Source: Rhodamnia argentea (taxonomy: Eukaryota > Streptophyta > Magnoliopsida > Myrtales > Myrtaceae). From it: a stretch of 64,000 bases of DNA. The stretch is from the NCBI RefSeq assembly GCF_020921035.1, contig NC_063155.1:30435294-30499293 (forward strand), read 5' to 3'. Within the stretch, counting starts at the first letter, position 1. The number at the start of each line of letters is the position of its first letter. Below are positions 1 to 64,000 of this stretch, piece by piece. Position numbers and translations under genes: made by a program. The notes below the pieces were generated by a model. It was not told the origin of the DNA, did no database searches, and worked only from the letters and a program-made list of their open reading frames with translations.

Positions 1-319
1 CTCAAAATTCACCTGCAAATGTGATTCTTTGAGCTGGTTCAGAAAACAAATAACCGAGGATCTAGAAAGGTATACATGTTGCATCTAGGGAAAAACATGA
101 CCATAGAGTTTTTTGAATTCATTTCACGCTCTTTCGGTCTTTCTGAATTCTGATCAGCACACAAATTGCAGTAACCTGTGTTGACTATTGAATGATTGCT
201 ATGGTGTTGCTTTTGAGGGATGTCTTCCATGATCTTATTCCCAAATGCCTCGATAAATCTTGTGCGGATTGAAAGTGAATGCAGAGGTAAGAAGTTTACA
301 ATTTCTTCTCTAATAGCTG

Positions 320-2251
320 CTATGTACCACTGATCTCGCCATTTCGGCAGTTGCCGACCCATATATACAGAACTGTGCTCTTGCGTGATGGCAGAATCCT
401 ACAACAGTCCCGCCGAGGTGACTGCACAAGAAGATACAACTGAATTAACATATGAACTCAATGATAAAAGTTCTAGAGATACCCATATAGACACTCATGC
501 TTCCATTTAGACAGCCAAAAAAACAAAGTCTGCCTTACCTTCTGCCAACGATTACTATCTGGCCGTTTTAGGACTACAATGGAATTGACATTCTCTGGGG
601 AATCCATCTTCCACCTACAATGTGGTTGCCGTGACCTTTGTCGAGAATAAACCCCGAAAGTCTGTTTCTTAGCTCTGTCATACCGAACGCTGTTCATGTA
701 ATAGATGAACGGCTTCTGACATGGGTGCTTCATCACTGGCCTTGTGTTGAAAGCATATGCGGTGTAATCCGCTCTCCGGTACCAGTTGAGGAATGTCCTC
801 GTGGGCATCTCTAGCTCTCTAGGAGAAATTACTCCCCTTATTACTTGAACCACATAGCCCCATGAAACCGAGATGGACCACGATCGTCTCTTATCGTAGC
901 AAATGGACTGTTGCATTATGCTGGCCGAGTCGTGCTTGACAGATTCGAATAGGTGCCGAAGAGCTCTGACTCGGGTCATGCGTGGGAATACCGGTTCTAC
1001 AACATCGAGGTGGTGAATTGACACGAGCGGTGTTACTGGATGCGCTCCCAGAAGGCCTAGAAGATCTCCATACACATCGTACTGCAAAAAATTAACAGAT
1101 TGCTGGATCACTCTTCCTAGAAATGCACATTTTATTCTTGAATCTATCTTACACAGACGACAGCAATAGCAATTCTGCAGAGATAGTGCAGTGCCACTTT
1201 TCACTCCTTCCTTGAGGTTCATTTCAGCATCGTTCAAACATCATTTCATTCCCTAATGGCTAGCTCATCAGAGAAGACGGTTCTTAAGGCCCCTGGATCC
1301 AATCACTAGGCAAATTGATGTTGTCTACATAAAAATGGAATCAGAGTAAAATAAAAGTACCTGGTGAAATCCGGGTTCTTTGGTGAGCGGCACTCCTAAC
1401 TCGGCCATACAAGCCTGCATTCTGTCATCACTACCATACAACCCGGGATACCGCTGAATGCACTTATCCTGCATCTTGGCCAATTCCTCCGCCAGCGGAT
1501 AGCTTATTGCGAAACCACCCCCTCCATAGGCCATCGCGTAGGAGAAATATATGTTCTGGACATGACTCTCCGAAGAGCTCCCGACATAATAAAACTGCCT
1601 GTGATCATACTTTGAAAGTATCCTCACCACATTGTCCACTATAAAAACGGTGTCGTCGTCCCCCATCACGAACCACCTCACGTCCTTCATTCCGAGCCTC
1701 AGCGTCTCTGAAACCACCCTCGAGATCCTCAGTGCAGCTCTCTGCCCCTGCCGGTTCGTGTACTTAAATCTGGACGTGTCCCCAGAGATCCTAATCTCGG
1801 GAAGCGGCTCATTCCTCCTAGTCCTGACCCGCTTGTCCAGCCAAACCACACCTCTGGTCTCCTTAGGCCTCCACCATAGCTTTATGTATTCCTTCCTCTT
1901 CTCCCACAGGTTCGACGACGCGGCGATTCCAAAGACGATGTGTTTGAGCTCGGTGTCGGACCATTGCGACCTCTGGGGGAGACTAATGACCGTTTTCGAG
2001 GATTCTTCTTCTTCTTCTTCTGCTCCTCCTCCTCCTCCTCCTCCTCCTCCTGTGTCTTCTTCGTGTAGGCGGAGAGTGGAAGAGAAATTGTTGACAGCAG
2101 CGAGATTCTCATCCGAGGAGAGGTCGAGGGAGAGAGAGCATCCATGGTGGTCGTTGGTGAGGAGGAGATTGGAGGAGTAAAGGATGTAGAGCATAGAGAT
2201 CATGAGGAAGAAGGAGGTGAGGAGGGTCTTGAAGCCAATTAGAGGTCTCAT
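320..2251 (-). CDS. DUF604 family Fringe-like glycosyltransferase, three exons
   Basis: Exons read on the minus strand are 2251-1361, 1081-539 and 421-320, all phase 0 with GT-AG borders, giving 511 aa. Residues about 10-30 form one hydrophobic segment (FLMISMLYILYSS), as in a type II Golgi membrane anchor. The lumenal part has HIVFGIAASS, WLDKRV and the acidic MGDDDTVF motif (a DxD-like nucleotide-sugar/metal site), then GGGGFAISYPLA and DDRMQACMAELGV, all typical of plant DUF604 (PF04646) proteins related to Fringe galactosyltransferases. The last exon was found by splicing: the joined reading gives PRRDCCRIL, the conserved family tail, which supports the final intron. The stem carries a Gly9-Ala-Glu6 tract encoded by a trinucleotide repeat at about 2005-2050. 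The sugar acceptor is unknown. The family call is strong; the specific function is not assigned. Confidence 0.93.
2005..2052. repeat. Trinucleotide repeat coding for poly-Glu/poly-Gly
   Basis: TTC/TCC triplets on the plus strand encode the Glu and Gly runs in the stem of the DUF604 protein. Length changes in multiples of three would be tolerated. Confidence 0.85.
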
Positions 2252-3034
2252 GCTGTTGTCGGGCGGTGTCGGGATTCATTTGTTCATGAGTAAAGTATCA
2301 ATCTTTGGCATTCATTTGTTCACGAGTAAAGCCTACCAGAGATGAAGATGTCGTTGCTCGCTCGCCATGGTTTCAGTGGTGGTGAAAGAGAGAGAAGTTG
2401 GCGGGAATAGAGGTTGGACCTAGTCAAGAGAATTGTTCGGATCACGGGGAGGGAGCGAGAGCGAGAGAGAGAGAGAGAGAGAGAGATTTGACTTGGGCCC
2501 GAAGCATCTGGAGAGAGACCCATTTGGGTTTGGAAACGGAGTCTGCATGAAATGGTTCTGCACTGAATGGATCTGATCCTTGACCGGGAGGCCCGAAGCT
2601 TGGCGTTCTGCCCACGAATGGGCGTGCTTGGCCCGAGCGCGTGTACGGGCTTGGTCCGGACCTTTTACACCCATTTGAACCGTGGGGTTAAGTTTGGCTA
2701 TTAGATTGCTCGATGTCATCACAAGTTCCACTGGAATTGAATTACCTGTCTCTCTTTCCCAGCATTAGGGCCACGCAGCTCCATTCAGACACCATTTGCA
2801 TCACATGAACGGAGAGAATCTTCTCTCACGTTTCAGGATCAAAAGTAGAGGGTTGTCTGTAACGATGTCGATAATCGATTAATTAGTGGGCCCAAAGATT
2901 CGGAGAATCAAACCGAACCGCAATTGCCGAAGTATTCTAAGCATTTGAATTATAAGGTGGTTTGGTCCGATGAATGGAATGGTCTACTCTTCACAAATGG
3001 AACAAAATGTTCAAGTAGAGGTGAGCGTGAGATG
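2252..3034. other. Upstream/intergenic spacer with GA microsatellite
   Basis: Promoter and 5' side of the DUF604 gene. It holds a GA dinucleotide run at about 2461-2487. No other coding signal was seen. Confidence 0.6.
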
Positions 3035-3043
3035 CAATCTTTT

Positions 3044-3603
3044 GGGAAAATTTGAAATGAGGGTATGAAGTTGACATTTTTTCAAATAAGGACTTAAAGT
3101 ACTGTAATTTTCTCAAATAAGAACTTGAAGTAGACCTTATTTTCCATAATAGCCTAAAGTGACCATTTTCAAATAAGGGCATTACCTCATCGGCTTATTT
3201 AGGCTATTTTCGTCATTTACTTTTTTTTATTTTATTTTCTTTTTTATTTTCCCATTTCTCTTTTTTCTTTGTTAAAGCCGGTGACCCTTGCCAAATACTG
3301 GCGAGGGTCGCCTCGCCGATCGCAGGCAAGAATGACCCTCACCCATCCTTCACCAACCGAGACCGGCCACGGACAAAAAGGGAGGCAAAATACAAAAAAA
3401 AAAAAAAAAAAGAGGAAGAAAAAGTAAGGAAAAAAAGAAAAAAATTCAAAAAACATAAAAGATGAAATGCCCTTAACCGGTCTGAAGATTGGTCGTCGGA
3501 GAGGTCAAACCCTTCTTTAAGATCGACATGATCACTTCGATTCTTTATTTGAAACAAATTTCACTTTAAGCCCTTATACTTTGCTCTTATTTGAAAATTT
3601 CTT
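3044..3603. mobile_element. Non-autonomous MULE-type MITE, family 1, copy A (560 bp)
   Basis: The two ends are inverted copies made of repeated motifs of the type CTTATTTGAAATAAG..ACTTTA, starting with GGGAAAATTT on the left. Flanking 9-mers are CAATCTTTT (3035-3043) and CAATTTTTT (3604-3612), an 8/9 target duplication. The interior is a GC-richer stretch followed by poly-A/T runs and has no open frame. Copies B and C lie at 33656-34495 and 47534-48550. The 9-bp duplication and long inverted ends fit Mutator-like MITEs. Confidence 0.75.
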
Positions 3604-4235
3604 CAATTTTTTCATTGAGATTAATTTCAAAATATCTCAATATGTACATGACTCCAAAATCCTAAGTGGCAAAGAAAATAATGAAGCCATAATAACATGT
3701 GATATGATATAGCTTGGCGAGTCAAATTTCCGGAGTTGAGATTTCGTTGAATCATGAAAAACGGTTTGGTTAAATTCAGCTCGATGGTTTGTTTTTTTAG
3801 CGCCCGCTTTTTTTTTTTGGCTCACACCTTAGCTGAAGTCCGAAACCCACGCGCAACGCACGTGTCAGCAATCATATCTCTCTCCTCCTTTCCACTGGTG
3901 TCTACTGCTTCGTTTCGGATCCAAGAACTCTCTCTTTCTCTCTCGATTCTCCCTCTCTCTCCCCCTCCCTCTGCCATTGTTACATTTCAATTTTCAGTTC
4001 CACTGTCTCTCTCCACTGCCCACGAGAGAAGAGAAAAGGTAAAGAATACTGTCTATCCATCACCGAGTTTCTTGCTTTTTTGCGAAACAACGGAGCGACT
4101 TTCCTGAACTCATCTTCCTCTTACTCTACTCGGTCAATTCTTGATTGGATCGGTCCTACTGATTCTTCATCTTCCTTCTCTCTCCAAGAAAGTCTCAGCG
4201 CCCCTCTCTGTTTCTTTCTCTGTCTGGCGTTTTCA

Positions 4236-6700
4236 ATGGCAGCAGAGGATGTGGTGAGATCAAGAGAGGTCTCTGCAATGATAAAGCAAGGTTTCATCCC
4301 CAGCCAGGCTCTCTCGTTCTCCCCTTCAAGGGCCACGGCCAGTGCTTCTTCTCTCGCAAGAGGAGCCTTTTACTCTCCCTCCTCTTCTCCTTCCAAGACC
4401 CTCTCTTCCCCTTCGCCCCCGCACTTCTCCTCCTCCGAGACGGCTCAACAGGTCCTAACTCGCCCGACTCTCTTCGACATGATGTCCCAAGAGCAGCACC
4501 GCCTAGAGTCCTCCAATGCCCTCAAGTCCAGACTATCAAAAATCCTATCCAATGCGCCGTTTGTCAATAACATTGTGGCAAACAGTGTCGATTGTGATGG
4601 CGATTTGAGGTTTGGATCGGGTGATGTGAGGCTCACGGTTGTCTCCCGGGACGGGTTTAGGGTTTCCATGGACGTGCACAGGCGGGTTTTGTCGGAGAAG
4701 AGCCGATACTTCGCCGAGAAGTTGAGGCGGGACGGAGGGATTTCGCATTCGGTGGACATTGAGATTAGTGAATGTGATGATCTTGAGGCGTATGTGGAGA
4801 CAGTGGTTCTGATGTACTCGGAGGATTTGAAGAAGAGATTGATTGGGGAGGGTGTTGATAAAGTTTTGGGTTTGCTCAAGGTGAGATCCTTCATACTCAC
4901 CACTTAGCAATATCTTGAATGTTGGATTAGTGCAGAATACTTTGATTATATTTTAAGTGGTGAAGTGGTTTTGAATTAGGCTTCTTGGGTTTGATTCCCA
5001 TTGAGATGGTGCGAGCCACTTAGTTGTGTCAGGCTTAGTGTCCATGGTAGTTTTAAAAAAATTGTTTCCTTTTTCCCATTTTCTTGTATCATGCTCTCTG
5101 TGTTCCGTTGCTTGAATGGTATTATTTTGTTTCTGCTGAAGAATGCATCCTTGAGATCATCTTCAAAGACAAGAAGTTCCATTAGTTGTTTTCATTGACT
5201 CTTCCTTGACTGTTCTGACTATCCCCGGGTTTCTGTATTGCAAGACAGCATATATAACTATCCTGTTCAGTTGGGTGGTTGAAGAAGCATACCTATGCTA
5301 TGTAAGACTATAATATTGTGTGTGTCTTGTTTTTTTTTTTTTTTTTGTTTGGGGGGGGGGGGAGGGGGAGAGAGGGGCAATCCCAAGATCTGATATTCGA
5401 TGGATGCCATCCTAACCAGACTTGAGTTGGCATTTGTTCATATTAAGAAATATATTGGAAAGAAAATGGTTGCAAAAGGCTTGTCTTAAGAAATGAAAAC
5501 ACACGCGAGTAAATTCAACAGCTCATTCAATTAAGACTATATCGGAAGATCTGATATTCGATTGATGCCATCCTAACCAGACTTGAGTTGACAGTTGTTG
5601 ATGTTAAGAAATATACCAGAAAGGAATGGTTGCAAAAGGCTTGTTTTCATACAGCTCATTCAATTTAAAATGCTTAAAGCAGGGCACGAGCACTTCTTTC
5701 TTTCTTTCTTCTGATAACCTGCCTTCGATATTCTGCTCTCTTGCAGGTATCTTCTGCTATTATGTTTGACATCGGGATAAGTGCGTGCTTGGAGTATTTG
5801 GAAGCTGTTCCATGGTCCAATGATGAAGAAGAGAGAGTTATATCTCATCTGAGGCAACTTCAGCTTCACGACTCAGCGGCTGAAGTTCTGCAGAGAGTGT
5901 CAGCTGAGCCATCCACATCTTCAGGAGCTGATGATATCTTGTTAAGACTGTTGAGTGGGGTTTTACAGGCTAAGGATGATAAAGCTCGCCGAGAAATGAA
6001 GAGCATAATTTCGCGGTTGCTGAGGGAAGAGGCATCTGATTGCATCAGGGGTCTTGATGTCTCTCGAGACAGTCTTTATCATCTTTGCCATCGATGTCTT
6101 AGTTCTCTTATTCTATGCCTATCTGAAGCTGCAGGGCCTGATGAAAACAGGCGAGATAGAGGGACTTTGATGGCAGAGATAGCCCGGGAGGCTGACAATA
6201 TGCATTGGATTGTTGAAATTCTAATTGACAAAAGTATGGGAGATGAGTTTGTGAAGTTATGGGCAGATCAGAAGGAACTTGCCATTCTTCATTCAAAAAT
6301 ACCTACTGTCTATCGACATGAAATTAGCCGAATAACAGCACAACTTTGTGTTGCGATGGGGAAAGGACTTATCTTGGTGCCAAAGGACACTCGTCTTTCT
6401 TTGCTCTCTACGTGGCTTGAAGCCCTCTATGAAGATTTTGGATGGATGAGGAGGGCTTCAAGATCAATGGATAAGAAGCTACTTGAAGATGGTCTCGGGC
6501 AAACGATTCTGACCCTTCCCTTGCCACAACAGCAAGCTATTTTTCTCAATTGGTTTGATAGATACTTAAACAAGGGAGATGATTGTCCCGATATTCAGAA
6601 GGCATTTGAGATTTGGTGGAGAAGAGCTTTCATAAGGCAGCATGGGCCTGAACTGAATAATTCTCATTTGCAAATTGCTGTATGTGGATACCCAAACTGA
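4236..6700 (+). CDS. BTB/POZ domain protein (At1g63850/At5g60050-like), two exons
   Basis: Exon 1 is 4236-4880 and exon 2 is 5747-6700, both phase 0, giving 532 aa. The start MAAEDVV was chosen because the frame upstream has no ATG. Residues 1-80 are a Ser/Pro-rich low-complexity head with the family motif MIKQGFIPS..LSFSPSR. The BTB/POZ fold covers about residues 128-240 (DVRLTVVSRDGFRVSMDVHR, then RVLSEKSRYFAEKL) and crosses the intron. An alpha-helical C-terminal region follows (VYRHEISRITAQLCVAMGKG, WLEALYEDFGWM). Such proteins are thought to serve as CUL3 substrate adaptors or scaffolds, but no target is known from sequence. The TGA stop overlaps an AATAAA hexamer at 6700-6705. The 866-bp intron carries an internal duplication. 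Confidence 0.92.
5385..5672 (+). repeat. Tandem duplication inside the BTB intron
   Basis: A segment starting AAGATCTGATATTCGAT at 5385 recurs at 5546, offset 161 bp. The second copy lost about 30 bp near its end. Both copies share ATGCCATCCTAACCAGACTT and GGTTGCAAAAGGCTTG. Confidence 0.85.
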
Positions 6701-6705
6701 ATAAA

Positions 6706-7594
6706 GCCACAGGGAATCAATTGTACATGCAATTTTTTCAGTCCATGTCTGTTTTGCCTATAATTTGATTTAGATGAGATACATATGATGCTGAGAATAA
6801 TTTCACATTATTACCACATCGGAAGTTGAATTGGCAGACATCTTTTAGAAGCAAGGACAGTGTTGTGCTGTATTTACCTTGGCATACTCCATAGCAGATG
6901 AGTAGGCTTGCCAGGTTTATCAAAGTTCTATAATCCTCAATCTGGGTTAGTGGCAACCTTGATCTTTGGAGTTCACAAACAATGTTCATTTAGTCCACTT
7001 CTCTGAATTCTCTCAGTCAGTCCTTAAATTGTTGTCATCATTCTTTGAGGGCACTTCTTGCCACTTTGACGCTCCGTTTGTTTTGCAGAAAATGTCTTTA
7101 TTGTCGACAATAATTTGTGTCTAAATATTTTCAAGGATGATAGAAGTATTTTTCGTTCATTTATTTTTGTAAGCGATTCAAACAACCACTTTTAGGAAGA
7201 TATTTGTTAAATCATCTATTTTTTGCGAAACAAACGGAGCTTTAATTAAGTTGACCAAGCTGCTTGGTAGACTATCATCAACTATGCAGTTGTTCATGAC
7301 TAAGAGGGCCATTGATCATCCGATTCAAACTTTGTGACCTCATTGGGCCATAAGTTCATTACAAATATGCTATGTCCATGCATCTGGACTTGATTTCTAT
7401 TTCTTTTTCATCTATTCTACGTTCTAAGGGTGAGACTATCCTTCTGGCCAAAATGAGAAACAGGTACGAAACCAAGGCTCATCCTTCACAAACCTGTCAT
7501 TATAGCTTCTCCTTGAATACAAACCGACATCTCCATAAATTAGTTATCCTACTAGCTAGCAAGCACTTTTCCCCCCTTCGCTTTTTCCTCCATC
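6706..7594. other. Convergent intergenic spacer
   Basis: 3' flanks of the BTB gene (plus) and the GH18 gene (minus). AT-rich, with no feature I can support. Confidence 0.5.
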
Positions 7595-8506
7595 TCACTG
7601 TATGCTGGTCAAAAGGTTCTGTGATTGTTCTTCAAAGCGGAAACCAGCCTTCTTGGAGTCATCTGCAGACCATATAAAAATTCCATGAAGTTTCCGGAGG
7701 CGTTTAAGTCGGCCACAAGCCTCAAAGAAACCATTTGCTGGCGATAGACCCCCGCTTCCATCAGTACTGAAGCTCACCAACACCTTTCCATCTCTGTAGT
7801 TGGAGCTCTGATCCTCGAAAAACTTCATAAACTGAGAAACTGTAGTTCCTTTGTCATAAGCATAGAATTGAAAGTTGACATAGTCGATGAGATGTCCATA
7901 CTTCTTCCACAGAGTAAGATAATATGGCTGCACAGAGTCACCCTCATAAGGGGCTATTGACGTGAATGACACTATCTTGTTCTGTTTTAGGTGGGCTAAA
8001 AGTTGACCAATACACTCAGCAAATGTATCTGGATCTGAACTGAAGTGCTCGTAGTCAATGTCAATGCCATCCAAATCATACTCCTTTGAAATTCTTGTGA
8101 GTGAAGCTACAGCATTGCTGACCCATGAATTGATCGACTTCGGAGCAAAGTGAACAAATTTGCCACCTAAGGTGTCCCCTCCAAGACTCATAGCTACCTT
8201 GACATTTGGTTTAAGAGCCTTGATGGAGGCAACGGCAGAAGGGCCGAGATTTTGCTTATCCCAGTAGACATTGAAGTTGCCATTTGTAGGGGATACTGAG
8301 GTTGCGTAATCTATGGCGAAAGAGAGAATGAAGTGGAATTTGACATCAGAATTAATTGGAACGTCGGAAAACTTGACATTGTTTCCCTCTGCTCCAATGT
8401 ATTCCCTGAAGAGCTTTGAGTTTCCTGGGGCTGCATGGATTGTTGGGATTGCGCAGAGAAAAACTTGAAAAATGAGAGGTAGTAGAAGGATTTTTTCCAT
8501 TTCCAT
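7595..8506 (-). CDS. GH18 chitinase, plant class III/chitinase 2-like, secreted
   Basis: Single exon of about 304 aa from MEMEKILL, the usual length for this family; an upstream in-frame Met at 8560 would only add a non-signal-like leader. Residues 1-25 form a signal peptide ([20 protein letters not shown]), so the product enters the secretory route. The TIM-barrel signature is complete: VKVAMSLGG on strand 3 and [10 protein letters not shown] on strand 4, holding the DxxDxDxE catalytic set with the proton-donor Glu. VNFQFYAYD and IFIWSADDS are later barrel strands. Having all acidic residues argues for an active chitinase/lysozyme-like hydrolase, rather than the inactive RuBisCO-associated or narbonin-like relatives. 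Substrate preference cannot be read from sequence. Confidence 0.92.
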
Positions 8507-8599
8507 GGATGTCAGATGAGGCCATTCTGTTTTCTGATGGGCATATATGTAGAGAAACAAGCAAGGTTAGAATAATTATCTGCCAACAATACATTCTTG

Positions 8600-10397
8600 G
8601 CTTTGTTGTGGTGTCACATTGTTATCTCTAGAATCCAAATTTTGTCTGTCAATGCATTCAACACTGTTTGATGTTCTTGAATATTCATCCAATCAAAATG
8701 GCGTGGAGGATTTGTCTTCACGCTTGTGTCTTTTGATGCCTATAGGACGACTAGATTCAGGATTCCCCTCGACGGCTAGATTCTCATCGAGTTGTTCACC
8801 TGTGCCTTTCAACATTGATTTCGCGCATAGGGATTTCTTCCTTGCTGTTTGAGTTTCTTTCCCATGTTTGATTGTGAGAAATGCATATTTGTACCTCGTC
8901 TCTGTTTTATCTACTCTCTGGCATTTTTGTATTGGACCCCTAGCCTTTTATAGATGCCAAACTTGACCACTTGTTTCCAAAATCATGCCGTTTTCGGACG
9001 GGCTCGGTTTCGGACGTATGCTTGTTCTTATAGAAACTGCATTTCATTTTCTCTTTTGTGAAAGACGAAGAAACAACAAAGTCATAGAGTATTGCACTGG
9101 GCCTAGTTATAGGACGGCAAGTAACATGTATTTGATGTAAACCTTGTGCATTTCGGCATCATGACCGGCAAAGATGGATTGAACAGTGTTGCACAGGGCC
9201 TTGTTATGGGACAGCAAGCACCATGTATTTGAAGCAAACCTCGTGCCTTTCGGCATAATGACTGGCCAAGATGGATTGAACATAAGGATAATGATGCCTT
9301 TTTTTACGGGTGTTAGTTATGGCTTGCTAATGTAGCTTCTTGGAAAGGTGCATCAAGTCATTTTAGTCAAATGAAAGTATGCAATCTGTTGTTGACATGT
9401 AGAAACGGTTTTCTCTTTTATTACTGCGATAATGCATAATTCAAAGTCTTTTTTAGATCTAAAGTTCAAGACTTTGTCCTGTGGTCTTGTCTTGCTGTGT
9501 TGTTCCAAGAATCTGCAGGCCAGATTTTGTATGGCATGTTCCACAAGCAAAACGCCAATTATTTCGGACGACTCAAAATGGCACAGGATTATGTAGTCTT
9601 TGGGAGTCAACAAGACCACCCACCTAATGCAACAAGAAATATTATTCCAAGTCTAGAATCCTTCAAAAGGAAGCAGCAAAAGATTGTACAGTGACGCGTA
9701 GAAAATCTGGTGGATTAATGTTTGTTAAATCAAGTTGATTATAAGCTATAGGATACGTTCTACAAGAGCTTCACTCGCTTGAAAAGTGTTTGAACTCTCA
9801 TCCATCCGAGTTCAAGTTGGAGCACATTTAAGAGGGGTCAGTGAAAAGATAGGAGGGAGAACTATACGATGGATTGAATGGGCAACATTGAGCAAAAAGT
9901 TCTGAAAGATGAGCTATGAATAATTTATGAAAACCTTGTGAAAAACACAGTTCCATTTGGGATGAAGCTGGGTCATGTGCTGGCTTAATGTATCGATGGC
10001 TGTCCGTGGTTTAAAGGATACTGCCGTTTAGCGTTGATTCTGAAAATTTTATTCAAATTCAGCTGTGATTTTCTGACCCAATGGGCCATAATATAGTTGA
10101 AATTCACTGTGAGCAAGAGAGCAGCAGGAATGTTTGATAATCTGAAGATCTTATTGAGCCTCTTTGCAATGCAACTTCAAAATGGGATGGTTACAAAAAA
10201 TATTCCTCTCCACTCATCTCTTTGCTTAGTTCCATCCCACACCAAGAAAACCCAAAGTTATTGAAGAATTGGCCTATCCCAATTACCCACCCCATTAAGA
10301 AAAGCCAATATCACAACAGAATTAGCAAAACCCAAAAAGAAGGAAAGAAAACCATTCAGTCAAAAGTGAATCCGAAAGTAAGAATGAGATGTCAATC
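8600..10397. other. Intergenic spacer between GH18 and laccase genes
   Basis: Promoter side of the GH18 gene and 3' side of the laccase gene. It contains a diverged tandem duplication at 9090-9283. Short ORFs here have no recognisable domains. Confidence 0.5.
9090..9283. repeat. Diverged 97-bp tandem duplication
   Basis: Two copies share TTGCAC, GGGCCT.GTTAT.GGAC, ACATGTATTTGA.G and CTTTCGGCAT.ATGAC, offset about 97 bp. Confidence 0.7.
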
Positions 10398-12876
10398 TCA
10401 ACACTTGGGAAGATCTGCAGGTGGGGGAAGCAACTTCTGATTGGGTAGCTTCCCATCTAAGACAAGCCATGCCATCTTCAAGCCCCAGCTGGTGTGAACT
10501 TCCAAGTGGCAATGCATGAACCACACCCCTGTATGATGATAACTTTCATTAGCATCCATCATTAAAAATACAAACTGCAAACCTTGAGACAGTAACAAAC
10601 CCCTTATGATTCTACCATGTTCCTCAGAAAACAAAAAAAGATTAAATAAATGAAAGAGCAAATTGCATACATTGGAGGAGCCAACGTTTCTTCACAGTTA
10701 ATGATGCCACTGGAGATGTTTTCTAGTCATGATTATGTATGTTTTGTCTTAAGATTGTTTTTCTTACCTGGGTTATCAGCTAAAAACCTTATGGCAACCC
10801 AACCCCCAGAAGGCACACCCACAGTGTTCCTCTCAACTGGGTCAACAAGATTGAATTTTGTAGGATCCGTATTTGGGTCAAAATTGCCAAATCCTTGGCC
10901 CACGACAAAGAAGTTGAACCCATGCAAGTGAAGGGGATGGCTCTCAGCACCAAGAATGCTCGTGTCCTGCATAATAAGCTCAACACTGGTGTTAAAAGGC
11001 AAGACCACCAGCTTTGTTCCATTGCCCACATTTGTATTGTTGGGTGGGGTCCCAGTAAAGTTGAATATGGATTTCGGGTAGCTCGGGAAGTCTGGGCGGT
11101 AGACTCCGTTTGATCGACCAGTGAAGTGGGCCTGAAGGAGAGCAGTGGTCGGCAATGCAAAAGATACATTGTTAACAGCAGCAGAGAACCTTGTCCCATT
11201 TGGCCCTTGGCAAGTTTGGTTGCTTTGACATGGATTGGTTCCGAGACCGACTGTGAAGAAGAATCTCATGTTAATCTTCTGAGGTACATTGGCGGGAAAT
11301 TGTCCAGTTGCTAGACTCCGGAGCTTATTTGTGAAATTCGTGGCGAAGGCTGTGTCGTTCAAAGGTGGGAGAGTTGGTTTAAAGAGTGGAAGTTGCTTAA
11401 CTGAAGAAGATTGATGAGGCTCGTTAAGTGGTCGTTCATATTGTAACATGCCGGCGACGGTAGAGTTATCGAATGTACCAAGACCAGTCGCATAAGGCCT
11501 CGCAGTCATGAGGAAAGTGGCCTTCGGGTAGTGGGGTTTTGTCTTAAGAAGTACATTTGTGGTCTGTCCAGGGGTTATTAGGAGTGTCTCGGTCTCGAAG
11601 GGTTTCAAATAAATAGCATCTGCTTCGACCACAGTGAGTGTGTGGTTTGCAATGCTAAAGAAGAGCTCATCATTAAGTGCAGCATTGATTAGGCGAAGAA
11701 GGTAAGTCTTTCCTGGCTTCACTTTGAGCCGGTATGTATCTGCAAGAATATCGATTCTCAATTGTATGTTTTCCAGGATTTCTAAGGAAATGAAATTTTC
11801 AGGAAATATAATCCACAATGCAAGATGTGATACCTTTGGCAGAGCAGTTATACAATGGTCCTGGAAGTCCGTTGATGGTATAGGCATCGGAAACATTAGG
11901 TCCACCGCCAGTTTGCAGGGCCTGGCTGATGATTGCTTCAGGATCTGTATTGAACCATTCACCTGAAATTTTGTACTCCTAGTAAGATGCCCGGTACTCA
12001 GAAAAGTCGATGTGAAAGTAATGTGGAGCTTGGATCAGTCTCATCTCTAATGCATTACCGAAGATGATGGGGATTTCTTTGTGAGGCTTGGCAAACGGGT
12101 AAGAAGCATTATGCTTGGGAAGGATGATCAGAGGACCGTGGAGAGTTGACCGTAGCCACGATATATGCGCATGCCACCAAAGAGTGCCTCTTTGGCCTAC
12201 AATGGTGTAGTTGTACACATAACTCTGGCCAGTTTGTATCGGGCATTGAGTCACATATGCAGGACCATCAGCCCATCCTGACCGAAGTTGTCGAACTCCA
12301 TGCCTGTTTTGCGTAGAAAACACACCAAAGGAAATTAATCCTCTCAGTTGAGCAACAGCCTGGGAGGAGACTAGGAAATTGCCTCTCTTTTGACTACATC
12401 AATTAATAATGGCTTGTAGGCTATCGACTCAGTGCAATTTGTCATACCAGTGAATTGAGATGTTGTTTGGGACGCGGTTAACTACTTCAATTAGAAGTTG
12501 GTCACCTTCCCTGGCAAAGACTGGAGGGCCTGGATATTTCCCATTCACAGTGACCATACTTCTGGTGTGGCACAGACGCGTCACGTTTTGCAACACGACC
12601 TGCCAAACACATTTTCACGTGGTTAGAAAGAAAGAACCTCCACAGGAATAATCATCGCGCGAGTCCATGTACAGATCGTATACATGGTTCATGTGTGGAA
12701 TCCAATCTCATTTCAAAAATGGTTTCAGGGATGCCACATGTGCATACATTGAACTTGTAATGCCTGGTCACGCCTTCACTGGCGACAAAAGCAGGCTCAG
12801 GAAAGAAGCATGAGGCGAAAATTGCGACCAGAAAGAAACTGGCGAGCGGACATGACTGGAGGAAAGAAGCACCCAT
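10398..12876 (-). CDS. LAC17: Laccase, LAC17-type multicopper oxidase, six exons
   Basis: Minus-strand exons: 12876-12748, 12599-12448, 12303-12059, 11962-11834, 11739-10768 and 10528-10398. Every junction is GT-AG and in frame, giving 585 aa. The N-terminus is a signal peptide ([15 protein letters not shown]), so the enzyme acts in the cell wall. All copper ligands are present: IHWHG, WWHAH, HPLHLHG and the type 1 site [14 protein letters not shown]. Many NxS/T glycosylation sites are seen. The order [33 protein letters not shown] and the ending [10 protein letters not shown] match Arabidopsis LAC17 more closely than LAC4. LAC17-type enzymes oxidise monolignols during secondary-wall lignification. 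The LAC17 orthology is recalled, not computed. The intron/exon plan is the usual laccase one. Confidence 0.95.
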
Positions 12877-13000
12877 TTTCTCTCTGCTCAACCTCACTTC
12901 TCTTTTAGCAGAACAGAGGAGACAGATGGGTGTAAAGGTTGAGAAAACTTGTGGATGTAGTTTGAACTGCTTGTGGATGCAGCATGACCAATCTCCTAGA

Positions 13001-13010
13001 GTATATATAA
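13001..13010 (-). promoter_or_regulatory. TATA box of the laccase gene
   Basis: CTTATATATACTC on the minus strand, about 130 bp before the laccase ATG. This fits a 5' UTR of roughly 100 bases. Confidence 0.6.
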
Positions 13011-14730
13011 GCAAGTGTTCCTATCTAATGTGGAAGTGAAAATGCATAGTTTATTGCATAGAGAAGCTGGAACAGCTCCATATCATCGGTTGTTAGAACA
13101 ACTTTAGAGTAATGTCAAAGACAATCCACTTTTGACCTCCTTCCCCTTCAAGTCGAGCTTCCCATGTTGGGCAAAGTAATGTTACTCTCGTCTTATGCTC
13201 AATCACATTGTGGCGTTACTAAAAGTATTGGAAACAAGTTATAGCGTTTACTCCTGTTAATTATATTGAAGCGCAAAATTGATCGAAGATCACGGGGCAT
13301 TTCTAATAAGAGCACTCTTATTTATTTATTACATTTTTGAGTTGTGATGAAAACAATCAAATTTATTCAGTCTCATGTTTAGCAAGAGCCAGTGAGCAAA
13401 TATTATTATGCACCCAATTGAATCTAACTAGTAAAGTTGAGGTTGCTGCTTTGTTTTCTGTAGAAGGTTCTTATTGTTGTCATATCTCCTTCCAAAGTCC
13501 ATGTGTTGCAGCAGAAAACTCACTCTCAAGAGATATTCTCTTTAGTTGATCAGTAGGAAGTTTCTTTCTTGGGGTAAGAAATGTTTTTAAAAATGTTTTC
13601 TTAGTTACATAAATAGTATTATACAATGTTTATTAATTAGACATTTCTTGAGATTAAAGAAACTTGCTATATTACACCATAAAAGAACCACAAAGATGAA
13701 AATCTTAAGGTGGGGATGATGGTGAAGATCAACATCAAGAGAAAATTTGACATAACGGCACAAATCCCACGTCGAGAACGAACATAACCTGCGCACGAGA
13801 TGCCAAAACCGACCTCACGTCGACATAGTTACGACCAGATTTTCTTTTTTACCGCCGTCATTATCTTCGAGGGGTAATGTGGATAGTCCAGCCTGTTTAC
13901 TCAATGTAACTCAGTGGATCAAGATTGAAGCATGCATGGCACCGGCAGGTCATCGGATTGGGACATGTACTAACATTTACTTTTTTATTTTTGGAGTTCA
14001 AGGGGCGGCTTAACTTGGTCACAAAGAAATTATAAGATTGAAACCATCAAAGCTGTCGTTTTAATAGTTAGCTGGGAGGTTTCTGTGTAGTCTATTCTCG
14101 TCTTCATAGGGTAACAGGTCAAGGATGAATAGTGGGAACACCTAAGCGGACGCAAGTTTAGTTCAAGCAAACGAGCGAACTACTGTAGCTTACATGCCAA
14201 GGGTATCATATACTTCATAAATCTGCAGACAAAAAGCATTGTTTGGCATGGAGAAGAAGGAGGTCTCACTTTGCTTTCATGGATCGCCACGATACATAGG
14301 AAATGGACAGCCTGGTTGGACCGACTGATCTTCCTGTTGCTTGTCTAAACCCCACAAACCTACTCCCCTTCTGATGCAATCTCTCATTTTCACTGGGGTT
14401 GGAGGATCTCTCTTTCTCCAAGTCCAGGCTCATTTCTACCGTACCATTTTGCATGTTCCCAGGATTAAAATACTGAATCGCGTGGTAATATGTCCCAATT
14501 GATGCAAAGATCCCATATCTTCTTCATTATAAACATAAATTTTGTGTCGTAGTAGTTCCACAGATATTTGTTTGCATGGAGATGTCAAGTTTGGACACCT
14601 CTAGGATGCTCTCACTGGAGGATTAGCTGCAAGTTTAATCAACTCATGGATAAAAACATAAGCAAGTTAGAGGGTCGATGTACAAATGAGTTGTCAATGA
14701 GCACGAGGATTGTCATATTACGGAGAAAAT
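13011..14730. other. Intergenic DNA upstream of the laccase gene
   Basis: AT-rich, with no gene recognised. A 62-codon minus-strand ORF at 14266-14454 has no known domain and no support. Confidence 0.5.
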
Positions 14731-15020
14731 TATTGAATTAGTTCTAGACTAATTGTATGAGTGTCGATTCAGCCCTAAATTTTTCAGTTTTGCCAATTTA
14801 GTTCTAAACCTCTACACGAAATTTCAATACAATCATTCTGGTCAATTTTCGCAGGAGATCACAAACGTGGCAGTGTAGTCATCGCCATCTATCCTACGTG
14901 ACAAACTGCAAGGTTAGCAATTTCTGGGGAGAATTGGCTTGAAGGAATACATTGAAATTTCTCGAAAAGCTTTTTAGGGCTAAGTTGACAAATTTGAAAA
15001 GTTTATGATTGAATTGACAC

Positions 15021-15978
15021 GGGATAATTACCAAAACAGTTCTAAACCTATTGTAATTATGCCAATTCAGTTCTAATTTTTTTTGTCAGTTGAGTTTTAA
15101 ACCTTTTACATTCGGTCTACTTTGTCGGCTAGCACTAACGTGAATATTTTTTAATTTTCTCTTTCTTATTTTTTATTATAAAAAAAAGGGCGACGCCACT
15201 TAAAAAAAAAGAGTGACGCCATGTAGCACCGCCCGATAAAGTGGACTGAATTGGCACAATGTGTGCTGTGTTTGACACTCTCTTATATACGATCGATACG
15301 TGGTCGGCACTCCGGACATACCGGTAACATGCAAGTCTAGCATCTCGATACGCTATTTCGACAAATACGAGGTCAATTTTGAGTATTAAATTAGGGGTCA
15401 AAATGTAAATTTAACAAAATATATATACTTAACTCCCATACCTAGCCACGCCAAAATTACTATACCTAGCCAGCAAAAAAAAAAAAACCTAATTGTGAAT
15501 CCCTTACAGAAGAAGAAAAAGAAACTCACCATTGATAGTTTTATATAAAAACGCACATTTAATATATAACGTGTTCCAACATTTCGAAATTCGTTATTTT
15601 TAGAAAATGACGTGTCGATGTATCGTGTCTTGTCGCGTGTCGATGTTGGTGCTCGAGGTGGCCGGTTCCAGTTCGAGAACCGGCGGTTCCGGTTCCTATA
15701 AAAGGTGGAACCGCTGGTTCCCGTTCCGGTTCCCGTTCGGAACCGCCGGTTCCTAGGCCCAAGTCTCTTTTTCCCCGGGCCTCCTCCCTTTTTTTTTTTT
15801 TTTAAACAGTTGGAACCGTGGGCCCGGTCAACGGGTCGGTTCCGGGTCCATGGTTCCATTTGGCCATGTCTAGTTGGTGCTACTTATATTGCAAAAGGTT
15901 CAACTCGCAAAACAAAAAAAGTTTAGGATTGAATTGGCGGAATTGCAATAGGTTTACGATTATTTTAGTAATTTTCTC
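15021..15978. mobile_element. Non-autonomous MULE-type element, family 2, copy A (958 bp)
   Basis: Exact 9-bp target duplication AATTGACAC at 15012-15020 and 15979-15987. The ends are inverted relatives: left GGGATAATTACC..CCTATTGTAATTATGCCAAT, right (reverse) GAGAAAATTACT..CCTATTGCAATTCCGCCAAT. The interior has no transposase. A hAT-type element is inserted inside at 15653-15872. Confidence 0.85.
15653..15872. mobile_element. hAT-type MITE with exact 8-bp duplication (220 bp)
   Basis: Flanked by GTTGGTGC at 15645-15652 and 15873-15880. The ends read TCGAGGTGGCC and, in reverse, TAGACATGGCC, imperfect short inverted repeats of hAT style. The interior is filled with GGTTCCGGTTCC-type direct and inverted motifs plus a poly-T run, likely subterminal transposase-binding repeats. 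Confidence 0.85.
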
Positions 15979-15987
15979 AATTGACAC

Positions 15988-16546
15988 TCATACAATGTGT
16001 TAGGATTTGGAGCACAATTGCAACAAAGTAAAGTGTAAAAACGAGAAAGAGAAATCGAAACACAAGATTTTATCATGGTTCACCCTTAAACTAGAGTTAC
16101 GTTCAACAGATGATTTCACTATAATTAGCACATCGCACCTCTCGTTACATCCCTCAATTACAATAGAAAAACAATATATATAGTAGCAGCTATTCATAAG
16201 CCCAAACTCAAACTACTAATGGAAAAAATACGGGGCTTAAATCGTAAAAGCCCTCTGGTGTTGGGGAGTATGAACCACGTGCTTTCCTGTCGTTAGGGAA
16301 TATGAATCACACCCCAACACAATAAGATTAGGACCAATTGGATAATTTCCGCTCAAATGACGATTTATAATATATGTCAATTGTTTGCTTTGGCATGAAA
16401 AAAATGAGTTGTTTCTCGTCATGGGTGCAAATTATGAATATACGAGTATTGCCACGACTTACTTCGATTACACCAAGAGTTTGTTTAAGAAAAGTGATGT
16501 TACTATACATGTGGATTGTGGTTTTAAGCTTTCGAAGTCAATCCGA
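15988..16546. other. Left flank of the large MULE
   Basis: No gene recognised. This sequence resumes beyond 29428 on the other side of the element. Confidence 0.5.
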
Positions 16547-16555
16547 GCAGAAATG
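16547..16555. repeat. Left 9-bp target-site duplication of the large MULE
   Basis: GCAGAAATG, identical to 29420-29428 and immediately adjacent to the inverted terminus. Confidence 0.95.
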
Positions 16556-16850
16556 GGGCTTTTTTCCAAACCAGGTGGCCAAAACAAAGTAAATACCAAA
16601 TCGGGTGTTGACTTTTTTTATTTACCAAATCAGGTGTCGCTCGGCGGTCATAATGCCGAGCGACACCCGTCTCGGCAGTCCCACCGCCGATCGGCGGGAG
16701 CAGTGGTGGCCCGCCACCCGCTCGGCACTTATAGTGCCGAGCGGGTGTGCTGGTCGGCACCAAAAATGCCGAGCCGCTCCCGCTCGGCATTGTCGATGCC
16801 GAACGGCCGCCGCTCGGCATTTTTGGTGCCGAGCGGGTGCCCAATCCACC
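16556..16850 (+). repeat. Left long terminal inverted repeat of the large MULE
   Basis: The first 22 bases equal the reverse complement of the right end, and similarity continues for about 130 bp. Inward it becomes a series of palindromic modules of the form GCTCGGCAcTTATAgTGCCGAGC, with centres at about 16650, 16732, 16762, 16790 and 16825. Confidence 0.9.
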
Positions 16851-16860
16851 CCCCACCCAC

Positions 16861-19060
16861 CCCACCCCACCCCACACATTGGGCACACAACGTAACATAT
16901 GTTGGTGCTTTGGGACAAATTTTAGGGGGTGCAATTGTCTTGACAGTGGATGATATGGAAATATCCCCCGTTTACGGAAAACGTCTCTCTCACAGAGAGG
17001 GAATGATTCGAGAGTAAAAAGACGAAAATGGGGTCATTCCCGAGAAGTGAGCTTGGGTTGATATGTGAATGATGGAAGCTAAATGGGCAAAAAGGTAATT
17101 TTCGTATGTGCATGCATTTGGCTGGGTCGGGGGTATCCTGGCACTCCAAAGGGCTAGGTGATTACGAAAATTCACGTGTAATTGACTAATCTTAGGGAAC
17201 CAAACTCTTAGCTAGGGATGAAGCTTGAATTCATTTGAACAAAAAAAAAAATCACGCGACAAACTAAGAAGTCTCATAAGCAATCGGCTGATTTAACAAC
17301 CCGTGGATTAAGGGGATAGCGATTTCGGCGCGTCGCGAGAATTCTTATAATTATGTATGTGTATGTAGCCACCGATATCACACGAAAGCATATGATATTC
17401 ATGCCTCATGTTTGAATGAGGAGGGGCGCAAAAAATAAAAAAATAAAAAGGCATTCTCTTGTCGAATGAGACTCTCATCACTTGCACGAGCCTCCGAGAA
17501 ACCAAGCAAAGGATTACCCAAAAAAAAAGGAAAAAGAAAAAAAAAGATGCCTCTTAGGCTATTCAAAGAATGGCTTCTTCAGAACATGCAATTTGCAATT
17601 TTTTTATTTTATTTTAATCATGTTTTGTCAATCAATAGTTACCGAAGTACTTTCTTGTGTAAGTGGAGCAAAAAAAACATGGCTGGTGAACAAACCGAAA
17701 AGTTCAATGTACATGATATTGAAGAGATTAATTTACATCGAAAGGACATTAAGGCAGTCTTTTATCTTTTTGGGGGGTTGGTCGAAGTTCATTTTAGTAC
17801 TTGGAAAGAGGCAAATTTCGCGAGCCGATGTTGACTTTTTGAGTAGACCATAAAGCTCATTAGGGTTCAAGTCATTGTCTAGCTTACGTGGATTGGAGTA
17901 ATCTCGTATTAAACAACAGATCGGGGTGTGGAGCGATATAAGATGGATTCCGAATACGATGTTTGCTACGTTTTAGGAAGAATCTTGAGGAGATTAGTGA
18001 CCGCGGAACGACTAGAACCGCTCTTCTTCCCACTTAAAATTGATTAGAAAGCGTAGGGTGGGTAGAACAAAATAGATGTTGTTAGAGAAATTGTTAGATA
18101 AATGCTTTCAGTTAATGGTTGGAATATATGAAAGCGGGGACAAGAAAAGTCCCGAGGTAGATAGACAATAATGATTTGGGGCTATTGAGGTCGTCTCTTT
18201 GCTCATCCCTTTTATGCTCATGGTTTGAGCATTTTCTTATTTCTTCCATTCTTCACCCTCGTCCACTTCTGGTTCTTAGTCCTCCTCTTCTTCTTCTGCC
18301 CCGTGGGAGTAAAGCCTTCCCCATTCGTGTCGGGTTTTCCAATCTCGGGTTGACAATCCTCGCAGAACCAAAGAACGTCCCCATGGAAAACTACGGTCTC
18401 TAGGCAATAACTGAAAAACAGATAAAAAAAAATGAGGCCGACATTCCAAATTTATAACAGCGAACATTCTCTTGCATGCATGCATACGAGAATGCACATG
18501 TATCATTATGTGATGTAATTATAGAGGGTGTGAGGGGCGAACTTACCGGTGGACAGCGTATTCCTTACGGTCGTTACGGTAGATCAAAGTTTCCTCAAAA
18601 CCGGTATCTCCGCATTGGAGGCGCACAATCGCCCGCACGAACATAAAATCAGGGTAGACCTCAAACCTTATTTGGAATTTTAGGCATTTAAAAATGTACG
18701 GCCTTTAAAACCGATCAACCTAATTCACACAAAATGGAAACCAAAATTGTGATGGTTGTGAAAAACAGCGATAATGAATGAACCTTTACGAGAAATTAAC
18801 GACGAAAAGTCTAGGACGGCCGGAGTATGCGTACCATTTCCTTATTTGGATTCACCGCCACGAACGTAGAATCCCCGTCCTGGCCGTGGCGGGAGGGGTA
18901 CTCGCCACGCTCGGCGGGTCGGTCTTGTTGGACGAGAGAATCCATCCTATCCTTCCTTTTTTTCACGAAGCACTTAAGAATGAGAGAAAAATAACTGGGA
19001 CTAACTTCGTTTTTGCGCTCCAACTTTGAATTCCTTCCCATCCACTTTATCTTGCGAGAT
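16861..19060. other. MULE interior, 3' of the transposase; no gene recognised
   Basis: Between the left terminus and the GC-rich hairpins. Short ORFs only. It may be 3' flanking DNA of the transposase unit or captured sequence too diverged to name. Confidence 0.5.
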
Positions 19061-19087
19061 TTGGGGGAGGCCCTCCCGGCTTTGCAG

Positions 19088-19214
19088 CCCGTATTTGGGG
19101 GAGGCCCCCCCCCCCGCGGCGCCCTGCAGACTTGGGGTGCTGCGGGGCGGGCCCGCCTGCGGCACCCCCACGGGCTGCGGGCGCCGCGGCGGGGGGGCCC
19201 TCCTCCAAATACGG

Positions 19215-19215
<1 letters not shown>
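19088..19215. repeat. GC-rich foldback (128 bp)
   Basis: The left arm starts CCCGTATTTGGGGGAGG and runs into CCGCGGCGCCC. The right arm is its near reverse complement, ending CCAAATACGGG. A GA dinucleotide tract follows at 19216-19250, and another at about 19290-19318. Confidence 0.85.
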
Positions 19216-19254
<39 letters not shown>

Positions 19255-19294
19255 GTGAGAGTGAGAGGTCATGTCACTTCAAATTTGAGAGAGT

Positions 19295-19329
<35 letters not shown>

Positions 19330-19344
19330 GGAGAGGTCATGCTA

Positions 19345-19413
19345 CATTATTGGCACAAAACCGAGTACTTGGTTGGGGGAGCCTCCCTCAACCAAGTACG
19401 TTGCAGTGCCAAT
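19345..19413. repeat. Short hairpin with nested inverted repeats
   Basis: The inner palindrome at 19365-19399 has GTACTTGGTTG and CAACCAAGTAC. The outer arms read CATTATTGGCA and TGCCAATAATG. Confidence 0.85.
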
Positions 19414-19888
19414 AATGGCACCGCATGAAAAAATAAACAAAAAAGGTAGTACGTTGCGGTGCCGGCAATGGCACTGCAAAGACTTATGGGAGGCCCGCCC
19501 TACACCTTATTGTGTGCGGGCACGTAGCTTTCGCATTGCGTCGCACACCGGGGGCGTTGCGGCGCCATTCACGGGTTTGAGTAATTTAGTTTGAAGTATT
19601 CTCTTTTTGCATTTGAAAAGTCCATGATGCCCAAGTTTTTTGGCTCCATACGAGGTGGGAAGGGATACTCCGACGACGTGTATGTGTGCAATTACATGTA
19701 GCAATTATATGTGCACAAAGTAGGAAACTATTGGCCGTATATTAATTAAGTAATTATATGTACACATAAATGATGAAATATCGCGCAATTGAGATATGGT
19801 AATGTCACAAAAAAAAATTACACATGGTTACGCGATCTATTACAAAAGTGTCGACAAACTATTTTACATAATTGGCACTAACCGGCAT

Positions 19889-22538
19889 CTAATCCCGAGC
19901 CGATCCGTGCGCACATGTTTGCCTGTTGTGCCCTGATTTCCCGCAGTTCGTGCAATGGTTACGCGAATCGCTCTTGCTCGGGGTTCTCCGGTCCATCTCA
20001 TTACGTATCCGAGATGCACGAGGCCTTCCTTTCTTCCTAATACGCCTTTGATCCGGAACTAATGGCAACTCATTAGCTTTATCCCGGTAGTCATGATGCC
20101 CTAACGGATGAAACATGTACCGATAGCACTGAAGGGTTTTGTCCAACGTATAGCATTCATCTACGAACCCGGTGTAATCAATTGCATGTAGTTGGCATAC
20201 TGCAATTACGTGGGAACAAGGAAGTTTCAACTGTTCAAATTTCCCACATGTGCATGTTCGCTCGTGTAGATGCACTTTGTATTTGTTGCCCCCGGATCCT
20301 CTAGTTCTATCACGTGCAGTTTTCACTTCGTAAATCCCTCTTTCAGAGTCGAAACATCTTACCCGATGCCTCTTTGCCTTTTCGCTATTTTTGTGGAGCG
20401 TTTCACCCGCAATTTGCGTAAATTGCCATTGGTTGGCCTTCTGCATCGTGTACATCGTTCTCCTCGTGTCAAAATAATGAGACAACCGGTAGAATATCTT
20501 TTCCACCATGGCTGTTATTGGCAAACCACGAACGGGTTTCAGCATCCCGTTGACCGATTCAACCAAATTTGTGGTCATCGACCCATATCTCTTCCCTCCA
20601 TCATAAGCCTTTGTCCATTTCTCCCTTGGAATCTGATCACACCATTCAGCTGTGGGTTGATCGACCTCCCTAATTCGGCTCATGATGAAATCGAACTTCC
20701 GTCGTTGATTCGCGTAAGCTGCACATTACAACAATAATCAGTACAGTACATTATAGTAAAATTTTGTAAAAAGTTTTGAGGTGAGAATTCACAAAATTTA
20801 ACATTTACCTGCCATTTGAACATGTTTTATCCCGTCGGCATTTTTGAAATATTTTTTGTAGTTCTCGACAATATGAAGAATGCAATATCTATGGTGGGCA
20901 TGTGGAGGACGCCACCGTGCTGTCTGCATTGCTTGTTGAATCCCGATATGTCTGTCTGATATCACACAAATATCATCCCTTCTGGTGACATATCTCCGCA
21001 GCATATTCATAAACCACCGCCAGTTGTCAACATTTTCCCTATCAACCACAGCAAATGCCAATGGGAAATTATGATTATTCCCATCAAGTGAGACCGCACA
21101 AAGGAGCGTTCCTCGGTATTTTCCATACAAGAAAGTACCGTCGACAAATATAACAGGCCGACAACTTTTGAAACCTTCAATTGTTTGCCTAAAAGTCCAA
21201 AACATGCGGTCGAAAACCGTGCGGCTCTCATCCTCGGCCATGCGTTCCTCGATCACGAAATGAGAACCTGGATTCTCTTTCATCATTGCGTTCATGTACC
21301 TCCTCAACTTACCATATGACTCATCCCATCCGCCAAATTCTTTGGCAATCGCCAATTGTTTGGCCTTCCGGATTTTACGGTAAGTAGGTTGGAAGTTAAG
21401 CTTGTCTTGAATCTCCGCCATGATCGCCTTGATTTTGATATCCGGTTGGGCGGAGACCATTTGTTGGATGAAGCTGCATATGTACATTTGATCGAGGTGC
21501 GGATGATCTGCAGATGCATGTATATTACTGCATGTATGTGGGCCATTATACTTACTTATTTTCCAAAACATGCCACCCACTTTTGTGATCGCGCGGAGCC
21601 TCCAGCCACATGGTCCATTCGGATTACCACACTTGATGACATATTCTCTCTTCTTCGTGGTATCATAGCAAAACCTATGATTTCTTCTCATTGAGTACTC
21701 CTTGGCGCCTAGTCGTACCGCATCCCGTGATGGAAAAAGCTGCCCAACAGCAAATTCTTTCGACGGATCAAATACCGTACCGCCCGACTTTGCTCTTGTA
21801 TCGTCTTGCATCATATCAAAGTCGATCTCCGAGTAGGGCGGTGGATGTACCAATGGTTGAATGGGGTTACTATCTTTGCGTGTTATAGTAACTCTCCATA
21901 TTGTCGATTCAATGACTTCGGCATCACTATCATCCTTGTCCATCCAACTATCATCGTCTTCATCGCTAGCCTCATCATGGTCATTATCATCATTATCACC
22001 ATCATCATCATTATTATCGTTATTATCATCGGACTCACCCGGTCGATTACGCACAGCAACATCTTGTCCCGCTTGTTCTTCTTCTTCTGCTCCTTCTTGT
22101 TCTTGTTCTTCGCTCCTTCTTGTTCTTCTTCTTCTCCTTCTTGTTCTTCTTCTTCGCTCCTTCTTGTTCTTCTTCTTCTTCACAAACATTGGACCCTTCC
22201 CCCGTATGATAATCATGTATCACCTGGTGTTCATCTACAATGACATAAAACACTAGAAACCCCATTCCAGCAGATCGATTGGCAAATTGCTGGATCATCC
22301 CAACGATATTGTCATCACGCACGTCCATTATATCATACACGACAAACCCTTGTGTGACATTTGGGCATCTATAGATGATGCTATGAATATACTGATTTCC
22401 CGTAATATTCAACGCGCTCTCAATCGTAGCACGTAATGCATCTAATGTCCATATGTTTGCAAACGCGAAGTAGGTGGATTCTCCGCCTTCGTAATCAGCT
22501 CCATAATCTTTTTGCACTATTCTACCTCCCCAATGCAA
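19889..22538 (-). CDS. MURA-type Mutator transposase of the large MULE, two exons plus N-terminal frame
   Basis: Exon 2 is 20718-19889 and exon 1 runs down to 20819; the junction restores QMA-AYANQRRKFDF. From the N-terminus: a MuDR N-terminal-like piece (HWGGRIVQ, about 22538-22210); a Lys/Glu tract and acidic stretch; the zinc-binding region CGNPNGPCGWRLRA; the DDE catalytic core (PVIFVDGTFLYGKYRG with the first Asp, CVISDRHIGIQQA with the second, candidate Glu in NLVESVNGML); a SWIM finger (CTCGKFEQLKLPCSHVIAVC); and a terminal CCHC knuckle (CTNCGKSGHNRQTC). The N-terminal piece and the catalytic body lie in different frames, and the switch falls in a GAA-rich minisatellite at about 22080-22200. 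No ATG is in frame at 22538, so the true start may also be damaged. Confidence 0.88.
22075..22190. repeat. GAA-rich minisatellite in the transposase gene
   Basis: On the minus strand there are about five units of the type GAAGAAGAAGAACAAGAAGG with 21-24-bp spacing. Units that are not multiples of three change the reading frame. Confidence 0.85.
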
Positions 22539-22559
22539 AATCGCAATGAGATGTAGACG

Positions 22560-23240
22560 CCATTACGCTAAAGAAATTATAAATTATTTGGCGGCTACAT
22601 TTTACGAAACATTACAACAACCAATATATCAAATGAAATAAACATCCTTCTATAGCCATAAAAATTATGCTAAAGAAATGTTTACAAAATTAAAATTCAA
22701 TGAATTTTAAATATTGTAATTATTTCACGTATAAATAACAATCCAAAAAAATAAATCTATACTTCGTAAACTGTAAAAAATAGGTACAACAAAATTAACC
22801 TCGAAATATCGATGGAGAGCACGTGCCGAATGAATATTTCTTAACTCCCAAGACAATGCACCGAGCAACAACGTTGGCTTGGGACAAAATCACAACTTCG
22901 GGGAAAAAATTTCATAAATTAATTTCAATATGACGTAGATATTAATAAAAAATATATAAAACACACACTGTAATATACACTTATCGAAGCAACAGAGAGG
23001 GCAACAATTTCTGAGCCCAGGCAAGCGAGAGGATGTTAGTGTGAAATAGAGGAAGTGCGAGAGTTGGAGCACGAGAGAGGGAAAGCGCAAGAGTGATATG
23101 AGAATGAGAGAGTAAGAGAGAGGGGAGCTTTAGGCGTGCTTTAAACACAGTCGAAGAGAAGCTGTAGCACCCGTGAAGGAGGTAGGACGGCAATAACACC
23201 ACAATGAGGTTACAAAAATAGGGGGTGGGAGGCACCCCCT
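22560..23240. other. AT-rich leader between the divergent MULE genes
   Basis: Upstream region of the transposase. No gene recognised. Confidence 0.5.
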
Positions 23241-23323
23241 CCTACAGCCACAATAATGGCGCAGGGGAGGGCCCCCCATTTCCGGCGCCATTATGGCGGC
23301 CGAAAGGGGGGGCCTCCCCCTCT

Positions 23324-23637
23324 CCCTAGGGCTGCGGCGCCATGCTGCAGCCTAGGGGGCCCTCCCTACCTCTGCCGGCGCCATAATGGCGCTGCAGGGG
23401 AGGGGGAGGCCGGGCCCCCCCTCCCCCACGCAATCGGACCGCCGAGCGGGGGCCCCCTCCCCGCCCGCAGCGGGCGGGGGCCCCCTGCCCGCCTGCAGCG
23501 AGGCGGGGCCCGCTCGGCGATCATCTTGCCGAGCGGAGGGGGGCCCGGCCTCCCCCTCCCCCTGCAGCGCCATAATGGCGCTGCAGAGGTAGGGGGAGGT
23601 CCCCCCTAGGCTGCAGCATGGCGCTGCAGCCCTAGGG
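23324..23637. repeat. 314-bp GC-rich long inverted repeat between transposase and PMD gene
   Basis: The left arm starts CCCTAGGGCTGCGGCGCCAT. The right arm, read in reverse, starts CCCTAGGGCTGCAGCGCCAT and matches for about 150 bp with few differences. The arms meet near 23480 at a CCCGCCCGCAGCGGGCGGG-like centre. Each arm also holds small palindromes (CGCCATAATGGCG; in the right arm a CTCGGCGATCATCTTGCCGAG module like those of the MULE ends). Further CGCCAATAATGGCGC motifs flank it at about 23240-23310 and 23660-23750. Confidence 0.9.
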
Positions 23638-23940
23638 AGTGGGTTGCCCCCCACCCTCTAATTTTGCGGCGCCAATAATGGCGCTGCAGGCCATAGGGGA
23701 GGGGGGCTGCCCCTCCACATGAGCTGCAGCGCCAATAATGGTACTGCGGCCATGGGGGCGTCTGCGGCGCTTTCACGGGCGTTGCAGAGTGTCCTTCGGC
23801 TCCGCTTTTTTAAGTAGAGGCGAGTGCTCTCATTTCTCATCATCGACTATATTTCTTCGATTGATTACTCAACTCTCGTGCTCTTCCTCGATTACTTATC
23901 GAAGTTACGAATTTTTAGCATTCTTCACAATTTCGTTGAA

Positions 23941-26209
23941 ATGGCACGGAGGAGTCACATTCAGCCGGGGCACGAGAATGATTCACTACTTAGTGGACGG
24001 GCGCGACACGGATCACAAGCTTTATGGGACACCGAGGTAATTGCGGAATTTAGCATGTTAACTTGTCATTTGTCACGACATTATGAAAATAGTCACTAAT
24101 AGTTGATGTGACAATTTTGCGGATACCGCAAGCTGCAGGTTCTTAGATGTCAAAGAGCGGCGCAACACGTAGGTGAACTTGATCCGCGAATACTCCCTTA
24201 TCTCGCAAGATTCGGGATTTTACGGTGTTTATAAAATGGGGTTTGTCCGGCTTGATTGGCATTTGATTACGACATTGGTCGAGCGATGGAGGCTCGAGAC
24301 CCATACCTTTCATATGCCGGAAGGTGAAGTTACCATCACGCAGAGACATTGCGATGATTACGGGGCTTCCTATCGAGGGACTTGTCATTCTGTCCCCCCG
24401 ATTGGAATTGGGGCAATCTCCGTGATCATCCGCTTGGTGCTCGGCCACCTCAACCGCGCGGCACACAAATAAATTTAAGATGGTTGAGTGAAAACTTTCA
24501 CCATCTTCCCGAAGATGCCGATGAGGACACTCGTACTATATCATGCTAGGGCATTCGTTCTTCGCCCGATTGGAGGATATATTTTTGCGGACAAATCGGG
24601 TGCTCGAGTTAGTTTGCTATTTCTCCCACTATTAACGAACATCGAGGCCCCTACACGATGCAGGTTGGGGTTCCATGACACTAGCATGGTTGTATCGGGA
24701 GCTATGCCGTGCAACCGATCCAAACGCGAGGCAAATGGGCGGTGCCCTACATGTACTCCAGATTTGGGCGTGGGAGCGTTTCAAATGTGTCTCCCCCGGT
24801 CCGACTCCATTTGCTCCTTTCCCGGATGCACCTTTCGGTAGTCGGTATGTCATGTATTGCCTTTTTTCATTTCGTGCGTCATTAATTTTTTTGCAGCGCG
24901 TATAGTACATGAAATCTAAAGTTGTATGTTTCTGCAGCTGGAGTCGAGGCCGAACTACAACCGACGTCCCCACGCATATCGTGACACATCTACGCTACCA
25001 ATTTGATCGAATGGGGACCGATGATGTAAGTAATGATAGCAACGAGTGGGTTTAATATAATGTTAATCTTTAAATTTAGCTTTGGTGTAATTTGATATAT
25101 TTCATTACGATAACGGATTATTTGGGAGCCGTATGACGAAATTGAAGAAGATGTACGAGACACGCTTTCACGGACAAAACTATTGGAGGGCGAAAGTCCC
25201 ACTCATCCATCCTTTGGATAGTTGAGTGGCACTATCCAGGCCCGTGTACTTCGGCGGTTTCGGTTGCGGCAGCCTAATACCTAAGAATCCTCACGATCAT
25301 AGTGCCTTGCATGGTCTTGATAACACGCCACCCAAGACCGATTGGGAGAATAAGCATAGACGGTGGATCGATTTGTGGAACAGACGTGCCGAACGTATAG
25401 TGCGGGGTAGACATTCAACGGAAACACTCCACTTTCATTCCGGATATATGGAGTGGTTCCGTCGACATACAAGGAAGTGGATTTACATTGCGGGAGAGCT
25501 GCAATGGGTTCAACGGTTCGTGCATTTTAATTTTAATTTATTTCACTACTTATTTTAAGTCACATAAATTATTGATATATTGATAACTTTTGTTAATTTT
25601 AATATCATTACTAGGGTGACGGGGTTGAGCAGATCGTACATATCATGGATTCGGTCGGTCCATCTCCTCGAGCTTGGGAAAAAGTAAGGACGATAGCTAG
25701 GGCAATGTTATATGCCCGGAATGAGGAACGGCGGCTAACAATGATGCCAGCACCTCAACCAGCAACTACGGCAACACCCGTTGGGCCGGACGAGGAGGAT
25801 GACCCCCCCGAGACTGTTCACCCGACCCGGAGAAGTCCTCGAGCTCATACATATGATGATGTCGTCCCGTATTCCATGGAATATCATACAACGGATTTTG
25901 CTCCCGAGTTCACTCAGGGGTTCAGCCAACATTTCGATGCGGGGGTTCACCCGGTTCGCGGAACATTTGATGATCAACATCCGCATGGACTCCGGCTAGT
26001 TCTCCTTCGAGTATGGACCCGATTTCTCTCATTCTTATCCAAGTCCCTCCTACGAAGGGTATGACATATTTTTACAAGATATGCCTTCGTCATCGAGACA
26101 TCCTACTCGGTCGGACCCTCATTCTCGTCGGTATGACACTAGGCTTCCCGATCAACGGAGACAACCTCATTGCGGAACAGGAGGTCATGTAGGAAGACGA
26201 CATCGTTAG
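23941..26209 (+). pseudogene. Plant mobile domain (PMD/MAIN-like) gene carried by the MULE, frameshifted
   Basis: Starts MARRSHIQPG (exon 23941-24036, GT donor next). Homology resumes after an acceptor at 24138: LRCQRAAQHVGELDPRILPY, then in another frame GFYGVYKMGFVRLDWHLITT..LVERWRLETHTFHMPEGEVT, then TGLPIEG, LPEDADEDTRT, IGGYIFADKSGARVSLLFLP, WLYRELCRATDPNARQMGGA, WERFKCVSPGPTPFAPFP, FHSGYMEWFRRHTRKWIYIA, EQIVHIMDSVGPSPRAWEKV and the end CGTGGHVGRRHR. This order is the PMD (PF10536) layout of MAIN/MAIL1 and of PP7-like long-form proteins. At least three or four frame changes and one early stop separate the blocks, so it is not translatable as a whole. PMD genes are known both as host developmental/silencing factors and as transposon cargo. 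Confidence 0.8.
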
Positions 26210-27206
26210 TACATGTAATTGCAATTAACTTGATATCTATTATGAAGATTTCGTGTTTTTGTATATCTTATGCAATTATATGTCGTGTTTCGACACGTAC
26301 CCATTTTTATTTATTTGAAGAAAACACCAAAAATATAAAAATAAAAAACCACGGAAACGGTGCCCATGGTAACACAAATACGCAATTTTTTTGTTCATCA
26401 CTAAAACCTTAAAAATTGACCTACCACCAAAAACCGTAAACCCCGTGCATCAAAAGGGGATGGTGGAAGAAAAGCATTAGATGGAGCAATTTTAAAACAC
26501 TAATCTCCATTCAAGAAGATCATATAATTATTCAAGAAGATCATATGATTATTGGAGAAGCTACTTTTCTACGTTTCTCCCCGGTTTAAACACACGTCAG
26601 AAGTTTTCCAACAGGCAAATTTCATGTTCACTTTTACCCCGGCAAAAGTACACTTTTAGTGTCATAGTTGTGTATGAAGATTACTTTAGTGCAAAAAATT
26701 TCAAACGGATTACTTTAATACTAAGTCGGAGACAAAAGGATCGCTTTGGTACCTCCGGCAAAAAATTATCGGTGAAAATTAATACGTGGCTTGAGCATTT
26801 TCTCCTTTTAAATTTCATCCAAAAGGAGCTTTTGGTGATCAAGTTAGTAAATCTTGTGGAAAATTATGTGAATTCTGTCATCAGATTGTCTCGCGATGAA
26901 TTGTGAGGACTATAAAGAAGTGACAGTATTTTAGTGACTCAAGTGTAGTTGTAATTTTCGTTTTGTCGCTTGATTAATGGTGAATCATGTGCTGCTCCTC
27001 ATGGAGTATGTGTCGCCAATCGGATCGCGTAAATCCAGTGTCCGATATATTTTCTTGTTTTTTTATTATTGTGTTCGATTGCTTTTTTTTTTTTTCCTTT
27101 TTTTGAAACAACCGTATGAATAGCTTCAAATTAACTTGATCAGCGGAAAAAGAAATTAACTCTCATTTTTGCAGAGATATTATCAGTCCGTATTTCCTTT
27201 AAAGTA

Positions 27207-27270
<64 letters not shown>

Positions 27271-27900
27271 GGTCAACCCTCAAAAGATTCTATGCATGTT
27301 TCTATCTAACATGAAATCACCGATCCAACTACCCCGGCGAAGTCAAATTCCTATTTTGTTTTCCAATCAATGTTCGAGATAATTTTGATGAAATGTCCGG
27401 ATACAATTTATCCTTAAAAAAAAATATGAATCGAGTCGGTTCGTTCTCTCATAATTATTCCAAAAGAGCTAAAGACAACATATCGTGCGAGACACATATA
27501 TGAGCTCAACTTGCATCTTTCCAGCAACTTCATAGGATGAATGCTTTGACCAATGAAAATAATAAATTAAAAAAACCAATCGATCCCTTAAAAAAAAATA
27601 TAATGCCTACTCATATAAACACTCGGTAGATGATAGTTCAAAGTAACTTACAAAATGCATAGAGAGTGTACAGATATACTAATTATGTTTGAGAGTGACC
27701 ACGGAATTCTTTTGTCTGTTCAAATTTACAACCCTAGAGCAAAGAGGGAAAATCCTTAGCGGGAAAGTTACAACCGTCAAGTTACGCCGCACCATCTTGT
27801 GTCCAAGTGCTTCTTGTGAATTGGTATCACAATTTGCATACAAACAATTTTGACTCATCATCAATATATTTGCAAGTAACGCTCTCTTACATTTGATTCA
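26210..27900. other. MULE interior, AT-rich; contains (TA)n microsatellite
   Basis: A pure TA run lies at about 27208-27267. No coding signal was recognised. The stretch just before 27921 may be captured intron of the PR-10 gene. Confidence 0.5.
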
Positions 27901-27920
27901 ACGATAACAATTGCAGCTAG

Positions 27921-28215
27921 CCATTTCAAGTACGCGAAACACGGGGTTGGCGCTCCGGACCAGGACAAACTCACATACAGCTACAGCTGGATCGAGGCGA
28001 CGCCCGATGAACATATTCGAGAAGATCTCGTATGACATCAAGATCGAGGCCAACCCCGAGGGAGGGTCCATATGCAAGAACAGAAGCAAGTACTACGCCA
28101 CTTTGGTAACATTCGGTTCACCGAGGAGCAAATCAACGAAGGCAAGGAGAAGGTCTTCGGCTTGTTCAACGCTCTTGAGGGTTATCTCTAGGCCAACCGT
28201 AATGCTTGCTAAGAA
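27921..28215 (+). pseudogene. Captured Bet v 1/PR-10 gene fragment (second exon) inside the MULE
   Basis: After a TTGCAG acceptor-like site the sequence reads SHFKYAKHGVGAPDQDKLTY..SYSWIE, then in a shifted frame MNIFEKISYDIKIEANPEGG..SICKNRSKYYAT, then in another frame FTEEQINEGKEKVFGLFNAL..EGYL and a stop where PR-10 proteins have LLANPDAY. This matches the C-terminal two-thirds of Bet v 1-class proteins (major allergen Pru/Mal type), whose single intron precedes this exon. At least two frameshifts and one early stop break it. The intron-exon border suggests DNA-level capture, not a retrocopy. Confidence 0.85.
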
Positions 28216-29124
28216 TGTCAAACGTATGAGGTGATCACCGTCTATTACCACAAGATTGTCGATCTTATCATGATGTCTCTCCTAAAGGGTGTGTGTCTCT
28301 TCATGGTTGTTCATTTTTAATCTTGGGTTTATGTTCGGATTAAGGAGCCTCGGGCCCGCCCGTAGCAAGTCTCGAGATCGTTCGTTGTTTTGAGTATTTT
28401 GAGAATGGTGTGATGTCAAAAAATAAATACGAAGGAAATCCTCTTTCTATTTTCTTAGTATGCGCGTAATTTATTATTCCTTAATTTGATACGTGAAAAC
28501 TAAGGAGGGAAAACGTCAACCGTCAAAAAGCAACATGCTCTTTATTTCTAAAATAATTGGTGTCCGCACTATCATTATTTGGATAGTATATGACACCTCA
28601 ACTAACAATTTATTCTACAAAAGAATAAATCGTTAAGTACTTAGCTTACAAAGAACGGCTAGGTGTTTGAGGTCCCGTATGCTCGATACTTAAAACTCCA
28701 ATTCGTTTGCACCTTCTTAATTACAATGTACTGAATAATCGTTATCAATTTCGTGATCAACCCAATTTGCCTACTTAATTAATTATGATTAATACATACT
28801 CTTCCAACAACTCTGTCATTTGGATCAAATGAAATTAGCGCATCCCATGCGAAGTTAATCCAATTATAGACAATATGAAAATGATAGGAGTGTTGTGTTG
28901 TACATTTTACAATCTAATTCGTCCACAATTTGTAAAATGAAAACCCATTGACCATTTAGCCGATGCCTTTTTCTTCCCCAACCTTGACCGCTTTCATATG
29001 TCGGATTAATTATTTCCTAATCATTCACTCTATAATACAAGTCCTGTTTCTATCATTGAACGAATCCAAATATATAATTATTTATGATTTGTTTTATTTC
29101 GTGAAGCCGGTTAGCATTGGTGGG
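28216..29124. other. MULE interior between PR-10 relic and right terminus
   Basis: AT-rich, with no gene recognised. Confidence 0.5.
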
Positions 29125-29419
29125 GGAGACCGGCTGCCGGTCGGCACTTATAGTGCCGAACGGATCGCCGGTCGGCACTAATATCGCTGAAGCGGCAGTC
29201 CGTTCGGCACTATAAGTGCCGGCCGTGATCCGTTCGGCACTATAAGTGCCGACCGGACTTAGTCCGCGAGGCTTCCCGACCGCTCGGCAGTATGATTGCC
29301 GAGCCGAGTGTCGCTTCGGCACTATGATCGCCGAGCGACACCCGATTTGGTAAATAAAAAAAGTCAACCCCTGATTTGGTAATTATTTGGTTTTTTACAC
29401 CTGGTTTGGAAAAAAGCCC
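29125..29419 (-). repeat. Right long terminal inverted repeat of the large MULE
   Basis: Inverted counterpart of 16556-16850. It carries about six palindromic modules such as GTTCGGCACTATAAGTGCCG between about 29125 and 29340, then the conserved outer 125 bp. Confidence 0.9.
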
Positions 29420-29428
29420 GCAGAAATG
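29420..29428. repeat. Right 9-bp target-site duplication of the large MULE
   Basis: GCAGAAATG, identical to 16547-16555. Confidence 0.95.
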
Positions 29429-29868
29429 GAGTTTGCCAACTGACTTGTTCACGAAGTCTTAACTAGTTACATGACTTTAGAGAATGTATTGACTTTTTGG
29501 GAAACCAGAATCGATCCGTTTTGCCAAGATGATTTCAATAATTTTCTTCACGAGTAAAGTGATTTTTCTATTAAAAGAAGGGTTTTGAACTTTAAGACAA
29601 TCCTTCGACTAAAAAAAAAATTTTAAGAAGATCCGATGAATGTGATTAAAAAACAGTGAAGGATACCTTAATCACCGATCAAGGGAGAATTAAACCAGCA
29701 AAGCTAATGAGCATAAGTGATGGTGAAGGAACTAGGCTAGTTCTAAAGATTAAAGTGCCCAAAAGAACATTACACCTTTGTAAATCCGAGAAGGAAAGAA
29801 TTTGGGTGCTCTCTTTTAAGGCTACACATGAATCGTTGTCGGTGTGTTCATGTCTTGAACTCGTGAAC

Positions 29869-30556
29869 ATGGCCATGGAAGGATTAAGGTTGTGCAATTC
29901 ATGGTTCTTCATGAGCTGCATCCTCTTGTTCGCTTTGGCCACGGGAAACGAAACCCGCACCTCTCAAAACAAGGTAATTAATTTAAGACTTTTCTGATAA
30001 TTTTTCCCGTCAAATATAAAACCCACTGAGCATCATGTAAGTTCGAATAGTTTGATTTTACGTCCTATCTTCTTGATCACAGAACAAGTGCACCTACGCC
30101 ATAACCATAGAAACGACTTGCACAGACGGGGCTGAGACCTCGGACCACGTGGCCATCCGGTTTGGCGACACGAACTCCACCGACATCGTCGTCCGCCGTC
30201 TCAACGCCAAGCGTTTCCACACCCTCGATCCCCTCCAGCCCGCTGATTCCCTCGACGACGTGCCGCGGAAGCCGTTCCGAGCTTGCGCGGTGGACGAGTT
30301 CCACGTCGCCGGCGAATGCGTCGAGTCGGCGGTGTGTTACCTCTACTTGAAGCTCGCCGGAAGCGACGACTGGCGACCGGGATTTGCGAAGGTCGAGGTC
30401 CTCGGGGGACCCCATTTGAGCTCCGAGTATTTCTACTTCCGTCGATATTTGCCGCGACGAGTTTGGCACGGCTCCGATTCCTGCGAGAAGGAGGTCACTC
30501 CTATTGGAATTAAGAGCAAAAGGAAGGTCTTCGCAACGAAGAGATTTGTCGTTTGA
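29869..30556 (+). CDS. ATS3-type embryo-specific protein (PLAT/LH2-like), two exons
   Basis: Exon 1 is 29869-29973 and exon 2 is 30083-30556, phase 0, giving 192 aa. Residues 1-26 form a signal peptide (LCNSWFFMSCILLFALATG). The mature part carries the ATS3 (PF06232) signature: NKCTYAITIETTCTDGAETS, DHVAIRFGDTNSTDIVVRRL, FRACAVDEFHVAGECV, VCYLYLKLAGSDDWRPGFAK and FYFRRYLPRRVWHGSDSC. Six or more conserved Cys residues fit a secreted disulphide-bonded beta-sandwich. Arabidopsis ATS3 is embryo-expressed; the biochemical role is unknown. The gene begins only about 440 bp from the right end of the large MULE, so its promoter may be truncated or influenced by the element. Confidence 0.93.
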
Positions 30557-30641
30557 AAGAAAGGAATTGTATGCCATTGGATATTATTCTTTGCAAATTA
30601 TGTGCAGCTTCTATTTTGTTGTTTCAGCTTGCTAGAGCAAA

Positions 30642-30647
30642 AATAAA
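30642..30647 (+). promoter_or_regulatory. Polyadenylation signal of the ATS3-type gene
   Basis: AATAAA about 86 bp after the stop codon. Confidence 0.5.
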
Positions 30648-30659
30648 ATCTTTATATTC

Positions 30660-32450
30660 AACGTAGCAAGCTCTAGTTAAATAACTAACACTACCAAAGT
30701 TTGTTGCCCAGCAAAAATTTGTGCTTATACCAAATCTCATGCGGAGTATAATTGTAGAGTTGGTTTTTTCTTTTATTTTTCTTTTTACACGCATTGATAC
30801 ATCATCGTATTTGGTTCTTGTCCTATTTCCATGAATGAAAATCCGATGATAACTTATGATGTGTAGCCCGTCTCATTCATTGATGTCCAAAGTCTTCGGT
30901 TAATGTCGGTCCGTTATACGGTTTTGGACCTTGCAAGGAATAATTTACGGAACCGGAGCCGAATCATTAAATATCTTCCTTAAGGAGAAGTTGACTCCAA
31001 AAAAGTGCATTTCGAAATCATGAAATACTCGACTAACTTCTTGGACTAGGCAAGATCATTTACACGGAAACATGAAATACAAAAGTACTTAAGATATAAG
31101 TGGGAGGTTGCTTCCATGAATAAGTAAAGATAACCTCTTCTGGTTTTTGGGGCCATCGAAGTGAAAGACCACCTTAAGCTTCCGGCTCGTTCAAGTTACG
31201 TTTGAAACCACTTACTATATCTCGGACAGTGCCCTGTGTCCACTGTCCACCGGCCAAGACGGTCCCGAAGAGAAGACACATGTCCGGCTTCAGAAGACAG
31301 TCTGGATGCATTCATTCTCGGCAACTGTCGGGCGGTCCCTACGTAAATCAGGAAACTGGCGATGATGAATTCACGTGCATATCGGTGCACGTGAATGCTC
31401 ATAACTTCGATCTGTCCCATCACTATTAGGGTCGTCTCGGACTCCAAAGATTCTTTGTGTCCCCCGTAGTGTTATACGGTCCGTTTCCATCCATTCATCT
31501 TGGGCTATGGTAGAAAGAGGGAGAGAGTCTTTGGACTTATCTATATTCTATCCATTAGAAGATTTATCCCAATACACATGTATAAAGATTAGCCAGCAGT
31601 TCCATTTTCTGTTAGCGGCGACACTTTATAACACGACACGACACGACAATATCATAGTCATATTACGTGAATTTATTAAGAGACAGTCAAGCTCGGAAAA
31701 TATATTACTCGAAAGTGTATACAAGCTGGCAAGTTTCTATTTTATTTTTCTTGTGCGTGAAAGTTATCTTGTTATCACGTCGAATTATTTTCATATGACA
31801 CAAAGTGACATAAATGACGGATGTGGATATGCATATTAGACTTGAGATTCTAGCTGAAATGTTAGTGAGCTTGATTTTAATGTAGCAACTTGATAAGATT
31901 TTGATCGATTCGATGATTGTCGTTGCAAAATCTAATACGATGGTGATAGAATCGGTAATTTTAACATCTTCGGACAACTACAGTGTTTGATACATCTTTA
32001 AAACTAAAAGTGGAGTAATAAGAATAGACATATGAAATCATAGAAAAATGTCTGTTTAGTTTTAAAATCTCTATTAATTTTTTTTTTGTCAAAAAGAAAA
32101 TTGTACTCATTACTCGAAAGGATACAAGAAAAGTACATAAACTTGTAGCAAATAAAATTGAAGCAATACTACAAAACAAATCTAAATCCAAAAAACGAGG
32201 ATCAACAGAGCACTAATAGGGTTAAGCACACAGTCGTTTTAAAAGAACAAATCTATCAAGTAAAATAGTCCGTAGCTAGTCATTGGATTTCGCATAATCA
32301 CCAATGATAAGAACACACCGGCAATAACTATGGCGTTGTTAGTTGGCGGTGCGTGTCTGGGTTGGCCTTCCTCTACATTATCGTAGTACAGAGACAATAA
32401 AAATATGTTGAACATACACAGATCTAACATTTGGAAGAGCAAATTTCGTG
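30660..32450. other. Intergenic spacer downstream of the ATS3-type gene
   Basis: AT-rich, with no gene or clear repeat recognised. Confidence 0.5.
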
Positions 32451-32458
32451 GTTCAACA

Positions 32459-33206
32459 TAGAGGTGGCAAAATGGGTCAAAACCCATATTTTGACCCATA
32501 TTTATTAGTGTGTGTCATAAATGAGTTGCATTTAGTTTTAAAAATAAGCTTAATTAGGTTATAAATGGGTTACTTAACAACTTAATGAGTCTTAAATGGG
32601 ACATAAATGGTTTACCTAATTATCAATCATAAAAAAATTTTCTAATTTTAAATTTTTTGATGTTTTAAATTTTTTGATTTATTTTATTTTTTCTTTTTTC
32701 ATCTACGAAATCTTGCGAGGATCGCAAATTTTTTCATAATTTTATAGTTATATTTATATTTATTTATTTCTTTTTTTTCCTTGTTCCTTCGAGACAATCA
32801 GCCCGTGACAATCACAAGCAAGCTCGAGACTTGCCGGCCTCGGGCGAGCTCGAGGCTTGTTTGGGTTTGGCCGATCACTTGGTTGTCGATCGTTACAGGT
32901 GGATGGTCGAACATTAGACAGTGCCGGCCGTCGATTGGTCACGGGGTAGCCAATCGTTGACCTGTTGTCAGACGCTACCGGCGAAGGAAGAAGGAAATCC
33001 GGTGATTTTCTAGAAAAAAAAATAAAAAATTGAAATTTATAACACATAATTTGTTTAATTGGATTAACTATGAAAGTGTTTTATTTATATGGGTTGGGTC
33101 GGTATTAATCACTAGATTTGTATTGCGTAAAAATGAATTAAAATTGGTTAAATCGGTCAATATAGGTAGATCATTTTTGACTTGATCCATCCGTTTGTGA
33201 GGCTTA
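32459..33206. mobile_element. hAT-type non-autonomous element (748 bp)
   Basis: Flanks are GTTCAACA (32451-32458) and GTTCAACG (33207-33214), a 7/8 duplication. The left end is TAGAGGTGGCAAAATGGGTC, and the right end in reverse is TAAGCCTCACAAACGGATGG. There is no transposase frame. Confidence 0.65.
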
Positions 33207-33655
33207 GTTCAACGAGATGCCAAAGCCTTGCGATCACCATTGAAATCGTAGGCAAAAGACTTGTACATGGACAAAGCACATGGATATCGAATCCCCCGAG
33301 AGCATATTTTATAGCTCCAATCTCTCATATCTATAATTAAATTGGGAGAAGGGAACTATTAGGTCTAGATCGAGATAGAAGAAAATATGAGAAAAGAACA
33401 AGAAAATTCAATCAAAATAGATTAGGAAAGGATAGCTTTTAGATTTAGAACTAGATCGGAGAGTTTAAATTAAATAAAATAAATAAGAGAGGGAGGGGAG
33501 GGTGAGACTAGCTCAAATCCTCTTTATGATTGAAAGTTGAAGAAGATATGGAGAGTGAGAAGGGAGCGAGAGAAAAGGATTTCTAGCCTGTGTTAACTTT
33601 GCTACAGGTGTGTTGTGTAAAAGAGTTTTTTTTGGTCGAAGTATAAAAGAGTTTA

Positions 33656-34495
33656 GGGAAAATTTCAAAAAAGAATCTGAAATCCTCTCATTTTCTCAAA
33701 AAAATGCCCAAATGAGCCTTATTTCAAATGAGGGCTTGAAGTGCCCTTATTTTTTCAAACAAAAGTCCGAAGTGAACGTTGTTTCAAATAATGGCCTGAA
33801 GTTGCCATGAAATTTCAAAAAGGGCTTGATTTTGAGGGTATTTCGATCTTTTTCTATATTTATTTTTTTTCTTTTTTGTTAAAATTTTCTTTTTTTTGTT
33901 TCTTTAAAATTCAACAAAAAATTTCTTTAAAAAAAAACATACAAAGTTGGGAGGCTGCTCCTCCCGCCTCTGGCCGCCACCCCACCGCCCAAGGGGAGGG
34001 GCGGCGAAGGTCGGCGGGGTCGCCGGCGCCTCGGCAAGGGCCGGCCAAGGAGAGGGTTGGGCCCTCTCTAGGATCTAGGCGAGGGGTCGCCGGCCCTCGC
34101 ATTGACCGGGGGAGGGGCGACGACCCCTACCTAGGTTAAGGCAAGGGTCGTCGATCCCCATCCCGACCTGGGCCGGGGCCGTTGGCCTTTGCCGCCCTCG
34201 CCAACCCCCCACTAATGGTGGGCCGGCTGCCATAGGCGAGAGGGGTAGCCCTCTCATCGGTATGGCTGTTTTTTCATTTTTAAAAATCAAAAAAGGAAAA
34301 AAATAAAAAAATAATCAAAGTGAGAAATAAAGAAAATGCCCTTGAGGTCAAATCATTTTTTGAAATTCTATGGTAATTTCATGCTCTTATTTAAAATATA
34401 TTATTCCACTTTAGGTTTTTATTTAAAATAAGGTTCACTTGAGACCTTTATTTGAGAAAATGAGAGGACTTCATGCCTTTTTTTGGAATTTTCTC
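33656..34495. mobile_element. Non-autonomous MULE-type MITE, family 1, copy B (840 bp)
   Basis: Left GGGAAAATTTC..GAAATCCTCTCATTTTCTCAAA; right in reverse GAGAAAATTCC..GAAGTCCTCTCATTTTCTCAAA. The inner part of each end repeats CTTATTTCAAATGAGG-type motifs. Flanks share AAGAGTT (33647-33653 and 34496-34502). The interior at 33960-34250 is very GC-rich with GGCCGGC-type motifs. Confidence 0.75.
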
Positions 34496-34672
34496 AAGAG
34501 TTATTAACGCAAAAGAAAATAGATGGTATCTTGAAAAGAAACTGCAGAAAAAATTTATGAATGACGCCGGATTGGAACGAAAAACCGGTTCTTTCGGTCC
34601 GACCGGACAAGTCAGCTTACTGGGAGTGGGATCTAAACATTATCGAAGTGGTGCTGTTGCAGAGAGAAGGCA

Positions 34673-37135
34673 ATGGCCATGGAAGTTGCAGTCTCCACCA
34701 ATTTCTGCGGATACCCCCGGCGTAATCCCTTCGTCATCCACCGTCAACGACCCACAAGTACGGTCAAGGGTTTTGGACAAAACTCCATCATTCCGAAGAC
34801 GAGGATAAGGAGGTCTTGTCATGTTCTTGCTGCTAATAATCCCAAAAGTGACGATAAAGGTTCAAGCTGTGGGGATTCTTACACCTCCCAGGTTACTCTC
34901 TCTCTCTCTCTCTCTGCGAACTATATTTGCTACCGGACTTTGCAATTGCGCATAGTTTCTGAAAACTCTAGAATTTTTCTTGTCTGAAGTTGGGGGGTAA
35001 AGTGCAAGTAATGGCCAGCCAAGCTCAAAATTATCTCAGCACAGGAGATAGGAGGGCGATTGGGATTAGTAGTCACTTGAATTTGAGGTTCTAAATTCTA
35101 AATTTGAATTGCAGTTTTGTGAGGTGGGAGTTAATTTTTTGACCTGAGAGAGAGAGAGAGCAGGAAAAAATGCATTGCTATGTCCTGATCCTGATTGAAA
35201 GGTAGCTACAATTGGTTTTGGTTCAGTGCCCCAAAGAGGTGGGATTTTCAAACTCCCATCACTACCTTTAGTTTGAGAAAGAGTCCATCACTTGGTGCCG
35301 GTAAGTGTTCCCTTGTACTGCGAAACCCGGGTTCGAATTTCTATGCTCGAGTCTGAGCCCTAAAAGGATTTTCATGGCCATTTGGTGATTCCAAATTTAG
35401 CCCTTTCTCCCTAACCCTGCGACTTGATGACACTTGCATGTAGGCATGGATCAGACCGAACCCATTATCGCGTTTGTGTGAGTTATCTAGACAGGTTTGG
35501 TTACCGTTAGTTTTATTCTATTCTCCAAAGATATCTATATGTGATACTACTGTACAAATGGGTAGTGCCGCAGACCCATTATGTGGAGGAGAAAGGGGTG
35601 GTAATGGTGAAGTAAGCATTCTCATAGGAGGACAGAAGGATTAGAGATGAGTGTTCCTCTTGTAAATGAACATTCGGTAACCAATTTATTATCTTTGCAT
35701 ATTTATGTTAAGTAGTTAGACATTAACTGTATGTGTACACAAAACTGTTGTTGCATCGCCGCCTTCTCATAGCCTTCTCTAGTGTTAGCTAAAGAGTAAC
35801 TGAACATGGTCAGTTAGAGGTTTGTCTGAGGCTCTGCGGAGCCTGTTGCCGGCCTCTGCTTCCAAAGCTCGACACAGCTTGATAGCATGGACTGCTCAGG
35901 CTTTGTCTGAAGGGAAGGACTTGGAAAGTAGTGAAGTTCTTTGTGCTGTTACATTCAAGGTTGAGCATATAGAAAACCAGAGAATCATTTTTTTTGGTTA
36001 AACTAGTCTTCCATTACATGCAGTAGATGAAGTCCGAGTCTGTGGGACGGCTATTTTTAATTCTAGGAAAGATGGCTAACATTGTAGAATTCAGATCTGG
36101 ATTTGACGATATTCGACTCTTCATCAGTTAAGCTGCATTTGATTCTGATGCTATTTTAATATTTGTGGGGTTAGCAGGACGATATGACTGTGTGTACACA
36201 AGACTTTTAGTTTTATTCTAATCTCCGAAGACATCTATATGTGATACTACCATACAAATGGGTAGTGCCATAGAGCCGTTATGGGGAGGAGAAAGGGGCG
36301 GTAATGGTGAAGGAAGCATTCTCATAGGAGAACAGAAGGATTAGAGATGAGAGTTCCTTTTGTACATGAACATTCAGTAGCCAAATTTTTTATCTTTGCA
36401 TATTTATGTTAGGAGTAGTTACACATTGACTGTATGTGTACACAAAACTGTTGTTGCATCGGCGCCTTCTCATAGCTTTCTCTAGTGTTAGCTAGAGAGT
36501 AACTGAGCATGGTCAGTTAGAGGTTTGTCTGAGGCTCTGCGGAGCCTGTTGCGGGCCTCTGCCCACTGTTCTCCCAAAGTTTGGCACCGCTTGATAGCAT
36601 AGGCCACTCGGGCTTTCTCTGAAGGGGAGGGCTTGGAAAGTAGTGAAGTTCTTTATGCTGTTGCATCCAAAGTCGACCGTATAGAAAACCAGAGAATCGT
36701 TTTCTTTTGTTGGTAAGGTGGCTGAGCTTCTGCATTTGAGATATAATCAACTTAAAATAAGATTTGAACTAGTCTTCCATTAAATGCGGTAGATGAAGTC
36801 AGGGTCTGTGGGGCTGTTGTTAATTCTAGTAAAGATAGTGAACAACAGACATATTTCAGAATTCAGATGTGGATTTGATGATATTGGACTCTTCATCAGT
36901 TAAGCTGCAGTTGATTCTGATGCTATTTTAATATATGCGGCATTAGCAGGAGGATTTGAACTATCTCTGGAAATTAGGAGCCGGTTCTATTGCTGGTGCC
37001 GCTGTAATAAAGTATGGGAGCATCCTTTTCCCTGAGATCACAAGACCCAACATTGTTGAAGCTCTAGGAATGATATCAATTCCTGTCGTTGTAGCAGTGT
37101 TACTCTTGATCAAGCAAAGTCGGGCCGAGCGATGA
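34673..37135 (+). CDS. Small plastid-targeted single-span membrane protein, two exons
   Basis: Exon 1 is 34673-34891 and exon 2 is 36950-37135, phase 0, giving 134 aa. The first 50 or so residues are Ser/Arg/Thr-rich and poor in acids (STNFCGYPRRNPFVIHRQRP), like a chloroplast transit peptide. Exon 2 reads EDLNYLWKLGAGSIAGAAVI, KYGSILFPEITRPNIVEALG and then a hydrophobic span MISIPVVVAVLLLI ending KQSRAER. It resembles an uncharacterised conserved plant plastid protein; I cannot name it or give a function. Expression is plausible because the splice gives a continuous, conserved-looking frame. The 2-kb intron contains a large tandem duplication that copied the acceptor region. Confidence 0.8.
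35500..36949 (+). repeat. About 700-bp tandem duplication in the intron, including the acceptor
   Basis: ATCTATATGTGATACTAC occurs at about 35533 and 36233 (offset 700). The block GACTCTTCATCAGTTAAGCT..GATTCTGATGCTATTTTAAT precedes both TTAGCAGGACGA (36171) and the real acceptor TTAGCAGGAGGA (36943). The second copy has about 70 extra bases. Confidence 0.9.
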
Positions 37136-38490
37136 ACCTTGATGAGTATGTGCACTCAGGTTGCGTTTGCTTGCGTTGTGTACATTGAAATTGAGTCAGG
37201 ATTCAGGGAGGCTATTTTCTGGGTTTATAAAAGATCTGCCATCCTGATTCCTGTGGATTGCCAAGACGTGCACTGAATGCTTATCAGACATGAAAAAAAA
37301 AAAAAGAGGAAAAAAAAAAACTGATAACCATGTATACTATTCCTATTCATCTAACATTTATCTTTCATAATCCAACCAATTCTGTAGGAACGGACAGTAC
37401 TTTGATATGTTGAAAGGGAACGCTGTGTTCTTTCGTTTTCTTCTTCTGGTTTCCTAAACTGTGAGATTTGTTGTTAATTGTTCCAAGGAATCTCCTGAAA
37501 GCACAAAACAAAACCTTAAACATTTTTCAGCTCACTTCTCGTTGTCATTGCGTTGGGACTTAAAATTTGTCACGAGTGGAGCCATCTCCTTAGACTTAGG
37601 GTAGCATAAAACCTCAGGCTAGGCCCGACTGTTCGGGCTTGGCTTTGCTGCTATCTCAAGTCAAATCACTCTCGCATAACCACTTGCTAACGTATCTTGC
37701 TTGCTCCCCATCGCCCACCTGCCATGCATGTTCTTTGACCCGCTCTTGGTTTCTTCGAAACCTTGAAAAAACAGTGCAGTTCAGTCCAAGTATTTTCGTG
37801 GAAGAAGCATACTAGGACTCAGGAGGCAATAACACGCGAACCCCTTTTATATGGTCGCGAAATGACGTCATCCTTGGGGAAGGTACAAGTATGACTGAGG
37901 TATGTAATTACAGAGAGAGGAGAGAGAGGCAACTGATGATTTGATGCTACAAGGACATCGAGATAAATTTCAGAATAGACCACTCCTTATCCAACATGTT
38001 GATGGCTGGGTAAACAGATGACTTGGACGAGATTATAATAAAATTAAATTAATTATGGACAAAGAATGATCTATTCCTGATAAGACTTTCCAATCATTTT
38101 TGGGGTTTTGTTTCTTTTCATTTTTGTTTTTGTTTTTCCTGTGCTGCTCTCTTCCAAAGTAGCAATTAATGATGAAGTGGGACTAGACAGTTAAGCGAAC
38201 AGTCGAAGTTGTACACCATATTAAGAAAATGGCAATTACAAATCCTGTCGCGTGTTCTTATCTGTGTTAGAATTCGTATCCCCTGTCGCGTCCTTTCCTA
38301 TAGTACCTCAATCCTTGGCACATATATGTTGGTAAGAATGTGATTATTTTGAAAATTTGTGAGTAAATTATAGAGATGGTCCGTTTCAGGTTGGGCAAAT
38401 TCCCACCCTGAAATTGGGAATAAGACTAGAAGGATTGGTTCTTCATTTGTGGAACCGGCTCACTTGATCCTAGACCCATCCAGGAACCGG

Positions 38491-38826
38491 TCATGTCCCA
38501 GAAATGTTTTGGCACAAGCAAGTGGGAATATCAATATTGTCTTTTTCTCCTATCAACGTGAAAAGAAAACATGTACTATCACAAAAACATGGCAAATCCA
38601 TTCGTGTTCGAGCCTCCAAAATCCGTTGAATAGCAGATTCACTAGCCCTTCTTACTTCTACCGGAATATCTAAGGAGATTCCCATAACCGCTCCTAGTTC
38701 CTGGACTTTCGGAAGAAACGCGCGACTCATTAATCGACACGTCTTTTGCAACAAAATCAACGAGTTTGTAGATGAAGCGAGTGCATAATCACTCCGAGCA
38801 AACTTTGCCCAACAGCAAGAACTCAT
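38491..38826 (-). CDS. Unrecognised 111-aa ORF, doubtful
   Basis: Reads MSSCCWAKFARSDYALASST, then KTCRLMSRAFLPKVQELGAV and EVRRASESAIQRILEARTRM. The composition is protein-like, with an amphipathic helix in the middle, but no family comes to mind. It could be a relic exon or chance. Given for completeness. Confidence 0.2.
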   Translation of the reverse strand: MSSCCWAKFARSDYALASSTNSLILLQKTCRLMSRAFLPKVQELGAVMGISLDIPVEVRRASESAIQRILEARTRMDLPCFCDSTCFLFTLIGEKDNIDIPTCLCQNISGT

Positions 38827-39813
38827 AAATTTATCTCAATTAACAAGGACATGCAAAATCCCTAATCCATTATCGTAGATAGAATAGAGAGAGATGCTTG
38901 AATCGAGAAGAGGCGTAACTGACGGTGAGTGTCGTGAGCAAAGCTTTGAGAGTAGAGAGGTGTGATTGAGAGTCTGAGAGTGAGCGTCGTGAGGGAGAAA
39001 GGCCTGAGTGAGTGACAAAGTGAGCATCATGAGTATGAGAGAGGCGTGAGTGAATATTGGGGCCATTAGGGTTTCAACGTGGGAGAGTGAAGAATGGACA
39101 ATTGTTTTTAGATTTGTAATAAATTACTACCAATAATAAGAAAAAGAAAGCATGGGTGGGTGTGTCCACATCTAGAACTGGCGGTTAAAGTTGTTGTCCT
39201 ACATCGCCTGATAATAAGTTATATATGCTCTTTATATTATTAAGCTTTTTGGTCGGACTTTCTAATATGGTATCATAGCAATCTCTCTTTTTTGAGTTGG
39301 ACTTTCTAACATGAAATTAGAGCAATCTCTCTCTCTCTCTCTCTCTATGCATCCATTCTATTATCCATTTCGCTAAACCTAACACCGGGAACCACCCAAA
39401 ACCGCCTGGTTTTGTTCATACAACTTAAGATGAATGCACTTGTATTGAGTTGTCGAAACCAAATATTTCAGAGCATCTTGAAGCGCAAAGTTTTAATTAT
39501 TTTACCACTCGGTCGCTTGCTTAAAGTTGAACGCGCGCTTCACAGACATGCTATGATAATTTAAGGGCCCTTGATGTGCTGCATAACGTCTTCTACCCAT
39601 CTATCGTGTACTTTTTTTTTTTTTTTTGGTCCAAATCTATCGTGTACTTGTATGTATGAAACCAAAGGACAAATTTATGTTCATCTTAATTTGATCACAT
39701 GTGCTGCTGAGTTTATGATGTAGCTGTACAGATTAACAGCTACTTTGTATATTCTTGACGTGATATTCAAATTGCAACAACTAATTATCCTGCAAGAAGT
39801 TCAACATGCAATG

Positions 39814-39814
<1 letters not shown>

Positions 39815-39862
<48 letters not shown>

Positions 39863-40002
39863 TTTAGCGGTAGCGGCCCCCCATCGACGTGCATGAGCGG
39901 GACCTCCCTGCAATGGTGAATCTGGTAATAGTCAGAGAGACCTTGAATTGTTAACGTCAGGACTACATAATACAGTAGTCAAAACTTGGACCCATACATG
40001 TC

Positions 40003-40062
<60 letters not shown>
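39815..40062. repeat. GA microsatellites upstream of WOX3
   Basis: Two long GA runs, at about 39815-39859 and 40005-40062, about 1.2-1.4 kb before the WOX3 start. GA repeats can be bound by BBR/BPC factors (family knowledge). Confidence 0.85.
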
Positions 40063-40064
<2 letters not shown>

Positions 40065-41233
40065 GAAAAATGGACCTGTTAAACAGTTTGGAAGCCGTAA
40101 TGTAAACAGGGAATGAGATCAAACCAAATCTCAAATCATAAATAGATGGTTTTTCACTTGCCTAACTTTGTCTTTACACGCATGACATTCAAAATTTGAT
40201 CCGTCCTACGCAGCAGTTGTTCACCTGTAGTTGTGGGAGACAGAGAATTAGTGATCGTCCACTTTCATTGTAACTTCATACTATGTGAAAAATCTTTTAC
40301 CTTGAATGTATACGCAGCCTTTTCTTGTTCCCCCAGCAGTTTCTGAGCTTGCATTTAAGTTAATTCAATGAAAGATAATGCTGTGAGGCTCATCAATACA
40401 CTAATAGGACTCCCTCTCAAATCAAGACATATTCCCCCTCATTCGCGTTTTCACACAACAGAATAGCATTATTGTCTGTTGAAGTTTTGATAGTTATGGA
40501 TTGATCTCGAATAGGCTTGTACTGTGCATGAAGATCAACAACATGCTTATATGAATCTAATGTCAAGCGCTAGCTTAACTAGTTTCAGATTTGGCAATCG
40601 CAGATGTCCTCTACAACATGTTTCATCTTCGTTGTTGGAAAGAGAGGAAGAATAGTTGTGTGCGATGAGCGCATGTAAGCTCGGCGTGCGTGAGCTGCTT
40701 GATTCGGCAGGCCTGCACGAGATCCGTATGATCGATATGCTCCATGCGTCGAGCTCGCATGATTCGACTAGGTAGTAGAATTGATCATGTATGAGCTGAT
40801 AGTCCCTTAAAAGAGAGGGGGGAAGGGGGAAGAAAAAGGAAACGACAGGGAGAGAATGGACTGGGAGGAGAGAGAAAGGACACTTTGTTCAAAATAGCAA
40901 ACTCTACTTTTTGCTTTCCTTTTCATTTAAGTCGATACAAGCTTCTGATCCCCAACTTACTCTTTGTCTGCTTCATTCTGTGGAGAAAGTTAATGATAGG
41001 GTTATGATGATACTATCATCATTCAATTACACTTTCTCTCTCTCTGTATGGATATTGAATCTCCACAGTGAAGGCCGCTCTGAGAAGACAAGCTTATAAT
41101 GCTCTCTTTTTAACCTCTCCTTTTGAGCCCCTCTTTCTCTTCAATCCTTCTTGTCCCCCTCCTGAATCCCCACAACAATTCCTCTCAAGTACCCAAAACC
41201 CCAAACAAAACCTAGGATTTTGCAAGCAATATC

Positions 41234-42196
41234 ATGTCTCCTTCAGCTTCAACAAGGTGGTGCCCAACACCAGAGCAACTGATGATCTTGGAGGAGATGT
41301 ACCGGAGTGGGGTGAGGACGCCGAATGCGGCTCAAATACAGCAGATCACAGCCCACCTCTCCTTGTATGGCAAGATAGAGGGCAAGAATGTGTTCTACTG
41401 GTTCCAGAACCACAAGGCCAGGGACAGACAGAAGCTCAGGAGGAAGCTCTCAAAGCAACTCCACCACCACCACTGCCAACTTAACACCAGCCTCCTTTGT
41501 AATCATCACCATCATCCTCACTATGATCACCAACACATGATGATGAATAACCACCACAACTATCACTTCCTGAGCTTCCTTCATCCTCAGTCCCTTCCTC
41601 CTCCTCCAGCTGCTTCTAATGACCTGCAACTTGCTTATTATAACCCTACTTCTAGCTTGATTCCCCAGGTAAACACCCTCTTGGTTTCTTCAATTCAATT
41701 GTTCAAAAACTTACCACGCGGGTTTTATCTTCTAGTGTTTCTTGCACTTTAGGCAAAGATGAAAGAAGGGTATCTAATAACATGGAAAAAGCACAAGATT
41801 GTGATGTGACTTGGTTGTTCAATTTGTGGCTGCGTATTGGTGTGCCCCTTCTCACACAAATAGGGTTATCATGTAGTTTTTTTGGCCTTTTGGGATCCAG
41901 TAGCCAAGACGGTAAACCTTTTCTCTTTCGTTTAGGGAGGATTTGGTGGTGCAACAACGCAGGTGATGAGTACTAACAAATGGACGACAGAAATGTTGGA
42001 GAAGACGACGGTGGAGATGGAGAGGCTGTCCAAGAAAATGTACGGCGACGACCACAAACCGATGACCACAGTGGCAGAAGTGGGTTCGACCCTCCCCGGC
42101 CGTCTCTCCAGACCATCCCTCAAAACTCTAGACCTCTTCCCAACCACGGCCACCAATCTCAAGGAAGAGCGGAACAACCTCGAGCTGAGCATCTAA
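41234..42196 (+). CDS. WOX3: WUSCHEL-related homeobox transcription factor, WOX3/PRESSED FLOWER type
   Basis: Exon 1 is 41234-41668 and exon 2 is 41936-42196, phase 0, giving 231 aa. The extreme N-terminal homeodomain begins at residue 5 ([20 protein letters not shown]) and includes the WOX-type helix 3 [14 protein letters not shown]. The [16 protein letters not shown] start and the near lack of a leader identify WOX3/PRS rather than WUS, WOX2, WOX4 or WOX5. A His-rich linker follows. The C-terminal WUS box TLDLFP lies near residue 214 and mediates repression through TOPLESS-type partners. WOX3 acts in nuclei of lateral-organ margins to drive blade and floral-organ edge growth. An alternative acceptor at 41959 (CAG before GTGATGAG) would also keep frame and drop eight residues (GGFGGATT to Q). 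The neighbouring kinesin-5 agrees with Arabidopsis order. Confidence 0.95.
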
Positions 42197-42909
42197 TTCC
42201 CAACCAAGGTCGCCATCGACCATCTCGTAACCGTTGAATCTGATGGATCTGACTGGACTTAACAAATGTGACCAGGCGCACGATGGGTCAGGCCGTCCTA
42301 TTAACCGAAAAAAACAAAGAAGTCTCTTAAAAATTAGCTGTTCTCTCTCTCTCTCTCTCTCTGCTAGATTAATAATAGGGTAGGGTTTCCATCTGCGATG
42401 CGACTTTTCTGTTGGTTTTTTTTGTCTTGGTTTCTGTGATGTATTCTGTGAACTCTAGAATGAGAAACATCTCAATTGTCTAATGAGTAATGAATGAGTG
42501 GTGCAGTGTCCTTTTCTGTCCTGCTGCTTAACCACCACCCAATCGCTCACTCCCTCCTCTATTTCTGCCTTGGTTTTTTTACCCCTTGCATGCATGCTCT
42601 GCTTCTTTGTATCGATCATAAAAGGTTTTGTCACCATCCCGCTCGTTAAAAGCTGCTGTCAAAAGTAGAGGACTTGGTACCATTGTGGCGCTCGAGACTA
42701 CACATGGTGATTCATGCATACGTTTGAGGTCTAGGTATATTAAAGATCGTATTTTGCATTGGGAAAAGGCCTTCAGAGAAGGGATCGATGAATCAATATC
42801 CCAGAACAGATTTTGGTTATGCAGATGTAGCATCTGTGTGACTACGGGCCCTAGTAAGTGATTATCATAGGATGAGAAAGATGTCGTATATCAACACAAC
42901 ATTTTCTTC

Positions 42910-43533
42910 GAGAAAATTATCAAAAAAAAGTCCTAAACCAATTACAATTGTGTTAATTTAGTTCTAAATATTTTTTTGTTGATTCAATTATAAGCCTTTG
43001 CAATAGTGTCAATTCAATCCATTCGAGAAATTTTGGGTCAGCCGACACCAAGCGTCTGGCGACTTAATATTTTTTTTTATTCATGTATTTTCTTTTCTTC
43101 CCCTCTCCTCCTTCCTCTAGCCGGAGGTAGCGGTCCATGAGGCTCGACCTCGCCCGATCTAGGTTGGCAAGGCGAGGTTTGGCCTTGCCGGCCTCTGGCG
43201 AGGTTGACCTAGCCCTCGCTAGTGGCCAACGGGGGCAAGCTTAACCTAAGGCCAACGATGTCACCTTTGGCCAGCGACCGGCCAGAGGAAGAAGAAGAAG
43301 AAGATGCAAGAAAAAAAATAAAATGAAAAAATGAAAAAGAAAATAAATAAATAATAAATTATTATATCGTCTTACGGCGGGTGTCAACATCAGCGCCAAC
43401 CGGCTAAAATTGGCCGGATGGAATGAATTAACACAATTGCAAAAGGTTGAGGACTAGATAGGCAAAAAAAAAAAGTTTATGACCGAATTAACACAATTAC
43501 AATAGACTTAGGGCTTTTTTGATAATTTTTCCC
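42910..43533. mobile_element. Non-autonomous MULE-type element, family 2, copy B (624 bp)
   Basis: Left GAGAAAATTATCAAAAAAAA..ACAATTGTGTTAATTTAG; right in reverse GGGAAAAATTATCAAAAAAG..GTAATTGTGTTAATTCGG. Flanks ATTTTCTTC and ATTTTGGTC match 7/9. The GC-rich core at 43120-43290 has repeated GGCGAGG/CCTCGCC words. Confidence 0.7.
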
Positions 43534-43542
43534 ATTTTGGTC

Positions 43543-44080
43543 CGAAAGAAAAATCAATAATGGGGTCGGGCGATGGGAAATTACTATCTCAACAATGCAT
43601 CTCCCTCTACATATCGGTGACAAGGGTGTGCCAATTGAGTGAGTGATGCTGGACTTAGTAAATTAGTTTTACAGAATTGGTTTATTGAGTGATGCATTAG
43701 AGTGTGAATGGCCCTTTCAACAGGTGGACCATATCACAAAGTCAATGACAGACAACAGCTCGATTTATCAATAGACCGATTTTGTAAATTGATCTTAGTA
43801 AGTCCAGAATTTTCCAGATCGTGCATCGGTTTCTTCGCTTACCGTTGATAAGTATAGATGAAGGCGATTCTTGATTTCTCCTCGAGATGGCGGTCTATAT
43901 AGATGATGATTGTCGAAGAGATGTACATGGTGAGTTTAGTAGATAGGTTGTTGAGGAAACCCTAAAATAAAAGTGAATGGTCCAAATAACCTTATCATTA
44001 GTTTGAAAGTCAAAAACTCAACATAGGTGTTCTCAAAAGATCACCTCTAAATGGTCCTAAGACCAATCAAAATCGATACG
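43543..44080. other. Intergenic, nothing recognised
   Basis: AT-rich single-copy-looking DNA between the family-2 element and the tandem array. Confidence 0.45.
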
Positions 44081-45490
44081 TGAATGGTCTTTCCACCTAT
44101 TGTGAAGTTTACAAAAGGATTGTTAAGGAACACGTTTTTCAAGCCCCTAGAGTCGAGAAGTGCATTGATATATACATTGGGGTACATACGACAATTGCCT
44201 GGCCAATTTCGAAGTGCGGGTGTAATTGTACAGTTAAAGTTGGAAAATTTTGAGTATCAAATTCCATTTTGGGTTTACACCACAAGAACGCTAAACTATA
44301 CTCGTTGCAATATAAAAAAAAAATGATAAATCCTGTCTATCGTGACACCAATTCCTCAAATTTTGTGTCATTAAAATTTCCAAACTTATACTGGTTTGAC
44401 GAAAACTGCCTACTAATGTTCCAGTGGACAACATTCAGGATTTCTAGTGGTAGTTTCCCTTATTTTAATTGGTAGGGAAAAAAAAAAGACTCTATTTCTA
44501 TAAAAAAAAAAAATGCTTTGGTGGTCGAAAATTACAACCTCAAAATCGGTCGACTGTATACAAAAGACTACTGGGCTTGGAGATTTGGAATGGAGTGGGA
44601 AGAGATCCACCCAATGTCCACTTCTAAACGATGCTATATTTCTCTTGCCAACTTTTCTCTAGTGACAGTCAACCTAATGCAATTTCCTTATCAATGTTAA
44701 GACATCCATTTGATGTCTTTATTCGATAAATTCGTTTCGTAATTCATCAAAACTCTTAGTTTCTTATTAAGTTCTTGATTATCATATCTTTTCTTTGAAA
44801 CATTAACATAAGCGTATGCAAACAAACTTACATTATGCATCAACTCATTTTTTCCCTTAAAATCTTCTTGTAATTTCTGTGGACAAGTTTTCTTATATAT
44901 TTTGTAAACGGATGATTCATAAAAATATTTTATGTACTATTTACATGAAATACAATCCCACGTGATTAAAGAAGGGGATGGCTGACCGTTCAAATTAATA
45001 AAAATGTCACGTCAATATTTTTCATCGGCCAAATTCATAAAGTTAACGGGCAAACTTGATAAACCAATTTGACAAGTTTTATGACTTAATTGCACTTTTG
45101 AAAGGGTTAAGACTTTATTGCGCTTTCTAACCAGTTTTAGAATTTCTGGGGGACTTGCCCTTTTTAAAAATCTCTCGAAAACGGTTCGCCAAATCCCAAA
45201 CTACTTTTTATATTTCCAAAATGGAGTTTCTTTTTACCCGCCCTTGATAGATACCGCAAATTTACACAAAAACTCTAAAGTATGCTCATTGCAACATCAC
45301 TACTCAAAACATTTGTGTCATGAAAACCATAAACTCTGCCTAAGTGACACCAATACTCCAAATTTTATGTCATTAAAAATCACAAATTTGCTCCAGTGTG
45401 ACCAAAATTAGCCTCCATCTACCGCCGAGTACCATAAACTATGTCTATTGGACTTTTATTGGTGTTTTTCCTTCTTTATTATTGGTAGGG

Positions 45491-45863
45491 ATAATGACAC
45501 CAATAGTCAATGAATTTTGACTCAATATGTAATATAGTCCCTAAATTTTTAATTTGACCAGATGAGTCCATAAACTTTAACTCAATGTGTAATTGTGGTC
45601 CCTGAATTTTACGATCTTTGAACTTTTAAAACATGTTCAACTTAATCCTTGAACTATATAAAGATGATCAATATAGTCTTTCCATTTATTCAAGTTCGGG
45701 GAATAAGTTGAGCATGTTCCAAAAGTTCAGGGATCATATTGGTCAAATTAAAAGTTCGGATATCACATTGCACATTAGGATAAAATTCAGGGCTATATTA
45801 GTCAAATTAAAAGTTTAAGGACTACATTGCACATTTGGTCAAAATTCAGAAACCATTTGTGCC
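45491..45863. mobile_element. MITE-like insertion in one array unit (about 373 bp)
   Basis: Inverted ends: left ATAATGACACCAATAGTCAA..TTTTGACTCAATATG; right in reverse GGCACAAATGGTTTCTG..TTTTGACCAAATGTGC. Sister units at 44470 and 48980 read GGTAGGG straight into the A-run, giving an empty site. The target duplication is unclear. Confidence 0.65.
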
Positions 45864-47533
45864 AAAAAAAAAAAATCTATGTTTGGGTTCATGGGCCTGT
45901 GTTCGGGCTCATTGACTAGTGGCCAGAAATTACAACCTTGGGTCGGTAAAATGTATGCAAAAGACTATTGGGCTTAGAGACATGGAATGGAGTTTGGGCT
46001 TCGAAATTCCATTCACTTACATTGCCAGCGTTTTTCTGGTGACAATTAAGCTGATGTTATTTTATTATCAATTATAAGACATGTAAAAATATCTATTGTC
46101 ATCCTAAAAATTATTTAGACAAAAAGAAATGGGAAAATTGCGAATTTTTTATGTCTTCATTCCTTCTATCCGCTTCTTAATTCATCAAAACTCGTAATTT
46201 CTCATTAAATTCTTGATTTTCATATTTTTGGTTTGAAACATTCAACAGAACGTATGTAAATAAAATTGCATTGTCCATGAATTAATTTTTTCTCTTAAAA
46301 TCTTCTCGTCTTTTTAGTGCACGAGTTTTTTCATATATTTGTAAACAGATGAGTAAGACCATAGAGAAAGTAAATAACATTGTAATAAGATCCTCGTGCT
46401 CCACAAAAACCCAACTTGAATGGAACTTTCACCTTTCGAATCTCCGAAATATTTTCATAATAATCTTTTATGTACTGTTTACATGAGACATAATCCCACG
46501 TGATTAAAAAAGGGGTTGAACGGCTGTTCAAATTAGTAAGAAATTTTCCTTATCATGCACAATTTGAGTTAATTTTTTCCAACGGAGAATGAATTTTCAG
46601 TTCAGTATTTATTGAAGAAGCCTATTTCGAAGGATAATTATCAAAAACAATGTTTCTTAAACAGTTTACCTAATTCCAAACTAATTTTTTTTATTCCGAA
46701 AATGAAGTTTCTTTTTAACCCTCCATGTTAGATACCACACATTTACGCCCAAAACCCTAAAGTATGCCCACTTCAACATTATGACCCAGAACTTTTGTGT
46801 GTGCAACAGAAAATTCATAAATTATGTTAGTACCCCAAATTCTGTGTTGCCAAAATCTCCAAATCCATACCCGGGGAACAAAATTATAATCCGTTTACCA
46901 CCAAACATCCTAAGCTATGCCTAATAGTGACAAGAGGGTAAAAATTACGATTTTCGGTGATATTTTTCATTTGGGCCTATGTCCCAGCTCGTTGACAACA
47001 AAAAAAAAAAAATGTTTTGGTGGCAGAAATTTTGACCTCGAGGTTGCTCAGCTGTGTACAAAGAAGACTACTTGGCTTAGAGATTTGGGAATGGAGTTTG
47101 GGTTGAATTACGCCCAGTATCCCCATCCACGATGGTCGCTTCCAAACAAAGCAGTACTTTGAAATTCCATTCACTTGCCTTGCCAACGTTTTTCTAGTGA
47201 TAGCTTTTTTTTTTTTTTTGGGGGGGGTCAGTAGTGATAGTTAACCTAATATAATATTTATTTACACACAACGAATAGATAATCTTTAAATTTGTTTTAT
47301 AGCCACTTCATTCCTTCGATCTCCTTAATTCATAAAAAAAAAGTCCTAGTTTGTTATCAAATTCTTGGTTGTTCATATCTTTGCTTTGACACATTCGACG
47401 AAACTTATGTTAATGAATAGCCGATTTTTTTTCTTTCAAATACTCTTGTCTTTTCTGTGCACGAGTTTTCTCATATATTTGTAAATAGATGAGTAAGATT
47501 GTAGAAAAAATAAAAAACACTATAATAAAATCT

Positions 47534-48550
47534 TGGAAAATTTTCAAATAAGAGTCCGAAGTGTCTTTATTTTCTAAAATAAGAGCTTGAAGTGGAACTT
47601 ATTTCAAATAAGTTCCTAAGTACCATCATTTTCTTAAATAATAACATTGAGTGGACCTTATTTCAAATAAAGATCTAAAGTGACCATGTGTATCAAAAAA
47701 GAACTTGACCTCGTCGGCCGGTAAAGGGCATTTTCGACATTTTCTTTTTTTTTTTTTCTTTCCTTTTCATGGTGGCCGGTCTCGGGCGATGGCCGACCAC
47801 CACTGTTCCATGCAAGAGGGTCGAGTGAGGCCTCCTTCAAAAGCTAAAGGTGAGGCCTGGCCTCACCTAGGCAATCCTTGCCGCCTACAAGCAAGGCCAA
47901 CCTGTGCCCAAGACTTGATTTTTTGCTAATTTTATCTAATTTGACTAACAAAAAATTCTCACATTTTTTTTCAATATTTAATCTCTCTTACGTGGTGTAC
48001 TATGAGGCACTAAGGTTAACTAAAGTAGTAAAACAATATCGTTTTGATTCGAATCCTAATTTTTACACAAAATCTTAATTAAATTATGTTAATAAATTCA
48101 AAAATATTTCCACAAAAAAATAAGAAAGCCAAAACTTTAAAAAAAACACAAAAATAAAAAAAATTAGCAGGAGGGCTAGGCCCTCCCCTTAGGACTGTCC
48201 ACAGGCGGTGATGGCCGACAAGGTGACCTTGCTAGAATTGAGAGAGGGCATGCAAACTTTGGCCAAACTTGCCAACACCCCACCACCCCACCAGTGGCGG
48301 GTAGAGGCCATAGTCCTCCCACATGTACTTTTGTGCTTTTACTTTTATTATTCTTAATTTAATTAAATTAAAAATTATCTTTGGACAAAAATGCCCTTGA
48401 TCACCTGGAATATAGAGCTAGCCGGTTAGGTCATGCCCTTATTTGAAAACAGCCATGGCCATTTCGGACCCTTATTTAAAACAAGATTCACTTTAGGCTC
48501 TTATTTAAAAAAAATGAAGGCATTTCAGGATCTTATTTATGATTTTACCC
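47534..48550. mobile_element. Non-autonomous MULE-type MITE, family 1, copy C (about 1.0 kb)
   Basis: Left GGAAAATTTTCAAATAAGAG; right in reverse GGGTAAAATCATAAATAAGA, followed on both sides by CTTATTT..AAATAAG motifs. Flanking AAAATCTTG and AAAATCTTT match 8/9. The core holds GGCCTCACC-type GC-rich words. Borders are within a few bases. Confidence 0.75.
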
Positions 48551-49534
48551 AAAATCTTTGTACTCCATGAAAGGCCAACTTGAATGGAAATTTCACCCTC
48601 TGATTCTCCAAAAAAATGTCATAAAATTCTTGTGTGTACAATTGGCTGAATGACATTTCAAATTAATTAGAAATTTTCCTTATCATGTACAATTTAAGTT
48701 AACTTTTTCCAATATAGATTGAATTTTTGGTTTAGTATTTATTAAAGAAGCTGATTGTGAAGGATAGTTTTTAAAAATAACGTCTCGAAAACAGTTTGCC
48801 AAAATCCAAACTAATTTTCTATTTTAAAAAATTTGAAGTTTCTTTTTAACCCGCCCCAATAGATACCGCAAATTTGTAGGAAAAAAAATCTAAAGTGTGC
48901 CTGTTTCAATACCACTACTCAAAGCGTCGTCGCAATGGGTAAAGTTTAGGATTTTTAGTGACATTTTTTTTATTGGTAGGAAAATTATAAAAAAAAAAAC
49001 TCTATATTTGGTTTCATGGGCCTGTGTTTGAATAACCCATCCTTTGTCATCTTATAAATTATGTAGACATAAAGAAATAGATAACCTTGCATTTCATGTC
49101 TTCATCCCTTCTGTCTATTTCTTAATTCATCAAAACTGATAGTTTCTCGTTAAATTCTTGGTTCTTCATATCTTTATTTAAATGCATTCAACATAATGAA
49201 TGTAAAAAAAACTTGCATTATGCATTAACTAATTTTTTTTCCTTAAAATCTTCTCGTTTTTTCTGTGCATGAGTTTTCTCTTGCATTCGTAATCAGAAGG
49301 GTAAGATCATAGCAAAAGTGAAAAAACATCATAGTAAGAACTTTGTGCTCCACAAGAAGCCAATTTGAATAGAAATTTCTTCCAATGCTCCTGAAAATTT
49401 TCATAAAATCATCTTATGTACTACTTTAGATGAAATATGGTTCCACGTTATTGAGGAGGGGATTGGATGACGGCTCAAATTAGATAGAATTTTTCTGATC
49501 ATGCACAACTTAAGTAGATTTTTTTTCCTAATAT

Positions 49535-50112
49535 CGACTCGATTTTAGAGGTGAGGGGTTTCAGATTCATTATAGGTACCATCCGAAACTTGGAACCTAC
49601 CCGTCAAAATAGGTTCATCGTTTTTTTAGAACCTCAAACTTGGAACCTATGCTGTTACAGGTTCAAGGATTTACCCAGGTTTTTCTTGTATTATTAATTA
49701 AACGATTACGGTGAATCATCACATTTAATGATAACCACTTGTTGTTACAATCCACTGACCACAACCATAGCTCATATTTAAGCACGCGTATGAATATGAA
49801 ATATTAACAAAGTAAACATCTCAGTCATAATAATTGCCACAAATGTAAGCTCATATTCATGGTTTCAAATTACACACTCATCATCGGAAGCTATGAAATA
49901 TCGCGGGATCACACGAATACTTATACCAATAAAAACACGAAATCTTGTTACATGTTCCACGTTCTAGGTTCTATCTACCTAGAACCTATCCTAAGGAACG
50001 TGGTCTTTAATTTTTGGAACCCGAGATCTCCCCTACATATCTTAGAACATGGAACCGGACAAGTTCTCAACATGTTCGATTCTAGATTCTAAGTTCCATC
50101 CTGGAATCCTGC
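49535..50112. mobile_element. Probable hAT-type insertion in an array unit
   Basis: Begins AGAGGTGAGGGGTTTCAG and ends near GAATCCTGCTCACATCA, with many GGAACCTA/TAGGTTC words. Sister units at 46580 and 48715 read through GATTGAATTTT without it. The flanks CTCGATTTT and ATTGAATTTT look like a decayed duplication. Confidence 0.55.
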
Positions 50113-50782
50113 TCACATCAATTGAATTTTCAGTTCCGTATTCATTAAAGAAGCTTATTTTCAAGGATAATAATAAAAAAAAAAAACAAACATCTCTAAA
50201 ACAGTTTGCCAAATGCCAAATTATTTGTTTTCCCCGTCTCTGTTATCCCATCACATGAAAATAGAGTTTTCTTTTCATATAGGATAACGCACAACGGCGG
50301 CAAAACGACGTAGGCTGCTACTCTCGGCTGCAAAGCGGAGATCACCCGCAACCGTGAAACGGGACTGGCTTGTCTCGCCGACTCGCCGAGTCACCTCGGT
50401 GACTCGGTGAGTCGTCTCTTCTCTCTCACCGAACCCTTTTCCACTCTCTCTCCACCTCCGAGCACACGCCTTCTCTTTCCCCTTGTTCTCTCTCTCCGTC
50501 TCCCTCCCTCTGTCGCTAGCCCTTTTCAGTCTTTTCACAACCCCAATCGCACGGCCCTCGCCTCTCCACGTCCCATCGTCTTCTTCATCCCTTTGTCATC
50601 GGACTTCATCATCGTCCTCATCGTTTCTCTCTCTGTATCCTTCTGTAGACGCATACCCACGCGTTTTATTGGGCCTCTCTCCTCTAGGGTTTGCTCACAT
50701 TCTCCTCCTCTGACCCTGTTCGACGCCTCAAGCTTCAAGCTTTGGTATTCTTCTCCGTGAATTCTGCATCATCTCCAATTAG

Positions 50783-50973
50783 GTACTTCTTGATCGAGTT
50801 TTAGCTTTTTCGTTTTCCTTTCGTTTTCGTTGCTGGTCATAATTCCGTATTTTTTCGATGTTTATGCCATAGTCACTTTGTGTGTTCTTGATCGACTTTC
50901 GGATTTTGGTTTGTTAATTTTTACTCCCTGGAGTGGCAATTTTGAACATTGGTTTGCGTTTTTCTTGCCGCAG
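50783..50973 (+). promoter_or_regulatory. Probable 5' UTR intron of the NFRKB-like gene
   Basis: AATTAG|GTACTTC donor and TTGCCGCAG acceptor, about 110 bp before the ATG. The preceding 50400-50782 is CT-rich leader-like sequence. Leader introns are common in such housekeeping chromatin genes. Confidence 0.55.
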
Positions 50974-51081
50974 TCGGGGATGGTTTTGGCTCCAGATTAG
51001 CGTAGTTGAAGTGTTTTTGGAGTTTGTGGACAGTGAGTGGGATAAATCTTTGGTTTGGGCTGTTATTGGATGTGATGGGCC

Positions 51082-54000
51082 ATGGCAATTGAGAAGAATA
51101 GTTTCAAGGTATCGCGGTTCGATTCGGATTTTTCACCTGTCAGTAGGGAGAGTATGTCGAGTGATGAGGATGAGATTCTTCATAGGAGCTCAGCTGCTGA
51201 GTCCGATGAGGATGATGAATTCGACGATGCCGATTCCGGGGCAGGGTCTGACGACTTTGATTTGTTGGAATTGGGCGAGACTGGGGCGGAGTTTTGCCAA
51301 GTCGAGAGTCAGACTTGCAGTTTTCCCTTTGAGCTGTATGATCTTCCTGGATTGGAGGATATTTTATCTGTTGATGTGTGGAACGAGTTGCTTACTGAGG
51401 ATGAAAGATTAGGCCTTACAAAGTATTTGCCTGACATGGACCAAGAGACGTACATGCTTACCTTGAAAGAACTCTTCACAGGCTGCAACATTCATTTTGG
51501 TAGCCCTCTAAAAACGGTGTTTGACATGTTGAAGGGAGGTTTGTGTGAGCCAAGGGTTGCCCTTTATAGGGAAGGATTGCATTCTTTTCAGAAGCGTCAG
51601 CACTACCATCTTATAAGGAAACATCAGAACTGCATGGTTAGTAATTTATGTCAGATAAGGGATGCATGGAAAAACTGCAGGGGGTATAGTATCGAAGAGA
51701 AGTTACGGGTCCTAAACATAATGAAGACTCAGAAGAGCTTGATGTCTGAGAAAGAAGACAGGGACAGTGATCCTCCATCAGGGAGAGAAGACTTGGGTGA
51801 AGCATTGTGGAGTAAGAAGGGCAAGGACAGAAAGATATCACAGAAAATGGCTCGCAATTCTCCATACATGGCAGCTCCGACTTTTGAAACGCCCTTGCAA
51901 GAGCAGGTGGTGGCTCCTCAACGAAAAAAAAATCCTAAAGGGACACTGAAGTTGGGACGTTCAAAGACACCTTCAGCAAAAGAACTAGCAGGCGGCTTTC
52001 CTTCTAGTGACCAAGGTACTGATTATAGGGCTGGTCCATATGGTTCAGTAGTTCCTTCTCGTCTGAGTAAGGCTGCAGGGTTTGATAAAGGGGCTACCCT
52101 GAGAAAAAGAGACCAGATAAGAGGCGATGATGAAGCTGAGGACCCTATATTTGGTGCAGGTCCTCGAAGAGATCCAAGCATCTCTAGAAGTGTGTTGATA
52201 GACAAGCCTGCATTTGTAAAAGCTGAGAAGAAGAATGATTTTCTTAAAAGTGACAATTTTACTGCTGACGGTTTTGTGGGTTTGCCTCTGTCCTCCAAGG
52301 GCGATTTGCATATCTATAGGAGGAGTAAACCTATTAATCAATCTCCAGTATCGAAAACATTAGCTGTAAAGCCGCCTAATTTGAAAGTTTCGCAAGACTA
52401 TGCCAAAAAATCCATCTTCCTTGAAAATATCGAGAATTTTGCTGCTGAAGATCAGAACAAGTCTGTCAAAGGCCGTGGTCGACAACTGCCGTTTAAAGGA
52501 AATCGAGCGGACTTTTCTGGTCGCAGGACTAAGGGAGAAGCTTTATCTACAGATTTGCAGTTCAATGAGGGTAATGCTAAGAGCAAGAAATGGAGTGCGG
52601 TGAGGGAATCCCCTGACATTAGTTTGAAACCTCTGACAGATTATTCACCAAGTTTCAACCATCGGTTCTTATCTTCTGATGTCAAAGGAAAGTTTTCACA
52701 GGGGAAGGGCAGAGGGAGTTCTAGAAAGAATAAGGGACTGGATTTGGCAGTATTGAGAGGCAATAGCATGGGACTCAATGGTGATGTCACGGAGTCAGAC
52801 TCATCAGATCTCTCTGATGACGAAGACAGCGATCATTTGATGGGAAGTGAGTTTGCTTATCCAGGAGGTGTCATGGATGTTTCCCGTTCTGCTGGGGTGA
52901 AGTCTGTGATGTATGGTAAAAGGGAGAACCTTTTTAAGAATGACATGGAAGAAAATCCACGGCCATTTGAGGGTACCATGCATGCATATAATGACTTCGG
53001 TAATTGGGGTGAAGAGATTTATATCCCAGAGGAAGAAAGCTACACTCTGAAAGCAAAGCATAAGGGCAAAATGCAAGATAACCTTTCTGTAAAGAATTCT
53101 GCTAGAGTCATGGATAGCAGTTACAATTACGGTTCTGTTGACGATGATAGGAGAAAATTCCACGGCAAGAATGGACGAATGCAGGGCGAACCTGGTGAGA
53201 GGCACAACTTTTCGTCATCGAAGGCATACCCATCTGGGAGAAAGCAGAGAGTTGATGTGAGCCATGGTGTTTACATCGTTGAACAAGAAGATGAAGTGAT
53301 AATGGAGCAACGTTTGTCACCAGATAATGAGTTGTATCAATCTGGGAATAAAGGTAAGAAAGCTGAAGCATATTTGAATGATCGTCATGAAAGATTACAG
53401 GGCACTTTCCCTGGGTCCAACTCAATGAATAAGAAGCGGAAAATAAAGGAGGATGTTGTGTACAGGGACGATCGCAATGAGAATGGTGGCTTGCAAGCTG
53501 ACGTTCATCAGCAAAATGATGATGTCAGCTCTTCAAAGAGACGGATAAAAAAGAAGCCAGATGCTGATAATGGTCCTTCAGATAATGAAATTGCGGATAT
53601 GCCCATCATGGAGATCGGAGTTACAGATGTAGAGTTTGAGAGCAAACCAAAGAAAAAGACATTTACTTTGATCACGCCAACGGTACATACTGGGTTCTCA
53701 TTCTCCATAGTACATCTTCTTTCAGCAGTTCGAATGTCGATGATTACATTGCTTCCAGAAGACTCCATAGCCATCGGCAAACCTATGGAAGATCAGAATG
53801 GGGAACATGAAGGTGGGGACAATGAGCCGCTCTCTCAGAAGAGTATGGCTACCAGTAATTCAGAGCATGCTGCAGACGGTAATGTTCCTTCTCTTACCAT
53901 CCAGGAGATTGTGAATCGTGTGAGATCAAACCCTGGGGATCCTTGTATTCTTGAGACACAGGAGCCACTTCAGGATTTGGTAAGAGGTGTTTTGAAAATC

Positions 54001-55185
54001 TTCTCATCGAGAACAGCACCTTTAGGGGCCAAGGGCTGGAAGGCACTAGTAGTGTTCGAGAAATCCACGAAAAGTTGGTCCTGGATTGGCCCAGTGTCCT
54101 TTAGTCCATCGGATCATGATACCATTGAGGAAGTAACTTCTCCTGAGGCTTGGGGCCTGCCACACAAAATGCTTGTCAAGCTTGTCGATTCGTTTGCAAA
54201 TTGGCTTAAAAGTGGTCAAGAAACCTTGCAACAAATAGGTAGTCTTCCTCCCCCACCTTTGGTCTTGCTGCAGTTTAATTTGGATGAGAAGGATAGGTTC
54301 CGCGACCTTAGAGCCCAGAAGAGTCTCAACACTATTACTCCTAGTTCTGAGGAAGTGAGAGCTTATTTTCGTAAAGAAGAATTCTTGAGGTACTCAATTC
54401 CTGACAGAGCATTCTCTTACACAGCTGCTGATGGTAAAAAGTCTATTGTTGCTCCTTTGAGAAGGTGTGGCGGTAAGCCAACATCAAAAGCCCGTGACCA
54501 TTTCATGCTCAAACGTGATCGTCCTCCGCATGTTACTATTTTGTGCCTTGTAAGAGATGCTGCTGCCAGATTGCCTGGAAGTATTGGCACCCGTGCTGAT
54601 GTTTGTACTCTGATCAGAGACTCCCAGTTTGTTGTTGAGGATGTTTCTGATGCGCAGGTTAATCAGGTTGTTAGTGGAGCCCTGGATCGGTTGCATTACG
54701 AACGTGATCCTTGTGTACAGTTTGATGGCGAAAGGAAACTGTGGAAGTACTTACATAGGGAAAGGGAAGAAGAAGACTTTGAGGATGATGGTACATCATC
54801 TACTAAGAAATGGAAAAGGCCAAGAAAAGATGGCCCAGAGCAATCTGACCAAGGAACGGTGACTGTCGCTTACCATGTAGCTGATGAACAAACTGGATTT
54901 GATTTGTGTTCAGATCTTAACGCCGAGCCATTTTGTGCCGAGGATGACAAAGCGGTGGAGCCTCTGTGCGATGACATGGGACAGGATGTAGATGATGGCA
55001 TATGTAATTCTACTGAGCAAGCACATATCCATCAAGGTCCGTCAATTGGATGGGAAAGTCTGGACTTCAACCCAACACAAGAAAATAAATTGCTGTGTCA
55101 AGAAAATTCTACCAATGAAGATTTTGACGATGAGAGTTTTGGGCGAGATAGGGCAGTTGAACTCTTAAGTTCTGGCTTGTTTTGA
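51082..55185 (+). CDS. NFRKB-like DEUBAD protein, putative INO80 complex subunit (At3g45830-like)
   Basis: One uninterrupted coding exon of 1367 aa from MAIEKNSFKVSRFDSDFSPV. Residues 25-70 are acidic (SDEDDEFDDADSGAGSDDFD). A DEUBAD-type helical domain spans about 85-200 (FELYDLPGLEDILSVDVWNE, LTKYLPDMDQETYMLTLKEL, SPLKTVFDMLKGGLCEPRVA, FQKRQHYHLIRKHQN). A long basic, disordered middle with several NLS-like clusters (NKKRKIKED, KRRIKKKPD) follows, then a winged-helix-like C-terminal part (GAKGWKALVVFEKSTKSWSW, PHKMLVKLVDSFANWLKSGQ). Human NFRKB links the UCH37 deubiquitinase to the INO80 remodeller; a matching nuclear role in plants is inferred. The length and single exon match Arabidopsis At3g45830 as recalled. 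The C-terminal tail is acidic. Confidence 0.93.
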   Translation: MAIEKNSFKVSRFDSDFSPVSRESMSSDEDEILHRSSAAESDEDDEFDDADSGAGSDDFDLLELGETGAEFCQVESQTCSFPFELYDLPGLEDILSVDVWNELLTEDERLGLTKYLPDMDQETYMLTLKELFTGCNIHFGSPLKTVFDMLKGGLCEPRVALYREGLHSFQKRQHYHLIRKHQNCMVSNLCQIRDAWKNCRGYSIEEKLRVLNIMKTQKSLMSEKEDRDSDPPSGREDLGEALWSKKGKDRKISQKMARNSPYMAAPTFETPLQEQVVAPQRKKNPKGTLKLGRSKTPSAKELAGGFPSSDQGTDYRAGPYGSVVPSRLSKAAGFDKGATLRKRDQIRGDDEAEDPIFGAGPRRDPSISRSVLIDKPAFVKAEKKNDFLKSDNFTADGFVGLPLSSKGDLHIYRRSKPINQSPVSKTLAVKPPNLKVSQDYAKKSIFLENIENFAAEDQNKSVKGRGRQLPFKGNRADFSGRRTKGEALSTDLQFNEGNAKSKKWSAVRESPDISLKPLTDYSPSFNHRFLSSDVKGKFSQGKGRGSSRKNKGLDLAVLRGNSMGLNGDVTESDSSDLSDDEDSDHLMGSEFAYPGGVMDVSRSAGVKSVMYGKRENLFKNDMEENPRPFEGTMHAYNDFGNWGEEIYIPEEESYTLKAKHKGKMQDNLSVKNSARVMDSSYNYGSVDDDRRKFHGKNGRMQGEPGERHNFSSSKAYPSGRKQRVDVSHGVYIVEQEDEVIMEQRLSPDNELYQSGNKGKKAEAYLNDRHERLQGTFPGSNSMNKKRKIKEDVVYRDDRNENGGLQADVHQQNDDVSSSKRRIKKKPDADNGPSDNEIADMPIMEIGVTDVEFESKPKKKTFTLITPTVHTGFSFSIVHLLSAVRMSMITLLPEDSIAIGKPMEDQNGEHEGGDNEPLSQKSMATSNSEHAADGNVPSLTIQEIVNRVRSNPGDPCILETQEPLQDLVRGVLKIFSSRTAPLGAKGWKALVVFEKSTKSWSWIGPVSFSPSDHDTIEEVTSPEAWGLPHKMLVKLVDSFANWLKSGQETLQQIGSLPPPPLVLLQFNLDEKDRFRDLRAQKSLNTITPSSEEVRAYFRKEEFLRYSIPDRAFSYTAADGKKSIVAPLRRCGGKPTSKARDHFMLKRDRPPHVTILCLVRDAAARLPGSIGTRADVCTLIRDSQFVVEDVSDAQVNQVVSGALDRLHYERDPCVQFDGERKLWKYLHREREEEDFEDDGTSSTKKWKRPRKDGPEQSDQGTVTVAYHVADEQTGFDLCSDLNAEPFCAEDDKAVEPLCDDMGQDVDDGICNSTEQAHIHQGPSIGWESLDFNPTQENKLLCQENSTNEDFDDESFGRDRAVELLSSGLF

Positions 55186-55333
55186 GGAATATGTCAGGTA
55201 CTTTTTGTTGTCAGATTGCCTTTATCGTAGAACAATGCAATATCAGATTATATTATGTAGTTCAACTCGACGTTACTGTAACCAATTGGTTTACGTGTAT
55301 ATTGATTAGGAATTCCCCTTTTTGGTCCTGTTG

Positions 55334-55336
<3 letters not shown>

Positions 55337-55382
<46 letters not shown>
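55337..55382 (+). repeat. CT microsatellite in the NFRKB-like 3' UTR
   Basis: An uninterrupted CT run starting about 150 bp after the stop. Confidence 0.9.
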
Positions 55383-55385
<3 letters not shown>

Positions 55386-56756
55386 TGATCTTACTATGTC
55401 TCTCAAATTTATTCTATGAAGGCCCCAAATTGGCCTCATGTTTACAGTGTAGGTTATGAGTATGTATGTGTGTGTTAACTGAATGATGTCATTTGGAAAA
55501 AAAATGTATTTTTGGTAGAAAAGGGATAACTACAGTTGTATCAACATCTTTCAAAAAGAAAATTTTGTGATATTGCTGCTGGTGTGACCTACGAGGTCTT
55601 TCTTGTATTTCAAACCCATCGTGTTTGATTTAGCATCTTGAGGTTGAAATGGTGAACTTTTGTAGCATGGGGTCAAGAAGCAAGTGATTTACTATCCTTT
55701 CTTCATTTGCAGTCTTGCGTGGTGCCTTTGTGCTGCTAGTGTACTTGCTGTTGCTTTGGGGTTAACGTAATAAAGCAAGCAGTCCCTGATGCATTTGCAG
55801 CCTTCAGGTTCTCCTATGCGAAGAAGCATGGTCTTTGCCATTGAGGGTGATTGTTCAGTAAAGGTGCAAAACTTGCATGTTGATCTATTTTAGTTTCTGG
55901 AGTACCTGAATGCGTTGTTTGGGCTTACAGCTATCCTTATACACCTGATCTTACCAATACTTTTGCTTCTTTCTGATTTGTTTATATGATTACTTCCAGC
56001 CCACTTCCAAGTCACAAAGGTTGACATGTTGCATTCATGATGAGAGAAGCTCATGGTATTCAACCACTTGTGGAGATGGTTTACCATGTAAATATTTTTG
56101 ACATCCGTAACATGAGGTCACTAGTGGGACAAGGCTTAGTTTATTATTGTTGTTGTTGTTAACATGAGGTGACCGGGCCGGGGTTATGCAGAAACCTTGA
56201 AGCTTCCAGATTCGCATGTGTAGTTTGTTAGGAGATTCTCCATGATGCACAGCAATTTGAAGGACGGAGAGACATCGTCTTGGTAAAAGGAAGATGACTG
56301 TTGGGTATATGCTAGTGGTAGTTTCAGTAAGGAAGATAACTGTTTAGACGCCTCACCTCGGCATCTCTTCGAGTTTCTTTCTGCACTCGGTTCACATCCT
56401 CAGATGTCCAGTGCCATAAGTTGCAAATATATTTTGCCTGCAAATTTTAACCAGGCAATACTGATTCTTTCTACATTGATTACGAATAGTTGTCTGTCAA
56501 TAGGTTAATGAGACAACAGTGAACAAATTATTTGTCTTTTTAAGGTCGTTTTTTACCCTTTTTTGTTTTTTTGGTCGGACTTTCTTTACCATTTCAATTG
56601 GCGTGATCTTGGCGATAAAAAAAAAAAAAATTGGCGTGATCCTGTGATCATTGGAGGGACTGCCACTCTAGAGTCTGGAGTGGAATCTAATGTTGGGCTG
56701 GCTGGGAATTTATTTGTTGGGCGGGGAGGGCGGGAATTTTATGTTCATAGTGGTTA
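55383..56756. other. 3' flank of the NFRKB-like gene, nothing recognised
   Basis: AT-rich, with no domain-bearing ORF. Confidence 0.5.
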
Positions 56757-56764
56757 GTCGAGAC

Positions 56765-57561
56765 TGGGGGTGTGCATGGTTTGGGCCAATCCGGTCTCGA
56801 TATGGAATTGAGGAATAGGATTATTGAGGAATGGATCAATAATCTTGGTACTCAAATTTTCAGGACTGAGGATCGGACCGGAACGGATCGGACCAGGCGG
56901 TCCGGTTCGATTTCGATCCGGTCTTAATGAGACCATTAACACCAACTGCTTAAAGAAATCTAACCATTAGATCTAAATTAACAACTTTCAATATCAACCG
57001 TCCAACTTAATAAAATAAACACATGATTATCATACAATTATCGCATGAGTACTTATAATCCTAAATTAGGAAGAAAAATGCTTAAAATAATTAAAATTGG
57101 ATTATGCTCGTGCATCATTCTTCTCAAAATGGAAAGAATCAAGCTCAAAATAAGATTATACTTGTACTTCACTGAATCCAAGTGCAAACAAAACAATGGG
57201 TTTGTATAATATAGTCAAGATAAAACATGATCGGAGATTGCATATTGATAAAAGCCCACTTAATTACTAAAGATTTAAGAAGTCAAAAGTTCGAGCACAA
57301 GATGGGGAAATTAGGTTAATTAGTTCTTCAAAAATTTCTAATTTTTTTTCTAATTGTTTTTGTGTGTATGTATATTCTAGATAGTCCGATTTGGGAGGTC
57401 CGGCCTGGTCCCATCCACCATGGAACCGGAGACCGGACTGCCCGATCACCGATCCCATGTATTGGGACCGGGGACCTGACCGCCCCCTTAAGGACCCGAC
57501 CAACCCGACCTGTTCAATCCGGTCCGGTGCGGGTCTATCCGATCTAGTTTACTCACCTCTA
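56765..57561. mobile_element. hAT-type non-autonomous element (797 bp) with exact 8-bp duplication
   Basis: GTCGAGAC at 56757-56764 and 57562-57569. Left end TGGGGGTGTGCATGGTTTGG; right end in reverse TAGAGGTGAGTAAACTAG. Subterminal regions are packed with CCGGTC/GACCGG words on both sides. No transposase. Confidence 0.85.
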
Positions 57562-57670
57562 GTCGAGACACTCAAAAGTATCCTAGATACCATATCATTT
57601 TGTGTTTTTTTTTTTTTTTGGTCGAATAGCTCATTTTCTTGAAAAAGGAAGAAATTTTTTGCCTTTATAT

Positions 57671-57964
57671 TAAGGGTGTCAACAGGTCGGCTTTCGACCG
57701 GGACTGAGCAGGCCCGAGCTCGAATTACATATCCCTCAACTTTTCAGAGCCGAGTCGGGTTGGATTCTTTTTTTGTTTTTTGTTTAGAATAAAAAACACT
57801 TGACAAACTCGTCGAATGAAAGAATATAAAAAAAGAAAAAAGAAAAGAAAATAAATTAAAAAGAACATGTAGGTGTCAAAAAAATCGGAGCCGGCCCGGC
57901 TGAGCCTTATGCGGACAAGATCGAAGCCTAGCCCGAAAAGGCTCGGGCTTTTTTGATAGCCCCA
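57671..57964. mobile_element. hAT-type MITE (294 bp) with exact 8-bp duplication
   Basis: CTTTATAT at 57663-57670 and 57965-57972. Left end TAAGGGTGTCAACAGG; right end in reverse TGGGGCTATCAAAAAAGCC. Subterminal GGCCCGAGC/GCTCGGGC words. Confidence 0.85.
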
Positions 57965-58135
57965 CTTTATATGATCTACCATGGATCAAGTGAATCATAT
58001 AAATCATTAAATGTCGATCATGTGGCTGTCCCTTCTTTTTTCTTGTAAGAGTAAAGGGAATTTATCTTTCCACTCTCCAATGGGAAAACAAAATAGATTG
58101 CCCCATGAGAAAAGTCTTACGTTGCAGCGTAATTG

Positions 58136-59301
58136 GCCTAATACGAAAAAAAAAATTTCTACTTTAGCATCTGTCCAATTATATTCAAATTTTTTATTTT
58201 ATAAAAAATCATTAATTTTTATTTTTGTTTAAATTCTATTGATAATTTTAGTATATGTCTCGATTATATTAAAAAAAAATTGTCTCATAAAAATTTTCAA
58301 CTTTTACTTTTATCTCAATTCTACCACCATTAGCGTTCTGTTCATAATCACCACTAGTTAATCCCATGTAATTCAAAATTTCATGCCCAACTTACCAATG
58401 AATTTTCGGAGTTCAAAAACAGCGAGTTTCATGAACGACAAGATTTGAGATCATTTGTTCAAATAATCAAATCTTCACGTCTAATCATTCTTTGAGCTGT
58501 TGAGTGCCAGGAAGAATTTAGAACATGCTGCCTTTGAGTGTCTCTATATCTCCCCATCAATGTGTAGGGGAAGAAATAAATAAAATAGAAGTTGGGGTTT
58601 TTTTCATGTTAGTTTTGCTAAAATGTAATTCATTAATAATGCAAAAATGTCACATAAGATTAAATAACTGTGATTATGGACGGAAGGCTAATGGTGGTAG
58701 GATTAGGACAAAAGCAAAAGTTGAGTATTTTTTACAAGACACAAAAGTTAAAGTTAATATCACGAAAAATTTTAAACTAGTACACCTATGACAAATTTAC
58801 CTTATACTATTTTTTTATCACGAAAAATTTCAAACTAGTGCACTTGTGACAAATTTTCTCAAATTATTTTTTTGACCACGTAAAATTCAAAAATGATATT
58901 TTCGTAACAAATTTACTCTCTGTTAGTTTCCCCGTTTAAAAAAAAAATTCCTAAATTGATACATCTTTGATAAATAAAGGGTAAAAACCTTGAATGGGTA
59001 CACTCGTCAACTGTCATGTGTTATCTAACTCAACAATTTGACTGCAAAATTTAACGGAAACTAACGGATGGTAAATTTGTCACATGTGTACCGGTTTAAG
59101 ATTTTTGGCGGTAAAAAAAATAGTTTCGGATAAATTTGTCACAAATATATCAATTTGAGGTTTTACGTAGTAAAAAAAAAAAATTTTGAGTAAATTTGTT
59201 ACAAGTGTTAATTTGAGATTTTCGTGATATTAACCCAAAAAGTTTTGAATATAATTGGGACAAATGCTAAAATTAGAACTTTTTTTTTTGTATTGGGCAA
59301 A
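58136..59301. mobile_element. Non-autonomous element with long inverted ends (about 1.17 kb)
   Basis: Left GCCTAATACGAAAAAAAAAA..TTTAGCATCTGTCCAATTAT; right in reverse GCCCAATACAAAAAAAAAAG..TTTAGCATTTGTCCCAATTA. Flanks GCGTAATTG and GCATAATTG match 8/9. The interior has direct repeats of about 65 bp around CGTGAAAAATTTCAAACTAG and GTGACAAATTTAC. Confidence 0.65.
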
Positions 59302-59310
59302 GCATAATTG

Positions 59311-59654
59311 GTAGTTGCATGGATTCTCGCTGTGTTATTTTCCTTGTCGACAATAACTCCTAAGAAGCCATGCTAGCAAATTGAAAAGAGTAATGTGAAT
59401 AATCCACTAAAAAAGTCCGTGTATGCAAGAAATCCTTGCTAAGAATGACCTACCAGATACTATATATGCACAGGAACTGGAATTTCCTCGTGCATAAAAA
59501 ATTGAAAGAGAACATGCTGGTACATACTCCTCCTTTTCCAAGAAGAAAAAACAAACATAGGACTAAACAATAAATGAACTTGGTCTGGGTAAAAAAATAA
59601 AGAGAATTTATATACTATATACACACAATCATCAACTTCCTCTTCCCAAGCTCT
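59311..59654. other. 3' flank of the kinesin-5 gene
   Basis: No separate feature; likely 3' UTR and spacer. Confidence 0.45.
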
Positions 59655-62600
59655 TCAGTTGATAGCTGTGAGTGGAAGTCTGGAGTCCCTCACTGATTGT
59701 GCCGACTCATTTAGACCCAGAACGTACTTTGTGTCTCCGTTTGCTTGCTTTGAAGATTTCATATCCCAGAATAATCTGAGCAGTTCCTCGAAAGCAGGAG
59801 TTCGCAGTTCTTCAATGGACGAAATGGTAGGTAAATTAAACTGTCTCCTTCTTGGTGTTGAGCAGGTCGGTTCATCCACCTGCATCACAGCCAAGTGTTT
59901 AGCTGCTGAATGAGCAAAAAGATGGCAAAAGATACCTCTTATGTGTTACAAATGCACACTGTGCAAACATGCGCAGAACAAAAATGCACACGGACTCCCA
60001 CGATGTGCACAGGCCTGCGTGGGCGCCCGCATGCAGGGAGAGTGGACACTGAAACCCTTACCTCATATTCCTCGAGAAGACATTTCCCTGAATCTTCCGT
60101 GATCTCCAAAATTTTGTCGTAGTGGCCACCCTTCAATTCCCCCATATGCCCATAACAAGGGGCAATTACAGATTTGAGGTTTGCACATGCATCTTGGTCA
60201 AGCTGTAGTGAATCTGCACAGATGGACACTCATGATGAATGATTAATTATCTGGAGGGCAGAAATGGCTACACAAATAGGAGATGGTGCATTCATGAAAC
60301 TGAAGACTGACCATTGATTGATGACAGTATGTCACTGTTTGCAACATCAACATCATCAAGTGTAGCAGACAAAGTAGAAGAAAATTGAGCACGTAGGTTC
60401 TGATTGACTTTGACAGCTTTCCTGAGAAGAAAAGCCCAAAAATGCCAAATAATGAATTGGGAATTTGTAAATGATTTAGAATGAAAATGTTTCTGGGAGG
60501 AAGTTTACCTAACAATGGAATCGACAGAAGCCACATTCCTCTTCTCTAGACTGATCAAAGATTCTTGGGCATTCTTCCATTGTTCTGCACCCATTTTTGT
60601 CTTCCTAAAACTGCACGGCCAATTGTCCGTTAGTGATACTTAAGAAGACACAGAAGCCAAACAGAAAAAAGAAATCACAAGGAAATGAAGATGAAAGCGA
60701 AAATACTGGAAGATATTATGCAGCACAATGCTAAAGTAGTGTTAGCTTCATTGAACCATACCAGTTCTGGAGCACTTCCTCCAGAGCCTTTTTCCCAACT
60801 TCCACAGCAGAGTTGTCCTCATTATATTGTGACTCTGTCTTTTCCATGTGCACGGTCCATTCTTCCTTCACAGTTGAAGCGGAATCTACCATAGTTGACA
60901 TTTCCTCTTGCAGTTTGGCGGCTCTGCTAGTTGCACTCTCCCGAAGATTTTGCACAGCCATTTGAACCTGTCAATAGAGAATCACATGTTTGATATTTGT
61001 AGGCAAATAAGAGGTGCTGCACGTATAGCTACATAAACTTGAAGAAAACGTTGTCCCTCCAATGAATCTAATAGTCAGCTAGTACCAGCTTTTTCTTCCT
61101 TGCATTTGAACTTGCAAACAGCTCTGCTACTTTTTCTAGCATTTGCCTTTCTTCATTGGCAGCACATTCCTATAAGCACCACAACCGAAGTAATATTAGT
61201 CGTATTCAGGTGGTTCTGTTTCTTTAATACCCAAGGGACCTTGAATATAGTACATTAACCACCTCAAATTTCTTCTCAAGTTCAGACAGCTTTAGATCAT
61301 TTACAGTTTGTGCATCTTCCACGATCTGGTTTAGCTTGGTCGCATGCATGTCCAGAGTCTCAAAGAAGTTGACTGTGATTTTAGAAACTGATCTTGCAGT
61401 TTCCACTGCTCTTGCATGCGCCTGTTCCATTACAATTAGAAAGAAAGATCTGTTAAGACTACGAATTTGAAATACTGAAGCTACTCGAGAGTTGAAGCAT
61501 AAGCAACAAAGTAAAAACCTTGCGTTGTTGCTGTGCATTCGATATCAGCATCTCCTCTTGTTTGAGAAGACTATTATGAAGCTCATTTAGTAGTGTATCA
61601 GCATCCGAAGCAATTCCTTTGAAGAGCTGCACCGTGCACATGAAGGCTAATCAGATCACAGTAGACAATAGGAAGGTGTAATCCAAGATGGCAATTATGG
61701 AGTAGATAATTACTTCTTCAAGTCTACATGAGTGCTTAGAAACCTCAGAATTGAGACTTGAAAAAGTGGATCGAGAATTCTCATCAAGCTCCCCATCTAT
61801 ATTGTCCAAATTTTTTACACCAGAATCATACACCTCTCTGAGTCTTCTTAGTTGTTTTCGAAGTTGTTGAGTGACCTACAAAATATCAAATGCAATGTAA
61901 CTCACTTAGGTCAGCTACAATGATGAAGAATTTATGCGCTCACCCAGCTAGATCTAACCTCTGATTTTGTGGACACGAAGGACTGCATATCTTCTTCCAT
62001 GTCCTTCAGTTGCTCCTCTTGATGTGTCACAGAAGCGGCCACAGTCTTATGCAATGCTTCAAGCTGTTGACTGAGCTGGGATTGAAAATTCTGTATGAGT
62101 ATTTTGTTTTCATCTTCAATTTTGTCCTTGCGTTCTGTAACAAATGTCCCCAATAAGTACAGTCTACATTACAAGACTACAGAGAATAATGAAGTTAACT
62201 TCAACACTAACCGATTTTGGCAAATAAACTGGAAACATCCGATGCGGCATTCTCCAACTCCGCACGTATCTCAAATGCGCGATCAACAAGTACTCTTTCT
62301 GAAAACATACAAGTAATAATATTTGAAATGCTACCATATAAAAATTGATCGCACTTTATCAGAGCTAGAAGCCTTCAATTGAAATTGACAACAGCAGAAC
62401 TGATAAAATAGAACGAAGATAGGTTTGCTGAAGCACCTATGAAGAGGAGAGGACTTCCCTTTATTTGACTGTAGTCGTGACATACCTTGGTAAAGTAATT
62501 TTAGCAGATAAACAATTTTTCTTTGCACATTTTCCCAGTAAAGTAAGATTGACAAATATACCATTCTAGATTTATTTTAGCGTAAAAGATTGAAACTTAA

Positions 62601-64000
62601 CTCAAATCGAAAATGGATTCTCAGTCATTTATAATCATCTAGACGAATGTATTCATCAAACGCCTCATTCAGACAAATGACGCATCTCAATGCAGATCTT
62701 CAGTTGTAAAGGTAACTTTGTACAGATAACTAATTGAAAGAGAATGCTTTACCAGATTTAAGGAGATTCAATATCAGAAATTCCTTCTCTTTTATTGTTG
62801 CATTTGCTTGTCTGTGCTTCTCCTCAAGGTCAAAAAGTGAATGTTCAGTTTCCTCGAGTTTTTTCTGTAATTGAACAAGAACATCAAAGTCTTGAACAGG
62901 TCAAAGCAATAAGGCATATATAGATTCTATGAAATAAAACATAAAATGCATGATACCTCAGTTCTTTCAAGTTTATTGCCCATCTCTGCGGCCAAAAGTA
63001 GCTGAGAATTGTAGAGCTCCTGGACCTCCATGAATTGCTGCTCAGATAACAAGACCCATATGTCTGTTCAGTGCCATCGGACTGCATTTAATGGTGGTGG
63101 AACATACCCTTCATTGAATACTAACCTTCTCTTTAGATTCTGTTTCGAGTTCCATCCGTTCTATCTTTTCAGCCATAGCCTGAGAGACATAGAGGACCAA
63201 GTTAACCACCATAAGTTTCTTAAAAACGTATAGCTTCGTAATGGAAAGCCCGCTCTACAGAATACTGGTGCAGTATTATGATGATAAGCGCAAACCTTTT
63301 TTTCAGCCTCTTCAAGAAGATAGCGGTCTCGTGGTATATAGATTCCGTTTTTCTCTCTTGCAGCATATACCTCTATATTAACATAGGAAAACATTTGTGT
63401 GGTCAAACATATTATCAGCAAGTCAATCATTTCTTATAGTATCAGTATGCCTTTAGCCAAAAAAAGGACCCTTTTTGGAAAAGCAATAAAGAAGCCTACC
63501 TTGCTTAAGACGATCGATTTCAGAGTATAAGTCCTTGATCACTGCAGATTTCATCATCTTCTGATTAACCTGACACGGAGCCCCATTCAAACAATTAAAT
63601 GAGTGCAAATTATATAAAATAAAAAAAATTTAAAGCATTTTACTGTAAGACTAAAAGAATGAAGGTAATTATGAGTGACCATTTTAAATGACCATTTTAA
63701 ACTACTAACCTCCGGCTTATTCTTGATATTTTTCGCTCGATGTGCATAATCCAAAGTGCTAAGTGTCTCTTCCAAGCAGTGGACGGATGGTGATATCGTA
63801 GCAATGATGCATGTCTTCGTTTTTCCTCCAAGGGAATCCCTCAACAATCTTGTTAGTTTGCTATCCCTGATATATCAATCAATGTCTTCAGTGACTTGAG
63901 CAGCTAACTTATGCAAAAAAAGGAGTTCCTCTAATACACCATATGTCTCACTCTCACCTATATGGAATGTGACCAGAGTGCTCAACCAGTGCATTAATAA
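59655..64000 (-). CDS. Kinesin-5 (BimC class) motor, 18 exons visible, 5' part beyond window
   Basis: Minus-strand exons (high to low): 64000-63958 (partial), 63866-63710, 63569-63500, 63372-63296, 63180-63127, 63037-62957, 62864-62753, 62298-62212, 62134-61959, 61875-61714, 61626-61519, 61421-61263, 61169-61086, 60967-60762, 60610-60509, 60421-60312, 60213-60062 and 59879-59655. All junctions keep frame, giving about 720 codons. The first exons hold the end of the motor: [40 protein letters not shown] and [15 protein letters not shown]. Next come the neck ([20 protein letters not shown]) and a long coiled-coil stalk. The last exon has the BimC box ([28 protein letters not shown]) and ends [11 protein letters not shown]. 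Kinesin-5 tetramers slide antiparallel microtubules in spindle and phragmoplast. The position next to WOX3 suggests the KIN5C/RSW7 orthologue (recalled synteny). Confidence 0.95.

Follow-up and report, generated by a model that had tools for sequence, protein, structure and literature searches.

A two-gene TIR-MULE family of Rhodamnia argentea with a separate, divergent and apparently constrained PMD gene

PMD proteins silence plant transposons, yet transposons carry PMD genes. MAIN and MAIL1, which are PMD relatives, silence transposable elements, and an anti-silencing role for PMD genes borne by such elements has been put forward as speculation (PMC5418596, PMC8616336). The closest described systems are the PMD-C-carrying MULEs of grasses and Amborella (Ikeda et al. 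2017, PMC5418596), in which, as presented there, a MULE transposase and a plant mobile domain likewise occur within one element. Whether PMD genes borne by transposons are of use to them or only inert passengers is treated in the relevant part of that paper as speculation only. The family described here makes the question testable, because it is bounded and present in many copies, allows constraint to be compared gene by gene and shows a clean split in gene order.

The bounded element comprises 12,864 bp, positions 16556 to 29419 of the window, the 64-kb stretch of DNA analyzed here (Table 1). The first-pass annotation had proposed a complete MULE with exact borders and an exact 9-bp target duplication, and both proposals held, with GCAGAAATG directly outside both ends, paired terminal inverted repeats (TIRs) and the same two ends in every sibling read. 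Comparison of the left end with the reverse-complemented right end, also suggested there, gave the 104-nt arms, 89% complementary; the start word described as 20 bases is indeed common to both ends, but in the alignment the identical stretch covers the outermost 22 bases. In the window, each strand has a single occurrence of the 17-base word with which the TIR starts. Palindromes of the subterminal type number 12 in the element, against a mean of 0.2 and a maximum of 2 in 200 first-order Markov shuffles, and 4 to 12 per sibling. The locus thus combines a 9-bp target site duplication (TSD), long TIRs and a MURA transposase with a MULE domain and a SWIM finger; these sequence features identify 16556-29419 as a complete member of a two-gene, autonomous-type TIR-MULE family. 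The 9-mer GCAGAAATG has one further occurrence in the window, at 60258.

Table 1. Features of the element and its target site (window coordinates)
Feature	Position	Strand	Remark
Left target site duplication, 9 bp, GCAGAAATG	16547-16555		Abuts left end
Left terminal inverted repeat, 104 nt	16556-16659	+	Ungapped, 89% complementary to right one
Left subterminal array, 6 palindromes CGGC-(A/G)-N7-(T/C)-GCCG	16642-16831		Spacing 30-50 bp
Left-arm segment, 0.8 kb	18194-19007		Candidate for captured sequence or relics
MURA transposase exon 2	19889-20718	-	SWIM zinc finger; open in window copy
MURA transposase exon 1	20809-22563	-	Acidic region and MULE catalytic domain; limits hand-projected from siblings
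GC-rich imperfect palindrome	23318-23643		326 bp, 83% self-complementary, between divergent genes
PMD gene provisional first exon	23941-24036	+	Splice phase provisional
PMD gene exon 2	24142-24844	+	PF10536 start
PMD gene exon 3	24938-25025	+	
PMD gene exon 4	25117-25515	+	PF10536 end
PMD gene exon 5	25615-26209	+	C-terminal tail; no Pfam match above cut-off
Right arm	26210-29100		No gene recognized
Right subterminal array, 5 palindromes CGGC-(A/G)-N7-(T/C)-GCCG	29142-29333		Spacing 30-63 bp
Right terminal inverted repeat, 104 nt	29316-29419	-	Ungapped, 89% complementary to left one
Right target site duplication, 9 bp, GCAGAAATG	29420-29428		Abuts right end; perfect copy of left

At least 26 copies of the family were recognized, up to 98 to 99% alike in the arms, and 17 siblings, which sit at independent sites, were read. 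The 9-mers flanking the siblings match at 9/9 positions in 10, at 8/9 in 5 and at 7/9 in 2, whereas none of 272 mismatched left-right pairings reaches 8/9 (best, 7/9). Since all 17 siblings also have the same two ends, the paired ends and their duplications are not due to chance. The recommended search for siblings and empty sites was likewise productive, giving, besides the siblings, an empty site for one of them, S14, at C1:10757015-10757368, where 354 bp match 354 bp of joined flanks at 95%; by its length, this site would hold one copy of the duplication. It replaced a 74% match as the S14 empty site, and for S13 a related locus (70%) that extends over the join was left out of the count because of a difference at the TSD. 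Further, weaker relatives of the S14 flank likewise span the join. A genome search for a paralogous empty site with the flanks of the window copy matched the element itself only. Fourteen of the 17 siblings are 12.3 to 14.0 kb long, the remaining three being 11.1, 9.9, and 6.3 kb, so that a size of about 13 kb is the norm for this family; the element is large, as had been pointed out, but within its own family it is ordinary. The transposase region exceeds 2 kb in 14/17 siblings, measures 1.7 kb in S04 and 0.4 kb in S08 and is missing from S12, and the PMD region is present in 15/17 and partial in 2.

A MURA-type transposase and a divergent PMD gene had been read as parts of one bounded unit, and their Pfam domains do lie within it on opposite strands, the genes standing head-to-head. 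The transposase matches PF10551 (E 8.6e-20, 71.5 bits; cut-off, 27.6) and SWIM (E 6.4e-8, 32.4 bits; cut-off, 19.6), with a DBD_Tnp_Mut match in exon 1 (20.7 bits) under its cut-off of 25 and a zinc-knuckle match in exon 2 also under its cut-off. In the window copy the best PMD piece matches PF10536 at 6.8e-13 and two more at 0.012 to 0.013, individually below cut-off, and exons 2 to 5 of sibling S17 give a full match to PF10536 (261 bits, E 1.6e-77). The element PMD shares only 26% identity with a PMD gene of this genome that has a single exon, and a structure search found no solved PMD structure (best E, 0.079). The first-pass annotation calls the element readable end to end; its borders are exact, but in the window copy the PMD gene and transposase exon 1 read as interrupted by indels. 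MURA exon 1, open in sibling S01, here reads as frameshifted at two places, near 22548 and, within the acidic repeat, at about 22050-22160. The window PMD gene has 12 frameshifting indels relative to the open S17 gene and no in-frame stops, and the ratio of short indels to substitutions in this copy is 0.76, versus 0.05 to 0.36 in seven other copies; this suggests that the frameshifts in both genes of the window copy are assembly errors. Of the 15 siblings compared, 13 carry at least one in-frame stop in PMD; only S17 and S11 lack one, and S11 has 14 indels. In PMD, four stop changes recur in at least two copies, as do two in MURA, and some copies therefore appear to descend from already broken ones.

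Captured host sequence, which the first-pass annotation had placed within the element, is at most a candidate here. In the right arm, 20 of the 21 long matches to 26900-29100 fall at family copies (the other one, at C1:28.02 Mb, is unassigned), which leaves a captured host gene there unsupported, and a Pfam scan of seven further frames turned up no domain. The left-arm segment 18194-19007 recurs, whole or in part, with 85 to 88% identity at six places that could not be linked to the family, four of them at C5:22.64-22.82 Mb and two at C8:19.06 Mb, and it stays a candidate for captured sequence or relics.

Genome searches, whose orientation counts refer to the matches listed, placed the PMD gene head-to-head with window-type MURA at 22 of 24 places, none being scored at the other 2. 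At 65 places with related MURA, the PMD gene lies downstream on the same strand at 42, and none was scored at 23. There are thus 22 divergent and 42 tandem pairs among the matches listed, and no pair breaks the split. The tandem loci, which lie in the same genome and are known from search matches alone, have MURA 57 to 76% identical to that of the window and, 1.3 to 3.0 kb away, PMD 61 to 73% identical to S17 PMD (values for 38 of the 42 pairs, the other 4 lacking one); they differ from the window clade in that PMD is downstream on the same strand in 42/42 pairs instead of divergent in 22/22, among the matches listed. The head-to-head order probably derives from the tandem one, with a single gene having been inverted.

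Substitutions in the PMD domain that are shared among copies comprise 38 synonymous and 44 nonsynonymous changes (omega, 0.364), versus 45 and 138 among singletons (omega, 0.964, nearly neutral), a contrast with a Fisher p of 0.0006, whereas four off-frame controls gave p values of 0.23 to 0.72. These p values are guides only, the copies compared being related. For MURA, a gene the element must need, the corresponding values are 0.489 and 0.619 (p 0.31), not a significant contrast, so that for this gene the test is weak; the PMD C-terminal tail also lacks the contrast (p 0.44). Pooled pairwise dN/dS is 0.548 for PMD and 0.542 for MURA, versus 0.68 to 0.87 off frame. The substitution pattern of the PMD domain apparently fits purifying selection during the spread of the family, and PMD, which behaves like a gene needed by the element, looks like an integral element gene. 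Leaving any anti-silencing role aside, it is likely, from the sequence comparisons, that the element is complete and that PMD is one of its working genes.

In such an element the MURA protein would bind the ends, possibly at the subterminal CGGCA-N7-TGCCG palindrome arrays, excise the element and make a 9-bp staggered cut for its insertion. The two genes may be driven from the shared intergenic region, 23318-23643 between them being the probable shared promoter region, and the PMD protein would be an accessory protein of the element. It might interfere with the PMD proteins through which the host silences (MAIN/MAIL1 with PP7L), which would keep the element expressed, a proposal to which we give somewhat less than an even chance; it is plausible because the PMD relatives MAIN and MAIL1 themselves silence transposable elements and because the same speculation is in print. 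A more specific and still more tentative version is an element-coded decoy of MAIN/MAIL1, a maintained PMD re-oriented for co-activation with the transposase and acting in a VANC-like way. If true, it would mean VANC-like anti-silencing by a protein from the very family with which the host silences. It is possible, at a similarly tentative level, that the PMD protein is instead a transposition cofactor, helping the transposase or re-integration in the manner of a second MuDR gene and unrelated to silencing. Two-gene MULEs such as maize MuDR, with mudrA and mudrB, do exist, constraint on the PMD domain fits any needed function, and the shared intergenic region suits a cofactor too. Against this, the PMD proteins dealt with in the pertinent sections of PMC5418596 and PMC7156037 act in silencing and gene expression, not in recombination.

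That PMD is instead a passive captured host passenger, Pack-MULE-like, which moves along and does nothing for the element, is unlikely. Gene capture by MULEs is known from the accounts in PMC8277862 and PMC5418596, the PMD gene reads as interrupted in most copies, including that of the window, and some copies have a few stops in common. However, a passenger would be expected to decay neutrally on all branches, whereas in the PMD domain those substitutions that copies share look constrained, and PMD also adjoins the sister MURAs, at 42/65 places among the matches listed. One group, moreover, has high identity for MURA as well as for PMD, the other lower identity for each (r 0.92 over 60 pairs, falling to 0.20 inside the tandem group).

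A composite origin, in which two elements joined head to head and left the 326-bp palindrome as a relic of their abutting ends, is still less probable. The palindrome does sit between both genes and contains a CGGC-N-GCCG unit of the subterminal type at 23515, but it is weaker or shorter in siblings and the exact TIR start word is absent from it, and in the 17 siblings read the duplications lie at the outer ends. An inversion of MURA between the palindrome clusters at 19.1-19.5 and 23.2-23.75 kb is not supported, the similarities being short and the strongest one direct. That the element is false, its two ends being unrelated and the 9-bp match fortuitous, has no point in its favor and can be practically dismissed given the paired ends in 17/17 siblings and the empty site of S14.

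Maize MuDR resembles the window element in having two genes (mudrA and mudrB), long TIRs and a 9-bp TSD; it differs in that mudrB is not a PMD gene and in that its genes are convergent, whereas those described here are divergent. VANC proteins form a family different from PMD. VANDAL21 with VANC21 is likewise a class II plant element with an extra, possibly anti-silencing gene, as outlined in PMC8616336. The first-pass conclusion that PMD genes travel on MULEs agrees with one bounded unit that has siblings, and it is already published in the account of the grass and Amborella elements (PMC5418596). Like those, the window element encodes PMD within a MULE; unlike the PMD-transposase fusion proteins described there (PMC5418596), its PMD is a separate gene, divergent from the transposase on the opposite strand. 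Relative to the known fusions, this separate, divergent and apparently constrained PMD gene is new.

The element lies between two copies of GCAGAAATG, at 16547-16555 and 29420-29428, exactly the borders proposed in the first-pass annotation, and is 12,864 bp long between them. Both ends open with the same word, although the outer identity actually covers 22 bases rather than the 20 first described. Inward of each end is an array of 17-nt palindromes, CGGC-(A/G)-N7-(T/C)-GCCG, six on the left and five on the right, with a twelfth in the intergenic region at 23515. This total of 12 compares with a mean of 0.2 and a maximum of 2 in 200 first-order Markov shuffles, and siblings carry 4 to 12 each. 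A 326-bp GC-rich palindrome (23318-23643), variable across siblings, also lies between the divergent genes, and a smaller related one lies behind the transposase (19406-19421). Mechanically, there is hardly any doubt that this is an ordinary, well-bounded MULE.

Features of the element (window positions)
Feature	Position	Strand	Remarks
Terminal arms	16556-16659 and 29316-29419		104 nt, 89% complementary, outer 22 bases identical
MURA exon 1	22563-20809	minus	MULE domain PF10551, E 8.6e-20; limits projected by hand
MURA exon 2	20718-19889	minus	SWIM finger PF04434, 6.4e-8
PMD provisional first exon	23941-24036	plus	
PMD exon 2	24142-24844	plus	
PMD exon 3	24938-25025	plus	
PMD exon 4	25117-25515	plus	
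PMD exon 5	25615-26209	plus	

The terminal sequence has siblings. In the 346.7-Mb genome, where the window occupies C6:30435294-30499293, the left 295 bp gave at least 82 matches, representing by position at least 26 elements including the window copy (best 40 of 150 candidates). We read 17 siblings (S01 to S17), and two ends were present in every one. Lengths were 12.3 to 14.0 kb in 14 of them and 11.1, 9.9, and 6.3 kb in the others; about 13 kb is therefore the usual size in this family, and the length that had been called unusual is real but not exceptional among relatives. Flanking 9-mers agreed at 9/9 positions in 10 siblings, 8/9 in 5, and 7/9 in 2, and none of 272 mismatched left-right flank pairings reached 8/9. 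The search for empty sites yielded one for S14, at C1:10757015-10757368 (354 bp, versus 354 bp of joined flanks, at 95% identity), where the equal lengths imply a single copy of the target site duplication (TSD). It yielded no paralogous site for the window copy, whose flanks matched only the element itself in the genome. S07 (C9:24.00 Mb) lies near the start of a gene in its flank which, from its sequence, may be a lectin-type receptor kinase gene. A matching pair of ends 33 kb apart at C8:18664987-18698178 probably bounds a single element into which large insertions have nested.

The claim that one bounded element holds both a transposase and a divergent PMD gene was confirmed, with the PF10551 and SWIM domains on the minus strand and a PF10536-type gene on the plus strand. 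At the MURA N terminus, a DBD_Tnp_Mut match fell under its cut-off in the Pfam domain search. In S01, a single open frame of 596 codons contains MURA exon 1, and exon 2 is also open; exon 1 of the window copy is spread over two reading frames and shows both a 1-bp insertion near 22548 and acidic-repeat indels. The transposase region exceeds 2 kb in 14 of the 17 siblings and measures 1.7 kb in S04 and 0.4 kb in S08. PMD exons 2 to 5 of S17 are open (593 amino acids) and scored 261 bits against PF10536 positions 1-347 (E 1.6e-77). The query 23700-26250 is complete in 15 of the 17 siblings save for at most 67 bp at its start, upstream of the gene; S04 and S12 retain only its later part. S12 (C3:229024), which keeps just the end of the PMD region, is a 6.3-kb nonautonomous internal deletion derivative without transposase, flanked by a perfect TSD, TATGATGGA.

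In PMD, frameshifting indels relative to S17 number 12 in the window copy and 14 in S11, both of them free of in-frame stops; the other 14 copies compared (including S17 itself, 0/0) total 29 indels and 35 stops (Fisher p 1.4e-7). Across the whole element, the ratio of unique short indels to unique substitutions, computed on 11 of the 18 copies, was 0.76 in the window copy, 0.92 in S11, 1.12 in S12, and 0.59 in S02, with 0.05 to 0.36 in seven further aligned copies. Judged from these patterns, the simplest reading of the indels in young copies is assembly error, which is no claim of an intact window copy.

Pooled pairwise dN/dS was 0.548 for PMD exons 2 to 5 (120 pairs, 16 copies) and 0.542 for MURA (105 pairs, 15 copies), versus 0.68 to 0.87 in shifted frames. 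Substitutions common to at least two copies mostly predate the last transpositions, and single-copy ones mostly postdate them. In the PMD domain, shared substitutions (38 synonymous, 44 nonsynonymous) gave a ratio to expectation of 0.364, versus 0.964 for singletons (45 and 138; Fisher p 0.0006); for the whole gene the values were 0.367 and 0.766 (p 0.0013). The contrast was absent from the PMD C-terminal tail by itself (p 0.44) and from four off-frame controls (p 0.23 to 0.72), and was not significant for MURA (0.489 versus 0.619, p 0.31). These p-values serve as guides, since the copies are related and the MURA acidic repeat aligns poorly. Stop changes numbered 21 singleton and 4 shared in PMD and 19 and 2 in MURA; the shared ones indicate that some lineages spread after damage. 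The sequence comparisons suggest that PMD was kept functional during the spread of the family and decayed once inserted. PMD is quite likely a working gene of the element; an anti-silencing role for its protein is a more tentative proposal, to which we give somewhat less than even weight.

Gene order differs between the window clade and the other MURAs among the matches listed. The window MURA found at least 92 matches, or at least 90 places once pieces were joined (best 90 of 728 candidates). A PMD profile search gave at least 150 matches, or 118 when C-terminal pieces are set aside (best 117 of 2465 candidates), and the S17 protein gave at least 163 (best 107 of 653). Each MURA place was assigned the closest PMD at a distance of up to 6 kb, using the PMD places from the S17 search and four from the profile search; a neighbor is expected by chance at about 0.4% per place. 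MURAs were grouped at an identity gap between 76% and 80%. Among the matches listed, the window clade without the window copy comprises 24 places, 22 divergent and 2 without a scored PMD. The 65 other MURAs listed (57 to 76% identity) comprise 42 with PMD downstream on the same strand, tandem loci that are known by match position and strand rather than at base level and may include fused genes, and 23 without a scored PMD. No listed pair breaks this split. Unpaired places carry little weight because the counts are of matches listed; the S17 MURA region, for example, lies outside them. In a first pairing, 60 of the 118 PMD places had no MURA within 6 kb among the matches listed. PMD identity was 79 to 90% in the 22 divergent pairs and 61 to 73% in 38 of the tandem pairs, the remaining four lacking a value. 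MURA and PMD identities correlate at 0.92 over 60 pairs, reflecting the two groups, and at 0.20 inside the tandem group. Five PMD matches cluster at C2:29032414-29054872 with no MULE transposase nearby among the matches listed; three lack stops (706, 637, and 525 codons), one has 1 stop, and one has 7, and the cluster looks like host single-exon PMD genes.

Captured host sequence, also claimed in the first-pass annotation, was not demonstrated, although one left-arm segment stays a candidate for it. The right-arm piece 26900-29100 gave at least 21 long matches (best 40 of 100 candidates): 12 of these coincide in position with the window copy and siblings read, 5 with further copies, 3 lie next to a window-clade MURA or left arm, and 1, at C1:28.02 Mb, has no family assignment. 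Thus 20 of the 21 listed lie at family copies. At C9:2.86 Mb, a 473-bp match lies roughly 10 kb from a left arm, and some 190 bp near the start of the piece resemble a dispersed repeat (73 to 76%). Seven further open frames, five inside or overlapping the element and two, together with part of one more, in the flanks, had no Pfam match. Given these right-arm matches and frames, capture is not established. The candidate is the left-arm segment 18194-19007, which recurs at four places in C5:22.64-22.82 Mb, with its first 0.7 kb at two inverted places at C8:19.06 Mb, all at 85 to 88% identity and without an adjacent transposase among the matches listed. These stand-alone relatives may be a donor of captured sequence or family relics; distant family copies differ as much. 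The right arm (26500-29100) differs in 6 of the 17 siblings (S04, S05, S07, S08, S09, and S15), which still have the PMD region, whole or partial; these arms look as if exchanged.

According to published work, PMD was first described from a rice MULE, is also carried by Gypsy elements, and is linked to silencing involving MAIN/MAIL1/PP7L (PMC5418596, PMC8616336, PMC7156037, PMC4583175, PMC6419827). The same papers describe eudicot PMD-C as mainly genic (PMC7156037), speculate that transposon-borne PMD counters silencing (PMC5418596, PMC8616336), and report that MULEs of grasses and Amborella carry PMD-C fusions, interpreted as two captures (PMC5418596). Because those fusions run in the same direction (PMC5418596), we infer that the tandem order would be ancestral and the divergent order derived. 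Among the open-licence papers listed by our searches, none was seen to describe a MULE-borne PMD gene in divergent orientation. In the grass and Amborella elements, as described, PMD is fused to the transposase in the same direction (PMC5418596), whereas here it is a separate gene, head-to-head with MURA; what appears new is this second gene, separate, divergently oriented, and, from its substitution pattern, apparently constrained.
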